Below are positions 1 to 64,000 of a stretch of 64,000 nucleotides of DNA, piece after piece; position 1 is the stretch's first letter; each line of letters starts with the position of its first letter. The translations under genes were made by a program, and so were the position numbers. Under the pieces are notes generated by a model. It did no database searches, was not told the origin of the DNA, and saw nothing but the letters and a program-made list of their open reading frames with translations. The stretch comes from Methylotenera versatilis 79 (GTDB lineage: Bacteria > Pseudomonadota > Gammaproteobacteria > Burkholderiales > Methylophilaceae), in assembly GCF_000384375.1 (NCBI RefSeq), contig NZ_ARVX01000001.1, positions 496,001 through 560,000 on the forward strand, in the 5' to 3' direction.

Positions 1-2390
1 TTCAATGCCGTATCAGCCAAACCTTTACGTGCACCATGCGTAGAAATAAAGTACTGCAACACGTTAAGTCCATCACGGAAGTTCGCTTTAATCGGTGTTT
101 CAATGATAGAACCATCTGGTTTTGCCATCAAACCACGCATACCAGCCAATTGACGTACCTGAGCTGCAGAACCACGCGCACCAGAGTCAGCCATCATATA
201 AATCGCGTTAAACGATTCTTGTTTAAGCGCTTTGCCGTCTTTATCTTTTGCTTGCTTGCCATTCGCATCTAAAACAGGTTCTTCACGCAATTGCTTCATC
301 ATGGCATCAGCCACTTTGTCACCTGCGCGACCCCAGATATCCACTACTTTGTTATAGCGTTCACCTTGAGTCACCAAACCTGAAACATATTGATCTTCAA
401 TTTCTTTCACTTCATTTTCAGCAGCTGCAATTAATTGTGCTTTTTCTGGTGGAACCAGCATGTCATTAATTGAAATCGAAATACCCGCTTTAGTCGCGTA
501 TGTATAACCTGTGTACATCAATTTATCAGCGAAAATTACCGTATCGCGAATACCTACTTTACGGAAAGAAGCATTGATTAATTTTGAAATTTCTTTCTTT
601 TTCAACGCCTTATCAATGAAACTGAACGGTAAGCCAGCTGGCAGAATTTCTGACAACAAAGCACGACCAACAGTCGTTTCGTAACGTGTGGTTTTCTCGG
701 TTTTAACACCATCTAAATCAACATCAAACTCTTTAATACGCACGGTAATCTTAGCGTGCAGATCGATTAAGTTTTGATCGAATACGCGTTGCACTTCTTT
801 AATATCCGCAAAACGCATACCTTCACCACGCGCAGAAACTTTGTCACGCGTCATGTAGTAAAGACCCAACACGATATCTTGCGAAGGCACAATAATCGGC
901 TCACCGTTTGCAGGTGACAACACGTTATTTGAAGCCAACATTAAAGTACGTGCTTCCATTTGCGCTTCTAAGCTCAATGGAACGTGCACAGCCATTTGGT
1001 CACCATCGAAGTCGGCGTTGAATGCCGCACAAACTAATGGATGCAATTGAATAGCCTTACCTTCAATTAAGATAGGTTCAAACGCTTGAATACCTAAACG
1101 GTGCAATGTAGGCGCACGGTTTAATAGAACCGGATGCTCACGAATCACGTCTTCCAAGATATCCCAAACTTCTGGTCCTTCTTCTTCAACTTTTTTCTTC
1201 GCCGCTTTAATCGTAGTTGCTAAACCTAACACTTCCAACTTGTGGAAAATGAATGGTTTGAACAATTCCAGCGCCATTTTTTTTGGTAAACCGCACTGAT
1301 GCAGCTTCAATGTCGGGCCAACCACAATCACTGAACGACCAGAGTAATCGACACGTTTACCAAGTAAGTTCTGACGGAAACGACCGCCTTTACCTTTGAT
1401 CATGTCTGCTAATGATTTCAATGGGCGTTTGTTAGCACCAGTCATCACTTTACCGCGACGACCATTGTCTAACAGTGAATCTACCGCTTCTTGCAACATA
1501 CGCTTTTCGTTACGTACGATAATTTCTGGCGCTTTCAACTCTAACAAACGTTTTAGACGATTGTTACGGTTAATCACGCGACGATATAAATCGTTCAAAT
1601 CAGAAGTCGCAAAACGACCGCCATCTAATGGTACTAATGGACGTAATTCTGGTGGCAATACTGGCAAGATTTCAAGAATCATCCACTCTGGTTTAATACC
1701 AGACTTTTGGAATGCTTCTAATACTTTTAAGCGTTTAGCGATTTTCTTGATTTTCGCTTCTGAACCCGTTGCACCTAAATCGACACGCAATGTTTCGATT
1801 TCGTTATGAATGTTCATCGTGCGCAATAATTCACGCACCGCTTCAGCACCCATTACCGCATTAAACTCATCGCCATATTCTTCTACTTTGGCAACATAGT
1901 CATCTTCTGTTAGCAATTGACCACGCGTTAACGGTGTCATGCCAGGATCAACGACGATAAATGCTTCAAAGTACAACACACGCTCAATATCACGCAAAGC
2001 GATATCCAATACCATACCCAAACGGCTTGGTAATGATTTTAAGAACCAGATATGCGCAACTGGTGAAGCCAATTCAATATGGCCCATACGTTCGCGACGT
2101 ACTTTACTTAACGTTACTTCAACACCACATTTTTCGCAGATTACGCCGCGATGTTTTAAGCGTTTATATTTACCGCATAAGCACTCATAATCTTTAATAG
2201 GGCCAAATATTTTTGAGCAGAATAAGCCGTCACGTTCTGGTTTAAACGTACGATAGTTAATGGTTTCTGGTTTTTTTACTTCGCCATAGGACCATGAACG
2301 GATTTTTTCAGGTGAAGCCAACGCGATTTTAATCGCGTCGAACTCTTCTTCTTTGGTTACCTGTTTAAATAAGTCTAATAGAGCTTTCAT
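1..2390 (-). CDS. rpoC: RNA polymerase beta' subunit (partial, N-terminal part)
   Basis: Encodes the N-terminal ~796 residues of the beta' subunit of RNA polymerase; the rest lies beyond the left edge. The reading frame starts [10 protein letters not shown] at the ATG ending at 2390, preceded by AGGAGA about 8 nt upstream. The N-terminal zinc ribbon cysteines (CLCGKYK and CEKCGVEV) are visible near 2120-2190, and the catalytic Mg2+ motif NADFDGD is encoded at 999-1019. It follows rpoB by 16 nt on the same strand, the standard rpoBC arrangement, so the two are co-transcribed. Confidence 0.97.
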
Positions 2391-2406
2391 GTGAATTCTC
2401 TCCTAA

Positions 2407-5400
2407 TTAGTTACGGTCAAGGTCAATGTCGATAGCAAGTGAACGGATTTCTTTCACTAACACGTTAAATGATTCCGGCATACCGGCATCAATTTTGTGT
2501 TCGCCTTTAACAATATTTTCGTACACTTTGGTACGGCCATTCACGTCATCTGATTTCACTGTCAACATTTCTTGCAATGTGTAAGATGCGCCATAAGCCT
2601 CAAGCGCCCAAACCTCCATCTCACCAAAACGCTGACCACCAAATTGCGCTTTACCGCCCAATGGTTGTTGTGTCACCAATGAATATGGACCTGTAGAACG
2701 CGCATGCATTTTGTCATCCACCAAATGGTGCAGTTTCAACACGTGCATGTAACCAACAGTCACAGGACGCTCAAACGCATCACCAGTACGACCATCAAAC
2801 AATTTCACCTGTGTTTTACCAGCAGAGAACTGCAATTGTTTTGTGCGTGCATCATCATCAGGGAAAGCTAAATCCAACATCGCTTTAATATCAGACTCTG
2901 CAGCACCATCGAATACTGGCGTTGCAAATGGAACTCCTGATTTCAAGTTACGGGCAAGCTCTAAAATCTCAACATCTGTGTAAGATTTGATATCTTCTTT
3001 TTTACCCGTGCTGTCGTTGTAGATTTGTTCTAAGAATTTGCGAATTTCAGCCACTTTAACTTCTGACTCCAGCATTTCTTGAATACGTAAACCTAAACCT
3101 TTAGCAGCCCAACCCAAATGCACTTCTAAAATCTGACCAATGTTCATCCGTGATGGAACGCCAAGTGGGTTCAACACAATGTCACACGGCGTACCATCTG
3201 CCATGTGCGGCATATCTTCTACCGGTACGATTTTTGAAATAACACCCTTGTTACCGTGACGACCAGCCATTTTATCGCCTGGTTGAATACGACGCTTAAC
3301 AGCCAAATACACTTTGACCATTTTTTGTACACCTGGTGGCAATTCGTCACCTTGTGTTAACTTGCGTTTTTTCTCATTAAAGCGATTATCAAACTCAATA
3401 CGTGCTTGGCTCAAGCTGTCTTTCAACTGCTCTAATTGACGCGCTGCTTCTTCATCGCTCAAACGAATATCGAACCAATCGTAACGACCAACAGACTCTA
3501 AATACTCAGCGCTTAATGCATCACCTTTTTTCAGCTTGTTAGGACCGCCAGTAGCTGCTTTACCTTCAAGCAAACGACGAATACGACCGAACGCATCATC
3601 TTCTACAATACGCATTTGGTCCGCCAAATCAGTTTTGTAATGATTCAATTGGTCATCAATAATCTGTTGCGCACGTGAATCGCGATCAATACCTTCGCGT
3701 GTAAATACTTGCACATCAATCACCGTACCGCTCATACCTGATGGCACACGCAATGAAGTATCTTTTACATCAGACGCTTTTTCACCGAAAATCGCACGTA
3801 ATAGTTTTTCTTCTGGTGTCAGTTGCGTTTCACCTTTTGGCGTCACTTTACCAACCAATACATCACCTGCTTCTACTTCAGCACCAATGTAGATAATGCC
3901 AGACTCATCCAAACGACCCAACATACGCTCGCTTAGATTAGAAATATCCTGCGTAATCTCTTCCGCACCTAATTTAGTATCACGTGCAACCACTGATAAC
4001 TCTTCAATATGAATCGAAGTGTAACGATCATCAGCCACTACGCGCTCTGAAATCAAGATCGAGTCTTCGTAGTTATAGCCATTCCATGGCATAAAACCAA
4101 CCAGCATGTTTTGACCTAAAGCCAACTCACCCATATCGGTCGATGCGCCATCGGCAATAATATCGCCACGTGCTAATTTGTCGCCGATTCTAACGAGCGG
4201 ACGTTGGTTAATATTGGTATTTTGATTAGAACGCGTATATTTAGTTAAGTTGTAAATATCTACACCCACTTCACCCGCTTTTGCTTCATCATCGTTTACA
4301 CGAATCACGATACGGCCAGAATCAACGTAATCGACAATACCGCCGCGACGTGCTTGCACTGTTGTGCCAGAGTCAATCGCTACTGTACGTTCAATACCAG
4401 TACCAACTACGGCTTTTTCAGCGCGTAAACATGGTACAGCTTGACGTTGCATGTTGGCACCCATCAATGCACGGTTCGCATCATCGTGTTCCAAGAACGG
4501 AATTAATGAAGCTGCAACCGATACAATTTGACCAGGCGCAACGTCCATATATTGCACGCGATCAGGTTGTGTCATCGTAAATTCGTTGTGATAACGTGAT
4601 GAAATCAAATCATCGGTAAATACATTCTTGTTATCCATTTCAGTGTTTGCTTGCGCAATCATGAATTGGCTTTCTTCAATCGCCGATAAATAATCAATCG
4701 TGTCAGACACTTTATTACCTTCAACACGGCGATAAGGCGTTTCCAAGAAACCATATTGGTTAGTACGCGCATACAAAGCCAGCGAGTTAATCAAACCAAT
4801 GTTTGGACCTTCCGGTGTTTCAATCGGACATACACGACCGTAATGCGTTGAGTGAACGTCGCGCACCTCAAAACCTGCACGCTCACGCGTCAAGCCGCCT
4901 GGGCCTAATGCAGAAATACGGCGTTTATGCGTAATTTCTGACAATGGATTAGTTTGGTCCATAAATTGTGAGAGTTGGCTTGAGCCAAAAAATTCACGAA
5001 TCGCGCTTGAAACTGGTTTTGCATTGATTAGATCATGCGGCATTAAATTATCAGATTCAGCTTGGCTTAAACGCTCTTTTACAGCGCGCTCAACTCGTAC
5101 CAAACCAGCACGGAATTGGTTTTCTGCTAACTCACCCACTGAACGAATACGACGATTACCTAAGTGATCAATATCATCAATCTCACCACGGCCATTGCGT
5201 AACTCTAGCAACACGCCAACAACCGCTAAAATATCATCGTTAGATAAGATATTTGCACCTTGGTCGATTTGCGGGCCAACGCGCTCATAAAAAGCACGCA
5301 TCCAGTTTGCACTGCGTTCTTCTTGTTTGCTTGGATAAGCGCGGCGGTTAAATTTCATGCGGCCAACTACTGATAAATCGTAGCGATCTTCATTAAAGAA

Positions 5401-6579
5401 CAAGCCTTTAAATAACGCTTCAACTGCATCTTCTGTTGGCGGCTCGCCTGGACGCATCATGCGATAAATCGCTACTTTTGCACTGTATTGATCCGGGATT
5501 TCATCAATGCGCAAAGTTTGCGAAATAAAGTCGCCATGATCTAAATCATTGGTATATAACGTTTTAATTTCAGTGACTTTTGCTTCAATCAATTTTTCGA
5601 TCAAATCTTCAGTCACTTCATCATTGGCATGAGCAACCAACTCGCCAGTTTCTGTATCAATGATGTTATTGGCAATCGCACGACCCAAAATAAAGTCAGT
5701 CGGCACTGTGATTTTAGTCACGCCAGCTTTTTCAATATCACGAATATGCTTAACGGTAATGCGCTTGTCTTTAGCGACTAAAACTTCACCCGATTTATCA
5801 GCAATGTCAAACTTAGCCACTTCGCCACGTAAACGATCTGCAACTAAAGTAAACTCCACGCCTTTTGGGCCAATATGGAAAGTATCTGTATCGTTAAACG
5901 TTTGTAAAATTTGCTCTGGTGTGTAACCCAATGCTTTAAGCAAAATAGTCACAGGCATTTTGCGACGACGATCAACGCGGAAATACAAGTAATCTTTAGG
6001 ATCAAACTCAAAGTCTAACCATGAACCACGGTAAGGAATGATACGTGCTGAAAACAGCAATTTACCAGATGAATGTGTTTTACCACGGTCATGCTCAAAG
6101 AACACGCCTGGGCTGCGGTGCAACTGCGAAACAATCACGCGCTCTGTACCGTTAATCACGAATGAGCCGTTTTCAGTCATCAAAGGCAATTCGCCCATGT
6201 AAACTTCTTGCTCTTTCACTTCTTTAACAGTTGGCTTTGAAGCCTCTTTGTCCATAATGGTTAAACGCACTTTAACGCGCAAAGGCGCTGCGTAAGTTAA
6301 ACCGCGTTGTTGACATTCTTTGACATCAAACGGCTCAGCGCCTAATTGATAGCTCACGTAATCTAAACGCGCATTGCCAGAATGGCTGACAATAGGGAAT
6401 ACAGAGCTAAAAGTAGACTCTAATCCGTTATTGGCGCGTTTGTCTGCTGGAATTTCAGCTTGTAAAAATGCTTTATATGACTCTAACTGCATCGCGAGCA
6501 AGTAAGGAATCTCTTGCACACTTTCACGTTTGGCAAAGCTTTTGCGAATGCGTTTTTTTTCGGTAAAGGAATAGCTCAT
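2407..6579 (-). CDS. rpoB: RNA polymerase beta subunit
   Basis: Encodes the 1390-residue beta subunit, which forms the catalytic core with beta' and carries the rifampicin-binding region. I chose the ATG at 6579 ([18 protein letters not shown]), the family's usual N-terminus, with AGGAG 6 nt upstream; a start 48 nt further out would add a 16-residue leader unlike the family. Recognisable stretches include the rifampicin-region segments [12 protein letters not shown] and [13 protein letters not shown], the [10 protein letters not shown] motif and a C-terminal segment with [15 protein letters not shown]. It lies downstream of rplL after a 243-nt gap with an attenuator-like hairpin and upstream of rpoC. 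Confidence 0.98.
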
Positions 6580-6778
6580 AGCGTCTCCTGATATTTTGAG
6601 GGTAGAAGACAAAACACTTTCATCCATTTCAATGTTTTGATTTCTAACATCATTATTTTCAATGATTAGATTTTAGTTAACGATTAAATTGAGGCAAAAA
6701 ATCGTTACATTTTGTTACTCGGTTACTTTTTTGAGTTGTAATATTTTGTTACAACTATCACTGCTTAAAAACGGCTAA

Positions 6779-6800
6779 GGCTGACGGTTTCCCGTCAGCC
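6779..6800 (-). terminator. Attenuator-like hairpin between rplL and rpoB
   Basis: Read on the minus strand, arms GGCTGACGG and CCGTCAGCC form a perfect 9-bp stem with a GAAA tetraloop just after the rplL stop. A five-T run follows only about 7 nt later, so it looks like a partial rather than strong terminator. A second AT-rich hairpin (arms AGTTGTAA and TTACAACT, 6734-6756) follows. In E. coli the same intergenic region holds a transcription attenuator and an RNase III site that lower rpoBC expression relative to the ribosomal genes; the same role here is inferred from position and structure. Confidence 0.6.
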
Positions 6801-6822
6801 CAAGTACGTTCAAATCTTACTA

Positions 6823-7197
6823 TTACTTGATTTCGCCAGTCGCGCCAGCCTCGATCAATTTTTTCAATGCTGCATCAGCATCTGCTTTATTAACGCCTTC
6901 TTTAATTGCTTTTGGTGCGCCGTCAACTAAGTCTTTAGCTTCTTTCAAACCAAGCGCCGTTAATTCACGAACTGCTTTAATAACGCTAACTTTTTGGTCG
7001 CCAGCTGTTAACAAGATCACGTTGAATTCAGTTTGCTCAGCCGCTGCAGCTGGAGCTGCGCCGCCTGCTGGACCAGCTACTGCTACTGCAGCTGCTGATA
7101 CGCCGAATTTTTCTTCGATTTCTGTAATTAAAGCAGTTAGCTCTAATACTGTCATTTTACTTACTGCATCTAAAATATCTGCATTTGAAGTTGCCAT
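6823..7197 (-). CDS. rplL: 50S ribosomal protein L7/L12
   Basis: Encodes the 124-residue stalk protein L7/L12, present in several copies on the ribosome and needed to recruit and activate translation GTPases. The N-terminal dimerisation helices (about 1-35), an Ala/Gly-rich hinge (about 38-55) and the C-terminal factor-binding domain with [18 protein letters not shown] are visible. The length matches the family. It follows rplJ by 56 nt, the normal L10-L12 gene pair, so the stalk components are made together. Confidence 0.98.
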
Positions 7198-7253
7198 TTT
7201 TATTTCCTAAAATTAAATTATGTATCTGATTAAGTTAAGCTATTTGAAACAGG

Positions 7254-7742
7254 CTAAGCTGCTTTAGCGTCACGAACCGCTGCAATTGCGCGTGCAAATT
7301 TAGTTGGCACTTCGTTAAGTGTACGTGCAAATTTAGCAAGCAACTCTTCACGACTGAGCATTGATGCTAAGGCTTGAACGCCCGCAACATCTAGCAACTG
7401 ATTTGGTACTGCACCTGCTTTGATCACAAACTTGTCGTTTGTTTTAGCGAAGTCGTTTAACACTTTAGCGGCGGCCACTGGATCTTTACTAATACCAAAA
7501 ATCAATGGACCAACCATGCCGTCAGCAAGACTCGAAAACGCTGTGTTTTCAACTGCACGACGTACTAAAGTATTTTTTAGTACACGCAGATAAACATCAG
7601 ATTTTCTTGCACTTGCACGTAGCGTTGTCATGTTAGCCACACCTGTGCCGCGGTATTCTGCGATCACGATTACTTGTGCATTAGCTACTTGTTCGCTTAC
7701 TTCAGCTACAACTGCTTTTTTCTCTGTAAGATTCAGACTCAA
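7254..7742 (-). CDS. rplJ: 50S ribosomal protein L10
   Basis: Encodes the 162-residue L10, which anchors the L7/L12 dimers to 23S rRNA at the base of the stalk. The N-terminal region starting [15 protein letters not shown] and the RNA-binding segment with [13 protein letters not shown] are typical, as is the C-terminal helix ([23 protein letters not shown]) that binds L12. AAAGGAGAAAAG precedes the start. A 348-nt leader separates it from rplA; in other bacteria L10 represses its own mRNA through this leader. Confidence 0.97.
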
Positions 7743-8090
7743 AGTCTTTTCTCCTTTCCGTTAAAATCTCTGTTTCATTTCTGAACCAGAATGAGCTTCT
7801 AAACAATAGTCTAGAAACCATTTTACGGCGGCCTTAATCAGGTTTTATTACTTAATATCCTGTATCTGGTTACGCCATCTGCGTTGGTATTAGCAAATTA
7901 AAATAGAGGACTTAAGCCTGTAGAACACTTAAAAATCGCCCATTTTTGTTTACTGCAATTAAATCCATTTCGGATACCAACGGTCTTTGATGTTCTTGAG
8001 ATTTAATTAAATAAAGGCTAACCCAATAAAATAGTCAAATCACAAGCCCAAAGTTCTTTCATTGAGCAGCTTCAGCCACTCAATTATTTC
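7743..8090 (-). promoter_or_regulatory. rplJ 5' leader (candidate L10 autoregulatory region)
   Basis: This 348-nt gap between rplA and rplJ holds no convincing reading frame. On the transcript strand a perfect 9-nt pair, CGTTGGTAT (plus-strand 7974-7982) with ATACCAACG (7882-7890), would close a domain of about 110 nt. Further on, AACCAGA can pair with TCTGGTT near the rplJ Shine-Dalgarno region. L10(L12) represses translation by binding such a leader in E. coli. Function here is inferred from position and pairing; the canonical L10 motif was not verified. Confidence 0.5.
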
Positions 8091-8774
8091 TTATGCAACA
8101 GTTGCTTGATCAACACGTACGCCAGCACCCATTGTGCTAGATACAGAAACTTTCTTTAAAAACACGCCTTTACTTGCAGCTGGTTTAGCCTTAGTTAATG
8201 CATCTAATAAAGCAGCTAAGTTGCCTTGTAATTGATCAACCGTAAATGATGCACGGCCGATTGTGCAATGGATGATGCCGCCTTTGTCTGTACGATATTG
8301 CACTTGACCCGCTTTTGCATTTTTAACCGCAGTTGCTGCATCAGGCGTTACTGTACCTACTTTTGGGTTTGGCATTAAACCGCGAGGGCCTAAAACTTGA
8401 CCCAAAGTACCAACAATACGCATCGCATCTGGCGTTGCAATTGCTACGTCGAAGTCTAAGAAACCAGCTTTAACTTTTTCAGCTAGATCTTCAAAGCCTA
8501 CGATATCAGCACCAGCTGCTTTAGCAGCTTCCGCTTGCGCACCTTGCGCAAACACAGCTACGCGAGTTACTTTACCTGTACCATTTGGCAACACCAAAGC
8601 ACCACGAACCAATTGGTCTGATTTACGTGCATCAATACCTAAATTCACTACAGTATCGATTGACTCGTTAAATTTTGCAGTCGCATTTTCTTTAACTAAA
8701 GTTAACGCTTCTGTTACTGGGTAAAGTTTATTGCGGTCAATCTTTGCGCGAAGCGCATTAATACGTTTAGCCAT
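8091..8774 (-). CDS. rplA: 50S ribosomal protein L1
   Basis: Encodes the 227-residue L1, which binds 23S rRNA at the L1 stalk and helps release the E-site tRNA; in many bacteria it also represses the rplKA mRNA. I chose the ATG at 8774 ([15 protein letters not shown]), preceded by GGAGG; the longer frame adds 16 residues that do not fit the family. The signature region with [15 protein letters not shown] is present. It begins 1 nt after the rplK stop codon, so the two are translationally linked. Confidence 0.97.
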
Positions 8775-8775
8775 G

Positions 8776-9207
8776 TTATACACCCTCCACTTCAATACCC
8801 ATACTACGTGCGCTGCCTGCAATAGTACGCACTGCAGCGTCCATGTCTGCCGCTGTTAAGTCAGGCATCTTAGTTGTTGCAATTTCTTCCGCTTGTTTGC
8901 GTGTGATTTTGCCAACTTTATCGGTATGAGGTTTTGGTGAGCCTTTGGTAATACCTGCCGCTTTTTTGATTAGAATCGTTGCTGGCGGTGTTTTCATCAC
9001 GAATGTGAAGCTCTTATCCGCAAACGCTGTAATCACAACAGGAATTGGCAAACCAGGCTCAACGCCTTGTGTTGCAGCGTTAAACGCTTTACAGAATTCC
9101 ATAATATTCAAACCGCGTTGACCCAATGCTGGGCCAACTGGAGGACTTGGGTTGGCTTTACCTGCAGGAATTTGCAGCTTAATGTAGCCAATGACTTTTT
9201 TTGCCAT
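8776..9207 (-). CDS. rplK: 50S ribosomal protein L11
   Basis: Encodes the 143-residue L11, which forms the GTPase-associated centre with L10 and the 23S rRNA thiostrepton loop. The start at 9207 ([18 protein letters not shown]) has AGGAG upstream and fits the family; a 31-residue longer frame would run into the leader. [13 protein letters not shown] and the C-terminal rRNA-binding domain ending [16 protein letters not shown] are visible. It heads the rplKA unit behind a 226-nt leader after nusG. Confidence 0.97.
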
Positions 9208-9239
9208 GGTATAACTCCTAATGTGGGTACAAACGCTTA

Positions 9240-9362
9240 CCGAATAAAAACTTCGTCGCCATCCATCGTTGTCATCACAAAAAAGATCGCTTACATACAA
9301 AACGTATGTGGCGCGCTATTTTTTACAATGACGCCTTGACTGGCTTAGAACTTTTTATTCGG
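9240..9362 (-). promoter_or_regulatory. rplK leader with long-range complementary arms
   Basis: Within the 226-nt nusG-rplK gap, CCGAATAAAAA (9240-9250) and TTTTTATTCGG (9352-9362) are perfect 11-nt complements about 100 nt apart; pairing extends to 14 of 15 positions. A small hairpin (ACATAC / GTATGT, 9293-9309) lies inside. The closing stem ends 33 nt before the rplK start. L1 represses rplKA via this leader in E. coli, so this may be the equivalent; that is inference from position. Confidence 0.45.
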
Positions 9363-9433
9363 GATTTTATAAAGCTCCCCGTTGATAAATACTGCTTAAT
9401 ACTTTTTACAACAAATCTAACAAATCTACTTAC

Positions 9434-9970
9434 TTAAACTTCTTTTTCAATTTGGCTGAAATCTAATTCAACTGGTGTAGCGCGACCAAAAATGACCACT
9501 GAAACACGCAACTTACTTTTCTCGTAGTTGATATCTTCAACCGCACCAGAGAAATCTTTAAATGGACCATCAATCACACGCACAATCTCACCTTTTTCAA
9601 AGGTTAACTTTTGTGTTGGATTAGACTTACTGTCATCCATGCGCTGTAAAATAATTTCAACTTCTTTATCTTTAATTGGCGTTGGACGCTGGGCGCTACC
9701 ACCAATAAAGGCCGTTACACGTGGCGTACTTTTGATTAAATGCCAACTTTCGTCAGACATGCTCATTTGCACCAGCACGTAGCCCGGATACAAGCGACGC
9801 TCTGTAATTTTTTTAACGCCAGACTTCATTTCAATGACTTCTTCAACTGGCACCAAAATATCACCAAATTGATCTTGCAAGCCAGAACGTGTAATACGCT
9901 CTTCAATGCCTGCTTTTACTGATTTTTCCATACCGGAAAAAGCTTGGACTGCATACCAACGCATACTCAT
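9434..9970 (-). CDS. nusG: Transcription termination/antitermination factor NusG
   Basis: Encodes the 178-residue NusG, which binds RNA polymerase through its NGN domain and links it to Rho or ribosomal S10 through its KOW domain. The NGN domain opens [15 protein letters not shown], and the KOW region around [17 protein letters not shown] follows near residue 125; [18 protein letters not shown] ends the protein. I start at the ATG ending at 9970, whose A overlaps the secE stop codon (TAATG); a start at 9964 is possible. The secE-nusG pairing is standard. Confidence 0.96.
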
Positions 9971-10317
9971 TAAGCACTCCGTCCCATTAACCATTGCACC
10001 ATATAAGCAAATCCGATATCAACCACCGCCAAGAAAGCCGCCATTACCAACACCAATAAAAATACCGCAACGGTAGTTTGTATAGTTTCTTTTCTGGTTG
10101 GCCAGACTACTTTTTTTGCTTCCGCAATTGACTCACCAATAAAACCTAGCGAAGCTTGGCCTTGAACGGTAGTCCATAAAACAGCAATAGCCGCGGCAAA
10201 ACCTGCTAAAACAGCAAGAATCCGCAGCACAAGCGCCTTATCTGCCAGCAAATAAAAGCCAGCGATACCAGCCGCCAACAGCAATGCAGATAACACCAGC
10301 TTAATTTTGTCTATCAT
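9970..10317 (-). CDS. secE: Preprotein translocase subunit SecE
   Basis: Encodes SecE, the 115-residue essential partner of SecY in the inner-membrane translocon. Three hydrophobic segments are visible (about 5-25, 30-50 and 85-110), the three-helix form seen in E. coli. The conserved amphipathic stretch [17 protein letters not shown] precedes the last helix. The gene is followed by nusG with a 1-nt overlap and preceded by tRNA-Trp. Confidence 0.96.
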
Positions 10318-10401
10318 GTTTTTATAGTCTTAACTTTTAATTAGCTTACTTACTAAGCTTTTACGTCAAATTGTCCGCATTAAAATGCGGCTTATTAAAT
10401 A

Positions 10402-10477
10402 TGGCAGGCCAAGAGGGTGTCGAACCCCCAACCCTCGGTTTTGGAGACCGATACTCTACCAATTGAGCTATTGGCCT
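10402..10477 (-). tRNA. tRNA-Trp (anticodon CCA)
   Basis: A 76-nt cloverleaf can be drawn: acceptor AGGCCAA pairs with TTGGCCT, the anticodon loop is CTCCAAA (anticodon CCA, Trp), the T-arm GGGGGTTCGACACCC is present and the 3' CCA is encoded. It lies between the tuf terminator and secE, as in many proteobacteria. Confidence 0.97.
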
Positions 10478-10499
10478 ATTTAACTTTTACTAAAACCAC

Positions 10500-10531
10500 A
10501 AAAACTACGCTGAGTTGTTAGCGTAGTTTTT
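10500..10531 (-). terminator. Rho-independent terminator after tuf
   Basis: Arms AAAAACTACGCT and AGCGTAGTTTTT form a 12-bp stem with an 8-nt loop, with the U-rich side on the minus strand. It starts 20 nt after the tuf stop and lies before tRNA-Trp, so tuf transcripts largely end here and tRNA-Trp-secE-nusG would need read-through or their own promoter. Confidence 0.75.
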
Positions 10532-10551
10532 GCATTAAAACTTAATACTTA

Positions 10552-11742
10552 CTATTCAATAATCTTAGCGACCACACCAGCACCCACAGTACGGCCACCT
10601 TCACGGATAGCGAAGCGTAAGCCATCTTCCATCGCGATCGGTGCGATCAAAGCAACTGTGATTGATACGTTGTCACCTGGCATGACCATTTCAGTACCTG
10701 CTGGCAATTCAACTGCACCAGTTACGTCTGTGGTACGGAAGTAGAATTGTGGACGGTAGCCGTTGAAGAATGGTGTGTGACGACCGCCTTCATCTTTACC
10801 TAGCACGTAGATTTCTGCTGTGAATTTTGTGTGTGGTTTGATAGAGCCTGATTTAGACAATACTTGACCACGTTCGATATCTTCACGTTTTGTACCACGT
10901 AGCAATACACCAACGTTGTCGCCCGCTTGACCTTGGTCTAGTAATTTACGGAACATTTCAACACCAGTACAAGTGGTTTTTACAGTTGGTTTGATACCAA
11001 CGATTTCGATCTCGTCACCGACTTTTACAATACCACGCTCAATACGGCCTGTTACTACTGTACCGCGACCTGAGATTGAGAATACGTCTTCTACTGGCAT
11101 TAAGAACGTGCCGTCGATTGCGCGTTCTGGCATTGGGATGTAGCTGTCTAAGGCTTCTGCTAATTTGAAGATTGCTGGTTCGCCGATTGGTGATTGGTCA
11201 CCTTCTAAAGCGAGTTTAGCTGAACCGTGAATAATTGGTGTGTCGTCACCTGGGAAGTCATATTTGCTAAGCAATTCACGCACTTCCATTTCTACTAGCT
11301 CTAATAACTCAGCGTCATCTACCATGTCTGCCTTGTTTAGAAACACAACGATGTAAGGTACGCCAACTTGACGAGCAAGAAGGATGTGCTCACGTGTTTG
11401 TGGCATTGGACCGTCAGCTGCTGAACATACTAGGATAGCGCCGTCCATTTGTGCTGCGCCTGTGATCATGTTTTTAACGTAGTCAGCATGGCCTGGGCAG
11501 TCTACGTGTGCGTAGTGACGGTTAGCCGTCTCATACTCAACGTGGGCAGTATTAATGGTAATACCACGTGCTTTTTCTTCTGGTGCTGCGTCAATTTGGT
11601 CGTAAGCTTTGGCTTCACCACCGAATTTTTTAGACAGGATTGTGGTAATCGCTGCTGTTAATGTTGTCTTACCATGATCCACGTGGCCAATCGTGCCGAC
11701 GTTGACGTGTGGCTTGGTCCGTTCAAATTTGCCTTTTGCCAT
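10552..11742 (-). CDS. tuf: Elongation factor Tu
   Basis: Encodes the 396-residue EF-Tu, the GTPase that brings aminoacyl-tRNA to the ribosome. G-domain motifs are intact: [10 protein letters not shown] (P-loop), DCPGHADY (switch II) and NKADM (guanine specificity). Domains 2 and 3 follow, ending [16 protein letters not shown] lies about 9 nt before the ATG. It stands between tRNA-Thr(GGT) and tRNA-Trp, the tufB position of E. coli; a second copy by the str operon is common in this group but is not in this window. Confidence 0.98.
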
Positions 11743-11837
11743 CTCTACAATCCTTTGCTTAATCTTTTTATCGATATAATTTTAATAAAATTTTATTAAC
11801 TTAACGCTCTGTTTTTACCTGAATTTATCAGGCCTTA

Positions 11838-11865
11838 AAAGTTTTATTTAACTTAATAAAACTTT
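11838..11865 (-). repeat. AT-rich hairpin between tRNA-Thr(GGT) and tuf
   Basis: Arms AAAGTTTTATT and AATAAAACTTT (11 bp, 6-nt loop) lie 96 nt before the tuf start. The stem is almost all A/T. It could mark processing or partial termination between the tRNA part and the tuf part of the transcript; the role is not determined. Confidence 0.4.
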
Positions 11866-11923
11866 AACACTACAACTATTAAAACCATTTTCACTTATCA
11901 ATCATTCTTACTTGGCGCTTTCA

Positions 11924-11998
<75 letters not shown>

Positions 11999-12093
11999 GC
12001 TTGTCTTTTTGACCATGATTCTTAGCGTAGCTTTTAACACCCTTGCTAAACGTAACATTTAGCAAGCTAAGCCACTTTAAGAAACCCAGCATT

Positions 12094-12169
12094 TGGAGCG
12101 GGCGACGAGGCTCGAACTCGCGACATTCAGTTTGGAAAACTGAAACTCTACCAACTGAGCTACACCCGC
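12094..12169 (-). tRNA. tRNA-Gly (anticodon TCC)
   Basis: A 76-nt cloverleaf: acceptor GCGGGTG pairs with CGCCCGC, with a T discriminator and encoded CCA; the anticodon loop TTTCCAA sits between TCAGT and ACTGA (anticodon TCC, Gly). It corresponds to glyT in the E. coli order. Confidence 0.97.
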
Positions 12170-12244
12170 ATAGCCATTAAAATCAACGTCAACAGGCTTA
12201 ATAGCAACCGCTTACCGCTACTACTTCATTGCAAACTACTAAAT

Positions 12245-12331
<87 letters not shown>

Positions 12332-12474
12332 TAACCGAACCCGCGATTATGCTGATTTTTTGACATACTGTCAAACAAATTGAGCATTTATTTAACGATT
12401 AAAGCTGAGTGTATTTTGCGTTAAATGCAACATACTAAAAACTTTAATCGCTATGTGGATTTTGAGTGAGAATT

Positions 12475-12550
12475 TGGTGCCGGATGTCGGAATCGAACTG
12501 ACGACCTTCGCATTACAAGTGCGCTGCTCTACCAACTGAGCTAATCCGGC
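12475..12550 (-). tRNA. tRNA-Thr (anticodon TGT)
   Basis: A 76-nt cloverleaf: acceptor GCCGGAT pairs with ATCCGGC, the anticodon loop is CTTGTAA (anticodon TGT, Thr), and CCA is encoded. It is the first gene of the tRNA-tuf unit on the minus strand, matching thrU of E. coli. Confidence 0.97.
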
Positions 12551-12567
12551 TTTTTCTTGAAGGCGTG

Positions 12568-12573
12568 ACTATA
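12568..12573 (-). promoter_or_regulatory. Candidate -10 element for the tRNA-tuf unit
   Basis: TATAGT on the minus strand lies 17 nt before the mature 5' end of tRNA-Thr(TGT). The following GTCACGCC is G/C-containing, as in stringently controlled stable-RNA promoters. No good -35 hexamer is seen at 16-18 nt, so the call rests on position and the -10 match only. Confidence 0.4.
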
Positions 12574-12671
12574 ACAATTTTATTTATTAAAGCCTAGCCC
12601 CTTTTAGAAAAATAAATGACTTTTATAGTATTTATTTTGACTTGGGCATTACTTGCTTGTTATTTGCTGCA

Positions 12672-13106
12672 TTACTTAACGATAGTTAAGGTTGGTTTCT
12701 TTTTCTCGGGCGTGCTGACTGACTTAGGTGATGCCGCATTAGTTGCGTTATCGGAATCAATATTAATTGATTCATTTTTTGTGTTAACTTTTGCATCAAT
12801 TTCAAAAAACATACCCTGACCATTTTCTCTGGCGAAAATACCCTTAACTGCTTGCATCGGCACATAAATATTTTGCGATACACCACTAAAACGTGCAGAA
12901 AACACAATCGCTTCATTATCCATATGCAAATCTTTGGTGGCCGAATAATTAAGATTAAGTACGATCTCACCATCTTTTACAAACGCCACTGGCACCCGCG
13001 TTTGTGGGTTAACAGCAACCAATAAATGCGGGGTTAGATTATTATCAACGCACCATTCATGAATGGCACGAACCATATAAGGTTTAGTGGATATTAAGTC
13101 ACTCAT
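12672..13106 (-). CDS. sspB: ClpXP protease specificity-enhancing factor SspB
   Basis: Encodes the 144-residue adaptor SspB, which tethers ssrA-tagged proteins to ClpXP. The folded domain (about 1-110) includes KPYMVRAIHEWCVDNNLTPHL and the VPVAFVKDGEIVLNL strand. A charged, Ser/Asn-rich linker follows, and the protein ends TLTIVK, like the short C-terminal ClpX-docking tail of the family. It lies 37 nt downstream of sspA, the usual pairing. Confidence 0.95.
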   Translation of the reverse strand: MSDLISTKPYMVRAIHEWCVDNNLTPHLLVAVNPQTRVPVAFVKDGEIVLNLNYSATKDLHMDNEAIVFSARFSGVSQNIYVPMQAVKGIFARENGQGMFFEIDAKVNTKNESINIDSDNATNAASPKSVSTPEKKKPTLTIVK

Positions 13107-13143
13107 GTGCTTTAAACTTTAGTGAATAAATTAAATATTCAAT

Positions 13144-13743
13144 CTATTTGCGCATCGCTTTTTCTGAAGGCGTCATCGCATCTGCATACAATGGGCGCGA
13201 GAATAAACGCTCTGCATATTTAAGCAATGGCGAAGCTTGGTTTGGCAACTCAATACCATAATGCCCTAAACGCCATAATAAAGGCGTAACAGCCACATCT
13301 AACATGGAATAATCGTCACCTAACAAATAGTTTTGCTTGCTAAAAATAGGCACAATTTGCGTTAGGTTATCGCGAATTGTTTTACGTGCTTTATCTGCAA
13401 TTTCCTGATTATCCGACTCCACATCTTTAATGTGATCGAATAAATCTTTTTCAAAATTATACAAAAACAATCTAGCGCGCGCGCGCATGACTGGATCTGC
13501 TGGCATTAATTGTGGGTGCGGAAAGCGCTCATCAATGTATTCATTGATAATGTTCGCTTCACTTAACACTAAATCGCGCTCAACTAATACCGGCACTGCG
13601 TTATACGGGTTTAACACGGCCAAATCTTCTGGCTTATTGGCTAAGTCTACGTCAATCACTTCAAAATCCATGCCTTTTTCAAACAGCACAATACGGCAGC
13701 GATGGCTAAACGGATCGACCGTGCCTGAGTATAATTTCATCAT
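13144..13743 (-). CDS. sspA: Stringent starvation protein A (GST fold)
   Basis: Encodes a 199-residue SspA-like protein. The N-terminal thioredoxin-like half (MKLYSGTVDPFSHRCRIVLFEKGM, then NPYNAVPVLVERDLVLSEANII) and a helical C-terminal half give a GST fold; SspA proteins bind RNA polymerase rather than act as glutathione transferases. PFSHRCR is the SspA version of the active-site region. Two adjacent ATGs (13743 and 13740) could start it; the Shine-Dalgarno region is weak. It lies downstream of petABC, as in many betaproteobacteria. Confidence 0.93.
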   Translation of the reverse strand: MMKLYSGTVDPFSHRCRIVLFEKGMDFEVIDVDLANKPEDLAVLNPYNAVPVLVERDLVLSEANIINEYIDERFPHPQLMPADPVMRARARLFLYNFEKDLFDHIKDVESDNQEIADKARKTIRDNLTQIVPIFSKQNYLLGDDYSMLDVAVTPLLWRLGHYGIELPNQASPLLKYAERLFSRPLYADAMTPSEKAMRK

Positions 13744-13857
13744 AATCTTTGTTTCTTTCTTAAATTAGAAATGCGTTCTAATCGCTCATTTTTGCGACAC
13801 TAATTATCAGCATCGCTGTATTTCTATTTAATGCTTACTTTATTGCTTAACTAGCTA

Positions 13858-14565
13858 TTACTTAATATCTTTCCAGTATTCAGTTTTGAGTTTTTTAGCC
13901 AAAACTAAAAGCACACCTAAAAACAGCAATACCCACCAACCCATGTGCTTACGGCTTTGCTTACCAGGCTCAGCCATAAACGCCATATAGTTGGTTAAAT
14001 CAGCAACGAATGCATTGTATTCAGATGGACTCAATTTGCCTGGTTTTAACAGCTCTAACTGATGCGTTTCATGATTCAGCACTTGCTCACCTTGCAACTC
14101 ATACAACACATGTGGCATGGCTACTTTCGGATACACCGTATTATTCCAACCCGTTGGCGTTGTGCTGTCACGATAAAATCCGCGCATATAGGCGTAGACC
14201 CAATCCGCGCCACGAGCACGCACTTCAACCGACAAATCTGGCGGCGTTACACCAAACCATTTTTTTGCTTCCACTGGATCAATCGACACCTGCATGGTGT
14301 CACCCACTTTTTCACCGGCAAACAACAAATTATCTTTGATTTGTTTTTCGGTTAAACCAATATCCATCAAGCGGTTATAACGCATGTATTTTGCACTATG
14401 GCAATTAAGGCAATAATTCACAAAAGAATGCGCGCCGCGTTGTAATGAAGCTTTGTCGCTAGGATTAATCGGCGCAGTGATGCTAATTTCCGATTCATTT
14501 GCCAGCGCAATAAGTGGCAAAAATGCTAATAAAGTTAATAGTTTTTTGATGTTAGAAATTTTCAT
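13858..14565 (-). CDS. petC: Ubiquinol-cytochrome c reductase, cytochrome c1
   Basis: Encodes the 235-residue cytochrome c1 subunit of the bc1 complex, which passes electrons from the Rieske centre to soluble cytochrome c. It has a signal peptide (residues 1-22), a heme c site CLNCH (52-56) and a C-terminal membrane anchor (about 209-226). The axial-ligand region is seen as KVAMPHVLYE. It starts 1 nt after the petB stop, so the two are translationally coupled. Heme attachment would use the CcsA/ResB system encoded at 38.7-41.8 kb. Confidence 0.96.
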   Translation of the reverse strand: MKISNIKKLLTLLAFLPLIALANESEISITAPINPSDKASLQRGAHSFVNYCLNCHSAKYMRYNRLMDIGLTEKQIKDNLLFAGEKVGDTMQVSIDPVEAKKWFGVTPPDLSVEVRARGADWVYAYMRGFYRDSTTPTGWNNTVYPKVAMPHVLYELQGEQVLNHETHQLELLKPGKLSPSEYNAFVADLTNYMAFMAEPGKQSRKHMGWWVLLFLGVLLVLAKKLKTEYWKDIK

Positions 14566-14566
14566 A

Positions 14567-15880
14567 TCAACCCACCACTCTCTCTGGCACAGGCTTGGTT
14601 TTATCTTTTGCTGTGTACCAAGGCATTAAGATAAAGAATGCAAAGTAGATCACAGTAAAAACACGCGCAACCACTGTCGCACGATCTGCACCGCTTAACC
14701 AGCTACCAAATTGGCCCCAAATATTTGATGGAACCGTACCCAAATAACCTAACACTAAAAAGCTCACGACAAACGCAGCTAGCCATTTTTTATACAATCC
14801 ACCACGATAGCGAATGGACTTCACTGGGCTTTTATCCAGCCAAGGCAATAACGCAAATATCATGACTGATAGACCCATCGCTGCCACACCTGGAAACTGT
14901 GAGTTAAAAATCGGCGGCACAGCACGTAAAATTGAGTAATACGGAGTGAAATACCAAACGGGTGCAATGTGCGCAGGCGTTTTAAGCGGATCTGCTGGAA
15001 CAAAGTTATTGGCTTCAATAAAGTAGCCGCCCATTTCCGGCGAAAAGAATAAGATGCTGGCAAACACGATTAAAAACACCACCACGCCGACCAAATCTTT
15101 AACCGTGTAATAAGGGTGAAATGGAATGCCATCCAATGGAATACCGGTTTTTTTGTCTTTTTTGGCCTTGATTTCGATACCGTCAGGATTATTCGAACCG
15201 ACTTCGTGTAAGGCAACCAAATGCACAGCCACTAAACCAGCCAACACAAACGGCAACGCAATCACGTGAAAAGCAAAAAAGCGGTTCAAGGTTGCATCAG
15301 ATATTAGGTAGTCGCCACGCAGCCATTCCGATAAATCAGGACCAATGAATGGAATTGTCGCGAACAAGTTCACAATCACTTGCGCACCCCAATACGACAT
15401 CTGCCCCCAAGGTAATAGGTAACCAAAAAACGCTTCACCCATCAACACTAAGAAAATGCCAACGCCAAATAACCAAATTAACTCTCTTGGATTTCTGTAA
15501 GAGCCATAAATCAAGCCACGGAACATGTGCAAGTAAACCACCACAAAAAACATGGAAGCGCCAGTAGAGTGCATGTAACGAATGATATTGCCGCCAAACA
15601 CGTCACGCATGATGTATTCAACTGAAGCAAATGCTTGTTGCGCATCTGGCTTATAGTGCATGGTTAAGAAAATGCCGGTAACGATCTGCAGCACCAGAAT
15701 TAACAAAGCAAGCGAGCCAAAAAAATACCAAAAATTGAAGTTTTTTGGTGCGTAATATTCGGTTAAGTGCGCTTTAACAAAACTGGTGACTGGCAATCTT
15801 GCATCAACCCAACCCATTAAACCGTTTGGTTCGGTTTTGCCCGCTTCGATTTTAGATGATTCTATTTTGGATAGCGCCAT
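14567..15880 (-). CDS. petB: Ubiquinol-cytochrome c reductase, cytochrome b
   Basis: Encodes the 437-residue cytochrome b, the membrane core of complex III with the quinone sites. Heme ligands are H104/H118 and H205/H220; the 15-residue spacing of the second pair agrees with my recollection of beta/gamma-proteobacterial forms. The Qo-site motif reads PVWY rather than the mitochondrial PEWY, also usual for this group. About eight membrane helices are visible. It sits between petA (2 nt) and petC (1 nt). The N-terminal ~20 residues are a charged extension. Confidence 0.97.
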   Translation of the reverse strand: MALSKIESSKIEAGKTEPNGLMGWVDARLPVTSFVKAHLTEYYAPKNFNFWYFFGSLALLILVLQIVTGIFLTMHYKPDAQQAFASVEYIMRDVFGGNIIRYMHSTGASMFFVVVYLHMFRGLIYGSYRNPRELIWLFGVGIFLVLMGEAFFGYLLPWGQMSYWGAQVIVNLFATIPFIGPDLSEWLRGDYLISDATLNRFFAFHVIALPFVLAGLVAVHLVALHEVGSNNPDGIEIKAKKDKKTGIPLDGIPFHPYYTVKDLVGVVVFLIVFASILFFSPEMGGYFIEANNFVPADPLKTPAHIAPVWYFTPYYSILRAVPPIFNSQFPGVAAMGLSVMIFALLPWLDKSPVKSIRYRGGLYKKWLAAFVVSFLVLGYLGTVPSNIWGQFGSWLSGADRATVVARVFTVIYFAFFILMPWYTAKDKTKPVPERVVG

Positions 15881-15882
15881 GA

Positions 15883-16560
15883 TTAAGCCTCCGCTTTCGT
15901 GTCAACACCAATCAGCAGAGTTGTGTCAGTTAAGTATTGATAAGGTGGCACTACCAAATTGATTGGCGCAGGGGAACCTTTAAAAACGCGACCTGCTAAA
16001 TCGAATTTTGAACCATGACAAGGACAGAAAAAACCACCTGTCCAGTTTTCACCCATATCACCACCTGCTTGTATTTTTTCAGTAGGTGAACAACCAAGAT
16101 GCGTGCAAATACCAACCACTACAGCTAAATTAGGCTTGATAGAACGACTGGCATTTTTGCAATAAGTTGGCTGCTGCGGCACTTCACAATTAGGGTCAGA
16201 AAGCTGATCATTGTGTTTCGCAAGTTCTGACGTCATTTGATCGGTACGATTGATAATCCACACAGGCTTACCACGCCATTCGGCAGTGATCATAGTGCCT
16301 GGTGCAATTTTGCTAACATCCACTTCAACTGGCGCACCAGCGGCTTTTGCGCGCTCACTTGGCAACATGCTACCCACAAATGGAACCGCTACTGCCGCAG
16401 CGCCTAATGCGCCAACACCTGCAGTTGCTGCGATTAAAAAGTTACGTTTTTCTTGGTTAACTTTAGAAGGAGCGGAAAATGATAATCCTTGATTATTGCT
16501 TAAATCTTTATTAGCTGAATCTTTACTAGATGCGTCTTTGTCAATTTTGTTGTCTGACAT
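15883..16560 (-). CDS. petA: Ubiquinol-cytochrome c reductase, Rieske iron-sulfur subunit
   Basis: Encodes the 225-residue Rieske protein. The [2Fe-2S] motifs CTHLGCS and CPCHGS are intact. A 37-residue Lys/Asp/Ser-rich N-terminus precedes EKRNFL and a hydrophobic anchor (about 41-66); this is a Tat-type signal in which Lys38 replaces the first of the twin arginines. In its family the folded protein is exported by Tat, and tatABC lie about 2 kb away. First gene of petABC, with a promoter and an inverted repeat in its leader. Confidence 0.96.
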   Translation of the reverse strand: MSDNKIDKDASSKDSANKDLSNNQGLSFSAPSKVNQEKRNFLIAATAGVGALGAAAVAVPFVGSMLPSERAKAAGAPVEVDVSKIAPGTMITAEWRGKPVWIINRTDQMTSELAKHNDQLSDPNCEVPQQPTYCKNASRSIKPNLAVVVGICTHLGCSPTEKIQAGGDMGENWTGGFFCPCHGSKFDLAGRVFKGSPAPINLVVPPYQYLTDTTLLIGVDTKAEA

Positions 16561-16612
16561 TGTTTTCCTTTAACTTGCCTTTTTGGGGCAATGCTATTAA
16601 TGATGGCGCTGA

Positions 16613-16647
16613 ATTAACATTAATCTGCCCAACCAATTAATGTTAAT
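16613..16647. repeat. Perfect 12-bp inverted repeat in the petABC leader
   Basis: ATTAACATTAAT (16613-16624) and ATTAATGTTAAT (16636-16647) are perfect 12-bp complements around an 11-nt centre. The element lies 53-87 nt before the petA start and just downstream of the candidate promoter. It could be an operator for a dimeric regulator or a leader hairpin; no T-run follows that would make it a terminator. Confidence 0.6.
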
Positions 16648-16673
16648 AAATGTGCTTAATTGCAAAGCGCATG

Positions 16674-16702
16674 ATTATACAATTTTTTGCAAAATAAGCC
16701 AA
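16674..16702 (-). promoter_or_regulatory. Candidate sigma-70 promoter of petABC
   Basis: On the minus strand TTGGCT (16697-16702) and a perfect TATAAT (16674-16679) are separated by 17 nt. Transcription would start near 16667, giving a leader of about 107 nt that contains the 12-bp inverted repeat. Confidence 0.55.
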
Positions 16703-16761
16703 ATATATTTTCATAAGTAGTTGAAAATTAACAATTAATACGACTTACTTATTATTGTTAA

Positions 16762-17523
16762 CTACACAGGATTGTCGCAATCTATAAACGTATGCTTCAA
16801 GCCAAATGCTTGCGCTAAATGTTCGCCTAACGCTTGCACACCGTAACGTTCTGTTGCGTGATGCCCTGCTGAAATATATGCGATACCCGCTTCACGCGCG
16901 ACGTGTACAGTCGGTTCAGAAATCTCACCGCTGATATAAACATCAGCGCCAGCTTCAACTGCTTGCTCTATGTATCCTTGCGCAGCGCCTGTGCATAAGG
17001 CAATTTTCTGTATTGGCCGCTCTAAATCGCCAATCACCTGTGAAGGGCGATTAAGCGCCAAATTTAAACTTTCAACAAATTTTTTGAGCGATAACGACTG
17101 ATTTAATTCAGCCAAAGCAATCAAATTTGGCTCATTTTTATGTTTCTGACCAGCCCAGTTTGTTATGGTTAACCCTAATTTCTTTGCTAGCATCACATTA
17201 TTGCCGAACTCAGCATGTGCATCCAACGGCAAATGATAAGCAAGCAGACTGATATCATGTTTCAGCAAAAACTGAATACGGCGTTTTTTAATGCCAATAA
17301 TTGGCATGGACTCACCTCGCCAGAAATAACCGTGATGCACTAATATCGCATCTGCATTGGCCTCAAATGCCGCTTCGAGCAAGTTATAGCTGGCAGTCAC
17401 GCCTGTCACAATATGTCTGACTTCTGACTTGCCTTCCACTTGCAAACCATTTGGGCAGTAATCGTTAAAACGTTCAGGTTGAAGTAATTGATTTAAATAG
17501 TTATTCAGGTCACTTAATTTCAT
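16762..17523 (-). CDS. Nif3-like dinuclear metal-center protein
   Basis: Encodes a 253-residue member of the Nif3/YbgI (DUF34) family, a conserved group with a two-metal site and no settled general function; databases often name it GTP cyclohydrolase 1 type 2. The metal-binding motif LVHHGYFW and later His-containing segments (YISAGHHATERYGVQ) are visible. The protein opens MKLSDLNNYLNQLLQP. It is divergent from the DegS-type protease gene with a 58-nt gap, and lies upstream of petABC on the same strand, 201 nt away. Confidence 0.9.
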   Translation of the reverse strand: MKLSDLNNYLNQLLQPERFNDYCPNGLQVEGKSEVRHIVTGVTASYNLLEAAFEANADAILVHHGYFWRGESMPIIGIKKRRIQFLLKHDISLLAYHLPLDAHAEFGNNVMLAKKLGLTITNWAGQKHKNEPNLIALAELNQSLSLKKFVESLNLALNRPSQVIGDLERPIQKIALCTGAAQGYIEQAVEAGADVYISGEISEPTVHVAREAGIAYISAGHHATERYGVQALGEHLAQAFGLKHTFIDCDNPV

Positions 17524-17581
17524 GCGTATTCGCCCTTATTTCACCTATACTAATAGTCATCACATTTTAGCAGTTTAAAAC

Positions 17582-18766
17582 ATGCAAAGAATCTGGCTTA
17601 TTTTTGCGCAATCGGTCACCGCCTGCCTAGGTATTTTATTTGTATTGCGTTTGTTTTATCCGCAACTACTCAATACAGCACAAGAACCTATCACCATTAA
17701 ACAGGTTCAACCTAACCTCAAAGCTGGCACGATCAGTCCTAAAGTCACCTCTAAAGGAAGCTATAGTGAGGCTGCAAGAAAAGCCATGCCAGCGGTGGTT
17801 AACATCTTCACATCTAGCCAAAAAACGACAGCTAATCCTCAACAGCAATATAAAGATGACCCTTTATTCAAGCATTTTTTTGGTGATCAGTTAGAAAACA
17901 ATGAAGATGAACAGCCAGATAGCAGTCTCGGTAGTGGTGTTATCGTTAGCGAACAGGGTTTAATTTTAACCAATGACCACGTTGTGGCCAGTGCAGACGA
18001 AATTGAGATTTTATTATCTGATGGCAGAAAATTACCGGCAAAAGTAGTGGGTACTGACCCCGAAACAGATCTGGCAGTGATTAAAGTCGATGCAGATAAA
18101 TTACCTTCTATCACCTTTGCAGCAACGGATAAATTAGATGTCGGCGATGTGGTATTGGCGATTGGCAATCCGTTTGGTGTCGGGCAAACCGTCACCCAAG
18201 GCATCGTGAGTGCGCTTGGTCGTAATCATTTAGGTATCAATACTTTCGAAAACTTTATTCAAACCGATGCTTCAATCAACCCTGGCAATTCTGGCGGCGC
18301 ATTGATTGATACTGAGGGAAATTTGGTTGGTATTAATAGCGCTATTTATTCACGCAGTGGCGGCTCTATGGGTATTGGCTTTGCGATACCGGCAAGCTTG
18401 GCCAAACAGGTGATGGAACAAATTGCGTTAAGTGGTAGCGTTACCCGTGGCTGGATTGGTATTGAAGCGCAAGACATCACGCCAGAACTGGCCGAATCAT
18501 TTAAGCTAGATAAAGTGCAAGGTTCGCTGATTGCAGGTGTGTTGCGCGACAGCCCAGCGTATGTTGCTGGCGTTAAATCTGGCGATGTTTTGCTAGCAAT
18601 TAATAATCACGAAGTAACCGATAGCAGCAGCATGCTCAACATTATTGCCGTGCTAAAACCGAATGAAAAAGCAGTGTTAACACTTGCTAGAAATCAAAAA
18701 AATATCAAAATTGGTGTATTAATTGGTAAACGGCCCAAGCCAACAGCAGTAAGAAAACAAGATTAA
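17582..18766 (+). CDS. Membrane-anchored DegS/HtrA-type serine protease
   Basis: Encodes a 394-residue HtrA-family protease. An N-terminal uncleaved anchor (about 5-26) puts the protease in the periplasm. The catalytic triad is H133 (TNDHVV), D163 (DPETDLAVI) and S237 (NPGNSGGAL), and a single PDZ domain follows (about 280-380). One PDZ and a membrane anchor fit DegS rather than DegP. DegS starts the sigma-E response in E. coli; whether this one acts on an anti-sigma factor is unknown. It converges on tatC with only 17 nt between stops. Confidence 0.92.
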   Translation: MQRIWLIFAQSVTACLGILFVLRLFYPQLLNTAQEPITIKQVQPNLKAGTISPKVTSKGSYSEAARKAMPAVVNIFTSSQKTTANPQQQYKDDPLFKHFFGDQLENNEDEQPDSSLGSGVIVSEQGLILTNDHVVASADEIEILLSDGRKLPAKVVGTDPETDLAVIKVDADKLPSITFAATDKLDVGDVVLAIGNPFGVGQTVTQGIVSALGRNHLGINTFENFIQTDASINPGNSGGALIDTEGNLVGINSAIYSRSGGSMGIGFAIPASLAKQVMEQIALSGSVTRGWIGIEAQDITPELAESFKLDKVQGSLIAGVLRDSPAYVAGVKSGDVLLAINNHEVTDSSSMLNIIAVLKPNEKAVLTLARNQKNIKIGVLIGKRPKPTAVRKQD

Positions 18767-18783
18767 AGCATCATTAGCATTTA

Positions 18784-19542
18784 TTAAGTTTCACTAGCTT
18801 TTGTTTCACTAGCTTTTAGTGAGTTGGTTTTAGGCGTTGTATATAACGCCACCAAAATACCCACTTCATATAAAAGCCACAATGGCACGGCCAACATAAA
18901 CTGCGAAATAATATCAGGTGGCGTAAAAATAGCGCCCAAGATAAAAGCGCCAACAATCACATATCCGCGCACCTCTTTCAATTGTGCAATGCTCACCCAA
19001 CCAAAACGTGCAATTAGCACCACGGCAATCGGCACCTCAAACGCTAAACCAAACGCCATAAAAAGCGTCAATACAAAATCTAAATACTCAGCAATATCTG
19101 TCATCACTGCAACGCCTGCTGGCGCACTATGTATGATAAATCCAAACACTGTGGGAAAAACGGCAAAGTACGCAAATGCCATCCCAATTACAAATAGCAA
19201 ACTACTTGCCACAATAACTGGCACCATCAATTTTTTTTCATGATTGTATAAACCGGGCGAAATAAATGCCCAAATTTGATACAAAGTATGTGGTAGAGAA
19301 ATTACGAAAGCCGCCATCATTGCCACTTTCATCGGCACGAAAAATGGTGTAGTCACTGCGGTCGCAATCATCTGACCACCAGCAGGCAGCTTAGTAAGCA
19401 TCGGCTCTGCCAGCAAAGCGTATATTTTATTGGCGAAAGGAAATAGGCCAATAAATACGATGACAAAACCCAATACGATTCTGAGCAGTCGATTACGCAA
19501 CTCAATTAAATGTGAGATAAACGATTCAGTAGGCGTGGGCAT
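18784..19542 (-). CDS. tatC: Sec-independent protein translocase TatC
   Basis: Encodes the 252-residue TatC, the six-helix receptor that recognises twin-arginine signals with TatB. SFISHLIELRNRLLR at the N-terminus and the periplasmic loop region with FPTVFGFII are typical. The last residues are KASETKASET, encoded by a perfect 15-bp tandem repeat (18788-18817), so the tail has been duplicated. It ends tatABC, 5 nt after tatB. Its cargo probably includes the Rieske protein. Confidence 0.96.
   Translation of the reverse strand: MPTPTESFISHLIELRNRLLRIVLGFVIVFIGLFPFANKIYALLAEPMLTKLPAGGQMIATAVTTPFFVPMKVAMMAAFVISLPHTLYQIWAFISPGLYNHEKKLMVPVIVASSLLFVIGMAFAYFAVFPTVFGFIIHSAPAGVAVMTDIAEYLDFVLTLFMAFGLAFEVPIAVVLIARFGWVSIAQLKEVRGYVIVGAFILGAIFTPPDIISQFMLAVPLWLLYEVGILVALYTTPKTNSLKASETKASET
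18788..18817. repeat. 15-bp tandem repeat at the tatC 3' end
   Basis: The unit GTTTCACTAGCTTTT (plus strand) occurs twice without change, at 18788-18802 and 18803-18817. On the coding strand it gives two KASET pentapeptides at the very C-terminus of TatC, in frame. Confidence 0.85.
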
Positions 19543-19547
19543 TTGCG

Positions 19548-19991
19548 CTAAACCTCAACTTTTTTTGTTTTTTTAACGGGTTTAGCTTTAACGACTTTTT
19601 CTGAACCTTCAGAAATAACTTTAGTAGATTTCGCCCGCGGTTTTCGAGCAGTTGTTTGTTTTTGAATCGGCGCTTGATTTTGAGCAAGATTTGGCGCAGG
19701 TTCAGCTTTACTACTACCTAAATCTGCAATTGAATTTTCAACTTGATTGACTTGTTGATGAATATTTTGCTCTGCACTAACAACCGCATGGCTGATTTCT
19801 TGCTGCAATTTTTGCAATTCTTCAAACCGAAATTCGCGATTGACCTCTTCTTTTACCTGTGTCGCGTAACGTTGCATGCGCCCAGTCAACGCGCCTATCG
19901 TGCGTGCTACTTTTGGTAATTTTTCTGGGCCAATAACCAATAAAGCTACGATAGCAATGACAAACAGTTCCGAAAAGGAAATACCAAACAT
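19548..19991 (-). CDS. tatB: Sec-independent protein translocase TatB
   Basis: Encodes the 147-residue TatB, which with TatC forms the receptor complex for folded Tat substrates. The N-terminal helix (MFGISFSELFVIAIVALLVI), then GPEKLPKVARTIG and an amphipathic helix, are the family hallmarks. The C-terminal third is a Lys/Ala-rich, poorly conserved tail ending KPVKKTKKVEV. It lies 5 nt after tatA and 5 nt before tatC. Confidence 0.95.
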   Translation of the reverse strand: MFGISFSELFVIAIVALLVIGPEKLPKVARTIGALTGRMQRYATQVKEEVNREFRFEELQKLQQEISHAVVSAEQNIHQQVNQVENSIADLGSSKAEPAPNLAQNQAPIQKQTTARKPRAKSTKVISEGSEKVVKAKPVKKTKKVEV

Positions 19992-19996
19992 TACAA

Positions 19997-20221
19997 TTAA
20001 CTCTTAGTCTTGTGAGTGACTTCACCTTCAATAGTTGTGCCAGATTGATGTGGCTGAGTATCAACTTTAGCGTCAGTTACCTGCTCATCTTTCATGGCCT
20101 TTTTAAACTCATTTACTGCACCACCAACATCGCTACCCATATTCTTTAATTTTTTAGTGCCAAATATTAAAACGACAATCAATAAGACGATTAACCAATG
20201 CCACAAACTGAATGAACCCAT
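19997..20221 (-). CDS. tatA: Sec-independent protein translocase TatA
   Basis: Encodes the 74-residue TatA, which oligomerises to form the translocation path. A short N-terminal membrane helix ([16 protein letters not shown]) is followed by [22 protein letters not shown], the conserved amphipathic helix with its hinge. The gene opens tatABC, 48 nt after hinT on the same strand, so it is probably transcribed with the upstream his genes. Confidence 0.96.
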
Positions 20222-20269
20222 GATGCTCTCCTAAATTTAGTTATTTAGCTAATTTGCTTTTGTAGGCAA

Positions 20270-20590
20270 TTAATTGCCGCCAAATACATGAACGTGAATA
20301 TGAAATACTTCCTGACCGCCTTCGCGACCAGTATTGATCAGCGTTTTAAAGCCTGTCAAGCCTTGGCTTTCTGCCAATTTCGGCGCCAACAATAATGCTT
20401 TACCCAATAAGGATTCTTGTGCTTCTGTGCAATCTTTTAAGGTTTCAATATGTTGTTTGGGTACAATTAAAAAATGTATCTTTGCCATAGGCTTAATGTC
20501 ATGAAAGGCAATAAAGCTGTCATCTTCATAGATTTTTTTGGCTGGAATATCGCCAGCAATAATTTTACAAAAAATACAGTCCGCGCTCAT
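20270..20590 (-). CDS. hinT: HIT-family purine nucleoside phosphoramidase
   Basis: Encodes a 106-residue histidine-triad protein. The triad HIHVHVFGG lies at residues 97-105 and CIFC at 5-8 resembles the N-terminal metal site of part of the family. HinT enzymes hydrolyse AMP-lysine-type phosphoramidates. The ATG overlaps the hisE stop codon by one base (TAATG), so it is coupled to the his operon; the his-hinT-tat order is common in betaproteobacteria. Confidence 0.93.
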   Translation of the reverse strand: MSADCIFCKIIAGDIPAKKIYEDDSFIAFHDIKPMAKIHFLIVPKQHIETLKDCTEAQESLLGKALLLAPKLAESQGLTGFKTLINTGREGGQEVFHIHVHVFGGN

Positions 20591-20907
20591 TATTTACTTC
20601 GACTTTCTTTCTCTGTAATACCAGACAAACCTTCACGGCGCGCTAGTTCGTCCAGCACATCTTGCGGTTTTAAACCTGCGTGACTCAGCATAATCAAGGT
20701 ATGAAACCACAAATCAGCAGTTTCATAAATAATTTCTTCTTTGTTACCACCTTTGGCTGCAATGACTGTTTCAGTCGCTTCCTCACCAATCTTTTTTAAG
20801 ATACTGTCTAACCCTTTAGCATACAGTTTCGCCACATAAGACGAAGTTGGATCAGCGGCTTTACGCTGTTCCAACAATTCTGCTAATCGATCTAATACAT
20901 CATTCAT
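20590..20907 (-). CDS. hisE: Phosphoribosyl-ATP pyrophosphatase
   Basis: Encodes the 105-residue HisE, which performs the second step of histidine synthesis: phosphoribosyl-ATP to phosphoribosyl-AMP and pyrophosphate. The MazG-like helical fold shows [15 protein letters not shown] and the metal-binding [16 protein letters not shown]. It is a separate protein here rather than fused to HisI. It lies 49 nt after hisI and ends in a 1-nt overlap with hinT. Confidence 0.95.
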
Positions 20908-20956
20908 GCTATTCAGTCTTAATCACTAATAATCTTTAAAAAACCATCGCGAAAAA

Positions 20957-21355
20957 TCAATCGTGATATATCGTTTTAGGGTCTTTTAGCACAGGCTGGT
21001 CAATTAACCATTGCGCTTGCGAATCTTTATCTTGTTCTAGCTTCTTAAAAAAACAATTATGTCGACCCGTATGGCAAGCGATTCCACCAATTTGTTCCAC
21101 TTTAATCAACACAACGTCTTCATCACAATCCAGACGAATCTCATGCACTTTTTGCGTGTGACCGGATTCCTCACCTTTACGCCATAATTTATTACGTGAG
21201 CGCGACCAATAAACAGCTTGTTTTGATTCATTGGTTAACTGTAAAGCTTCGCGATTCATCCACGCAAACATTAACACACGCCCACTATCAAATTCCTGCG
21301 CAATTACAGGCACCAAGCCGTTTGCATCCCAATTTACTTCATCTAACCAATTCAT
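20957..21355 (-). CDS. hisI: Phosphoribosyl-AMP cyclohydrolase
   Basis: Encodes the 132-residue HisI, which opens the adenine ring of phosphoribosyl-AMP in step three of histidine synthesis. Conserved parts are [32 protein letters not shown] and the metal-binding cysteines in CDEDVV and [11 protein letters not shown] start at the ATG at 21355 ([10 protein letters not shown]), 13 nt after the hisF stop; a longer frame overlaps hisF by about 70 nt and does not look like the family. Confidence 0.95.
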
Positions 21356-21368
21356 ATTGTCAGCCCGC

Positions 21369-22136
21369 TCAAAGTCTAACCTCAATTTTGTGGCTACGCA
21401 TATATTCTTTTGCCTGCTGGACTGTGTATTCACCATAGTGGAAAATACTCGCCGCTAGCACAGCATCCGCGCCGCCAATAGTCACACCATCAACCAAATG
21501 CTGTAAATTACCGACACCGCCAGAAGCAATCAATGGCACATCTACCGCATCTGAAATCGCGCGATTTAATGGATTATTAAAACCAATTTTCGTACCGTCT
21601 CTGTCCATGCTGGTGACCAATAATTCACCTGCACCCAAACTGACCATATATTCAGCCCATTTGACTGCATCTAGCCCTGTCGCTTTACGGCCGCCATGGG
21701 TAAAAACTTCCCATTCAAATGGCTGATTGTCTACCTTTTTAGCATCGATGGCTACTACAATGCATTGTGAACCGAATCGCGCAGCGGCATCTTGTACCAC
21801 TTGTGGATTCAATACGGCGGTCGTATTTATACTGACTTTATCAGCACCCGCGTTGAGTAAACGACGCACATCCTCCACCTCGCGCACGCCACCACCAACT
21901 GTTAAAGGAATAAATACTTGGCTGGCCACTTGCTCGATAATATGTAGAATCAAGCCGCGATTATCTGAGCTGGCAGTAATGTCTAAAAAAGTGAGTTCGT
22001 CTGCACCTTGGTCATCATAGCGCTTGGCAATTTCAACCGGGTCGCCAGCATCACGCAACTCTAAAAAGTTGATGCCTTTCACCACGCGACCATTGGTCAC
22101 ATCTAGGCAAGGAATGATGCGCTTTGCTAATGCCAT
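21369..22136 (-). CDS. hisF: Imidazole glycerol phosphate synthase, cyclase subunit
   Basis: Encodes the 255-residue HisF, the (beta/alpha)8 cyclase that uses ammonia from HisH to make imidazole-glycerol phosphate and [18 protein letters not shown] holds the catalytic Asp near residue 12, and the second is in [12 protein letters not shown]. Phosphate loops IPLTVGGGV and PLIASGGVG are intact. It follows hisA by 42 nt. Confidence 0.97.
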
Positions 22137-22178
22137 TGGCTTAAATCCACTTCATTATTTTGAGCTGATTTAAAGTCA

Positions 22179-22916
22179 TTAACTCAGCGAGTCTGCAAGA
22201 CTTTGTGCAGCGGCAAAATCCAGTGTGCCCTCATAGATCGCACGACCTGTAATCGTACCAATAATACCCTCACTTGCCACCGCGCACAGTTTGCGCACAT
22301 CATCTAAATTAGTTACACCGCCTGAAGCAATCACAGGAATAGTTAAGGCTTGGGCTAAGGCAACTGTCGCCTCGATATTCACGCCAGTTAACATGCCATC
22401 GCGGCCAATATCTGTGTAAACAATGGCATTAACACCATAATCTTCAAACTTTTTAGCCAAATCAATCACATCATGTCCGGTGAGTTTCGACCAACCATCA
22501 ATCGCCACTTTGCCTTCTTTTGCATCTAAACCGACCATAATTTGACCAGGGAAAGCATAACAAGCTTCATGTAAGAAGCCCGGCGTTTTAACAGCTGCTG
22601 TGCCAATAATCACGTAATCGATACCGTCATCTAGATAACGCTCTATGGTTTCCAGATCGCGAATACCACCACCTAATTGAATAGGAATTTCACCTTTAAC
22701 AGCGTTTACAATCGACTTGATGGCATTCTCGTTAACAGGCTTGCCTGCAAATGCGCCGTTCAAATCGACTAGATGTAAACGCTTGCCGCCTTGATCAACC
22801 CAATGCCGCGCCATCGCGCCTGGATCTTCTGAAAATACGGTGGATTCTTCCATAAGGCCTTGTTTTAAACGTACACAATGGCCATCTTTGAGATCAATTG
22901 CAGGAATAATAAGCAT
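22179..22916 (-). CDS. hisA: ProFAR isomerase (HisA)
   Basis: Encodes the 245-residue HisA, which isomerises ProFAR to PRFAR by an Amadori rearrangement. It is a (beta/alpha)8 barrel related to His[17 protein letters not shown] carries the N-terminal catalytic Asp, [12 protein letters not shown] the second, and [11 protein letters not shown] and PVIASGGV the phosphate loops. The hisH-hisA gap is 79 nt. Confidence 0.97.
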
Positions 22917-22995
22917 GATTGTTATTGATTAAAAATTACAAAAAAAATGGAGTTAAAGATTCTAGTTTATCAAGTCTTCACTTGTTAACTGCTGA

Positions 22996-23649
22996 TTAAG
23001 GTTTCCAATATACAAAATTGCGCAGTAATTGCAAGCCGGCTTGCGCACTTTTTTCTACGTGAAACTGTGTTGCGAATATATTATCTTGCGCCACAACACT
23101 GCAAAAACGCTCAGGATATTCAGTTTCACCGACAGTTAAAGCAGCATCCAAAGGGGCGGCATAATAACTATGTACATGATAAAACCGCGTGGCATCTTCA
23201 ATATCTTGCCACAAGGCGTGCGGCTTATCTTGGTCGTTTTTTAATTGATAGACTTGATTCCAACCCATGTGTGGAATCTTCAATTTCTCATCATTCACTA
23301 TTTGATGCGCCGCAAAACGTTTCACATCGCCTTTAAATATGCCCAATCCAGCTGTATCGCCCTCTTCAGAGTGTTCAAACAACAATTGCATGCCGATGCA
23401 AATACCTAAGAAAGGTTTATTGGCTGCTGCATACAGGATGGCATCACGTAAGTTTCTACTATCTAATTCGCGCATGCAATCTGGCATTGCGCCTTGCCCA
23501 GGAAAAACAATGCGCTCTGCCAGCTGAATCACAGAAGCATCACTGGTGATGACAACCGATTTACCCTGCGCGACATGCTCAACCGCTTTAGAAACGGATC
23601 GCAAATTGCCCATGCCGTAATCAACGACTGCAATATCTATTTTAGTCAT
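22996..23649 (-). CDS. hisH: Imidazole glycerol phosphate synthase, glutamine amidotransferase subunit
   Basis: Encodes the 217-residue HisH, the class I glutaminase that feeds ammonia to HisF. The nucleophile lies in FLGICIGMQLLFE, an oxyanion-region PGQGAMPDCM motif is present, and the catalytic His and Glu are in ATQFHVEKS. It opens TKIDIAVVDYGMGNLRSV. It lies 34 nt after hisB. Confidence 0.96.
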   Translation of the reverse strand: MTKIDIAVVDYGMGNLRSVSKAVEHVAQGKSVVITSDASVIQLAERIVFPGQGAMPDCMRELDSRNLRDAILYAAANKPFLGICIGMQLLFEHSEEGDTAGLGIFKGDVKRFAAHQIVNDEKLKIPHMGWNQVYQLKNDQDKPHALWQDIEDATRFYHVHSYYAAPLDAALTVGETEYPERFCSVVAQDNIFATQFHVEKSAQAGLQLLRNFVYWKP

Positions 23650-23683
23650 GTGCTAATTTAATCAATTATTGGTACCGCAGCGA

Positions 23684-24271
23684 TTATAAGCTGCCTTTGG
23701 TAGATGGCATGATGCCCGCCATGCGTGCATCGGGCGTAACTGCCATGCGCAAAGCGCGTCCAAAAGCTTTAAATATCGTTTCAGCTTGATGGTGCGAATT
23801 GTGGCCTTTTAAATTATCGATATGTAGTGTGACATTGGCGTGATTCACAAAACCTTGAAAAAATTCGTGTACTAAATCAACATCAAACTCGCCAATTGCG
23901 GCACGCGTAAATTGGCAATTAAATTCCAAACCAGGACGACCTGATAAATCCAACACCACGCGACTTAACGCTTCATCAAGCGGCACATAAGCATGGCCAT
24001 AGCGATTAATGCCTTTTTTATCGCCCACTGCTTTTGAAAATGCCTGGCCTAAAGTAATACCGATATCTTCAACAGTGTGATGTGCATCAATATGCAAATC
24101 ACCTTTGGCCTGAACGTTAATATCCATCATGCCATGGCGTGAAATCTGATCCAGCATGTGGTCTAAAAAACCGAGCCCAGTATTAAATTGTGAAGTGCCG
24201 TTGCCATCGATATTAATCGAGACAGTAATTTGCGTTTCTAATGTGTTGCGGATGACTTCAGCTTGGCGCAT
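23684..24271 (-). CDS. hisB: Imidazoleglycerol-phosphate dehydratase
   Basis: Encodes the 195-residue HisB dehydratase (single-domain form, not fused to a phosphatase), which converts IGP to imidazole-acetol phosphate. The two manganese-binding His motifs [10 protein letters not shown] and [11 protein letters not shown] are present. I start at the ATG at 24271 ([10 protein letters not shown]), the family N-terminus; an upstream TTG would add 7 residues. Only about 95 nt separate it from the hps terminator, so a hisB promoter should lie there; TAAAAT (24309-24314, minus strand) is a possible -10. Confidence 0.95.
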
Positions 24272-24365
24272 GGGTAACTTAAATGAAAACAATCAATAAT
24301 TTAACCGTATTTTAACTCAAACTAAGCCTTGGGCGCAAAGTCACCCTAAATAAACACAGCAAATA

Positions 24366-24393
24366 AAAAAGCCGACTAAATAGTCGGCTTTTT
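24366..24393 (-). terminator. Rho-independent terminator after hps
   Basis: GCCGACT (24371-24377) and AGTCGGC (24382-24388) form a 7-bp GC-rich stem with a 4-nt loop, flanked by A5 and T5, so it extends into an A-T stem and ends in a U-run on the minus strand. It begins 35 nt after the hps stop and separates hps from hisB. Confidence 0.85.
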
Positions 24394-24427
24394 ACCATGC
24401 TAAATATTGCTTAGCTTGAAAAAACTA

Positions 24428-25312
24428 TTACTGAGCCGCAGCTGGCGCTGCTTCTGCTGGAGCAGTTTCAGCTGGTGCTTCTGGAGCCGCTTCAACTGGT
24501 GCAGCTTCTTCAACTGCAGCTGGTGCTTCAGCCGCTGGAGCCACTTCTTCAACAACTGGCGCGTCAACTGGCGCTTCTTGAGCTGGTTTATTACCAGTTA
24601 ATAGATATAAACCTAAAAGTACTGCACCTGCGATTAATGCCCATGGTAAGTATTTACCAAGACCACCAGCTGCAGCTGAGTTGCCACGTGCTAAGCCTGA
24701 AATTTCAGCAGCTGAAGCTGCTGGATCTGCTGCGCCATAGATTGCTGCACCAGCAACCACGATATCAGCACCTGCATCAACTACTTGGCGAACTGTTGCC
24801 GCTTTAACACCGCCAGCAACAGAAACTTTAGCGCCGGTGTTTAAACCAGTAATCAAAGCCAAATCAGCAAAAGGTGTTTGACCAGCTGCTTGTTGATCTA
24901 AACCAGTGTGAACACCAATGATGTGCGCGCCTAATTTTGCGACTTCTTTAGTACGTGCCACTTTGTCTGTTACGTTAATCAAGTCAACTTGTGCTTGTTT
25001 ACCATATTTATTAGCAACATCAATTACACCCTTGATAGTACCAAGATCAGCAGTACCAAGAACAGTAACGATGTCTGCGCCGGCTTTGTAGAATGGCTCA
25101 GCTTCGTAGAAACCAGCATCCATTGTTTTCAAGTCAACTAAGATTTTGTTGTTTGGAAATTTTGCACGCAATGTTTTTAATAATTCAATACCATTGTGTT
25201 TAATGCAAGGTGTACCGATTTCTAAGATATCTACGTGTGGTGCTACTTTAGTTGCCAATGCAACTGTTGCGTCAAAATCTAATGAATCTAATGCCATCTG
25301 GGTTTGTGCCAT
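24428..25312 (-). CDS. hps: 3-hexulose-6-phosphate synthase with C-terminal membrane helix and Ala/Pro/Glu-rich tail
   Basis: Residues 1-207 form a complete hexulose-phosphate synthase of the OMPDC superfamily, the RuMP-cycle enzyme joining formaldehyde to ribulose 5-phosphate. Key motifs are LEIGTPCIKHNG (30-41), the D-x-K-x-x-D motif DLKTMDAG (60-67) and VSVAGGVK. Unlike the usual ~210-residue enzyme, it continues with a Gly/Ala linker, one hydrophobic helix (about 221-239) and a 54-residue tail of mainly Ala, Pro, Glu and Val. Lys220 before the helix suggests a cytoplasmic enzyme with an exported tail. GGAGG precedes the ATG. No hexuloisomerase gene is adjacent. The enzyme call is firm; the extension's role is unknown. 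Confidence 0.92.
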   Translation of the reverse strand: MAQTQMALDSLDFDATVALATKVAPHVDILEIGTPCIKHNGIELLKTLRAKFPNNKILVDLKTMDAGFYEAEPFYKAGADIVTVLGTADLGTIKGVIDVANKYGKQAQVDLINVTDKVARTKEVAKLGAHIIGVHTGLDQQAAGQTPFADLALITGLNTGAKVSVAGGVKAATVRQVVDAGADIVVAGAAIYGAADPAASAAEISGLARGNSAAAGGLGKYLPWALIAGAVLLGLYLLTGNKPAQEAPVDAPVVEEVAPAAEAPAAVEEAAPVEAAPEAPAETAPAEAAPAAAQ

Positions 25313-25454
25313 GGTGCCTATTCCTCCGAGCTCGCTAATAATTTAAAAGGGTTCGATAAAATTATTTGATTAAAAAATTAATATTCTGTAGTTATTTTGT
25401 TTTAATTCAAAGTAATTTTACAAAATACTATTTGCACATTTTGTACATTTCGAC

Positions 25455-25484
25455 ATCATAACCGCAATTGATTCAATATTTCAA
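25455..25484 (-). promoter_or_regulatory. Candidate sigma-70 promoter of hps
   Basis: On the minus strand TTGAAA (25479-25484) and TATGAT (25455-25460) are separated by 18 nt, each one mismatch from consensus. The predicted leader is about 135 nt of AT-rich sequence before a GGAGG Shine-Dalgarno. It would give hps its own transcription unit inside the his cluster. Confidence 0.6.
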
Positions 25485-25548
25485 CAATTTGGTCATAATT
25501 TGATTACAAAACAAGTACCTTAGCGTACTTATGCGCCAGTTGTATCAG

Positions 25549-26631
25549 TTAATCTGATTTTAAAATCGTTGTAAGTGCTTGTATAAGGCTATTTGATTGC
25601 GCATCTGTGCCTATAGTGATGCGAATATATGGCGCGATTCTTGATGGTTTTTTAAAGTGTCGCACAATGATATTGTGCTCACGTAACTTTTCCGCCAACT
25701 CAGCACCACCCAGCGTTTTGTGTTTTGCAAATATGAAATTAGCGCCTGATGGCAAACTTTCAAAATTGAGTGCTTGCAAGTCGTTAACCAATTGATGCCT
25801 TGTCGCGACTACTTTTGCACAAGTCTCATCAAAATAAGCACTGTCTTGCATGGCGGCAACTGCACCTGCTTCAGCAAATCGATCAATTGGATAGGAGTTG
25901 AAACTATCTTTGACACGGACTAGCGCTTCGATTAAGTCCTTATTCCCCAACGCATAGCCCACACGCAATCCCGCTAATGAGCGCGCTTTTGAGAGCGTAT
26001 GTGTGACCAGTAAATTGGGATAAGTATTGATTAACTTAACCGCCGATTCTGTACCAAAATCCACATAAGCTTCATCAATTACCACAACCGAATGCGTATT
26101 TTGGCGTAGCAATTGTTCTATGTCTGAAAGCGCTAACGGAACCCCTGTTGGCGCGTTAGGATTCGGAAAAATAATGCCACCATTAGGTCGCGCATAGTCA
26201 TGGATATCAATGTTAAATTGTTTATCCAACGCGATGGTTTCATATTGAATACCATACAGCCCACAATAAACTGGATAGAAACTATAGGTAATGTCAGGAA
26301 ATAACAGCGGCTTTTCATGTTTTAATAAAGCCTGAAAAACATGCGCCAGCACTTCGTCAGAACCATTGCCGACAAACACTTGATTGGGCTTTATATCGAT
26401 GCCTTGCAAACTAAAGTTTTGTGCAATAGCCGCTTTGAGTTTGTCAGAATTCGGGTCTGGGTAAAGCCTTAAGCTATCAGCAGCTTCTAACTTTAGTGCT
26501 TCAATCACTTTAGGGCTTGGGCCATAAGGATTTTCGTTTGTGTTAAGTTTAACCAGACTATTTAGTTTAGGCTGCTCGCCCGGCACGTAAGGTGTCAACT
26601 TATGTACAACATCACTCCAGAATTTACTCAT
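25549..26631 (-). CDS. hisC: Histidinol-phosphate aminotransferase
   Basis: Encodes the 360-residue class I/II PLP aminotransferase that makes histidinol phosphate from imidazole-acetol phosphate and glutamate. Visible motifs: [11 protein letters not shown] near the start, [18 protein letters not shown], the PLP lysine in [18 protein letters not shown], and IRITIGT at the end. It starts 13 nt after hisD, so hisG-hisD-hisC read as one unit ending before the hps promoter. Confidence 0.96.
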
Positions 26632-26644
26632 TGAAATAATCCCA

Positions 26645-27940
26645 CTATTTCAAGCGATATTCAGCTGATCTTGCATGCGCGGTTAAACCTTCGCCATGCG
26701 CAAGTGTAGAAGCAATTTTGCCCAATTTTTGCGCGCCATCTTGAGAAACCATAATCAGGCTTGAGCGCTTTTGAAAATCATATACACCCAAAGGACTAGA
26801 AAAACGCGCAGTACGCGAAGTCGGCAACACGTGATTCGGTCCTGCGCAATAATCACCTAGTGCCTCGCAAGTATCACGCCCCATAAAAATAGCACCTGCG
26901 TGTCTAATCTTCTTGCTCATTTCAAGCGGATTTTCAACAGATAATTCCAAATGCTCTGGCGCAATGTAGTTGCTGATTGCAATCGCTTCATCTAAATCTT
27001 TGGTTAAGATTAACGCGCCGCGGTCTGATATCGAGGTATTGATAATATCTTTGCGCGGCATGGTTTCTACCAGTTTTTGCATGCTGGCAGCAACTGCATT
27101 TAAAAACGTCGCATCTGGGCTTAACAATATAGACTGCGCTAATTCATCATGTTCCGCTTGGCTGAATAAATCCATCGCAATCCAGTCAGGATTAGTCTTA
27201 CCATCGCAAATCACCAAAATCTCTGAAGGCCCAGCAACCATATCAATACCCACCACACCAAATACACGGCGCTTTGCTGCTGCAACATATGCATTACCTG
27301 GCCCAACGATTTTATCTACTTGCGGCACGGTTTGCGTGCCATAAGCCATTGCACCTACAGCTTGCGCGCCACCGATACAGAATACGCGGTCAACGCCTGC
27401 AATCGCAGCTGCCGCCAAGACTAAGGCGTTTTTTTCACCATTTGGCGTCGGCACCACCATGATTAACTCTTGAACACCCGCCACTTTTGCCGGAATCGCA
27501 TTCATTAATACTGAAGACGGATAAGCGGCTTTTCCGCCTGGTACGTATAAACCAACACGGTCTAATGCAGTCACTTGCTGACCGAGTAAAGTGCCATCTG
27601 CTTCAGTGTAGCTCCATGATTGCATCACTTGTTTTTCATGGTAACTTTTCACTCTATCAGCAGCCGCCTGCAAAGCTGCGCGTTGCTCAGTTGGCAATCC
27701 ATTTAATGCCGCTTGTAATTCAGCTTGGCTAATTTCCAACTCAGCTAATTGAGTCGCATTTGTTTTATCAAAACGATTGGTGTACTCCAATACCGCAACA
27801 TCGCCGCGGGCCTTTACGTCTTTCAATATATTGGCTACAACCACGTCTATAGAATCATCCTGCGCGGTTTCAAACGCCAGTAAGGCTTTCAAATCCGCAT
27901 CAAATGTCGATTCTTTTGTGGATAAACGTCTAATCTTCAT
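26645..27940 (-). CDS. hisD: Histidinol dehydrogenase
   Basis: Encodes the 431-residue HisD, which oxidises histidinol to histidine in two NAD-dependent steps and uses zinc. The signature region runs from [20 protein letters not shown] through [17 protein letters not shown], with Q/H zinc-ligand residues in [18 protein letters not shown] and [13 protein letters not shown] are also present. Length is normal. It lies 68 nt after hisG. Confidence 0.97.
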
Positions 27941-28008
27941 GACTCAAATACTTTCACATTTCTTTTGAATACTTAACACTATAAATAGGCCAATTAAATT
28001 GGTGAATT

Positions 28009-28653
28009 TTAGGCTGGCAAAGTGATTGCGCTAGCAAAACTCTCAATAATCGGCTGCAATTGCGCACGATTCAATTTTAACGATGCCTGATTTACGACTA
28101 AACGTGAGCTGATATCGCCGACAAACTCTACGGCTTTAAGGTTATTCGCACGCAGAGTGCCGCCCGTGCTCACCAAATCGACAATCACATCTGCCAAACC
28201 AACCAACGGGCCAAGCTCCATTGAGCCATATAATTTAATCAAATCAACATGCATGCCCTTAGCAGCAAAATGCTCACGCGCGGTTTTGACATATTTCGTC
28301 ACCACTTTCAGCCGCGCACCTTGGCGAATACTGGCTTCGTAATCAAAGCCCTCACGCACCGCCACCATCATTTTGCATTTGGCAATTTGCAAATCTAACG
28401 GCTGATACAAACCTTCGCTGCCATGCTCATCCAGCACATCTTTGCCAGCTATACCTAAATCTGCCGCGCCATATTGCACGTAAGTTGGCACATCCGTTGC
28501 GCGCACAATAATCAGCCGCACATCATCGCGATTGGTTGGCAGGATCAGTTTGCGTGAAGACTCAGGATCTTCCAACGCATGAATACCCGCAGCAGCCAAT
28601 AATGGTGTGGTTTCTTCGAAGATTCTGCCTTTACTTAATGCAATGGTAATCAT
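28009..28653 (-). CDS. hisG: ATP phosphoribosyltransferase, short form
   Basis: Encodes a 214-residue HisG, which commits ATP and PRPP to histidine synthesis. It is the short form without the C-terminal ACT-like regulatory domain, so by family rule it needs the HisZ partner, which is not in this window. [14 protein letters not shown], the [14 protein letters not shown] stretch and the PRPP-binding loop [14 protein letters not shown] are clear. It follows murA by 51 nt. Confidence 0.96.
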
Positions 28654-28704
28654 GATTTTTTGCTTATATTTTGGGGTTAAGTCTGTTTTAATTTATTGCG
28701 TTAT

Positions 28705-29970
<1,266 letters not shown>

Positions 29971-30282
29971 CTAAGCAGCCTCGCCCAACAATGCTTGCAA
30001 CTCACCACTTTCGTACATGGCGCGCATAATATCTGAACCGCCTAAAAACTCACCGTTTACATACAATTGCGGAATAGTTGGCCAATTGGCATATTGCTTG
30101 ATGCCTTCGCGAATCGCTTGATCCTGCAACACATCAACCGCTACATACTGTGCATTACAGGCATCTAAAATTTGAGTAGCCAAGTTAGAAAAACCACATT
30201 GCGGAAATTTTGGGCTACCTTTCATATATAAAACCACTTTATTACTGGTCACTGTTTCTTTAATTTGTGCTTGTGCGTCCAT
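29971..30282 (-). CDS. grxD: Monothiol CGFS glutaredoxin
   Basis: Encodes a 103-residue Grx4-type glutaredoxin. The CGFS active site is at C29 (KFPQCGFS), with WPTIPQLYVNGEFLGGSDI supplying the glutathione-binding region. These proteins hold and pass on [2Fe-2S] clusters, often as a heterodimer with BolA proteins, and a bolA gene lies 70 nt upstream. GGAGTAAGAG precedes the ATG. Confidence 0.95.
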   Translation of the reverse strand: MDAQAQIKETVTSNKVVLYMKGSPKFPQCGFSNLATQILDACNAQYVAVDVLQDQAIREGIKQYANWPTIPQLYVNGEFLGGSDIMRAMYESGELQALLGEAA

Positions 30283-30352
30283 CTCTTACTCCTAAACTGA
30301 TGTCTTAATTTAATGTTTTAATCTGAATTTTTACCTGAAAAATGATCGATTT

Positions 30353-30598
30353 TTATTGGTTAAGTATTTGCCATTTTTCAGGTGTATACGTTTTCATACC
30401 TAATGCATGAATTTCTGCGCGCATACGATCGCCCAATGCGGCGTAGACTAACTGATGCTGTTGCACCATATTTTTACCCACGAAAGCAGGGCTGACAATC
30501 ACCGCTTCGAAATGCGTGCCATCATCGCCTAATACTTGAATGTAATCGCAAGGTAACCCTTGCGTGATGTAATTTTGTAACTGCGCTGCGCTTAACAT
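30353..30598 (-). CDS. BolA/IbaG family protein
   Basis: Encodes an 81-residue BolA-fold protein. HFEAVIVSPAFVGKNMVQQHQLVYAALGDRM is the family core, with the conserved His available for cluster binding. Its place between the mla region and murA is that of E. coli ibaG, and it is followed by the CGFS glutaredoxin, its likely partner. Whether it is closer to IbaG or BolA was not resolved. Confidence 0.9.
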   Translation of the reverse strand: MLSAAQLQNYITQGLPCDYIQVLGDDGTHFEAVIVSPAFVGKNMVQQHQLVYAALGDRMRAEIHALGMKTYTPEKWQILNQ

Positions 30599-30682
30599 GC
30601 TTTATTAATCCGTAATTTTAACCATCTAATAAGTAATCTTTAATTAACAGCTTGAACTCAATACTGAATCTTGGCCGTTAAT

Positions 30683-31471
30683 TTAACCTCTTAATTTATA
30701 GCCGGATTTTAACATTTTTAGCGCTGCCCATGCTAACGCTAATAAGAAGCCTAATACGACTACCAAACTCAACCAAGGTGAAATATCACTTTGCCCAAAA
30801 AAACCGTAACGAAAGCCATCTATCATGTAGAAAAATGGATTAAATTTTGACACGGTTTGCCAAAATGGCGGCAAGGAATGAATCGAGTAAAATACACCAG
30901 ATAAAAATGTCAGCGGCATAATAACGAAGTTCTGAAACGCTGCCATTTGATCAAATTTATCCGACCAAATGCCTGCAATAATGCCAAAAGTGCCTAATAA
31001 CGCGCTGCCCAGTAAAGCAAATACAAATATCCACAATGGATGCACCAGCGTTAAATCGACAAACCAAAGGGCGACTAGATAAATACTGATGCCGACTAAA
31101 AAACCGCGAATGATTGCCGCAGCTAAAAATGCGATAAAAAATTGTAAATACGATAATGGTGTTAACAGTACAAATACAATACTGCCCATGATTTTAGATT
31201 GCACTAAGCTAGACGAACTGTTCGCAAATGCATTTTGTAGCAGCGACATCATAATCAAGCCAGGGATTAAAAATGCGGTATATGGCACGCCTTTGTATAC
31301 CTGCACATGACTTTCCAGCACATGCGAAAATATCAATAAATACAGCAGCGAAGTTAATACTGGCGACGCGACCGTTTGGAACGCTACGCGACAAAAACGC
31401 AGCAACTCTTTTTTAAATAAAGTATACGTACCGCGCCATTGCGGCGAAATCAAATCATCAATTAGATTCAT
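30683..31471 (-). CDS. ABC-2 type transporter permease
   Basis: Encodes a 262-residue ABC-2 permease with about six membrane helices; the N-terminus MNLIDDLISPQWRGTYTLFKKELLRF is cytoplasmic. The FLSGVFYSIHSLPPFWQTVSKFNPFFYMIDGFRYG segment is the usual ABC-2 signature near the end. I prefer the ATG at 31471, which overlaps the ATPase gene by 14 nt. It resembles the YadH group of exporter permeases; the substrate is unknown. Confidence 0.85.
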   Translation of the reverse strand: MNLIDDLISPQWRGTYTLFKKELLRFCRVAFQTVASPVLTSLLYLLIFSHVLESHVQVYKGVPYTAFLIPGLIMMSLLQNAFANSSSSLVQSKIMGSIVFVLLTPLSYLQFFIAFLAAAIIRGFLVGISIYLVALWFVDLTLVHPLWIFVFALLGSALLGTFGIIAGIWSDKFDQMAAFQNFVIMPLTFLSGVFYSIHSLPPFWQTVSKFNPFFYMIDGFRYGFFGQSDISPWLSLVVVLGFLLALAWAALKMLKSGYKLRG

Positions 31472-32408
31472 ATTGACCACTCTTGCCACCGACTAGTGAC
31501 ATAAATACATCTTCCAAATCCGCTTCAATTAATTGCATATCTTCTACCTGAATCTTGGCTTTTCGCAATGCACTCAAGGCGAATTCCACTTGATTCAGTT
31601 CAGTCAACGCCAGTGTGTAAATACCATTTTCACCATTTTTCAACATCGGCAATAAAGCTGGCGGCAAACTCGCTGTGCCAAGATTCAGGCGCAAATTTTT
31701 GCCTGGCAATTTGCTTAATAAATTAGCGGTAGTATCTAACGCTACTATCTCGCCTTGCTTCATCATCGCCACACGCTCACATAAAGTCTCGGCTTCTTCA
31801 AGATAATGCGTAGTGAGAATAATCGTATGACCATCTGCATTTAATTTTTTGATAAACGTCCACAACATTTGGCGCAACTCAACATCCACGCCAGCGGTCG
31901 GCTCATCTAAAACGATTACTGGCGGCTTGTGCACTAAGGCTTGGGCAATCAATGCGCGGCGTTTCATACCACCAGAAAGTTTGCGCATATTGGTATGTGC
32001 TTTGTCGGTAAGGTCTAGACTTTCAATCACCTCATCCACCCAAGCATCATTTTCACGACCACGGCCAAAATATCCCGCCTGAAAACGCAGCATCTCGCGC
32101 ACATTAAAAAATGGATCGAACACCAACTCTTGCGGCACAACACCCAAACTTAAACGCGCGGCTTGATAATCATCAATCACATCATGTCCCATGATGGATA
32201 TTTTGCCCCGCGAAGGCTTTAACAACCCGGCCAGAATATTGATTAAGGTTGATTTCCCCGCACCATTTGGACCTAATAAACCAAAAAATTCACCCTGTTC
32301 AATGGTTAAGTCAATGCCTCTTAGCGCATGCAAATCACCAAAGTGCTTATGGATTTGTTCAATCTTTATCGCTGGGGCTGATATTTTATCTGCCATCTTC
32401 ACTTTCAT
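31458..32408 (-). CDS. ABC transporter ATP-binding protein (exporter type)
   Basis: Encodes a 316-residue ATPase. Walker A is GPNGAGKST, the signature is KLSGGMKRR, and Walker B is VIVLDEPTAGVDVELR with the H-loop in LTTHYLEEAETL. An ~80-residue C-terminal regulatory domain follows. It resembles the YadG/CcmA-like DrrA group that pairs with ABC-2 permeases and is translated into the next gene with a 14-nt overlap. It begins 218 nt after mlaB, beyond the mla terminator, so it is a separate unit. Confidence 0.88.
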   Translation of the reverse strand: MKVKMADKISAPAIKIEQIHKHFGDLHALRGIDLTIEQGEFFGLLGPNGAGKSTLINILAGLLKPSRGKISIMGHDVIDDYQAARLSLGVVPQELVFDPFFNVREMLRFQAGYFGRGRENDAWVDEVIESLDLTDKAHTNMRKLSGGMKRRALIAQALVHKPPVIVLDEPTAGVDVELRQMLWTFIKKLNADGHTIILTTHYLEEAETLCERVAMMKQGEIVALDTTANLLSKLPGKNLRLNLGTASLPPALLPMLKNGENGIYTLALTELNQVEFALSALRKAKIQVEDMQLIEADLEDVFMSLVGGKSGQYESN

Positions 32409-32523
32409 CTTTAGAAATCTTTAAATTTAAAGTAGCTTTTGTTAAACATGCACAGGATTTACATTGCAGCCGCATAAACTTTTCTATTTCAACGTCATTT
32501 AATTGGCATGTACAAAAACAAAA

Positions 32524-32542
32524 CCCCATCATTCAGATGGGG
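32524..32542 (-). terminator. Rho-independent terminator after the mla operon
   Basis: CCCCATC and GATGGGG form a 7-bp GC-rich stem with a 5-nt loop; on the minus strand TTTTGTTTTTG follows. It lies 85 nt after the mlaB stop and before the ABC exporter genes. Confidence 0.75.
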
Positions 32543-32626
32543 CTAAAAAAACGAATTAGTAGTTTTTATTGCAACAAAATAAGTGTTAACTAATTAATTA
32601 CTTCAGTTTTATTAATCAATTTTTGA

Positions 32627-32935
32627 CTAATTTATTAAATCAGCGACATCATACAATTGCACTAAGCTGATTAAATTAGCAGGCAAATTAACAAATGTCA
32701 GCGATTGATTTTCTTTCTCTGCACGGCGCTTCCACTCTAAAATCAAACTCACTGCGCTTGTATCTACATCGGTTACATTCGCAAAATCGATTTTCGTGTT
32801 TTCAATTGCGAACGCTTGGCTTTGTTTTAGCAGATCATTGGCCGTAGTAATAAGCACATCGCCACTAACATCCCAGCCACCATTTACCTGCGTTACTTTC
32901 ACAACGCTATTTTGTGCAATATTATTTTGTGCCAT
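32627..32935 (-). CDS. mlaB: STAS-domain protein MlaB
   Basis: Encodes a 102-residue STAS protein, the small cytoplasmic subunit that stabilises the MlaFE phospholipid transporter. The helix-start segment NVTDVDTSAVSLILEWKRRAE is the STAS core, with Thr/Ser at the switch site. I start at the ATG at 32935; a TTG 9 nt upstream is possible. It is last in mlaFEDCB, 29 nt after mlaC. Confidence 0.9.
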   Translation of the reverse strand: MAQNNIAQNSVVKVTQVNGGWDVSGDVLITTANDLLKQSQAFAIENTKIDFANVTDVDTSAVSLILEWKRRAEKENQSLTFVNLPANLISLVQLYDVADLIN

Positions 32936-32964
32936 GCTGCTCAACTTAACTATTTTAAAAATTA

Positions 32965-33576
32965 CTAACTAGCCGCTTTGTTTTTATCAGCAAGCTTTTT
33001 AATCAAACTATCTAAACCATTTTGACGTATTTCTTGCGCGAATTGACCACGATAATTCGTCACCAAACTTACACTTTCAATCACGATATCGTACACTTTC
33101 CATGCATCAGTTTGTTTTTCCAACGCATAATCTACCGCCACTGGCTGGCCACCGGGTTGTAATATCAATGTTTTAACAGTCGCAGTATTTGCACCGTCAT
33201 CTAAACGCAATGGTTTGTACTCAATTACTTGATTTTTATATTTTGATAGTGCCGTTGCATAAGTACGCAATAACAATGTACGGAATTCCGCTTGGAAGGC
33301 GGCCTTTTGCTCTGGCGTTGCATTTGTCCAATTTTTTCCCAGTACCAAGCGTGAAACGCGGTCAAAGTTAAAGTTAGGTAAGATTTTTTCCTCTGCCAAG
33401 GCAAATATTTTTTGCTGATTACCCGCTTGAATATCTTTATCGTTTTTTACTACAGCCAACACATCTTCAGCTGTACGTTTAACCAAGGCATCTGGACCTT
33501 CTGCCGCAAATGCACCAACGCTAAAGCACAACATCGTGGTTGCAATTAATAACTGTTTTGTCGCATTTTTAATCAT
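32965..33576 (-). CDS. mlaC: Phospholipid-binding protein MlaC
   Basis: Encodes a 203-residue periplasmic protein that carries phospholipids between the outer-membrane and inner-membrane Mla complexes. A signal peptide (about 1-25, ending AFA) is followed by the Ttg2D/MlaC fold with KNWTNATPEQKAAFQAEFRTLLLRTYATALSKY and the C-terminal SLVTNYRGQFAQEI. The ATG at 33576 has TAGGA 7 nt upstream; a TTG two codons earlier is less likely. It follows mlaD by 48 nt. Confidence 0.93.
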   Translation of the reverse strand: MIKNATKQLLIATTMLCFSVGAFAAEGPDALVKRTAEDVLAVVKNDKDIQAGNQQKIFALAEEKILPNFNFDRVSRLVLGKNWTNATPEQKAAFQAEFRTLLLRTYATALSKYKNQVIEYKPLRLDDGANTATVKTLILQPGGQPVAVDYALEKQTDAWKVYDIVIESVSLVTNYRGQFAQEIRQNGLDSLIKKLADKNKAAS

Positions 33577-33624
33577 GAGCAATCCTATTTATCGTTTCTT
33601 AATGTATCTATTAATTTAGCTTCT

Positions 33625-34191
33625 TTAAGGTTTTACCGGTTTTGTGATTTCATCTAACGGGTTTGCACCTAACGCATCATCTGTACTTTTGGTTGATGGT
33701 GATTCTGAAGCATTTGATTTAGTTGAGTCAGCTGCTGGCTCTGACGCTTTGTTATATAAAAATTGACTAATCATTTTTTCCAACACGACTGCATCTTGCG
33801 TTTGCGTGATTTTGTCGCCATCAGCCAACTTAACCTCATCGCCACCTGCTTCTAAACCAATATACTGCTCACCCAATAAACCCGCTGTGTAAATATTCGC
33901 AAACGTATCTTTTGGAAATGGATAGCGCTTATCGATATTCAGACTAACCACCGCTTCAAAAGTTGCTGAATCGAATTTAATATCTGCAACACGTCCAACG
34001 ACAACACCAGCACTTTTAACTGGTGCACGTGGTTTTAAACCACCAATATTTTCAAAATTAGCGGTAACCGTGTAGGTTTCACCAATATTGCTACTGGTTA
34101 AATTGCCCACTTTCATGGCCAGACCAAGCAGCGCAGCCAGCCCTAATGCCACAAAAATACCTACCCATAAATCAATCGTTGTTCTTTCCAT
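33625..34191 (-). CDS. mlaD: MCE-domain lipid transport protein MlaD
   Basis: Encodes a 188-residue MlaD. An N-terminal membrane helix (about 7-27) is followed by a single MCE domain (about 38-115) with KPRAPVKSAGVVVGRV and YTAGLLGEQYIGLEAGG. It forms the hexameric ring on the periplasmic face of MlaFEB. The C-terminus is a Ser/Pro/Lys-rich disordered tail. It lies 18 nt after mlaE. Confidence 0.94.
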   Translation of the reverse strand: MERTTIDLWVGIFVALGLAALLGLAMKVGNLTSSNIGETYTVTANFENIGGLKPRAPVKSAGVVVGRVADIKFDSATFEAVVSLNIDKRYPFPKDTFANIYTAGLLGEQYIGLEAGGDEVKLADGDKITQTQDAVVLEKMISQFLYNKASEPAADSTKSNASESPSTKSTDDALGANPLDEITKPVKP

Positions 34192-34209
34192 CGCCCTGCT
34201 CCTATTGCC

Positions 34210-35016
34210 TTACATGCTAATCATTAATGAGGTTAATACAAAATCTAGCCCTAAAATTGCTAATGACGATGTCACCACTGTTCTGGTCGTCGCGCGGCTC
34301 ACACCCTCGGCTGTTGGCGGCGCATCGTAACCTTCAAACAAGGCAATCATGGTACAAGCAACACCAAACACAAGGCTTTTTATCACGCCATTTAAAATAT
34401 CAAATTGCCAATCAACATTGGCCTGCATTTGCGACCAGAATGCGCCTGCATCTACACCAATTAACGGTACCGCAACTAAATAACCGCCCAAAATACCGAC
34501 CATTGAAAACAACGCAGCCAAAATTGGCATCGCAATCACGCCTGCCCAAAACCGTGGTGCGATAACGCGTGAGATAGGGCTAACCGCCATCATTTCCATT
34601 GCAGATAATTGCTCGGTCGCTTTCATTAAACCAATTTCTGCCGTAATAGCTGTGCCAGCACGTCCTGCAAATAACAGCGCCGTCACCACAGGGCCTAATT
34701 CGCGCAACAACGATAAAGCCACCAATACGCCGATAGACTCGGATGAACCATACTTTTGCAAGGTGTGATAGCCCTGCAAAGCCAGCACCATACCGACAAA
34801 AAAAGCAGATACCAATATAATAACCAGCGACATAACGCCCGTAAAATAGACTTCTCGAACAGTTAAATGAAATCGGCGAAAACTTTCACCAGAAGAAGCC
34901 AGCGTTAGACCAAACAGTCGCGCACCAGCGCCTAAGCGCCAAACGTTGTCACTGAATTTATGCCCTATGCTGCGCAATGTACGAACTAAACAGACAAATA
35001 AGTTAGATTTAATCAT
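34210..35016 (-). CDS. mlaE: ABC transporter permease MlaE
   Basis: Encodes a 268-residue permease of the Mla phospholipid transporter. About five or six membrane helices are visible, with [32 protein letters not shown], the conserved coupling-region signature, and [18 protein letters not shown]. It lies 16 nt after mlaF. Confidence 0.95.
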
Positions 35017-35032
35017 CTTATATATACTTCAA

Positions 35033-35839
35033 TTATGTCGCTTTAAAATCTAACAAATCTTGCTTGTAATCACCCGCTGCATAATGAAACGGTACTGGCC
35101 CATCTTTCTCGCCATGCACAAATTGATGCACAAATGGCAAGTCTGATTTACGCAAATCTTCTGGTGTACCTTCTGCTGCAACCACGCCATTGGCAACAAA
35201 ATAGACATAATCTGCGATGGTAAATGTTTCTTTTACATCATGCGACACGATGATAGAGGTTGCGCCAAGCGCATCATTTAAAGTGCGAATCAAATCGCAA
35301 ATAACTGCCATAGAAATAGGGTCTAAACCTGCAAAAGGCTCATCGTACATAATAATATCGGGATCAAGCGCAATTGCTCTTGCTAGCGCCACACGCCTCG
35401 CCATACCACCAGACAACTCAGTTGGCATCAATTTATGGGCGCCACGTAAACCAACAGCATTTAATTTCAGCAGTACCAAATCGTGAATCATACTTTCAGG
35501 TAAATCGGTATGTTCACGCATCGGAAAGGCCACATTTTCATATACAGACAAATCGGTGAATAATGCGCCCTGTTGAAACAACATACCCATTTTGCGGCGC
35601 AATTGATAAATGCCAGCGCGGCTTTGTTTATGTACCACCTGGCCGTCAACGCGCGCCTCACCTTTGCTTGGCTTAAGTTGCCCGCCGATTAAACGTAATA
35701 ACGTGGTTTTACCGCTGCCGCTGCCGCCCATAATGGCAATTACTTTGCCACGCGGAAACACCATGTTGATGCCTTGATGCAACATGCGGTTTTTATAGCC
35801 AAAAGAAAGGTTGTCGAGTTCGACGATATTTGGAGTCAT
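35033..35839 (-). CDS. mlaF: ABC transporter ATP-binding protein MlaF
   Basis: Encodes the 268-residue ATPase of the Mla transporter. Walker A is GGSGSGKTT, the signature is ELSGGMARR, Walker B is IIMYDEPFAGLDPIS, and SIIVSHDVKETF carries the H-loop. A C-terminal stretch FVHGEKDGPVPFHY is typical of MlaF. First gene of mlaFEDCB. Confidence 0.95.
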   Translation of the reverse strand: MTPNIVELDNLSFGYKNRMLHQGINMVFPRGKVIAIMGGSGSGKTTLLRLIGGQLKPSKGEARVDGQVVHKQSRAGIYQLRRKMGMLFQQGALFTDLSVYENVAFPMREHTDLPESMIHDLVLLKLNAVGLRGAHKLMPTELSGGMARRVALARAIALDPDIIMYDEPFAGLDPISMAVICDLIRTLNDALGATSIIVSHDVKETFTIADYVYFVANGVVAAEGTPEDLRKSDLPFVHQFVHGEKDGPVPFHYAAGDYKQDLLDFKAT

Positions 35840-35918
35840 TTGATGTGGGATTTAATTTTGTAGACATTCTAAATCAAAACGTCTAACAATCAAAAGTTTA
35901 AATAGATAGTATTACAAA

Positions 35919-35942
35919 CAAAAAAGCCCGCATATGCGGGCT
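35919..35942 (-). terminator. Rho-independent terminator after the pilin-like gene
   Basis: AGCCCGCAT and ATGCGGGCT are adjacent complementary 9-mers (35924-35941 with the flanking A-run to 35919), so the hairpin has a tight loop; on the minus strand TTTTTTG follows. It lies within 10 nt of the stop codon at 35949. Confidence 0.75.
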
Positions 35943-35948
35943 AATCTA

Positions 35949-36599
35949 TTAAAACGCAAGACAAACGATATAGGGTGTTCCATCTACAATTTGTCCTGTT
36001 GCCACAGAAGGTTGTCCAGCTACTGCTACTGCTCTCAAAGAACCTGTTGCCGTATTACCATCATCTAGATTAGCATCAATTTGCTTAACCAGTCTACCAG
36101 CAATGTTTTCAGTACAAGTTACATATGAACCCGTCATTGGAGCAGCGTCCACAATAGTTGCAAAGCCAGGAAGACTTTGTACTCCAAAACGACCACTTTC
36201 AGCATTACGTGGTAAATATGCAGGATCATTAACTGCTGTAGGACCTGTTGCAAAACCAGCTAAACGTACATGTTGCCAAAATAAAAATGATTCATCTGTA
36301 GGAGTTGTAGAATTCCATGCTCCATTAATTTGCGCATTATTAAGCGTTGCTGCTGGCGAGCCTGCTGCTGTGCCGCCATTTATGTGAACTGCCACATTAG
36401 CATCATCACCAGGAATTGCACGAAACTTATCCTGGTAGCCGTAAATAAAAATTTGTACGTTTTTAAGATCTGCAGTGATATTTTTTGCCTTAGCACTATT
36501 AATCAGTTCCTGCCCTCTTAAAACACCGCCCAGCAACAGGCCGATAATCACCAGCACGATGGCTAGCTCAATAAGGGTAAAACCTGTTTGTTTATTCAT
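35949..36599 (-). CDS. Prepilin-type N-terminal cleavage/methylation protein (pilin or pseudopilin)
   Basis: Encodes a 216-residue type IV pilin-like protein. The prepilin peptidase site is MNKQTG followed by FTLIELAIVLVIIGLLLGG, with Glu5 of the mature protein present. Beyond the helix the globular part is Ala/Gly/Thr-rich. C162 and C213 near the C-terminus could form the disulfide loop of type IV pilins. No assembly genes are adjacent; a terminator follows and it diverges from a histidine kinase gene. Whether it is a pilin or a secretion pseudopilin cannot be decided. Confidence 0.85.
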   Translation of the reverse strand: MNKQTGFTLIELAIVLVIIGLLLGGVLRGQELINSAKAKNITADLKNVQIFIYGYQDKFRAIPGDDANVAVHINGGTAAGSPAATLNNAQINGAWNSTTPTDESFLFWQHVRLAGFATGPTAVNDPAYLPRNAESGRFGVQSLPGFATIVDAAPMTGSYVTCTENIAGRLVKQIDANLDDGNTATGSLRAVAVAGQPSVATGQIVDGTPYIVCLAF

Positions 36600-36843
36600 T
36601 GTGGTATCCTTTTAACCGATATTATCATGTGATTTTTTATTGCAACAATCACAATTTTGTCATAATTCATGCAAACAACATGCCAATGCATTTTCACCGC
36701 ATCAGGTCTTGTTTAATGGCTATTTAAGTTATTTTGAAGTAAATTTAACCCAAGCAATAAAAATGCTTGTTGAGATTTCGTCATAACTGACAGATTATTG
36801 ACACATTAACGACAACGTACCTTCTAAATACGGACTATACCCG

Positions 36844-38571
36844 ATGTTTAAAACCCTATTCAATTACCACAAAATAAATCTTATTTTGATTAGAAACTCA
36901 CACCGTGTTTTAGCATTAATGTTGCTCTCACTGCATGCTTTTTTAATTTGGGGCAACGAGCAAAATTACTTAAAACAAACACTTTTCTTAGGAACATACG
37001 CTTTGTTTTTGTTATGGCAGCCTATTTGGCGCAGCACTGAAAAACTTTCGCGGCCAGCGCTCGCCATCTTTATTGGCGTCGGCATTATTGGCTTTTTTTA
37101 TTCCAGTTGGTGGTTAACTGCGCTTTGGCTATCTATTTTATTTGGCTTGCTGGGCGGGCGGATTTTTTCAGAAGAAACCAAAACCAACCGCATTATCCAT
37201 ATTTTGGCAGCCAGTTATTTACTTTCAATGCTGCTATTGTGGGTTGTACCAAAACTACTCGGCGCATCTGATGATTTAGAGGCGGCTACTTTTGTCATTC
37301 GCTACTTGATTCCGCTGTTACCGATCACTATCTTTTTTATTGGCAATCAAACTAGCAAATCGGGCCAATTACCGGTTTTAGACTTTTTCTATACCTTATT
37401 ACTCATGCTTGTTGCCTTGATTTTAGTACTTGGCAGTTACGCAATTGGTACACTAAACACAGTTAACTACATACAAGTGATGTTTATCACCATATTCAGC
37501 ATGGCTTTTGTATTGCTGGCGTTTAGCTTCTTATGGCAGCCCAGCACACGTTTCTCCGGCGTAGAACTTTTGATGTCACGCTATCTGTTAAGTATCGGCA
37601 TGCCATTTGAAAAATGGGTAAAAAGTATCGCGGTTTTGGCTGAAATCGAATCGACTCCAAACGGTTTTGTGCAAGCTGCGATGATAGAAATGACATCACT
37701 AGCTTGGGTTTCTGGCGTTTCTTGGTTGGCAGATGAGACACAAGGCAAATTGGGCGAGTCATCCAAACATCAAACCAATTTTAGCTTTAAAGATTTTCAC
37801 ATGACATTGCACACCAATTGGCAAATTTCACCCGCTTTGTATGTACATGTAAAATTGTTAACCCAAATTATGGGCGAGTTTTATGAAGCCAAACGACGCG
37901 AAGAAACCTTGCGCCAGAATGCTTATATGCAGGCATTTTATGAAACAGGCTCACGTTTAACACATGATATTAAAAATATTTTGCAATCGGTTGGCACACT
38001 GGTTTCCGCGGCTGAACAAACTGAAGATAAAGATAACGCTGCGTTACTTAACTTAATCCGCAAGCAATTACCTGTATTAAATCAACGTATTGCTGCGACT
38101 TTAGATAAACTTAAAGCACCGAATGAAGATAAAAAGCGCGTAGAAAAAATGTCTGCATGGTGGAAAAACCTGCAATTACGTCACACGCAAGATCGCATTG
38201 AATTTAAAGCCAGCGAATTACCTAAACAAGATATTAATGCAGAAGTGCTAGATAGCGTGTTGGATAATCTGCTGAATAACGCATTAGAAAAAGCCAAATA
38301 TCAGCCGAATACACTGATTACCATTGAGATGCATCACATTGCAACGAGCGGTGATGATGGCAAACATTTTTGTATTGATGTGACGGATACGGGTAAAGCG
38401 ATGGATGCAGCGATTGCGCATGATTTGTTTAAAAAACACATCGCCTCGCACAATGGATTAGGCGTTGGTTTATATCATGCCGCACAAGATGCCAAACAAG
38501 CAGGATACAATTTGATTTTAGATAGCAATGTGAATGGCACAGTAAGATTTAGAGTGCAGTTGAGCGCTTAA
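36844..38571 (+). CDS. Orphan membrane histidine kinase
   Basis: Encodes a 575-residue sensor kinase. About eight N-terminal membrane helices (residues 20-230) are followed by a ~110-residue cytoplasmic region (245-360, possibly GAF-like) and a kinase core. The phospho-acceptor box is RLTHDIKNILQSVG (H374). The N-box is VLDNLLNNALEKA, and G-box-like segments are DVTDTGKAMD and GLGVGLY. No response regulator is next to it. Architecture loosely recalls the PrsK kinases of exopolysaccharide/PEP-CTERM systems, but I could not establish this. A consensus -35-like TTGACA lies at 36798 but the -10 is unclear. Confidence 0.8.
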   Translation: MFKTLFNYHKINLILIRNSHRVLALMLLSLHAFLIWGNEQNYLKQTLFLGTYALFLLWQPIWRSTEKLSRPALAIFIGVGIIGFFYSSWWLTALWLSILFGLLGGRIFSEETKTNRIIHILAASYLLSMLLLWVVPKLLGASDDLEAATFVIRYLIPLLPITIFFIGNQTSKSGQLPVLDFFYTLLLMLVALILVLGSYAIGTLNTVNYIQVMFITIFSMAFVLLAFSFLWQPSTRFSGVELLMSRYLLSIGMPFEKWVKSIAVLAEIESTPNGFVQAAMIEMTSLAWVSGVSWLADETQGKLGESSKHQTNFSFKDFHMTLHTNWQISPALYVHVKLLTQIMGEFYEAKRREETLRQNAYMQAFYETGSRLTHDIKNILQSVGTLVSAAEQTEDKDNAALLNLIRKQLPVLNQRIAATLDKLKAPNEDKKRVEKMSAWWKNLQLRHTQDRIEFKASELPKQDINAEVLDSVLDNLLNNALEKAKYQPNTLITIEMHHIATSGDDGKHFCIDVTDTGKAMDAAIAHDLFKKHIASHNGLGVGLYHAAQDAKQAGYNLILDSNVNGTVRFRVQLSA

Positions 38572-38608
38572 TCGCGAATCTGAATTGTTGCAATTAGCGC
38601 CCTAAAAA

Positions 38609-38634
38609 CATATGCCAGCTTTCGCTGGCATATG
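38609..38634 (-). terminator. Rho-independent terminator after ccsA
   Basis: CATATGCCAGC and GCTGGCATATG form a perfect 11-bp stem with a 4-nt loop (GAAA on the minus strand). TTTTTAGG follows on the minus strand, so it ends the ccsA unit; it lies between the convergent kinase gene and ccsA. Confidence 0.75.
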
Positions 38635-38663
38635 ATAATTGCACAAAATTTGAAACTTACAAT

Positions 38664-39809
38664 TTATAGCTCGCCGTAAGAATGCAAGCCGCTTAAGAAC
38701 ATATTCACACCCAAAAATGCAAAGGTTGTGACTAGCAAGCCAATTAATGCCCACCAAGCCAGTACTGGCCCGCGCAAGCCTTTAACCATACGCAAATGCA
38801 ACCATGCAGCGTAATTCAACCACACAATTAATGCCCAAGTTTCTTTTGGATCCCAACTCCAATAACCGCCCCACGCTTCTGCTGCCCACATCGCACCCAA
38901 AATAGTCGCAATAGTAAAAAATGCAAAGCCCACAGCAATCGCTTTGTACATCACGTCATCGAGCACTTCTAAACTAGGCAAGCGGCTGGTTAAAATGCCT
39001 TTTCTGGATAACAAGTAAGCGCTCGCTACCATTGCCGCCAATGAGAAAGAACCATAGCCAACAAAGTTTGCTGGCACGTGGATTTTCATCCAATAACTTT
39101 GCAATGCGGGTACTAACGGTTGAATCGCATCTGCGCCGCGATCGAATCGATACCATAGAATAAATGCGACGGCAGCGTTAATAATTAACAATACAAAACC
39201 GCCCAATTGTTTAGTATTAAATTTGTCTTCGTAATGCAGATATAAAAGTGAGGTAATTAAACAGAATAAAATAAACACTTCATATAAATTACTGATGGGA
39301 ATATGTCCAACATCTGGCGCGATTAAATAAGATTCGTACCAACGCACCATTAAGCCGACAAAGCCAAACAACACCGCGCTCCACGTTAAGGCAGATGCCA
39401 CACGGCCAGCAAAATCGCTGCGTTTATATAAGGCAAACCAATAAGTGACCATGGCTAAAATAAATAGCACATTCATCCACATGACGGCAGATTGGCTGGA
39501 AATCAGAAATTTTAAGAAGAAAGCCTGTGTGGCGCGCGCTTGGTCGCCATGATACATGCTAATGGAAATCAAACTAATGACGCCCACACCAATCACTAAT
39601 TTGGCTAGATTTTTCCAACGCCAGCCTAAGTAACTAAATGCAATCGCCGCACCAAATAAAAAACTCACTTCATAAATATCCATATGCTGCGAATATTTGC
39701 TGTAAGCGAAAATAGCGCCCGCCACCAATAAAATGGCATAAAGCCAATCCTGCACTTTTAACGTTTGCCACAATGTTTTAGGCGCGAAACTTAATGCATT
39801 TGTGTTCAT
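38664..39809 (-). CDS. ccsA: Cytochrome c biogenesis protein CcsA (System II, WWD domain)
   Basis: Encodes a 381-residue multi-helix protein of the System II cytochrome c synthetase. The periplasmic WWD heme-handling motif AEAWGGYWSWDPKETWALI is intact. About eight membrane segments and conserved His residues in WLHLRM and LHYE are seen. With ResB it exports heme and attaches it to CxxCH apocytochromes such as cytochrome c1 and the c4 gene next to it. It lies 32 nt after resB. Confidence 0.94.
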   Translation of the reverse strand: MNTNALSFAPKTLWQTLKVQDWLYAILLVAGAIFAYSKYSQHMDIYEVSFLFGAAIAFSYLGWRWKNLAKLVIGVGVISLISISMYHGDQARATQAFFLKFLISSQSAVMWMNVLFILAMVTYWFALYKRSDFAGRVASALTWSAVLFGFVGLMVRWYESYLIAPDVGHIPISNLYEVFILFCLITSLLYLHYEDKFNTKQLGGFVLLIINAAVAFILWYRFDRGADAIQPLVPALQSYWMKIHVPANFVGYGSFSLAAMVASAYLLSRKGILTSRLPSLEVLDDVMYKAIAVGFAFFTIATILGAMWAAEAWGGYWSWDPKETWALIVWLNYAAWLHLRMVKGLRGPVLAWWALIGLLVTTFAFLGVNMFLSGLHSYGEL

Positions 39810-39841
39810 GATTGCTTCCTTGATTTGGTCTAAACAATCTA

Positions 39842-41806
39842 TTAAGAAAGTATCTGACCTAATTGTTTTTTTATACGTTCAAAATCTTGCTCAAAATCTA
39901 AATTTTTGCGATTCGCCGACATCGCAAACAGCACTTCATCCGCTTTGACTAACAACCAAATACGTCGTTCACGAATATAAAACATCGAAAAAATACCTAA
40001 AACCAGCAACACAGAGCCCAAATACACCCATTTTTGCCCTGGCGATTTGGTTAACTGAAAACCACTAGCTTCCACTTGTTTGAAATCTGCCAGTTGCAAA
40101 TAATATGGCGTACCATAAAAAAACGTATCGCTAAAAGCATTTAAGCTATCTTGCAACATCGATTGCACCTTAGTATCAAATACCAATGGCTTTTTATTCG
40201 CTTGCGAAAGGCTTAAATTATATGCTTCAAACGCGGCTGAATTCAGCATTTTAATATAGGTTTGCGCAGCTTTTTCACGCTGCGGTTCTGGCACTGCTGC
40301 CTCGATGACTTTAGCAAGATTGGTATAACCGCCATCCGCAAACGTATGTAACAATTGAATCACACTACCTTCAAACTGCGCTTGCAGTTTCGGATCTTTA
40401 GTTTCCATATTGCCAATTAATTTTTTGGCGATCGTTGGATACAATTTGCTATCCAACATGGCAGCGCGGAAACGCATAAATCCGTTTATTTCAAAATCAT
40501 CATCTACCGGAATGCGCAAAAACTTAAAGTCTTCTTGCACCGTTTCGCGCATGCCAGAGATAAAAAATGATTTGCCATCTAGCTGCATCGGCTGCATGTA
40601 AGTGACATATTCGCGCGCTTGGCCTGATGTGTCACGCAGTTTGTAAGTGACATTGGGGCCAACGTTACGCGGCTTGCCTTTGCCATCTGGCGTTAAATTT
40701 AAGATATTGAATTTACGAAATTCGTTAAATTCAACCGTTAACTGATCTTCGCCTTCGCCAATCAAGGTTTTTTTGAAAATCTCACCATCCAGCGTTGTCG
40801 TATTCGCATTTGGTTGACTTAAATCCCACACTTTAAAGTTAACGCTTGAGCCACCATCTTGAAAATCCGACTGATAAATGGCGATGCCTTTATAGACCAG
40901 TGGATGATTGACGCTGATGGTACTTTTCAGCGGCTGTTTTAAATCTTTGTCGGTGATCTCAATATCACTTTCGAACGATTTTGGCTGCCCAGTCGCGTAA
41001 TGTTCGATGCGAAAATCTTTTAGCGCCACTCTAAAAGGCAACTCTTGCACCAAATATCCATCACGTACGCGCACAAATGCCACATCATCACTGGTACCTT
41101 CCGGCAATGTCATATTGGCGCGAAATGATCCATTATTAGCGCTTAAGCGACTAATTGCCGGCACTTGGCTTTCTGGAATATCCAATACCTCAATTTTTTT
41201 ATTGCCCAGCATTTCTTGTATTTTTAAAGGCAAGTTTCCATCTAGTAATCCGCCAAAAAAGATAATCACCATCGCCACATGCGTAAAGATATAACCCAAA
41301 CGCTGATGCGTGCCTGCTTTGGCTGCAATTAATTCATCACCATTTTGTTGCGTTTTAAATTTGAATTTAAAACCTTGTTCACTTAAATAGCTTGCAAGTT
41401 TGTTTTGTGTTTCAACTAGGCTTGCTGATTGTTGATTACCAGAGTATTTAAAATTAGCTTGGTGGCTGAACGCGCGTAGCGATTTTTCTGCCGCATGTTC
41501 TTTAAAGGTTTTCCATTCGCGTACCATCAACGGGCTATTGCGATAAATACATAAACTGGTCGAAATCACTAAAAACAGCAGAATCACCAAAAACCAGATG
41601 GCGTGATAAACATCGAACAAACCGAGCTTTTCAAATGCTTCAAACCAAAACTGGCCAAACTTAACGATATAGTTTTCGTAGGGTTCATTTTGTTTTAACA
41701 CTGTGCCGATGATAGATGCAATGCCCAAAACAGTGAGCATGCTCACGGCAAAGCGCATAGAACTAAATAGCTCGTAAAAACGATGATGAATAGGAGTAGG
41801 TTTCAA
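39842..41806 (-). CDS. resB: Cytochrome c biogenesis protein ResB (System II)
   Basis: Encodes a 654-residue ResB/Ccs1 protein. Three N-terminal membrane segments (MLTVLGIASIIGTV, then a LVILLFLVISTS helix and a VAMVIIFFGGLLDG helix) are followed by a large periplasmic domain and a last helix (WVYLGSVLLVLGIFSMFYI). It presents apocytochrome and is the partner of CcsA. The called start is TTG (41806) with no clear Shine-Dalgarno; an ATG 48 nt later (MRFAVSMLTVLG) is an alternative. Confidence 0.93.
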   Translation of the reverse strand: MKPTPIHHRFYELFSSMRFAVSMLTVLGIASIIGTVLKQNEPYENYIVKFGQFWFEAFEKLGLFDVYHAIWFLVILLFLVISTSLCIYRNSPLMVREWKTFKEHAAEKSLRAFSHQANFKYSGNQQSASLVETQNKLASYLSEQGFKFKFKTQQNGDELIAAKAGTHQRLGYIFTHVAMVIIFFGGLLDGNLPLKIQEMLGNKKIEVLDIPESQVPAISRLSANNGSFRANMTLPEGTSDDVAFVRVRDGYLVQELPFRVALKDFRIEHYATGQPKSFESDIEITDKDLKQPLKSTISVNHPLVYKGIAIYQSDFQDGGSSVNFKVWDLSQPNANTTTLDGEIFKKTLIGEGEDQLTVEFNEFRKFNILNLTPDGKGKPRNVGPNVTYKLRDTSGQAREYVTYMQPMQLDGKSFFISGMRETVQEDFKFLRIPVDDDFEINGFMRFRAAMLDSKLYPTIAKKLIGNMETKDPKLQAQFEGSVIQLLHTFADGGYTNLAKVIEAAVPEPQREKAAQTYIKMLNSAAFEAYNLSLSQANKKPLVFDTKVQSMLQDSLNAFSDTFFYGTPYYLQLADFKQVEASGFQLTKSPGQKWVYLGSVLLVLGIFSMFYIRERRIWLLVKADEVLFAMSANRKNLDFEQDFERIKKQLGQILS

Positions 41807-41951
41807 AATGTGAGTGTTTTCAAGGTTTGACTTTAACGCTGACTACAGCAAGTTGGAGGACATGAAAATTTAAAATGGGAATATAAACATAAAATGTTTG
41901 GCAAAATGGTGTGAAAGTTTCCATTTATTAAGCGTTAATTAATTTGGCTAA

Positions 41952-41982
41952 AATTAAAGGTGATTAAAAATCACCCTTAATT
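41952..41982 (-). terminator. Hairpin terminator after the cytochrome c4 gene
   Basis: Two 14-nt arms around a 3-nt loop pair at 13 of 14 positions, and TTTTAGCC overlaps the 3' side on the minus strand. It is AT-rich, 38 nt after the cytochrome c4 stop and before resB. Confidence 0.5.
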
Positions 41983-42019
41983 CAAACTCTATTAGTCCAG
42001 CGCCCAAATAATCACAAAA

Positions 42020-42724
42020 TTAACGCAAACCTTGTATGTAGTCTGCAACCGCTTGCATTTCTGCATCCGTCATTTTCGCGGCAATTGCTATCATCATCGG
42101 TGCATTTGCACGCTCACCAGTGCGGAAAGTTTTTAATTGCTGTTGCGTATAGTCTGCATGTTGACCTGCTAAACGTGGAAATTGTTTTGGAATGCCAGCG
42201 CCTTTTGCACCATGGCACGCAGCGCATGCTGGCACGCTGGTTTTAGCGATTCCGCCACGATAGATTTTTTCACCTAACGAACCAGCACCATTGGTTTTAG
42301 CTTTTGCTAGCGTTTGTTTTTGCCCCGCAAAATAAGTCGCTAGATTTTGCATATCTTCAGGTGTTAAGTTAGTCACCATGCCTAACATCACCGCATTCGC
42401 ACGCGTGCCATCTTTAAAATTAGTTAATTGTTTCAACAGATATTCTGGATGCTGACCCGCTAATTTTGGATTCAAACTAATGACACTATTGCCATCTACC
42501 GCATGACAAGCTGCACAGACATTTTTCACGATTTGCTCAGCGGTTTGTTTACTGGCTGCAGCTACAGGCTTTGCGGCCGCTGTTGCTTTTGTCGCCTCTG
42601 CTGGTTTTGTTTCTGCAAAACTCTGTGTGATGAACAAACTGGTCACTAAAAAAGCCATTACGGTGATGCACTTAACGCTATTATTTAACGCACTTTTAAC
42701 GCTAGCAAAAACTTTGGTAAACAT
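42020..42724 (-). CDS. Diheme cytochrome c4
   Basis: Encodes a 234-residue cytochrome with two CxxCH sites: CAACHAVDGNS and CAACHGAKGAG, in two similar halves, each followed by a PKLAGQHPEYLLKQL- or PRLAGQHADYTQQQL-type segment. A hydrophobic N-terminus (about 20-38) acts as signal or anchor and an Ala/Lys/Thr-rich spacer follows. Cytochromes c4 shuttle electrons from complex III to terminal oxidases. It lies beside ccsA-resB, which would mature it, and is divergent from engB. Confidence 0.92.
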   Translation of the reverse strand: MFTKVFASVKSALNNSVKCITVMAFLVTSLFITQSFAETKPAEATKATAAAKPVAAASKQTAEQIVKNVCAACHAVDGNSVISLNPKLAGQHPEYLLKQLTNFKDGTRANAVMLGMVTNLTPEDMQNLATYFAGQKQTLAKAKTNGAGSLGEKIYRGGIAKTSVPACAACHGAKGAGIPKQFPRLAGQHADYTQQQLKTFRTGERANAPMMIAIAAKMTDAEMQAVADYIQGLR

Positions 42725-42824
42725 TTTTAAAACTTTCCTAACTATTTAATTATCCTAATATTTTATCAAAAATCAGCTGTTCGTGATAGCATTTATGCCT
42801 TAAGTTTCACTGACAAAACATCCA

Positions 42825-43469
42825 ATGCCGCTATTTCAAAACGCCACCTTTTTCATCTCAGCCCATCATCTACGCGATTTACCACCAGCTTCCGGCATTG
42901 AAGTCGCATTCGCAGGCCGCTCAAACGCAGGTAAATCTAGCGCCTTAAATACGCTCGCCAACCATAATCGCTTGGCGTTCGTCAGTAAACAACCTGGGCG
43001 AACACAACTGATTAACTTTTTCACACTTGGTAACGACCGCCACTTAGTCGATTTACCTGGCTACGGTTACGCAAAAGTACCAGAAAGCATGCGTGCGCAT
43101 TGGCAAAGTGTATTGGCGCGTTATTTATCTGAACGCACCAGTTTAGGTGGCTTGGTTTTGGTGATGGATAGCCGTCATCCGCTCACTCCGCTAGACCGAC
43201 AAATGCTGGATTGGTTTTGCCCCAGTGGTAAACCTGTGCATGTTTTATTAACTAAATCAGACAAATTATCACGCGGTGAAGCGGGATTAACGCTGGCAAA
43301 AGTGCGTAAAGAGTTGTTAGAAACTTGGGACAAAACCTATGGCAGCAATTGCACAGTGCAACTATTTTCCAGTTCTAAAAAATTAGGCGTCGAAGAAGCT
43401 GAAAAAGTAATTGGAAAATGGCTGTTTGCAGGTGAAGATGAGGCAAGTGAACAAGGTCAAAATATATGA
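42825..43469 (+). CDS. engB: Ribosome biogenesis GTPase EngB (YihA/YsxC)
   Basis: Encodes a 214-residue GTPase needed for 50S assembly. G1 is [14 protein letters not shown]3 is [10 protein letters not shown], and G4 is LLTKSDKL. The N-terminus [15 protein letters not shown] is the family's short leader. Its end overlaps the next gene by 4 nt (ATGA). It is divergent from the cytochrome c4 gene, a pairing common in beta- and gamma-proteobacteria. Confidence 0.95.
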
Positions 43470-43897
43470 AAAAACCAGCCATAGTGCTCGCAACACTCTT
43501 TTTATTGAGTCTTGCGCACAACACAGCATTGGCGTTAGAAGCATCGAAAAGCATCACTGTTACGCCGCTATTAAAAACCACAACCAGCTGGAACGGCGTG
43601 CCAATCGCTTACCCAAACGGTCAGGCAGAAATCACCGGCATGCTGGTAGAAATTGCGGTGGGCGGAGAAACGGGCTGGCATTTGCACGCAGTGCCATCGT
43701 TTGGCATGATGCTTGAAGGTAGTTTAGAAGTATCACTGAAAGACGGCAGCACTAAAATTTTACATGCAGGTGATGCGCTAGTTGAGGTGGTCAACACCTT
43801 ACATAACGGGCGCAATATTGGTAACACGCCTGTAAAAATCGTGGTGTTTTATGCAGGCGTGACGGGCAGCCAGCTCACTGAAAAATCGCAACCTTAA
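43466..43897 (+). CDS. Exported cupin-domain protein
   Basis: Encodes a 143-residue protein with a signal peptide (about 1-24) and one cupin domain. [23 protein letters not shown] contains the first cupin motif with metal-ligand-like [14 protein letters not shown] resembles the second. It starts inside the engB stop (ATGA overlap), so it is translated with engB. The substrate is unknown; a small periplasmic cupin linked to a ribosome GTPase gives no functional clue. Confidence 0.8.
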
Positions 43898-43957
43898 TAT
43901 CAAGCGTTGAATGCCTGTGAAAAAAGCTGTCTGTAAAAAACGGTTAAGCCTTTCAGT

Positions 43958-44707
43958 TTATTTCTTTAAAAATACCAAATCCCATACGCCGTGACCTAGC
44001 TTAATACCGCGATTTTCAAACTTGGTTAATGGCCTGTAAGCAGGTTTTTCAGCATACTCTTGTGTTAAGTCAGTCGCCGTATTTTGCAATTGCGGTTCGG
44101 ATTTCAACACGTCCAAAACCCATTCTGCGTATTCTTGCCAATCGGTTGCCACGTGAATGTAAGCACCCACTTTCAATTTTGCACATAACTGCTTGATGAA
44201 TCCCGCTTGAATCAAGCGACGTTTATGATGACGTTTTTTATGCCAAGGATCCGGAAAGAAAATATGCACGCCATCCAAGCTGGCATCAGCAATCATATGT
44301 TGCAGCACTTCAACCACATCATGTTGAATCACACGAATATTGTTAATGTTTCCTTCTTGGATCAGCTTAAGTAAACTGCCAACGCCTGGCGTATGCACCT
44401 CTGCTGCTAAAAAATCACAACTCGGTAAAGTTTGGGCGATTTTGGCTGTACTTTCACCCATACCAAACCCAATTTCTAAGATTTTTTTAGATTCAGTTCG
44501 ATTAAAAGTCGCATTCAAATCTAACAATTGTTCTGCATATTCAACACCAAATTGCGGCCATACCTCTTGCAGCGCACGCTCTTGACCTTTGGTTAATCGG
44601 CCTTGGCGCAGTACAAAGCTGCGGATGCGGCGATTCCTTAAATTGTTGTCTGGCGTTTCGTCCGAAGTTTTGTTTAGTTCTATTGGATTTTCAATCATGC
44701 CGCGCAT
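43958..44707 (-). CDS. trmB: tRNA (guanine-N7-)-methyltransferase
   Basis: Encodes a 249-residue class I SAM-dependent methyltransferase that makes m7G46 in tRNA. The SAM-binding motif ILEIGFGMGEST, then DGVHIFFPDPWHKKRHHKRRLIQ with catalytic-region residues, are diagnostic of TrmB. The first ~50 residues are a charged, variable extension; a second Met at residue 4 is an alternative start. It is 26 nt downstream of the MidA-like gene. Confidence 0.94.
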   Translation of the reverse strand: MRGMIENPIELNKTSDETPDNNLRNRRIRSFVLRQGRLTKGQERALQEVWPQFGVEYAEQLLDLNATFNRTESKKILEIGFGMGESTAKIAQTLPSCDFLAAEVHTPGVGSLLKLIQEGNINNIRVIQHDVVEVLQHMIADASLDGVHIFFPDPWHKKRHHKRRLIQAGFIKQLCAKLKVGAYIHVATDWQEYAEWVLDVLKSEPQLQNTATDLTQEYAEKPAYRPLTKFENRGIKLGHGVWDLVFLKK

Positions 44708-44733
44708 TATACTGAATTTAGACTCAATTTATT

Positions 44734-45924
44734 TCAAAGCATGTGTGCTTTATCGCCACTTTTAAAGCCGATTAAATCGTTTGAAATGCCTTTGCTCAAC
44801 GCAATCACTTTAAACAACTCACCCATTTCGGCAGGCGAAAGCAATTTTTGCGCGGCAGTGGCAAGCGGAATATAGGCAGCGATATCGTATGGCGAAGTTT
44901 CAGCTAATATTTCTAAAATCCCGCAATTCATCAAAAAACTGGCCTGATTACAGTATCCCGCCAGACTTAACCCATTAGAAAGCCCAGCTTCTGCAATCGC
45001 AGTAAAATTCACATGCGCAGTCACATCTTGCAGGCCAACATTCAGCAGCGGATCGCTATGTGCTTGATGCTGGTAATGACACATTAATGTGCCGGCGCTG
45101 CGTTGCGGATGATAATACTCTGGCGCACCGAACCCATAATCCAACATCAAGATAACACCTTGTTTTAATGATTGCGCCAAGCTTGCAATCAGCCCATTTG
45201 CTGCAGGGCAAACTTCCGTCAGATAATCGTTTGGTAAAGAGTGTGTACTGACTTCTTTAATTAAATCTACATCAGCTAACGGATTATCTTGCCAAATAAG
45301 CTTTTGCTGTTCTGTAGCATCAAACGTAACACCACGTTCAAGCCAGTCCTGTTGTGATTGATAGATAAGATGCACAGGAATCGCATCTAATACTTCATTA
45401 CCGAATATCAAACCGACAAAATTGGTTGGCAGCGTATCTAGCCAAACTACACGTTTGAATATATCTGCAGATAATAACGTCTGCAAAGCCTCAAGCTGAA
45501 TCTGACGCAAGTAATCACTTACTTCCAAAATATAATATTGTGCTGGCAATTGATTTAACTGCTGTAATTCAAGCAATAAATCTGCGGCCAATTTGCCAGT
45601 ACCCGCACCTAATTCCAAAATGTTGCCTTGTGTTTCCAGCAATATTTGCGCCACTTGTCTTGCCAATGTGCAGGTAAAAAGCGGTGAGATTTGCGGTGCG
45701 GTAACAAAATCTCCACCACCTTTTACAGAGTCTGCGAACTTAACACTGCCGCCGCTGTAATAACCTAGACTGGGCGTATATAAGGTCATGTGCATAAACG
45801 TGGCAAAATCTATCCAACCACCTGCATCATTAATTTTTTGCTGAATTAAAGTGGTTAACTCTTGGCTGCGACTTTGCGCTAACAGGTCTGGAATGGGGTG
45901 ATTTAGATTTAATGATGAGGCCAT
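44734..45924 (-). CDS. MidA-family SAM-dependent methyltransferase (DUF185)
   Basis: Encodes a 396-residue member of the MidA/NDUFAF7-type family. The N-terminal region IDFATFMHMTLYTPSLGYYSGG, GDFVTAPQISPLFTCTLARQ, the SAM motif ILELGAGTGKLAADLL and GNEVLDAIPVHL are family hallmarks. In mitochondria the relative methylates a complex I arginine; in bacteria its substrate is not settled. It is divergent from the SDR gene with a 38-nt gap. Confidence 0.9.
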   Translation of the reverse strand: MASSLNLNHPIPDLLAQSRSQELTTLIQQKINDAGGWIDFATFMHMTLYTPSLGYYSGGSVKFADSVKGGGDFVTAPQISPLFTCTLARQVAQILLETQGNILELGAGTGKLAADLLLELQQLNQLPAQYYILEVSDYLRQIQLEALQTLLSADIFKRVVWLDTLPTNFVGLIFGNEVLDAIPVHLIYQSQQDWLERGVTFDATEQQKLIWQDNPLADVDLIKEVSTHSLPNDYLTEVCPAANGLIASLAQSLKQGVILMLDYGFGAPEYYHPQRSAGTLMCHYQHQAHSDPLLNVGLQDVTAHVNFTAIAEAGLSNGLSLAGYCNQASFLMNCGILEILAETSPYDIAAYIPLATAAQKLLSPAEMGELFKVIALSKGISNDLIGFKSGDKAHML

Positions 45925-45962
45925 AAGCCATTATAATATTCGATTACTAAAGTGAGTAAAAA

Positions 45963-46730
45963 TTGAGCCAGTCTCTACACAATAAAACCTTGGATAATAA
46001 AGTCGTGCTAATCACTGGCGGCGCAAAACGCGTGGGCGCGGCGATTTGTCGCGAGCTACATGCTTGCGGCGCACAATTGATGATTCACTATAAATCATCC
46101 ACCAATGAAGCGCGCGCATTGCAAGCAGAACTGAATTTGCAACGCGCGAATTCTGTGGCGATCATTCAAGGCGATTTACTGAATATCGCGGTTTTGCCTA
46201 GCTTGGTGCAAGAAACGGTGAAACATTTTGGCCAATTAGATGTGTTAATCAACAACGCATCCAGCTATTACGCCACTGAAATCGGCGCGATAACCGAAGA
46301 TAACTGGCAAGATCTAATGGGCAGCAATCTAAAAGCACCGATGTTTTTAGCGCAAGCTGCTGCAACAGAATTGCGCAAAAGTCACGGCTGCATTGTGAAT
46401 ATCACCGACATGCACATTGAACGGCCGAAAAAAGGCTATGTGGTTTATAGCGTGGCTAAAGCAGGTTTAGTGACGCTTACCAAATCACTGGCACATGAAT
46501 TAAGCCCCGAAGTACGCGTTAACGCAGTTGCGCCTGGGCCAGTACAATGGCCAGAAAATAATCCGCAATTTGATGAAGTGTATCGCCAACGCGTGATTTC
46601 ACAGACTTTACTCAAACGTGTAGGCGAAGCATCAGACATTGCCAAAGCAGTCAAATTTTTGGTAGCCGATGCACCATTTATCACAGGCCATGTATTGGCG
46701 GTGGATGGCGGGCGGTCTTTAAATTTATAG
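45963..46730 (+). CDS. Short-chain dehydrogenase, pteridine reductase-like (FolM type)
   Basis: Encodes a 255-residue SDR. The NAD(P) loop is TGGAKRVGAAI, which by its Arg suits NADPH and pteridine reductases; the catalytic residues are in NITD with a YVVYSVAKAG Tyr-x3-Lys motif. The C-terminus FITGHVLAVDGGRSL is SDR standard. The start is TTG (SQSLHNK follows); no ATG fits. FolM and PTR1-like assignment is from the loop and general similarity, so the substrate is inferred. Confidence 0.85.
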   Translation: MSQSLHNKTLDNKVVLITGGAKRVGAAICRELHACGAQLMIHYKSSTNEARALQAELNLQRANSVAIIQGDLLNIAVLPSLVQETVKHFGQLDVLINNASSYYATEIGAITEDNWQDLMGSNLKAPMFLAQAAATELRKSHGCIVNITDMHIERPKKGYVVYSVAKAGLVTLTKSLAHELSPEVRVNAVAPGPVQWPENNPQFDEVYRQRVISQTLLKRVGEASDIAKAVKFLVADAPFITGHVLAVDGGRSLNL

Positions 46731-46755
46731 TTTCAAACATGAATAAACACTCAAT

Positions 46756-47688
46756 ATGATTAAACATTTGCCTGAAAACCATTCCAACAACTTTATTAAG
46801 CTGCGCAATAGCTTGATTTCGTCCACTGGCAAGGCCATTGGCGATTACAACATGATTGAGGACGGCGACACGGTTTTGGTGTGTATGAGCGGTGGCAAGG
46901 ATAGTTACACCATGTTGATGATGTTATTGGCTTTGCAAGAGCGTGCGCCGATCGACTTTAAACTTATTGCCATGAATTTGGACCAAAAGCAGCCGAATTT
47001 TCCTGCGCATATTTTGCCTGAATATTTTAAAGATTTAGGTGTGGATTACCGCATTGTTGAGGCTGATACTTATTCAGTGGTTAAAGAGAAAATTCCTGAA
47101 GGCAAGACCACTTGTAGTCTTTGTTCACGCTTACGGCGCGGCATTATTTACACCACTGCAAAAGAATTGGGTGCGAATAAAATCGCGCTGGGACATCATC
47201 GTGACGATATTGTAGAAACACTTTTTCTTAACCTGTTTTTTGGCGCCAAATTAAAAGCCATGCCACCAAAACTGGCTACTAATGATAAACAAAACGTGGT
47301 GATTCGCCCTTTAGCTTATTGTGCTGAAAAAGATATCGCCAGCTATGCGCGACAAATGGCGTTTCCGATTATTCCGTGCGATTTATGCGGCAGTCAGGAA
47401 AATCTTCAGCGCCAAAAAGTAAAAGATATGTTGCAAGCATGGGAGATTGAGCAACCTGGTCGCGTGAATAATATTTTCCGCGCGATTGGTAATGTAGAAC
47501 CTTCACACCTTGCAGATACTAATTTATATGATTTTAAAAGTTTAACGCAAGCCAAGACCTGCGACGAAGATCCTCTTTTTGGTGATATTGCAGCCAAAGA
47601 ATCTGAAAATATTTCAACAAATTCCAGCGGCGCATTAAGTCTAGCCAGCAACAATGGCACACGTATTGAGTTCACCCGAAACAAATAA
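46756..47688 (+). CDS. ttcA: tRNA 2-thiocytidine biosynthesis protein TtcA
   Basis: Encodes a 310-residue PP-loop ATPase that thiolates C32 of certain tRNAs using an iron-sulfur cluster. The PP-loop is SGGKDS (45-50). Cysteine pairs CSLC (120-123) and CDLC (208-211) supply cluster ligands. [19 protein letters not shown] and [15 protein letters not shown] are typical of TtcA. It starts 25 nt after the SDR gene on the same strand. Confidence 0.96.
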
Positions 47689-47702
47689 GCCAACATACAA
47701 AT

Positions 47703-47734
47703 AACCGAGCAAATGATTAAATAATCGGTTTTTT
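47703..47734 (+). terminator. Possible terminator after ttcA
   Basis: AACCGA and TCGGTT (47703-47708 and 47725-47730) can pair around a 16-nt AT-rich loop and are followed by further T residues. The short stem and long loop make it weak; it lies 14 nt after the ttcA stop, before topA. Confidence 0.4.
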
Positions 47735-47815
47735 GCATTGACTTATTGTCTACAAGTCGATTAGCTTGCTATCATCTACGCAATTACTCACTTTTAGCCA
47801 TTATCTTAGGCATTA

Positions 47816-50437
47816 ATGTCAAAACTACTCATTGTAGAATCACCTTCTAAAGCAAAAACGCTTAAAAAATACCTTGGTAACGATTTTGAGGTGTTGGCCA
47901 GTTATGGTCATATTCGCGATTTAATTCCTAAAAATGGTGCAGTCGATCCTAACAATCATTTCGCCATGAAATACGACATTATTGAGCGTAATGCCAAACA
48001 TATGGATGCGATCACGCGTGCGGTAAAAAATGCGGATAGCATCTATCTGGCAACCGATCCTGATCGCGAAGGTGAAGCGATTTCATGGCATATTGCCGAA
48101 ATTCTAGCTGAGAAAAAACTCCTTAAAAACAAGCTATTAAAACGCGTTGAATTTAATGAGATTACGCAAACAGCGGTAAAACACGCCATCGATAATCCAC
48201 GCGATATTGCGATGAATTTGGTCAATGCGCAACAAGCACGCCGCGCGCTGGACTACTTGGTTGGTTTTAATTTATCACCGTTATTGTGGAAAAAGATTCG
48301 CAGGGGCTTATCCGCAGGCCGCGTGCAAAGCCCTGCTTTGCGCTTGATTGTAGAACGTGAATTAGAGATTGAAGCGTTCAAATCTCAAGAGTATTGGTCG
48401 ATTCATTTAGATGCGCTGAAACATACGCATAGCTTTAACGCCAAGTTAATCCAATTAAATGGCGAAAAAGTAGAGCAATTCACCGTCATTAATCATGACC
48501 AGCAAGCTGACATTGTCGGCAAATTATTACTCGCTAGCGCAGGCAAAACCACTGTTTCGCGCGTTGAGAAAAAGCAACGTAGCCGCAGCCCTGCCGCGCC
48601 ATTTACCACATCGACTCTGCAACAAGAAGCCGTACGTAAACTTGGCTTTACCACTAGCCGAGCGATGCGCGTAGCACAACAACTGTATGAAGGCGTTGAT
48701 GTAGGCTCTGGCACAACAGGTTTGATTACCTATATGCGTACCGATTCGTTCAGCTTAGCGACTGAAGCAGTGATGAGTATTCGCGATTATGTCAAAAAGA
48801 ATTTTGATGCAGAATACTTGCCAAAATCGCCGATTATGTACAAAACCAAAGCTAAAAATGCGCAAGAAGCGCATGAGGCGATTCGTCCTACCGATATTTC
48901 ACGCAATCCAACCGCGATGCGCAAATATTTGAATGATGAGCAATTTAAATTATATGAAATGATTTGGAAGCGCACGCTCGCTTGCCAAATGTCACCTGCC
49001 AAATTTGATGCAGTGAGCGTCGATTTAAGTGTTGGTTCTGAGGCCAATCTATTCCGCGCCACTGGTCAGACATTGGTATTCCCAGGCTTTATTGCTGTGT
49101 ATATGGAAGGCCGCGATGATGAAGAGGAAGAAGGTGAAAGCAAGTTACCGCACCTTGAAACTGGCGAGATTCTGAATGTTGAGAAAATCTACGGCGACCA
49201 ACATTTTACCGAACCACCGCCAAGATACGGCGAAGCGAGCTTAGTGAAGATTTTAGAGGAATACGGCATTGGCCGCCCTTCTACTTACGCCAGCATTATC
49301 AGCACCTTGCAAGACCGCGAATATGTCATTTTGGACAAGAAACGCTTTACGCCAACCGATGTAGGTCGCGTGGTGAATAAATTCTTAACCGAACATTTCA
49401 CTAAATATGTGGATTACGACTTTACCGCCAATCTTGAAAATGCGCTGGATAGCGTAGCCGATGGTTCGCGTGAGTGGATTCCATTAATGGATGAATTCTG
49501 GCAAGGCTTTAATGCGCAAATTATCAGTAAAGCCGATGTAGACAGACCTGGCAACGAGCTAATAGATGAAGCTTGCCCAAAATGTGGCAAACCCTTACAA
49601 AAACAACTCAGTCGTTTTGGTAGTTTTATTGGCTGTACGGGCTATAACGATGAGCCAAAATGTGACTATAAACGTAGTTTGAACGGAACGGCACAAGCAG
49701 GAGCTGATCCAGTAACGATTGGTACTGATGCTGAATCTGGTAAAGAAATCTATTTAATGAATGGGCCTTATGGACCCTATCTGCAAATTGGTGTGGCGAT
49801 TGAAGGCGAAAAGAAAAAACCGAAACGCGTCAGTATTCCGAAAGAAATACCGATTACCAATGTGAATATCGATATCGCTAATATGCTGTTATCACTGCCA
49901 CGCGATTTAGGTTTGCATCCAGAAACGAATAAAAAAATCGTGGCGAATATTGGGCGCTTTGGGCCTTATGTGAATCATGATGGTAAATTCAAATCGATTC
50001 CAAAAAGCGATAGTGTTTTTAGTATCGATTTAACAGGTGCAGTTACATTGCTAGCGGCCGCCAATACTGGCCCTGCACCATTATTAGAGTTGGGCGCACA
50101 TCCATCTGGCGAAGGCAGAATTGAAGTGTTTGCTGGCCGTTATGGTCCTTATGTACAGCATGGAAAATTACGTGCAACACTGCCAAAAAGCATAGAGCCT
50201 GAAACATTAACATTGGAAGAAGCGCTTGGCTTGTTGGCTGAAAAAGCAGCCAAAGAAGAAGCTACGGGCAAAACTAGCAAGAAAAAACCAGCGGCTAAAA
50301 AACCTGCTGCCAAGAAAGCCACTGTTAAAAAAGTTGCTGAAAAATCAGATACCAAGGTTAAAGCAACGGTAAAAAAAGTGGCCGCTAAGAAACCAGCAGC
50401 TAAAAAAGCCTCCACAAAAAAATTGGCTTCTGAATAA
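47816..50437 (+). CDS. topA: DNA topoisomerase I
   Basis: Encodes an 873-residue type IA topoisomerase that relaxes negative supercoils. The toprim domain opens KLLIVESPSKAKTLKKYL and includes LATDPDREGEAISWH; the nucleophile Tyr is in GLITYMRTDSFSLA. A C4 zinc ribbon (CPKCGKPLQKQ ... CDYKRS) and two further ribbon-like repeats (GPYGPYLQIG, FGRYGPYV-like) follow. The last ~50 residues are Lys/Ala-rich tracts (KKPAAKKPAAKKA), histone-like and probably DNA-binding. Confidence 0.96.
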   Translation: MSKLLIVESPSKAKTLKKYLGNDFEVLASYGHIRDLIPKNGAVDPNNHFAMKYDIIERNAKHMDAITRAVKNADSIYLATDPDREGEAISWHIAEILAEKKLLKNKLLKRVEFNEITQTAVKHAIDNPRDIAMNLVNAQQARRALDYLVGFNLSPLLWKKIRRGLSAGRVQSPALRLIVERELEIEAFKSQEYWSIHLDALKHTHSFNAKLIQLNGEKVEQFTVINHDQQADIVGKLLLASAGKTTVSRVEKKQRSRSPAAPFTTSTLQQEAVRKLGFTTSRAMRVAQQLYEGVDVGSGTTGLITYMRTDSFSLATEAVMSIRDYVKKNFDAEYLPKSPIMYKTKAKNAQEAHEAIRPTDISRNPTAMRKYLNDEQFKLYEMIWKRTLACQMSPAKFDAVSVDLSVGSEANLFRATGQTLVFPGFIAVYMEGRDDEEEEGESKLPHLETGEILNVEKIYGDQHFTEPPPRYGEASLVKILEEYGIGRPSTYASIISTLQDREYVILDKKRFTPTDVGRVVNKFLTEHFTKYVDYDFTANLENALDSVADGSREWIPLMDEFWQGFNAQIISKADVDRPGNELIDEACPKCGKPLQKQLSRFGSFIGCTGYNDEPKCDYKRSLNGTAQAGADPVTIGTDAESGKEIYLMNGPYGPYLQIGVAIEGEKKKPKRVSIPKEIPITNVNIDIANMLLSLPRDLGLHPETNKKIVANIGRFGPYVNHDGKFKSIPKSDSVFSIDLTGAVTLLAAANTGPAPLLELGAHPSGEGRIEVFAGRYGPYVQHGKLRATLPKSIEPETLTLEEALGLLAEKAAKEEATGKTSKKKPAAKKPAAKKATVKKVAEKSDTKVKATVKKVAAKKPAAKKASTKKLASE

Positions 50438-50512
50438 AAGTTACTTAATTTAAGTGGTTAATAGTTAACACTAAATAACCACTTAAAATGATTGTGTAAA
50501 CGTTGTATAAAA

Positions 50513-50540
50513 AACGGCTCTGAATTACTTCAGAGCCGTT
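50513..50540. terminator. Bidirectional terminator between topA and pbpG
   Basis: AACGGCTCTGAA and TTCAGAGCCGTT form a 12-bp stem with a 4-nt loop, with T-runs after it on both strands (TTTTTAA on plus; the preceding A-run gives U's on minus). It sits between the convergent topA (+) and pbpG (-) stops. Confidence 0.85.
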
Positions 50541-50605
50541 TTTTTAATTTGGTTGTAATTCTATTTAAAATTTCAAACCAGCCTTACTCTTAAAGTATCT
50601 CTAGT

Positions 50606-51712
50606 TTAAGAAATCTTGCCTGACATCGCCACATTGTTATGTGTAGGTTTAGCTTGCAAAGATTTAAGCTGCAAATCTATTTGGCCAGTTGTTGTCATTT
50701 TCGGCTCGCTGTTATATTCCACCCATTTACGCACACGGTTTGCATCACCTATACGCGTTAATTTACCGGTTGAATCCAACAGCACAATAATCATTGGTTC
50801 GCCACCAAGTTCCGCTTGCATAACCAAACAACGGCCTGCCTCAGTAATATAGCCAGTTTTCGACAATCCAATTTGCCACTCACCACCGCGAACTAAGCCA
50901 TTAGTGTTGTTAAAATTAACGGGGCTAGTACGATGGTTAATATAAACCTCATGCGACGGACTTGTACTTGCCATTCTAATTTCTGGATATTGGTAAGCAG
51001 CTTCTACCATTTTCGCCAAATCTTCTGCAGTTGATATGTTGCGGCTATTTAAACCTGTCGCATCCAAAAACTCAGTGTTTGTCATACCAAGTTGTATGGC
51101 TTTTGCATTCATCGCTTTAAAAAACGCATATTTTCCGCCAGGATAATGTCTGGATATTGCAGAAGCTGCGCGATTTTCTGATGCCATCAGCGCTAATTGC
51201 AACATATCGCTACGACTTAATGCCGAACCAACGCTCAATCTTGAGCTACTGCCTTTTAAATAATCCACATCTTCATCGGTAACAGTCAGCGTGTCATCCA
51301 GCGATAAATTTGCATCCAACATCACCATTGCGGTCATTAATTTAGTAATAGAAGCAATTGGCGTAGGCGCGTTGGTGTTTTTCGCGTAGATGATTTCACC
51401 TGTATTTTGATTGATGATCAACGCTTTTGCAGATGCTAATTGTAAAATACCGCTACCATCGTAACGATCAGCAGCTAAATATTCTGATTGTGTAAAAGTG
51501 CGCGCTTTAGTTGATGCGTGGGGCTTAAAATTGACTTTTTGTACCTTACCGCCTTTAATTGTCGTTTTTACACGTGATTTAGTTACTGTGCTTTTGTGAC
51601 TTTTAGAGGCAGTTTTATTGACTTTTTTCTGCGCAGCCAACGTCTCAATTGGCATTGCTACCAGCGAGAATGCCACATAAAACAACACGATTTTCTTTAA
51701 CAGCTTATTCAT
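50606..51712 (-). CDS. pbpG: D-alanyl-D-alanine endopeptidase (PBP7/PbpG)
   Basis: Encodes a 368-residue low-mass penicillin-binding protein. A signal peptide (about 1-27) is followed by a Lys/Ser/Thr-rich basic linker (about 28-70). The peptidase motifs are SITK (S121), SENRA and SKTGY (KTG box). PBP7 cleaves DD-crosslinks in murein. It converges on topA across a bidirectional terminator and is divergent from the H-protein-like gene. Confidence 0.92.
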   Translation of the reverse strand: MNKLLKKIVLFYVAFSLVAMPIETLAAQKKVNKTASKSHKSTVTKSRVKTTIKGGKVQKVNFKPHASTKARTFTQSEYLAADRYDGSGILQLASAKALIINQNTGEIIYAKNTNAPTPIASITKLMTAMVMLDANLSLDDTLTVTDEDVDYLKGSSSRLSVGSALSRSDMLQLALMASENRAASAISRHYPGGKYAFFKAMNAKAIQLGMTNTEFLDATGLNSRNISTAEDLAKMVEAAYQYPEIRMASTSPSHEVYINHRTSPVNFNNTNGLVRGGEWQIGLSKTGYITEAGRCLVMQAELGGEPMIIVLLDSTGKLTRIGDANRVRKWVEYNSEPKMTTTGQIDLQLKSLQAKPTHNNVAMSGKIS

Positions 51713-51974
51713 TTCAATGACCTTATTTCAACTACATTTGAAATAGATAATATATAAAAAATGTTTATTTGTCATTAGCTTAGCGCATATTTGTAAAAAT
51801 AATATTAACATATTAAATATTGTGACTTTTTTGACACAACTGCTTTAAAAGACATCCGAAATTAGGTGCGAGTGTTGTCTTTATGCGAAAATACATAGAC
51901 CAACTGCAATCTACTATTGTTCAAATGATCTGTTTAATTAATCATTTTAAATAAAATATGGCTTAATAAATACA

Positions 51975-52355
51975 ATGAAAAATCCTGACACTTTATATTA
52001 CACCGCAGAACATTTATGGGTGAGCCAATCGCCTACTGGCGAATGGTCGGCGGGCATCACAGATTATGCACAAGATTTATTGGGCGACATTGTGTTTATT
52101 CAACCACCTAATATCCATGATGTACTGATAAATGGTAAACCTTGTGGTGTGGTTGAATCGGTTAAGACTGGTTCAGATTTGCATGCGCCGATGGATGGTG
52201 TTGTGACTGAAATTAACAATGATTTGTTAAATGCACCCGAAGGCATTAACGATAAGCCTTATGCCGCGTGGATATTTAAATTTAAACCCACTGATGCTAA
52301 TGCTATAACGCATTTTTTAACTGCTGATGCTTATGCAGATTTAGTGAAAAGTTAA
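51975..52355 (+). CDS. Glycine cleavage system H-protein-like protein
   Basis: Encodes a 126-residue lipoyl-domain protein of the GcvH family. The probable lipoyl lysine is K64 in VVESVKTGSDLHAP, with NAPEGINDKPYAAW close to the family's PE-x-IN-x-x-PY-x-x-GW; the Gly before W is Ala here. The N-terminus reads YTAEHLWVS like GcvH. No gcvT or gcvP is adjacent, and the gene stands alone between pbpG and a coiled-coil gene. It may be a true H-protein or an H-like lipoate carrier. Confidence 0.8.
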   Translation: MKNPDTLYYTAEHLWVSQSPTGEWSAGITDYAQDLLGDIVFIQPPNIHDVLINGKPCGVVESVKTGSDLHAPMDGVVTEINNDLLNAPEGINDKPYAAWIFKFKPTDANAITHFLTADAYADLVKS

Positions 52356-52390
52356 CGGATTAAACTAACTTTGGTTAAGCCAATAAGTTT

Positions 52391-53656
52391 TTAATTTGGC
52401 AACACAAACTTTACTTTAAGTAGCAATTCTTGCAATTCATCCGTTAATTGCCTGCGCAAATCATTTTCTAAAGCTGGCAATGCACCAGCCAATATATGTT
52501 GAATATTCGCATGCAGCACCTCTTGTACTGCTGGCAAATCACCATTTACTTTGGTTATAAACTCCTCTTTTACCAGCAAGCTTTGCGTCGTCATTTCATT
52601 GATGAATTTCGCTTTAACTTCATCTGCAGCTATCGTATAAATAGCAGGCATTGCCTCATCTAAATCGCCGCGAATTTTTGTTAACGCGTCAGTTTGCATC
52701 GCTTGCAATTGTTGTTGCAAATCTTGCTCTGCGGTTTGTTTAATGGTTTGATAAGCATTCGATAAATCGCTGCTTAATTGCGCCTGAAATTGCTGTAATG
52801 ACTCTTGAGTGAATGTCTGCATACCTTCACTCAAATCCACTTTAAGACGCTCGCTGGCCTCGTTATTCAGCGCATCAACATTCGCTTTTACTTGTTCTGC
52901 AGCAGTACTATAAATCGCAGGCAGCGCCTCACTTAACTCAGCACGAACTTGTGTTAATGATTCGGTTTGCAACGTTTGTATTTGCTGCTGTAAGTCTTGT
53001 TCGGCTGATTGTGTAATCGTTTGATAAGCATTCGCTAAGTCACTTGTTAATAGCGCTTGATGCTGCTGTAGTGACTCATTATGAAACGCCTGCATATCTT
53101 GATTTAACTCACCTTGAATGCGCGCGATGGCATCAGTTTTAAGCGCTTCTACATAGGTATTAATCTCACCATCAGCAGTTTGCGTCGCTGACTGCATCAC
53201 ATCGGTTAAAATTCTATCCACTTGAGTAACCGCCGCTGTTTGCATACCAGCAATTTTATCGGCCAAGCTACTTTGCACTAGCTCTGCGCTGGTTTGATAC
53301 ATACGCGGCAATTCAGTTTTGAGATCAGCTTTGGTTTTATCAATAAAATTTTCCATGTTAGATTCAATGGCTGACTGCGTTTTTGCAATTTCAATTTGCA
53401 AATCTTTAACGACGTCTTTTCTAATCGCATCACGCAAACCCTCAATAACCGCTTGTGTAATATCCGCTTCCAGCCGTGGTCTAACGTGATTAGTCACGCG
53501 TGCAATAAACTCTGGCGTGATACCTAAAGTTGGGTCGCTTTGTTTACTTTGAGGTTTAAAATCCTGCGCAGTTTCTGCAGCGCGTTCAGCCTTAATTTTG
53601 GGCTGATACACTTCTGTGAGCACTGGGATTTTGCTGTCTGATGAATGGTCTGCCAA
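52391..53656 (-). CDS. Gln/Ala-rich coiled-coil repeat protein, DUF2486-like N-terminus
   Basis: A 421-residue protein of no known function. The N-terminus has KIPVLTEVY, reminiscent of the IPVLT motif in DUF2486 proteins found beside holC in Burkholderia. The centre (about 60-360) is predicted coiled coil, rich in Gln, Ala, Glu and Leu. Two copies of a 91-residue unit are visible (about 177-260 and 268-351): ESLQQ recurs at 194 and 285, and EALPAIY / EAMPAIY recur 91 residues apart. There is no signal peptide. It lies 21 nt after holC on the same strand, so it belongs to pepA-holC. Confidence 0.75.
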   Translation of the reverse strand: MADHSSDSKIPVLTEVYQPKIKAERAAETAQDFKPQSKQSDPTLGITPEFIARVTNHVRPRLEADITQAVIEGLRDAIRKDVVKDLQIEIAKTQSAIESNMENFIDKTKADLKTELPRMYQTSAELVQSSLADKIAGMQTAAVTQVDRILTDVMQSATQTADGEINTYVEALKTDAIARIQGELNQDMQAFHNESLQQHQALLTSDLANAYQTITQSAEQDLQQQIQTLQTESLTQVRAELSEALPAIYSTAAEQVKANVDALNNEASERLKVDLSEGMQTFTQESLQQFQAQLSSDLSNAYQTIKQTAEQDLQQQLQAMQTDALTKIRGDLDEAMPAIYTIAADEVKAKFINEMTTQSLLVKEEFITKVNGDLPAVQEVLHANIQHILAGALPALENDLRRQLTDELQELLLKVKFVLPN

Positions 53657-53677
53657 AATAATCTCTAATCTGCGTTT

Positions 53678-54127
53678 TTAAGTGTCTGCATTTTTTGCAT
53701 GGTCAATATGTTGAATCTCATAGCCTCTATCGCGATAAAATTTGTAGCGCTGACGTGCGCTTAGCTTATCGGATTCATCAATACCCACCAGTTCAATCAA
53801 ATGCGTAAAGCGGCTGAAAAATGGTGGTTCTTGTGGTGTTAAGTTAATCAACAACTCGTCTTGTAATACATTATCCATCTGCCCTGCTGCATTTGTTTTA
53901 CAGACGATAATAATAGGCGTTTTAGCCACATGCGCATTATCCGCCATCACGTTTGGCAAAAAACTGGCTGGCTGATGTTGCCATAAACAATCAGAAACAT
54001 CAGCCGCACTTGTAGCGTCTTCAGTAAACACAGTCACTTGCCGATGTTTACCCAATGCCTTTTCTGTCAGGCTTAAAAGCAGATGCTTTTTATCAGCCAC
54101 ATTAGAATAAAATTCAATTCGCGTCAT
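53678..54127 (-). CDS. holC: DNA polymerase III subunit chi
   Basis: Encodes a 149-residue HolC (chi), which binds single-stranded DNA-binding protein and links it to the clamp loader. TRIEFYSNVADKKHLLLSLTEKAL is the family N-terminus and FSRFTHLIELVG, RQRYKFYRDRGYEI the C-terminal signature. The gene lies 41 nt after pepA on the same strand, the order known in other proteobacteria. Confidence 0.9.
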   Translation of the reverse strand: MTRIEFYSNVADKKHLLLSLTEKALGKHRQVTVFTEDATSAADVSDCLWQHQPASFLPNVMADNAHVAKTPIIIVCKTNAAGQMDNVLQDELLINLTPQEPPFFSRFTHLIELVGIDESDKLSARQRYKFYRDRGYEIQHIDHAKNADT

Positions 54128-54168
54128 GCTAAATGCTTGCTTCCAAAATATTCAGTTTAAGCAGCACT

Positions 54169-55647
54169 TTAACTAGCACGTTGAATTAAAAATGTAGTCA
54201 ATAACGGCACTGGACGACCTGTACCGCCTTTTTCCTTACCACTTTTCCAAGCAGTGCCAGCAATATCCAAATGCGCCCAGTCGTATTTTTTAGCAAAGCG
54301 AGACAGGAAACAAGCCGCCGTGATACTGCCACCAGCACGCCCGCCAATATTTGCCATATCTGCAAAGTTACTGTCTAACTGACTTTGAAACTCTTCCCAC
54401 AATGGCATATGCCATGCGCGATCATGCGCGGCATCGCCAGCCTCTAACAACTCTTTGGCTAAGGCATCTTTGTTACTAAATAAACCGCTTGGATGATGAC
54501 CTAGCGCAATCACACACGCGCCAGTTAACGTGGCAATATCCACCACTGCACTTGGTTCAAAACGCTCGGCATAAGTCAACGCATCACATAGAATCAAGCG
54601 ACCTTCAGCATCGGTATTTAATACCTCGATCGTTAAACCTGCCATGCTGGTTAAAATATCACCTGGTTTAATCGCGCCTGCATCTGGCATGTTTTCACAA
54701 GTTGGAATAATACCCACAACATTCAGTGGCAAATTCAGTTCGCCTATGGCTTTAAATGTGCCGAACACACTGGCAGCGCCACACATATCGTATTTCATTT
54801 CATCCATATCAGCGCCTGGTTTTAATGAAATACCGCCTGTATCAAACGTGATACCTTTACCAACTAACACCACTGGTTTTTGGCCTTTTTTGCCGTTTAA
54901 GTGTTGCAATACAATTAAACGCGGCGGCTCCACGCTGCCTTGGGCAACGCCTAAAAATGAACCCATTCCTAGCTTTTCAATTTCAGCTTGTTCTAACACT
55001 TCTACTTTAAAACCATATTGTTTGGCTAAACTTTTGGCTTGCTCACCCAAATAAGTCGGCGTGCAAATATTTGGCGGCAAATTACCTAAATTTTTGGCTA
55101 AAGTCACACCAACGCCAATAGAACGACCTTGTTTAACAGCAGCATCAGCAATAGTATTTTCAGATTTATCTACATGAATGGTGATTTCAGTTAATGTGCA
55201 GGCATCAGCTTTTTTCGCCTTAATCGCATTCACAATATAAGTTGCATCTAATGCCACCTCTACCAAATGCGCTACTTTGGCATGCGTGTCTGATTTTTTT
55301 ATCGCGATTTCAGTTAAAAAGAAGCTGGCATTCGCCACGCCCTTTGGCGTCGCTTTAATCGCTGCACGTACTGCTTGGCGATAATGCTTTTCGGTAAACT
55401 CATCTTGCTTGCCTAAGCCGACCAATAACACGCGCGTGGCGGTGATATCAGTTAATTGATGCAACACTAATGTCGAATTCAACTTGCCTTCAAAATCACC
55501 ATTTTTTAATACCTTGCTAATGGCTTTATTGGACGCTTTATCTAACTCTTTGGCAGCATCGGTTAGCTTATTGCCCTCAAAAACGCCTACAATAACGCAA
55601 TCTGATTGTTGTTTTTCAGGATTTCCATTTTTTATGCTAAATTCCAT
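54169..55647 (-). CDS. pepA: Leucyl aminopeptidase (M17)
   Basis: Encodes a 492-residue M17 peptidase with two metal ions. NTDAEGRLILCDALTYA is the active-site signature; VGKGITFDTGGISLKPGADM and the catalytic Lys/Arg motif are present. PepA also acts as a DNA-binding regulator in E. coli; that cannot be read here. It is divergent from lptF across a 256-nt AT-rich gap, as in other proteobacteria. Confidence 0.95.
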   Translation of the reverse strand: MEFSIKNGNPEKQQSDCVIVGVFEGNKLTDAAKELDKASNKAISKVLKNGDFEGKLNSTLVLHQLTDITATRVLLVGLGKQDEFTEKHYRQAVRAAIKATPKGVANASFFLTEIAIKKSDTHAKVAHLVEVALDATYIVNAIKAKKADACTLTEITIHVDKSENTIADAAVKQGRSIGVGVTLAKNLGNLPPNICTPTYLGEQAKSLAKQYGFKVEVLEQAEIEKLGMGSFLGVAQGSVEPPRLIVLQHLNGKKGQKPVVLVGKGITFDTGGISLKPGADMDEMKYDMCGAASVFGTFKAIGELNLPLNVVGIIPTCENMPDAGAIKPGDILTSMAGLTIEVLNTDAEGRLILCDALTYAERFEPSAVVDIATLTGACVIALGHHPSGLFSNKDALAKELLEAGDAAHDRAWHMPLWEEFQSQLDSNFADMANIGGRAGGSITAACFLSRFAKKYDWAHLDIAGTAWKSGKEKGGTGRPVPLLTTFLIQRAS

Positions 55648-55903
55648 TGCTTGTCCTTATAAGTAAATGCTTATAGATAAATGATCTTAATAAATTTAAG
55701 TGCTTTATAGATTGAGTGCTTTTAGTTTTAACTAAATAAGTTCTAGTTAGTTTTAATCAATTATCCAGCGTTTTGGGGCGAAATCAAAGCCTAAATTTGA
55801 ACATTCATTTCGAACAACAGCTTTAAACAATGGTCTGTAAAAACAGTTCTCTAAAAAAACAGTACTTAAAAATTGGTTAAGTCCAATTTGGAACAATTTT
55901 AAA

Positions 55904-57031
55904 TTGCGTATATTCAAAAAATCGTTATCACATGAATTGATCAGCACCGCCGGCGGGTTATTTTTAATTCTGATGGGCATCGTCATCGCGCAACGTGCAG
56001 GTGCTTTGGTGCGTAGTGCTGCAAAAGGCTGGATTCCAAATGACGCCATCACTACTTTGTTAGGTTTTAACATGGTTAAGTTCCTGCCCATGATTTTATC
56101 GCTGACGATTTTTTTAAGTGTGCTGATGACGTTAACACGCTGGCATCGTGATTCTGAAATGGCGGTCTGGTTTAGTTCTGGGCTTAGCGTGAGCAATTGG
56201 ATACGGCCCATCTTAAATTTTGCAGCACCTGTTACTGTAGTGATTTTCTTGCTGAGTTTTTTTGTGATGCCTTGGGCTACACAAAAAGTGGAAGATTACC
56301 GTGTACAACTGAAAAGTCGCGATGAATTGGCTTCCATCAGCCCAGGTGTATTTAAAGAATCCAATGCTGGTGATCGTATTTATTTTATTGAAGGCTTCGA
56401 TCAATTAGGTAACGTGGTCAAGAATATTTTCATTCAAACCACACAGCATCAAAAAACTGGCGTGGTTGTGTCGTCTACTGGGCATAGAGACAAAGTCAAA
56501 AATGGTGACAACTTTATCGTACTAGAAAAAGGTCGTCGTTATGAAGCCAAGCCCAATACGGCTGAAGTTTCAACCACTGAGTTTGACCGTTACGCTATCC
56601 GCATTGAAACTAAAGAAGTCGCGCGCGAACCTAATTCTACCAATGCACTTTCAACTGAACAGCTATTAAACAGCCAAACACCGGCAGGCCAAGCAGAATT
56701 ACAATGGCGATTAGCGATTCCTATTTCTGCATTAATATTGGTTTTATTGGCGGTGCCATTAAGCTTTGTCGATCCACGCGCAGGTCGTTCACTTAACCTG
56801 ATGTTTGCGTTACTTATTTATATTATCTACAACAATATTTTAAGTATTTTTCAAGCTTGGGTTACGCAAGGACGTTTAAACCCTTTAGTTGGATTATGGC
56901 CTGTACACGTTTTCTTTTTGCTATTAGCGTTTTACATGTACTATCGCCGCACTTATTTGTTACCGATTATTCCTAGTTTCTTTTCGCTTTTTTGGCCAGG
57001 CAATTGGTTAAAATCCAAACCTAAAACTTAA
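55904..57031 (+). CDS. lptF: LPS export ABC transporter permease LptF
   Basis: Encodes a 375-residue permease that with LptG and LptB extracts lipopolysaccharide from the inner membrane. It shows the LptF/G pattern: membrane helices at about 16-115 and 265-360 flanking a periplasmic beta-jellyroll (about 130-250). FMVKFLPMILSLT-type and VPLSFVDPRAGRSL motifs are present. The start is TTG (RIFKKSLSHEL follows). Upstream AT-rich sequence holds no clear Shine-Dalgarno. lptG follows after 12 nt. Confidence 0.92.
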   Translation: MRIFKKSLSHELISTAGGLFLILMGIVIAQRAGALVRSAAKGWIPNDAITTLLGFNMVKFLPMILSLTIFLSVLMTLTRWHRDSEMAVWFSSGLSVSNWIRPILNFAAPVTVVIFLLSFFVMPWATQKVEDYRVQLKSRDELASISPGVFKESNAGDRIYFIEGFDQLGNVVKNIFIQTTQHQKTGVVVSSTGHRDKVKNGDNFIVLEKGRRYEAKPNTAEVSTTEFDRYAIRIETKEVAREPNSTNALSTEQLLNSQTPAGQAELQWRLAIPISALILVLLAVPLSFVDPRAGRSLNLMFALLIYIIYNNILSIFQAWVTQGRLNPLVGLWPVHVFFLLLAFYMYYRRTYLLPIIPSFFSLFWPGNWLKSKPKT

Positions 57032-57043
57032 CCATCAATTAGC

Positions 57044-58132
57044 ATGAATATTTTTAATCGTTACTTTTGGCAAGAATGCTGCATTAGCATCTTGATGATC
57101 ATGCTGGGTTTACTGGCATTGTTCTCATTCTTTGATCTGATTCAAGAACTGGACACGCTTGGGCGCGGCGATTACGGCATCAGCAAAATACTGGTGTTTG
57201 TGCTGTTAAGTATTCCTGGACATATATACGAAGTAGTACCTGTGGCAGTATTGGTTGGCATGATGTACAGCCTGGGCACTTTAGCCAGAAATTCCGAGCT
57301 GGTCGTCATGCGCGTAAGCGGTTTATCTGTTACAGATATCGGTTGGTTATTAATTAAAATCGGTTTTTTATTTACAGTTGTTACTTTTATTGTGGGCGAG
57401 TTAATCACGCCAATCAGCGAAAAAATGGCGCAACGCATGCGCATTCAAGCCACTGATTCTGTTGTTGCCCAAGACTTTAAAACTGGCTTGTGGGTAAAAG
57501 ATGGCAGAAGTTTCGTTAACGTAGAGACTGTTCTGCCAGATGCAAGTCTAGTCAATATCCATATTTATGAATTCGATGAAAACTTCAGGTTGCGCAGCAT
57601 TAGCAACGCTAAAAATGGTGCGTTTGAAAACGAACGCTGGCACTTATCTAAAGTAACACAAACAAAATTCAACACGTTTGAAAAAGTGCAATTCAATAAC
57701 GTACAGACGCAATTTTTTAGTGAGGCTAACTGGAAATCACTGATTCGACCAGAGTTGCTGAATGTACTGTTAGTCGCGCCAGAAAAAATGTCTGCGTGGA
57801 ATCTCTACTCATTTATCAATCACTTACAGACCAATAAACAAAAGACCACACGTTATCAAGTGGCTTTGTGGGCCAAGATGATTTACCCGCTAGCTTGTAT
57901 GGTGATGGTGGTGCTGGCATTGCCGTTTGGTTTTTTGCAGCAACGTTCTGGTGGCGCTAGTACTAAAATCTTTATTGGCGTGTTGCTTGGCGTGGTGTAT
58001 CAAATCATGAATCGCGTATTTATTCACTTAGGCGTTTTAAACGATTGGCCACCATTAATGAGCGCGATCATACCCACCATTTTATTTTTAATAGCGGGCT
58101 TAGGCATGCTATTTATTGTGGAACGACGTTGA
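57044..58132 (+). CDS. lptG: LPS export ABC transporter permease LptG
   Basis: Encodes a 362-residue partner of LptF. MNIFNRYFWQECCISILMIMLG, then a periplasmic jellyroll domain, then LPFGFLQQRSGGASTKIFIGVLLGVVY match LptG. The last helices cover 275-355. Both genes form one unit; the LptB ATPase is not in this window. Confidence 0.93.
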   Translation: MNIFNRYFWQECCISILMIMLGLLALFSFFDLIQELDTLGRGDYGISKILVFVLLSIPGHIYEVVPVAVLVGMMYSLGTLARNSELVVMRVSGLSVTDIGWLLIKIGFLFTVVTFIVGELITPISEKMAQRMRIQATDSVVAQDFKTGLWVKDGRSFVNVETVLPDASLVNIHIYEFDENFRLRSISNAKNGAFENERWHLSKVTQTKFNTFEKVQFNNVQTQFFSEANWKSLIRPELLNVLLVAPEKMSAWNLYSFINHLQTNKQKTTRYQVALWAKMIYPLACMVMVVLALPFGFLQQRSGGASTKIFIGVLLGVVYQIMNRVFIHLGVLNDWPPLMSAIIPTILFLIAGLGMLFIVERR

Positions 58133-58152
58133 TAATGATCAGCTGATAACCG

Positions 58153-58578
58153 TTAGTTTTTATCCACAAAAATAAAGCGCGATTTCAATAATCTATCATG
58201 TAGATACAATTGGTTTTTATCAACAAAAATCCATATAAAACCTAGCCCGAATAGCAGCGCCGATAAACTAGCAAGCACATATCGAATAACGGATTCTTTT
58301 ATACTAAGTGTCGCACCTGCTTGATTCACCAGCTTTATTTTCCAAGTTTGTGCTGCCAAAGTTTGCCCGCTTTTACTCCAGCACCAGACAAAATAGGCGC
58401 CTGTCACCAACCACAAAAAAAACTGCAATAAAAAGCGTTTATACGAATGAGTGGCATCGCCGAATATGGCTATAAATATTAAAGCCGCTATAAACCATAA
58501 CGCAATTAATAGTAGCAACTCGTATACACAAGCGGCAAAAAATCGAAAGTAACTTATATTCATTACAGTTTTGATCAT
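58153..58578 (-). CDS. RDD family membrane protein
   Basis: Encodes a 141-residue protein with about three membrane helices (17-38, 50-68, 95-118) and an RDD-type core, including a terminal HDRLLKSRFIFV motif. RDD proteins are common and mostly of unknown function, some linked to cation transport. It is separated from the DUF3106 gene by a terminator but shares the strand and neighbourhood of the sigma factor cluster. Confidence 0.82.
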   Translation of the reverse strand: MIKTVMNISYFRFFAACVYELLLLIALWFIAALIFIAIFGDATHSYKRFLLQFFLWLVTGAYFVWCWSKSGQTLAAQTWKIKLVNQAGATLSIKESVIRYVLASLSALLFGLGFIWIFVDKNQLYLHDRLLKSRFIFVDKN

Positions 58579-58663
58579 CGTATTTTAGTCATCTTCTTAT
58601 TCATGGTTTCTTAATCGTCATTTTTAGCTTATTTGCCGATTAAGTTAACCATTATTTTCATAT

Positions 58664-58699
58664 AAAAAAGCCCACTTTAATGGTTAAGTGGGCTTTTTT
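58664..58699 (-). terminator. Rho-independent terminator after the DUF3106 gene
   Basis: GCCCACTT and AAGTGGGC, extended by A6 and T6, form a strong stem of at least 14 bp around an 8-nt loop, with a U-run on the minus strand. It starts 58 nt after the DUF3106 stop and is symmetrical, so may also work from the other side. Confidence 0.8.
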
Positions 58700-58756
58700 A
58701 TCATACATCTAAACTTAATGTTTAAACTTGAGCTTTATTTAATCGAAATCAGGTCT

Positions 58757-59266
58757 TTAATCAAAGTCAGGATCGTAATCTAGCTCAGGCGATTCTTTGC
58801 GCAATTTTTCGCGATCCGCTTCAGATAGCTTTTGATAATCCGCCCACTTTTTGCGCACTTCATCTTGCTTCTCTGGACTTAATGCATAAAACTGTTGATA
58901 GCGCTTACGCGCATTTTCGCGCTCATAAGGCGTCATACGACTCCAACTATTTAAGCGCTTTTGCACACGTTGCTGTTTTTGCGCATCCATTTTTGGATAA
59001 TCTTTAGCGATATCCAACATTTTTTCGCGCTGCCAAGGGCGCAAAGTATCCCATTCAGCGCCCAACGGTGATAACACTTTACGTTGATCATCCGATAATT
59101 GCGCCCAGGTTTTAGTGGATGCTTGACTAGTTGAACTATCATTCAGTGAAGATTTAATGCTACCAATATCGCCCATCGCCAAGTTTATCGGCTGATTGTG
59201 ATTGATGGTTTCTTGCGCATTCAAATGGCTTGCAGCGAGTAATAGCAACAATAAAATTTTATTCAT
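58757..59266 (-). CDS. DUF3106 domain-containing periplasmic protein
   Basis: Encodes a 169-residue protein with a signal peptide (about 1-17) and an all-helical body of short repeats: WAQLSDDQRKVLSPLGAEWDTLRPWQREKM, then YPKMDAQKQQRVQKRL, MTPYERENARKRY and LSPEKQDEVRKKW. The LSPEQ/MTPYER pattern recalls LTxxQ proteins such as CpxP and Spy, which are stress-linked periplasmic factors; that is only a structural comparison. It ends DYDPDFD, an acidic tail. It lies downstream of the sigma factor and DUF3619 genes. Confidence 0.82.
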   Translation of the reverse strand: MNKILLLLLLAASHLNAQETINHNQPINLAMGDIGSIKSSLNDSSTSQASTKTWAQLSDDQRKVLSPLGAEWDTLRPWQREKMLDIAKDYPKMDAQKQQRVQKRLNSWSRMTPYERENARKRYQQFYALSPEKQDEVRKKWADYQKLSEADREKLRKESPELDYDPDFD

Positions 59267-59326
59267 TACGGTCAGTTTCTTTTAAGAATTTTTTTAAGAT
59301 ATTTTTATCATTCTAATACGGCAAAA

Positions 59327-59346
59327 GCCTTAAATTTTATTAAGGC
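59327..59346 (-). terminator. Terminator after the DUF3619 gene
   Basis: GCCTTAA and TTAAGGC form a 7-bp stem with a 6-nt loop; on the minus strand TTTTGCC follows. It lies 43 nt after the DUF3619 stop. Confidence 0.6.
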
Positions 59347-59388
59347 CATTTTTGTGATCAATTTTATAACGAATGTTTTATTGCCTCC

Positions 59389-59811
59389 TTAAAGCTTTGC
59401 GTGTGCAGTATTTAATGATGGCTCAAAAGCCGTATCAACAAATGCTTCTGGCGGCAATTCTGCACCCAATAAAAACGCATCGCCGTGCTCAATATTTTGA
59501 CTAAAAGCTTGTGTTAATACAAACCCAGCGACAATTGCCGCCAATAACATGCCTGTGGTTGCAATGCGATGATGTTCCGCCCAATAAACCATGCCACTAA
59601 TCGTGCCATCACGATTGATTGCACCCGTTTGTTGGATATGCGCTTTAACTGCTTGCTCACGCCCATTTTCCAGTTGTTTCAAAGTGCGTAGACTTAAATT
59701 TTTGGCATGACTGTTTAACAAATCAGCGATTTGTTTGCCCTGAATATCTTCTGCGGCATGATCAGCTAAATAACTGTCTGATTTGTCCTGATTCATGTTG
59801 TCTTCCATCAT
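59389..59811 (-). CDS. DUF3619 family membrane protein (candidate anti-sigma partner)
   Basis: Encodes a 140-residue protein. A cytoplasmic region (about 1-80, with QIADLLNSHAKNLSLRTLKQLENGREQAV) precedes one membrane helix (about 87-106, ATTGMLLAAIVAGFVLTQAF) and a short exported tail. The start ATG overlaps the sigma factor stop (ATGA) with AGGATC upstream, so the pair is translationally coupled. Position and topology fit an anti-sigma factor; no known anti-sigma domain was recognised, so this is inference. Confidence 0.8.
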   Translation of the reverse strand: MMEDNMNQDKSDSYLADHAAEDIQGKQIADLLNSHAKNLSLRTLKQLENGREQAVKAHIQQTGAINRDGTISGMVYWAEHHRIATTGMLLAAIVAGFVLTQAFSQNIEHGDAFLLGAELPPEAFVDTAFEPSLNTAHAKL

Positions 59812-60398
59812 GATCCTGCTCCTAAATGTGCGATTGCGCGTGCGCCCAAGCCTTGTTTTTCCAGAATGGCGGCTAATGTGTGAACTGCACGAGAGCAATG
59901 TGTTTTAACACTGCCTTGTGAACAACCCATCGATTGGGCAGTTTCCGCAACGTCCATATCCTCCCAATAACGCAATATGAAGGCTTCTCGTTGACGTGCT
60001 GGTAATTTTTCAATGGCTTTTTCAATCACCTTCATGGTTTGACTGCGTTCAAGTTGCGTCATCGGATTTTCAGACTCATCTTCCACGTCAATCGTCTCTA
60101 ACGGATCATGATCGTCTTCGCCATCTTGCCCTGCACCAAAGGAGGAAAGTAAGGTTGTCCATAAATTGCGTACCTTCTGCCGGCGCCAAAAATCACGCAT
60201 GGTATTTTGCAAAATACGTTGAAACAACATGGGATATTCTGTGACAGGTTTATCGGCATATTTTTCGGCAAGCTTTAACATCGAATCTTGCACGATATCC
60301 AATGCGGCCTGCTCTTCGCGCACCGCGTATACGGTTTGCTTAAATGCGCGGCGCTCTACATCGCGCAAAAAATCTGATAATTCTTGAGAACTAGCCAT
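59808..60398 (-). CDS. ECF-type RNA polymerase sigma factor
   Basis: Encodes a 196-residue sigma-70 family factor of ECF size. Region 2 is seen around EEQAALDIVQDSMLKLAEKY and LFQRILQNTMRDFWRRQK; an unusually long acidic linker (residues about 90-115, GQDGEDDHDPLETIDVEDE) separates region 4: IEKLPARQREAFILRYWEDMDVAETAQSMGCSQGSVKTH, with helix-turn-helix. Region 3 is absent. It opens the sigma-DUF3619-DUF3106 cluster; an extended -10-like TGTTATACT lies 28 nt upstream. Confidence 0.9.
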   Translation of the reverse strand: MASSQELSDFLRDVERRAFKQTVYAVREEQAALDIVQDSMLKLAEKYADKPVTEYPMLFQRILQNTMRDFWRRQKVRNLWTTLLSSFGAGQDGEDDHDPLETIDVEDESENPMTQLERSQTMKVIEKAIEKLPARQREAFILRYWEDMDVAETAQSMGCSQGSVKTHCSRAVHTLAAILEKQGLGARAIAHLGAGS

Positions 60399-60425
60399 GA
60401 GATGAGTGATTAAATTGTTACTATC

Positions 60426-60434
60426 AGTATAACA
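60426..60434 (-). promoter_or_regulatory. Candidate extended -10 promoter of the sigma factor gene
   Basis: TGTTATACT on the minus strand is an extended -10 (TG-n-TATACT), about 28 nt before the start codon. No good -35 is seen. Confidence 0.35.
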
Positions 60435-60573
60435 GTTTTAGGTTTTATGCTGACTTGGGTTTTAGCTTGATTTAGGCTTAGATTTAGATTCGAGCAGCCT
60501 TAATAAGCTTGTAACTGGCACGCTTTTGGTTACAATCCTTGTTGTTAAAACACATTTGTGATTTGGGAAAAAT

Positions 60574-60825
60574 ATGGCACGAATTCTACTGTTAATCTTA
60601 TTAGTTTGGATACTTTACGCGGTAATTAAGCGCATCATTGCCAACTCCGAATTAAGAAATTCAGCTGCAAACAAATCTGATCATAATGAAAAATCGGCTG
60701 AACAGATCGTCCAATGTTCACAGTGTGGCCTGCATGTGCCCGAATCGGACAGCCATATCAAAAACAATCTTGTTACTTGCAATAATCCCGAATGCAATAA
60801 TACAGAGCCCAATCGCAAACAATAA
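60574..60825 (+). CDS. Small membrane protein with zinc ribbon (PP0621-like)
   Basis: Encodes an 83-residue protein. A hydrophobic N-terminal helix (about 4-20) is followed by a charged linker and a CSQCGLHVPESDS segment with a second CNNPEC pair, a likely zinc ribbon. This resembles the PP0621 family often found beside pilS/pilR. It is 28 nt before the pilS start, so it is probably co-transcribed with it. Confidence 0.8.
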   Translation: MARILLLILLVWILYAVIKRIIANSELRNSAANKSDHNEKSAEQIVQCSQCGLHVPESDSHIKNNLVTCNNPECNNTEPNRKQ

Positions 60826-60853
60826 AATACCCAGAACATCTAGATAATAAAAA

Positions 60854-62533
60854 ATGGTCATTGAGCTAATCTCCAATATTGACGCCACCATTACCGCTAC
60901 TCGCTGGCGCAGTTTAAAGCTTTATAACGTCTATCGTCTGGTGATTGCATTGATGTTTTTAATCACGCAAAGCACGATGAGTGAAGGCCATCTTTTACAA
61001 ATTGGCGAAAAATATTTATTTTCAAACTTGGTATTAGGCTACTTTATTTTTAGCTGTATATCTGCCATTTTAACTTCGCTGGAAAAACCCAATATCGATT
61101 TCAATCTGCCTGCTCAAATCATTATCGATATCATTTTTATTGTGTTGTTAATGCATGCACAGCAAGATGGCGTAAGCGGTGTGGGTTTATTGCTGATTGT
61201 CACTATTGCCAGCGCAAGTTTAATCAGCGAGGGCCGTCTGGCACTGTTTTACGCAGCGCTCGCCACGATTGGTATATTAATTGAGCAAACCTATCTGATG
61301 CTGATAATCGATAGAGAGATTCAAAGTTATACAGGTGCAGTGATGCTAAGCTTAAGTTGTTTTGCGACTGCATGGCTGGCGTATAGTTTGGCTAAGCGTG
61401 TTCAACAAAGTGAATTGCTGGCCTCACAACGCGGTTTAGATGTCAAAAATCTGGCGCAGATTAACGCATTAATCACACATGAAATGCATGATGGTGTATT
61501 AGTAGTCGATCAAAACTTTCAAATTAAACACCACAATATGCAAGCTAGAACCTTATTAGGCTTATATAGCAATACAGACAACAGCAATGCAGATAATTGG
61601 CAGGAAAATTCGTTAAAAGACGTTTCACCAGACATTAGTAAAATGCTGCAAAATTGGATGTCTGAAACAGAAAATACACTAGAAAATATCCTGCCGAATA
61701 TGCAACCCAATATTCAAGCTAACATTTTAAAACTGAATGCTTTATCACGTGAGTTAAGACTGAGGTTTTTGCCTGTTAGTGATAATCGCCAACAAGGCGC
61801 GGTGATCTTTATTGAGGATTGGTCACAAATGCAAACACAAGCACACCAAGTTAAATTGGCCGCTCTTGGACGACTTACGGCCAATATTGCGCATGAGATT
61901 CGTAATCCGCTGAGCGCGATTAGCCACGCTAACCAACTGTTGCAGGAAGAGGATAACGACGCTGCAACGAAGCGTATGCTGCAAATCATTGGCGACAATG
62001 TTCAGCGTGTTGACCAAATTATAAAGGATGTATTAGAGCTAAATCGGCGTGATCGTACCAATCAAGAAATGATTCACCTTGGGAATTTTATTACCGATTT
62101 TTATACGCAATTTTGTGCGGTAGAAAAAATTCCGCCGCGATGTTTTAAATTAGAACTGAATGCGCTAGAAAAAATTCAAGATACTGTGATTTCTTTTGAC
62201 CGTAGGCATTTAAACCAAATTTTGTGGAACCTGTGCAAAAATGGCTGGCGGCATTCGCAACAAAATGAAAACAGCTTAAAATTATTAGTATCGATAAAAA
62301 TACAGACTGTGCAAATTGAAATTAACGATGATGGTAGTGGCATACCAGAAAACGTCCGCAGTCATTTGTTTGAACCGTTTTTTACCACAGAAAAATCCGG
62401 CACTGGTTTGGGGCTTTACATCGCGCGCGAACTGGCCGATGCGAATGGCGCAAAACTGCAACATAAAACGCCAACGAGTCTCGCAACATCCAATATTGGC
62501 ACGCAATTTATCATTTACATCAAAAAGGCTTAA
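60854..62533 (+). CDS. pilS: Sensor histidine kinase PilS
   Basis: Encodes a 559-residue sensor kinase. Six or so membrane helices (about 25-180) precede a PAS-like region (205-325, EMHDGVLVVDQNFQIKHHN). The H-box is ANIAHEIRNPLSAI (H347) and the ATP-binding domain ends with NDDGSGIPE and GTGLGLYIARE. The architecture matches PilS of type IV pilus regulation. The pilR gene follows after 5 nt. The gene after it is beyond the window. Confidence 0.92.
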   Translation: MVIELISNIDATITATRWRSLKLYNVYRLVIALMFLITQSTMSEGHLLQIGEKYLFSNLVLGYFIFSCISAILTSLEKPNIDFNLPAQIIIDIIFIVLLMHAQQDGVSGVGLLLIVTIASASLISEGRLALFYAALATIGILIEQTYLMLIIDREIQSYTGAVMLSLSCFATAWLAYSLAKRVQQSELLASQRGLDVKNLAQINALITHEMHDGVLVVDQNFQIKHHNMQARTLLGLYSNTDNSNADNWQENSLKDVSPDISKMLQNWMSETENTLENILPNMQPNIQANILKLNALSRELRLRFLPVSDNRQQGAVIFIEDWSQMQTQAHQVKLAALGRLTANIAHEIRNPLSAISHANQLLQEEDNDAATKRMLQIIGDNVQRVDQIIKDVLELNRRDRTNQEMIHLGNFITDFYTQFCAVEKIPPRCFKLELNALEKIQDTVISFDRRHLNQILWNLCKNGWRHSQQNENSLKLLVSIKIQTVQIEINDDGSGIPENVRSHLFEPFFTTEKSGTGLGLYIARELADANGAKLQHKTPTSLATSNIGTQFIIYIKKA

Positions 62534-62538
62534 ATTTA

Positions 62539-63960
62539 ATGGCGCAATTTAACTGCTTAGTGGTAGATGATGAAACGGATATTCGTGAACTAGTGGTTTT
62601 AACGCTAGAGCGCATGGATATTAGAGCGGATAGCGCTAGCAACCTTGCCGAAGCCAAACAATTATTGGCCAGCCAAAGCTACAATTTATGTCTGACTGAT
62701 ATGCGCCTGCCAGACGGATTAGGGCTGGAATTAGTACAACATATCGCAGCCAATTATATTGGCTTGCCTGTTGCGGTGATTACCGCTTATGGTAGTGCCG
62801 AAAACGCCGTTTCTGCTTTAAAAGCGGGCGCTTTTGACTATTTAACCAAGCCCATTTCCCTGAAACAACTGCGCCCGTTAGTGGAATCTGCACTTAAACT
62901 ATCCAGTTCGGACGTCAAACAAACGCAAAATACGGTTGATTTGATTGGCAAATCGCCTGCCATGGATTATGTGCGTACCATGATTGCAAAACTCGCGCGT
63001 AGCCAAGCACCTGTGTACATCAGCGGCGAATCTGGTAGCGGCAAAGAGTTAGCAGCAAGACTTATTCACAGCAATAGCTCCAGACGCGATAAATCTTTTG
63101 TCGCAGTTAACTGTGGCGCGATACCCGAAAACCTAATGGAAAGTGAGTTTTTCGGTTATAAAAAAGGCGCTTTTACAGGCGCAGTACAAGATACTTCTGG
63201 CTTATTTCAAGCAGCTAATGGCGGCACGCTTTTTTTAGATGAAGTCGCTGATTTGCCGCTAGCCATGCAAGTTAAATTATTACGCGCAATTCAGGAGAAA
63301 AAAGTGCGCACCGTTGGGGGCACTGCTGAAGAAAGTGTAGATGTGCGCATCATCAGCGCCACGCATAAAAACTTGAGCGATATGATGAGCAACGGCTTGT
63401 TCAGGCAAGATTTATATTACCGCTTAAATGTGATTCAGTTGAAAATGCCCGCTTTAAGAGATCGCCCAGAAGATATACCAGAGTTAACACAAAAATTATT
63501 GCAAAAACTCTGTGATTCACAAGCCATTACAATGCCGGCATTAGAAGAAAGTGCGGCTAAGCTAATTGGGAAATTGCATTTTGACGGCAATGTGCGCGAG
63601 CTAGAAAATATGCTAGAACGCGCATTGGCCTTATGTGATGGGCAGAAAATCTGCACCGATGATTTATTGATGGATCAAGAGTTTAAATTTAGAGCAGAAG
63701 ACAAAATCACTTTTGATCTTAACAAAAGTGATTTAGGCAAAGGTGATTCAGGCAAAACGCTGGAATTAGGTTTATCAGAATATTTAGAAGATATTGAAAA
63801 GCGTGCGATTTTAAAAGCATTAGCTAAAGCTAATAATAATAAAACCGCAGCTGCTAAATTGTTGGGCGTTAGCTTTAGAACCTTAAGATATCGATTAGCC
63901 AAGTTGGGGCTGGCTAAAGATGACGATACGGATATGTCGGATGAAAGTCTGTACGATTAA
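62539..63960 (+). CDS. pilR: Sigma-54-dependent response regulator PilR
   Basis: Encodes a 473-residue NtrC-family regulator. The receiver domain has the phospho-acceptor D54 (LCLTDMRLPDG) and D10/D11. The AAA+ domain shows Walker A GESGSGKE, the sigma-54-contacting GAFTGA and Walker B GGTLFLDEVAD. A Fis-type helix-turn-helix (NNKTAAAKLLGVSFRTLRYRL) lies at the end. PilR activates pilin transcription from sigma-54 promoters in its family; a direct target here is unknown. Confidence 0.95.
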   Translation: MAQFNCLVVDDETDIRELVVLTLERMDIRADSASNLAEAKQLLASQSYNLCLTDMRLPDGLGLELVQHIAANYIGLPVAVITAYGSAENAVSALKAGAFDYLTKPISLKQLRPLVESALKLSSSDVKQTQNTVDLIGKSPAMDYVRTMIAKLARSQAPVYISGESGSGKELAARLIHSNSSRRDKSFVAVNCGAIPENLMESEFFGYKKGAFTGAVQDTSGLFQAANGGTLFLDEVADLPLAMQVKLLRAIQEKKVRTVGGTAEESVDVRIISATHKNLSDMMSNGLFRQDLYYRLNVIQLKMPALRDRPEDIPELTQKLLQKLCDSQAITMPALEESAAKLIGKLHFDGNVRELENMLERALALCDGQKICTDDLLMDQEFKFRAEDKITFDLNKSDLGKGDSGKTLELGLSEYLEDIEKRAILKALAKANNNKTAAAKLLGVSFRTLRYRLAKLGLAKDDDTDMSDESLYD

Positions 63961-63972
63961 GTAGTTGGTCAG

Positions 63973-64000
63973 GATTAATGAATGTCGTTATTCATTAATC
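63973..64000. repeat. Palindrome after pilR, cut by the window edge
   Basis: GATTAATGAAT (63973-63983) and ATTCATTAATC (63990-64000) are perfect 11-bp complements around a 6-nt centre, 13 nt after the pilR stop. What follows is outside the window, so a terminator cannot be told from another inverted repeat. Confidence 0.6.

Follow-up and report, generated by a model that had tools for sequence, protein, structure and literature searches.

The hps gene of the window (the whole stretch of 64,000 nucleotides that was analysed) encodes a 3-hexulose-6-phosphate synthase (HPS) that, judging from its sequence and those of its relatives, is very probably a membrane-targeted isozyme. The reading that we prefer, with a probability of about 0.6, is that this enzyme is the membrane-targeted member of an HPS pair and that fixation capacity is held at the inner face of the membrane, where it would meet entering formaldehyde. 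The pair is kept by most sampled Methylophilaceae outside the genome-reduced genera, and in the loci examined the HPS linked to histidine biosynthesis (his) genes always has a membrane-type C-terminus. This is a variant of a known enzyme and not a new system. The two-copy arrangement with one gene in the his cluster has already been published (PMC4109929); the new element is the family-wide pattern of C-terminal tags.

The open reading frame occupies positions 24428-25312 of the minus strand, with the ATG at 25312 and the TAA at 24428-24430, and encodes 294 amino acids. The sequence-only reading had given the same coordinates, correctly, and had left the strand unstated. A complete HPS domain is followed by a linker, a predicted membrane helix and a disordered tail rich in alanine, glutamate and proline:

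24698..25312, minus strand: HPS catalytic domain, residues 1-205 (TIGR03128, PDB 3ajx, Foldseek 3f4w)
24653..24697, minus strand: Gly/Ala/Ser linker with R209 and K220, residues 206-220 (translation)
24596..24652, minus strand: predicted transmembrane helix YLPWALIAGAVLLGLYLLT, residues 221-239 (Kyte-Doolittle, AlphaFold2)
24431..24595, minus strand: acidic Ala/Glu/Pro-rich tail, predicted to be disordered, residues 240-294 (AlphaFold2 pLDDT; 52 distinct helix-type proteins)

The profile TIGR03128 matches residues 5-205 with 250.9 bits against a curated cut-off of 200, which bears out the earlier claim of a complete HPS domain in the first ~207 residues. The protein matches PDB entry 3ajx at the sequence level (E 9.4e-48). 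The best Foldseek matches are 3f4w (E 6.7e-20) and 3ajx (E 8.0e-20), with TM-scores by target length of 0.89 and 0.90, respectively, as expected for a barrel of the OMPDC/KGPDC type. The chains of these solved enzymes have 211 and 207 residues, in agreement with the size of about 210 that the sequence-only reading had given for known HPS. Residues D60, K62 and D65 are invariant among 19 aligned HPS proteins and form the Asp/Lys/Asp pattern of the active site, which we take to be D62/K64/D67 in KGPDC of E. coli (the offset of 2 in the numbering was derived from the PDB match ranges). The enzyme is predicted to be active in the condensation of formaldehyde with ribulose 5-phosphate.

A fusion with a second enzyme was considered and rejected. 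No Pfam or NCBIfam match has its best stretch extending past residue 212. The model of HPS-PHI (NF041755) scores 294.8 bits against a cut-off of 500, its best stretch ending at residue 212, the Fae-HPS model (NF009833) scores 119.2 bits against 274, its best stretch ending at residue 203, and the score of the HPS-ribonuclease regulator model (NF005442) is below the cut-off.

The most hydrophobic 19 residues of the protein are 222-240 (Kyte-Doolittle mean 1.84), and AlphaFold2 predicts a separate helix at 221-238, directly after K220. Thus the hydrophobic helix of ~19 residues preceded by lysine, noticed earlier, is recovered by both methods. The low-complexity tail of 54 residues is borne out too: about 54 residues follow the helix, with pLDDT below 50 at 241-289 and 291-294. 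In all 52 distinct helix-type proteins the mean hydropathy over 19 residues is between 1.67 and 2.66. All 52 contain LPW or LPY, which served as the anchor for aligning these rows, and glycine at position -5 from it, and 50 of them have lysine at position -2; otherwise the helix sequence varies. The tails of the 52 proteins are from 29 to 111 aa long, have a net charge from -3 to -21 and consist of 42.5% Ala, 16.8% Glu and 13.1% Pro. Several of them (L006, L010, L015, L028, L032 and others) end with a similar peptide, TDGLVGAAKDATG or its variants, the tail being otherwise variable.

The predicted helix would be inserted into the membrane in the N-in, C-out orientation, since the enzyme needs cytosolic ribulose 5-phosphate and the frame starts directly with the enzyme domain, so that a single helix implies this topology. 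The tail would then be periplasmic. In many relatives positive charge is found on both sides of the helix, and thus the topology rests mainly on the need for the cytosolic substrate. If the one hydrophobic helix predicted by hydropathy and AlphaFold2 (221-239) is inserted, the protein would resemble C-tail-anchored proteins in having a single C-terminal membrane helix after a cytosolic domain. The strict definition of that class allows at most about 30 residues after the helix, and the window protein exceeds it with about 54; the tail lengths given above are 29-111 aa.

A search of the 15 genomes of the genus does not support the helix and tail as a module common to other proteins: other matches are weak (E from 1.7e-6 to 0.026) and occur in 7 genomes. 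The best of these weak matches is a small lipoprotein-like frame of the same genome (L003:1495-1725) with an Ala/Pro/Glu tail, at 69% over 68 aa of low complexity; similar short frames are present in L270-L274.

The window gene is part of the his cluster and is flanked by hisC and hisB. The genome consists of one contig of 2,604,277 bases, and its tal-hps-phi cluster encodes a second HPS, between transaldolase and hexuloisomerase; this protein has 210 aa and no tail and shares 85% identity with the window protein. The alignment shows the same catalytic residues in both copies. The hexuloisomerase, which has to take up the HPS product, is without an anchor in the one copy seen in this genome (L002), a point against the preferred reading. 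In the accessible text of an earlier study, Methylophilaceae are described as having two hps genes about 90% identical, the first located in the histidine cluster, the second together with HPI and tal (PMC4109929); the window gene is the same gene as the his-cluster hps of that study, whose accessible text makes no mention of a C-terminal extension or a membrane location for it. In six operons from genera g4, g13 and g21 (L141, L144, L145, L146, L147, L151), two tail-less HPS genes precede phi. The additional HPS of these operons shows 66-67% identity with the window domain and clusters with the tagged copy of the same lineage.

The search across Methylophilaceae genomes that the sequence-only reading had proposed shows that the extension is kept. 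In at least 72 of 187 genomes of the family a match continues beyond the helix and reaches query residue 257 or a later one, and both helix and tail are present in 15 of 15 genomes of the genus. Since helix and tail recur across genus and family genomes, chance and a sequencing error or read-through of the frame were rejected. Two further helix-type genomes were found in the fetched loci, G125 (where the contig ends inside the helix) and G135.

The orthologues of other genera have, at the same point, a different C-terminus: a short amphipathic peptide with the sequence SGGLFGWLKKLFS or one very close to it. A pattern back-translated from this peptide has a single match in each of 57 of the 187 genomes, and the reversed control has none. 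Comparison of coordinates with the HPS matches, together with reading of the loci, places 56 of the 57 at the 3' end of an HPS; the remaining one (G011) lies in an unrelated frame. The pattern missed six amphipathic variants (G052, G116, G118, G134, G180, G185). Genome G046 has both kinds of tag. By enumeration, a tag of either kind is present in at least 135 of 187 genomes. The 52 others include 47 that are all sampled members of two small-genome genera, g2 and g16; nine of these 47 have no HPS among the matches listed. The seven loci read from these genera, in six genome-reduced genomes, contain tail-less tal-hps-phi copies, and some g2 genomes have a second HPS match (the locus reading in g2 and g16 covered these seven loci in six genomes). 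A locus of Candidatus Methylopumilus (L100) does contain the tagged his copy. The last five genomes, G037, G076, G097, G156 and G184, are 74-91% complete and have no verified tag.

The amphipathic peptide occupies the extreme C-terminus and in 34 distinct proteins has a hydrophobic moment of 0.54-0.67 and a charge of +1 or +2; the amphipathic relatives thus end in a cationic amphipathic helix of the MinD/FtsA type. The same measure gives 0.41 and 0.61 for the peptides of MinD and FtsA, respectively. The moments of three typical HPS peptides are reached by 2.5-3.7% of shuffles. The confidence of AlphaFold2 for this peptide is low (pLDDT below 50). By analogy, the peptide may bind lipid in a manner resembling MinD and FtsA. 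Genera g4, g13 and g21 have a tagged copy with a quite different HPS domain (64-69% identical to that of the window) and the same kind of amphipathic tag. In genus g5, the fetched stretch around an amphipathic HPS (L086, L136) contains no his gene, and two frames before the HPS resemble, by eye, subunits of NAD-linked formate dehydrogenase.

The kind of C-terminus follows the locus. The 254 loci, chosen by similarity to the query proteins and thus an uneven sample, yielded 245 full-length HPS frames and 184 distinct proteins; fragments starting after residue 8 or ending before residue 195 of the reference were left out. The 82 distinct his-linked copies comprise 52 of the helix type and 30 of the amphipathic type, and none lacks a tag, whereas all 92 tal/phi-linked copies, other orders included, are without one. 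Four unlinked copies from Methylophilaceae are amphipathic. Four unlinked tagless copies and two HPS-PHI fusions all come from other orders. The membrane anchoring suggested from the window alone is well supported, as far as sequences can tell, by the different membrane-type peptide at the same point of the orthologue and by the absence of tags from the tal/phi-linked copies.

No tagged HPS was found outside Methylophilaceae in the draws of the order, the class and two other orders of the class. In the latter, HPS matches are present in 93 of 121 and 50 of 63 genomes; in none of these 143 genomes does a match extend past residue 228 of a tagged query of 237 residues, and the tag motif is absent from the fetched loci. 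Thus the tag is not needed for having HPS. In the order-level draw, HPS over the cut-off was found in 13 of 399 genomes, all of them Methylophilaceae, and the class-level draw of 369 genomes gave matches in 6, the window's own genome included.

The catalytic domains do not follow the tags. In the tree of 97 HPS domains, thinned from the 184 distinct ones and with an unsettled bootstrap, his and operon copies are interleaved. A single clade of tagged copies is rejected on the domain tree (p-AU 2.6e-8, with 30 tagged rows, 29 his-linked and one unlinked, against 26 operon rows). Within a genome the domains of the two copies are 86-96% identical, with third-position identity of 54-91% (13 of 20 pairs, the other seven having been lost to de-duplication). 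In Methylophilaceae P-RSF-NP-02 two HPS genes stand in tandem between hisC and hisB (L024, L076). The first 600 bases of the tandem copies in L024 are identical, and one copy has the helix and tail, the other the amphipathic tag. The tandem in L024 may be an assembly artefact; the same tandem is seen in L076, apparently from the same genome. These data agree best with recurrent gene conversion that affects the domain and spares the tag, and repeated duplication may be an alternative.

The tag is under purifying selection, and in the amphipathic type the constraint on the peptide matches that on the enzyme. Pooled dN/dS, from pairs that share sequences and are not independent, is 0.084 for the amphipathic peptide and 0.083 for the domain of the same proteins (154 pairs); in the helix type the values are 0.285 for the helix and 0.057 for the domain (465 pairs). 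Trees were also built from the flanking his genes, with 71 rows and, after removal of two long rows and addition of the locus with both tags, with 70; on them, 3 changes between the two tags are required. One clade comprises 52 rows, of which 47 are of the helix type and 5 amphipathic, and the remaining rows are amphipathic. In the tree of 70 rows, for which no root was inferred, the branch of L076 arises at the base of the amphipathic group, beside the one that separates the two groups. The history may have involved one gain of the helix and two returns; alternatively, there may have been an ancestral tandem like that in L076 with later losses, and L076 is placed as an ancestral tandem would join.

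Candidate transcription and translation signals surround the window gene:

25455..25484, minus strand: promoter-like element TTGAAA-N18-TATGAT, conserved in the window and 7 aligned relatives
25321..25327, minus strand: Shine-Dalgarno box GGAGGAA, conserved in the alignment of the window and 7 relatives
24366..24393, minus strand: terminator-like hairpin of 12 pairs with a T run, 3' of the gene (scan)

These three elements make it likely that the gene is a separate unit within the his cluster, and it is probably transcribed on its own. The support for the promoter-like element comes from the cross-species alignment only, as the consensus scan gave 2 sites with 3.4 expected and no excess over shuffles; the terminator scan found 1 hairpin with 1.6 expected by chance. 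The long A/T-rich leader (25313-25455 of the window, minus strand) contains the blocks TTTTGTAAAA and AAATATTA..TTTTTAAT, kept in the window and 7 relatives. The blocks conserved beyond the promoter-like element could be an operator or an RNA element; Rfam gave no matches to the leader at gathering scores.

In the proposed mechanism, the tal-hps-phi copy would supply the soluble HPS, and the his-cluster copy would have the same kind of catalytic domain with a C-terminal address tag. In the window's genus the tag would consist of one transmembrane helix and a periplasmic acidic tail, and in other genera of a short amphipathic helix that would bind the inner face peripherally, like MinD. Either tag would keep some of the capacity for formaldehyde fixation at the inner face of the cytoplasmic membrane, and formaldehyde made in the periplasm would meet HPS and ribulose 5-phosphate on entry. 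In methylotrophs formaldehyde is made outside by PQQ dehydrogenases, so that HPS at the inner face would meet it on entry; indeed, the genome contains three PQQ alcohol dehydrogenases over the family cut-off. They also speak for fixation next to the periplasmic methanol dehydrogenase, as the sequence-only reading had it, which is plausible and a fair guess. Against the link to methanol dehydrogenase as a requirement stand the HPS matches of the two other orders, none of which extends past residue 228 of the tagged query, and the tail-less loci read from the genome-reduced genomes. That the enzyme traps formaldehyde at the entry side of the membrane has, in our estimate, not quite an even chance. 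The full scenario is more tentative, with the odds against it: two spatial pools, domains mixed by gene conversion with selection holding the tag alone, a swap from the amphipathic to the transmembrane tag in one lineage, and a membrane pool intercepting formaldehyde as it crosses the inner membrane. If the two-pool part is true, this would be a spatial answer to the problem of surviving a toxic intermediate made outside the cytoplasm.

One may also assume that membrane targeting is real and serves as a scaffold, the anchored HPS recruiting enzymes of the RuMP cycle or of formaldehyde oxidation, or a partner binding the acidic tail, while the closeness to formaldehyde entry is incidental. The tail is long, acidic and variable, as a docking or spacer segment would be, several tails have a similar terminal peptide, and the unlinked amphipathic copy of L086 adjoins the two formate dehydrogenase-like frames recognised by eye. 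However, the orthologous gene with the amphipathic tag encodes no periplasmic part, which means that binding of a periplasmic partner cannot be what the two forms have in common. We consider the scaffold unlikely, although it is the strongest competitor of the inner-face reading.

Another reading, which is improbable, involves no membrane device: the enzyme would be soluble, and the peptide or helix would serve its oligomerisation, stability or regulated turnover. Some short amphipathic peptides at a C-terminus bind proteins, and the low AlphaFold2 confidence for the HPS peptide fits such a role, but the helices, hydrophobic in 52 of 52 proteins and with a lysine just before them in 50, would be hard to keep soluble. 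Moreover, one membrane-type tag has taken the place of another at the same point, which speaks for a common membrane role. Finally, the tags might be relics of an old gene fusion that persist by drift and give the enzyme no role distinct from that of the second copy. The identical catalytic residues of both copies agree with this, as do the loci of genome-reduced relatives with their tail-less copy only. This is the least probable explanation, and very improbable in itself: the amphipathic peptide is under the same degree of purifying selection as the enzyme, and the tags stay sorted between the loci (82 of 82 against 0 of 92) although the domains mix.

The RuMP cycle is entered through HPS, which is also a core component of synthetic methylotrophy designs. 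A natural membrane-addressed HPS beside a soluble one would make the effect of location on formaldehyde fixation testable. It would also help to explain why two nearly identical hps genes are retained in the family. This amounts to a natural experiment, in which a single enzyme domain occurs with either of two membrane-type tags and, within one cell, also as an untagged twin. In synthetic methylotrophy, HPS has been brought near the formaldehyde source by enzyme fusion, according to the accessible text of PMC8879981.

In the HPS literature searched, with most subscription journals outside the search, no report of a membrane-anchored or C-terminally extended HPS was found. Particulate HPS was reportedly described in Methylococcus capsulatus by Ferenci in 1974. 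The catalytic domain, fold and invariant active-site residues of the window protein are like those of the solved enzymes 3ajx and 3f4w; unlike these chains of 207-211 aa, it has 89 more residues after residue 205, with the predicted membrane helix and the acidic tail. HPS relatives are dimers, and thus each enzyme would have two tags. FtsA has a C-terminal amphipathic membrane-targeting sequence, and the amphipathic type of HPS, with its short helix at the extreme C-terminus, resembles it. The same likeness holds for MinD; according to the accessible text of PMC6803595, its targeting helix is weak and becomes effective once at least two copies are present. ATP switches the membrane binding of MinD, whereas HPS is not known to have a nucleotide switch, and no homology is claimed. 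Like the HPS-PHI, Fae-HPS and HPS-ribonuclease regulator fusions, the window protein has an HPS domain with additional sequence; unlike them, its added part is a non-enzymatic, membrane-type segment.
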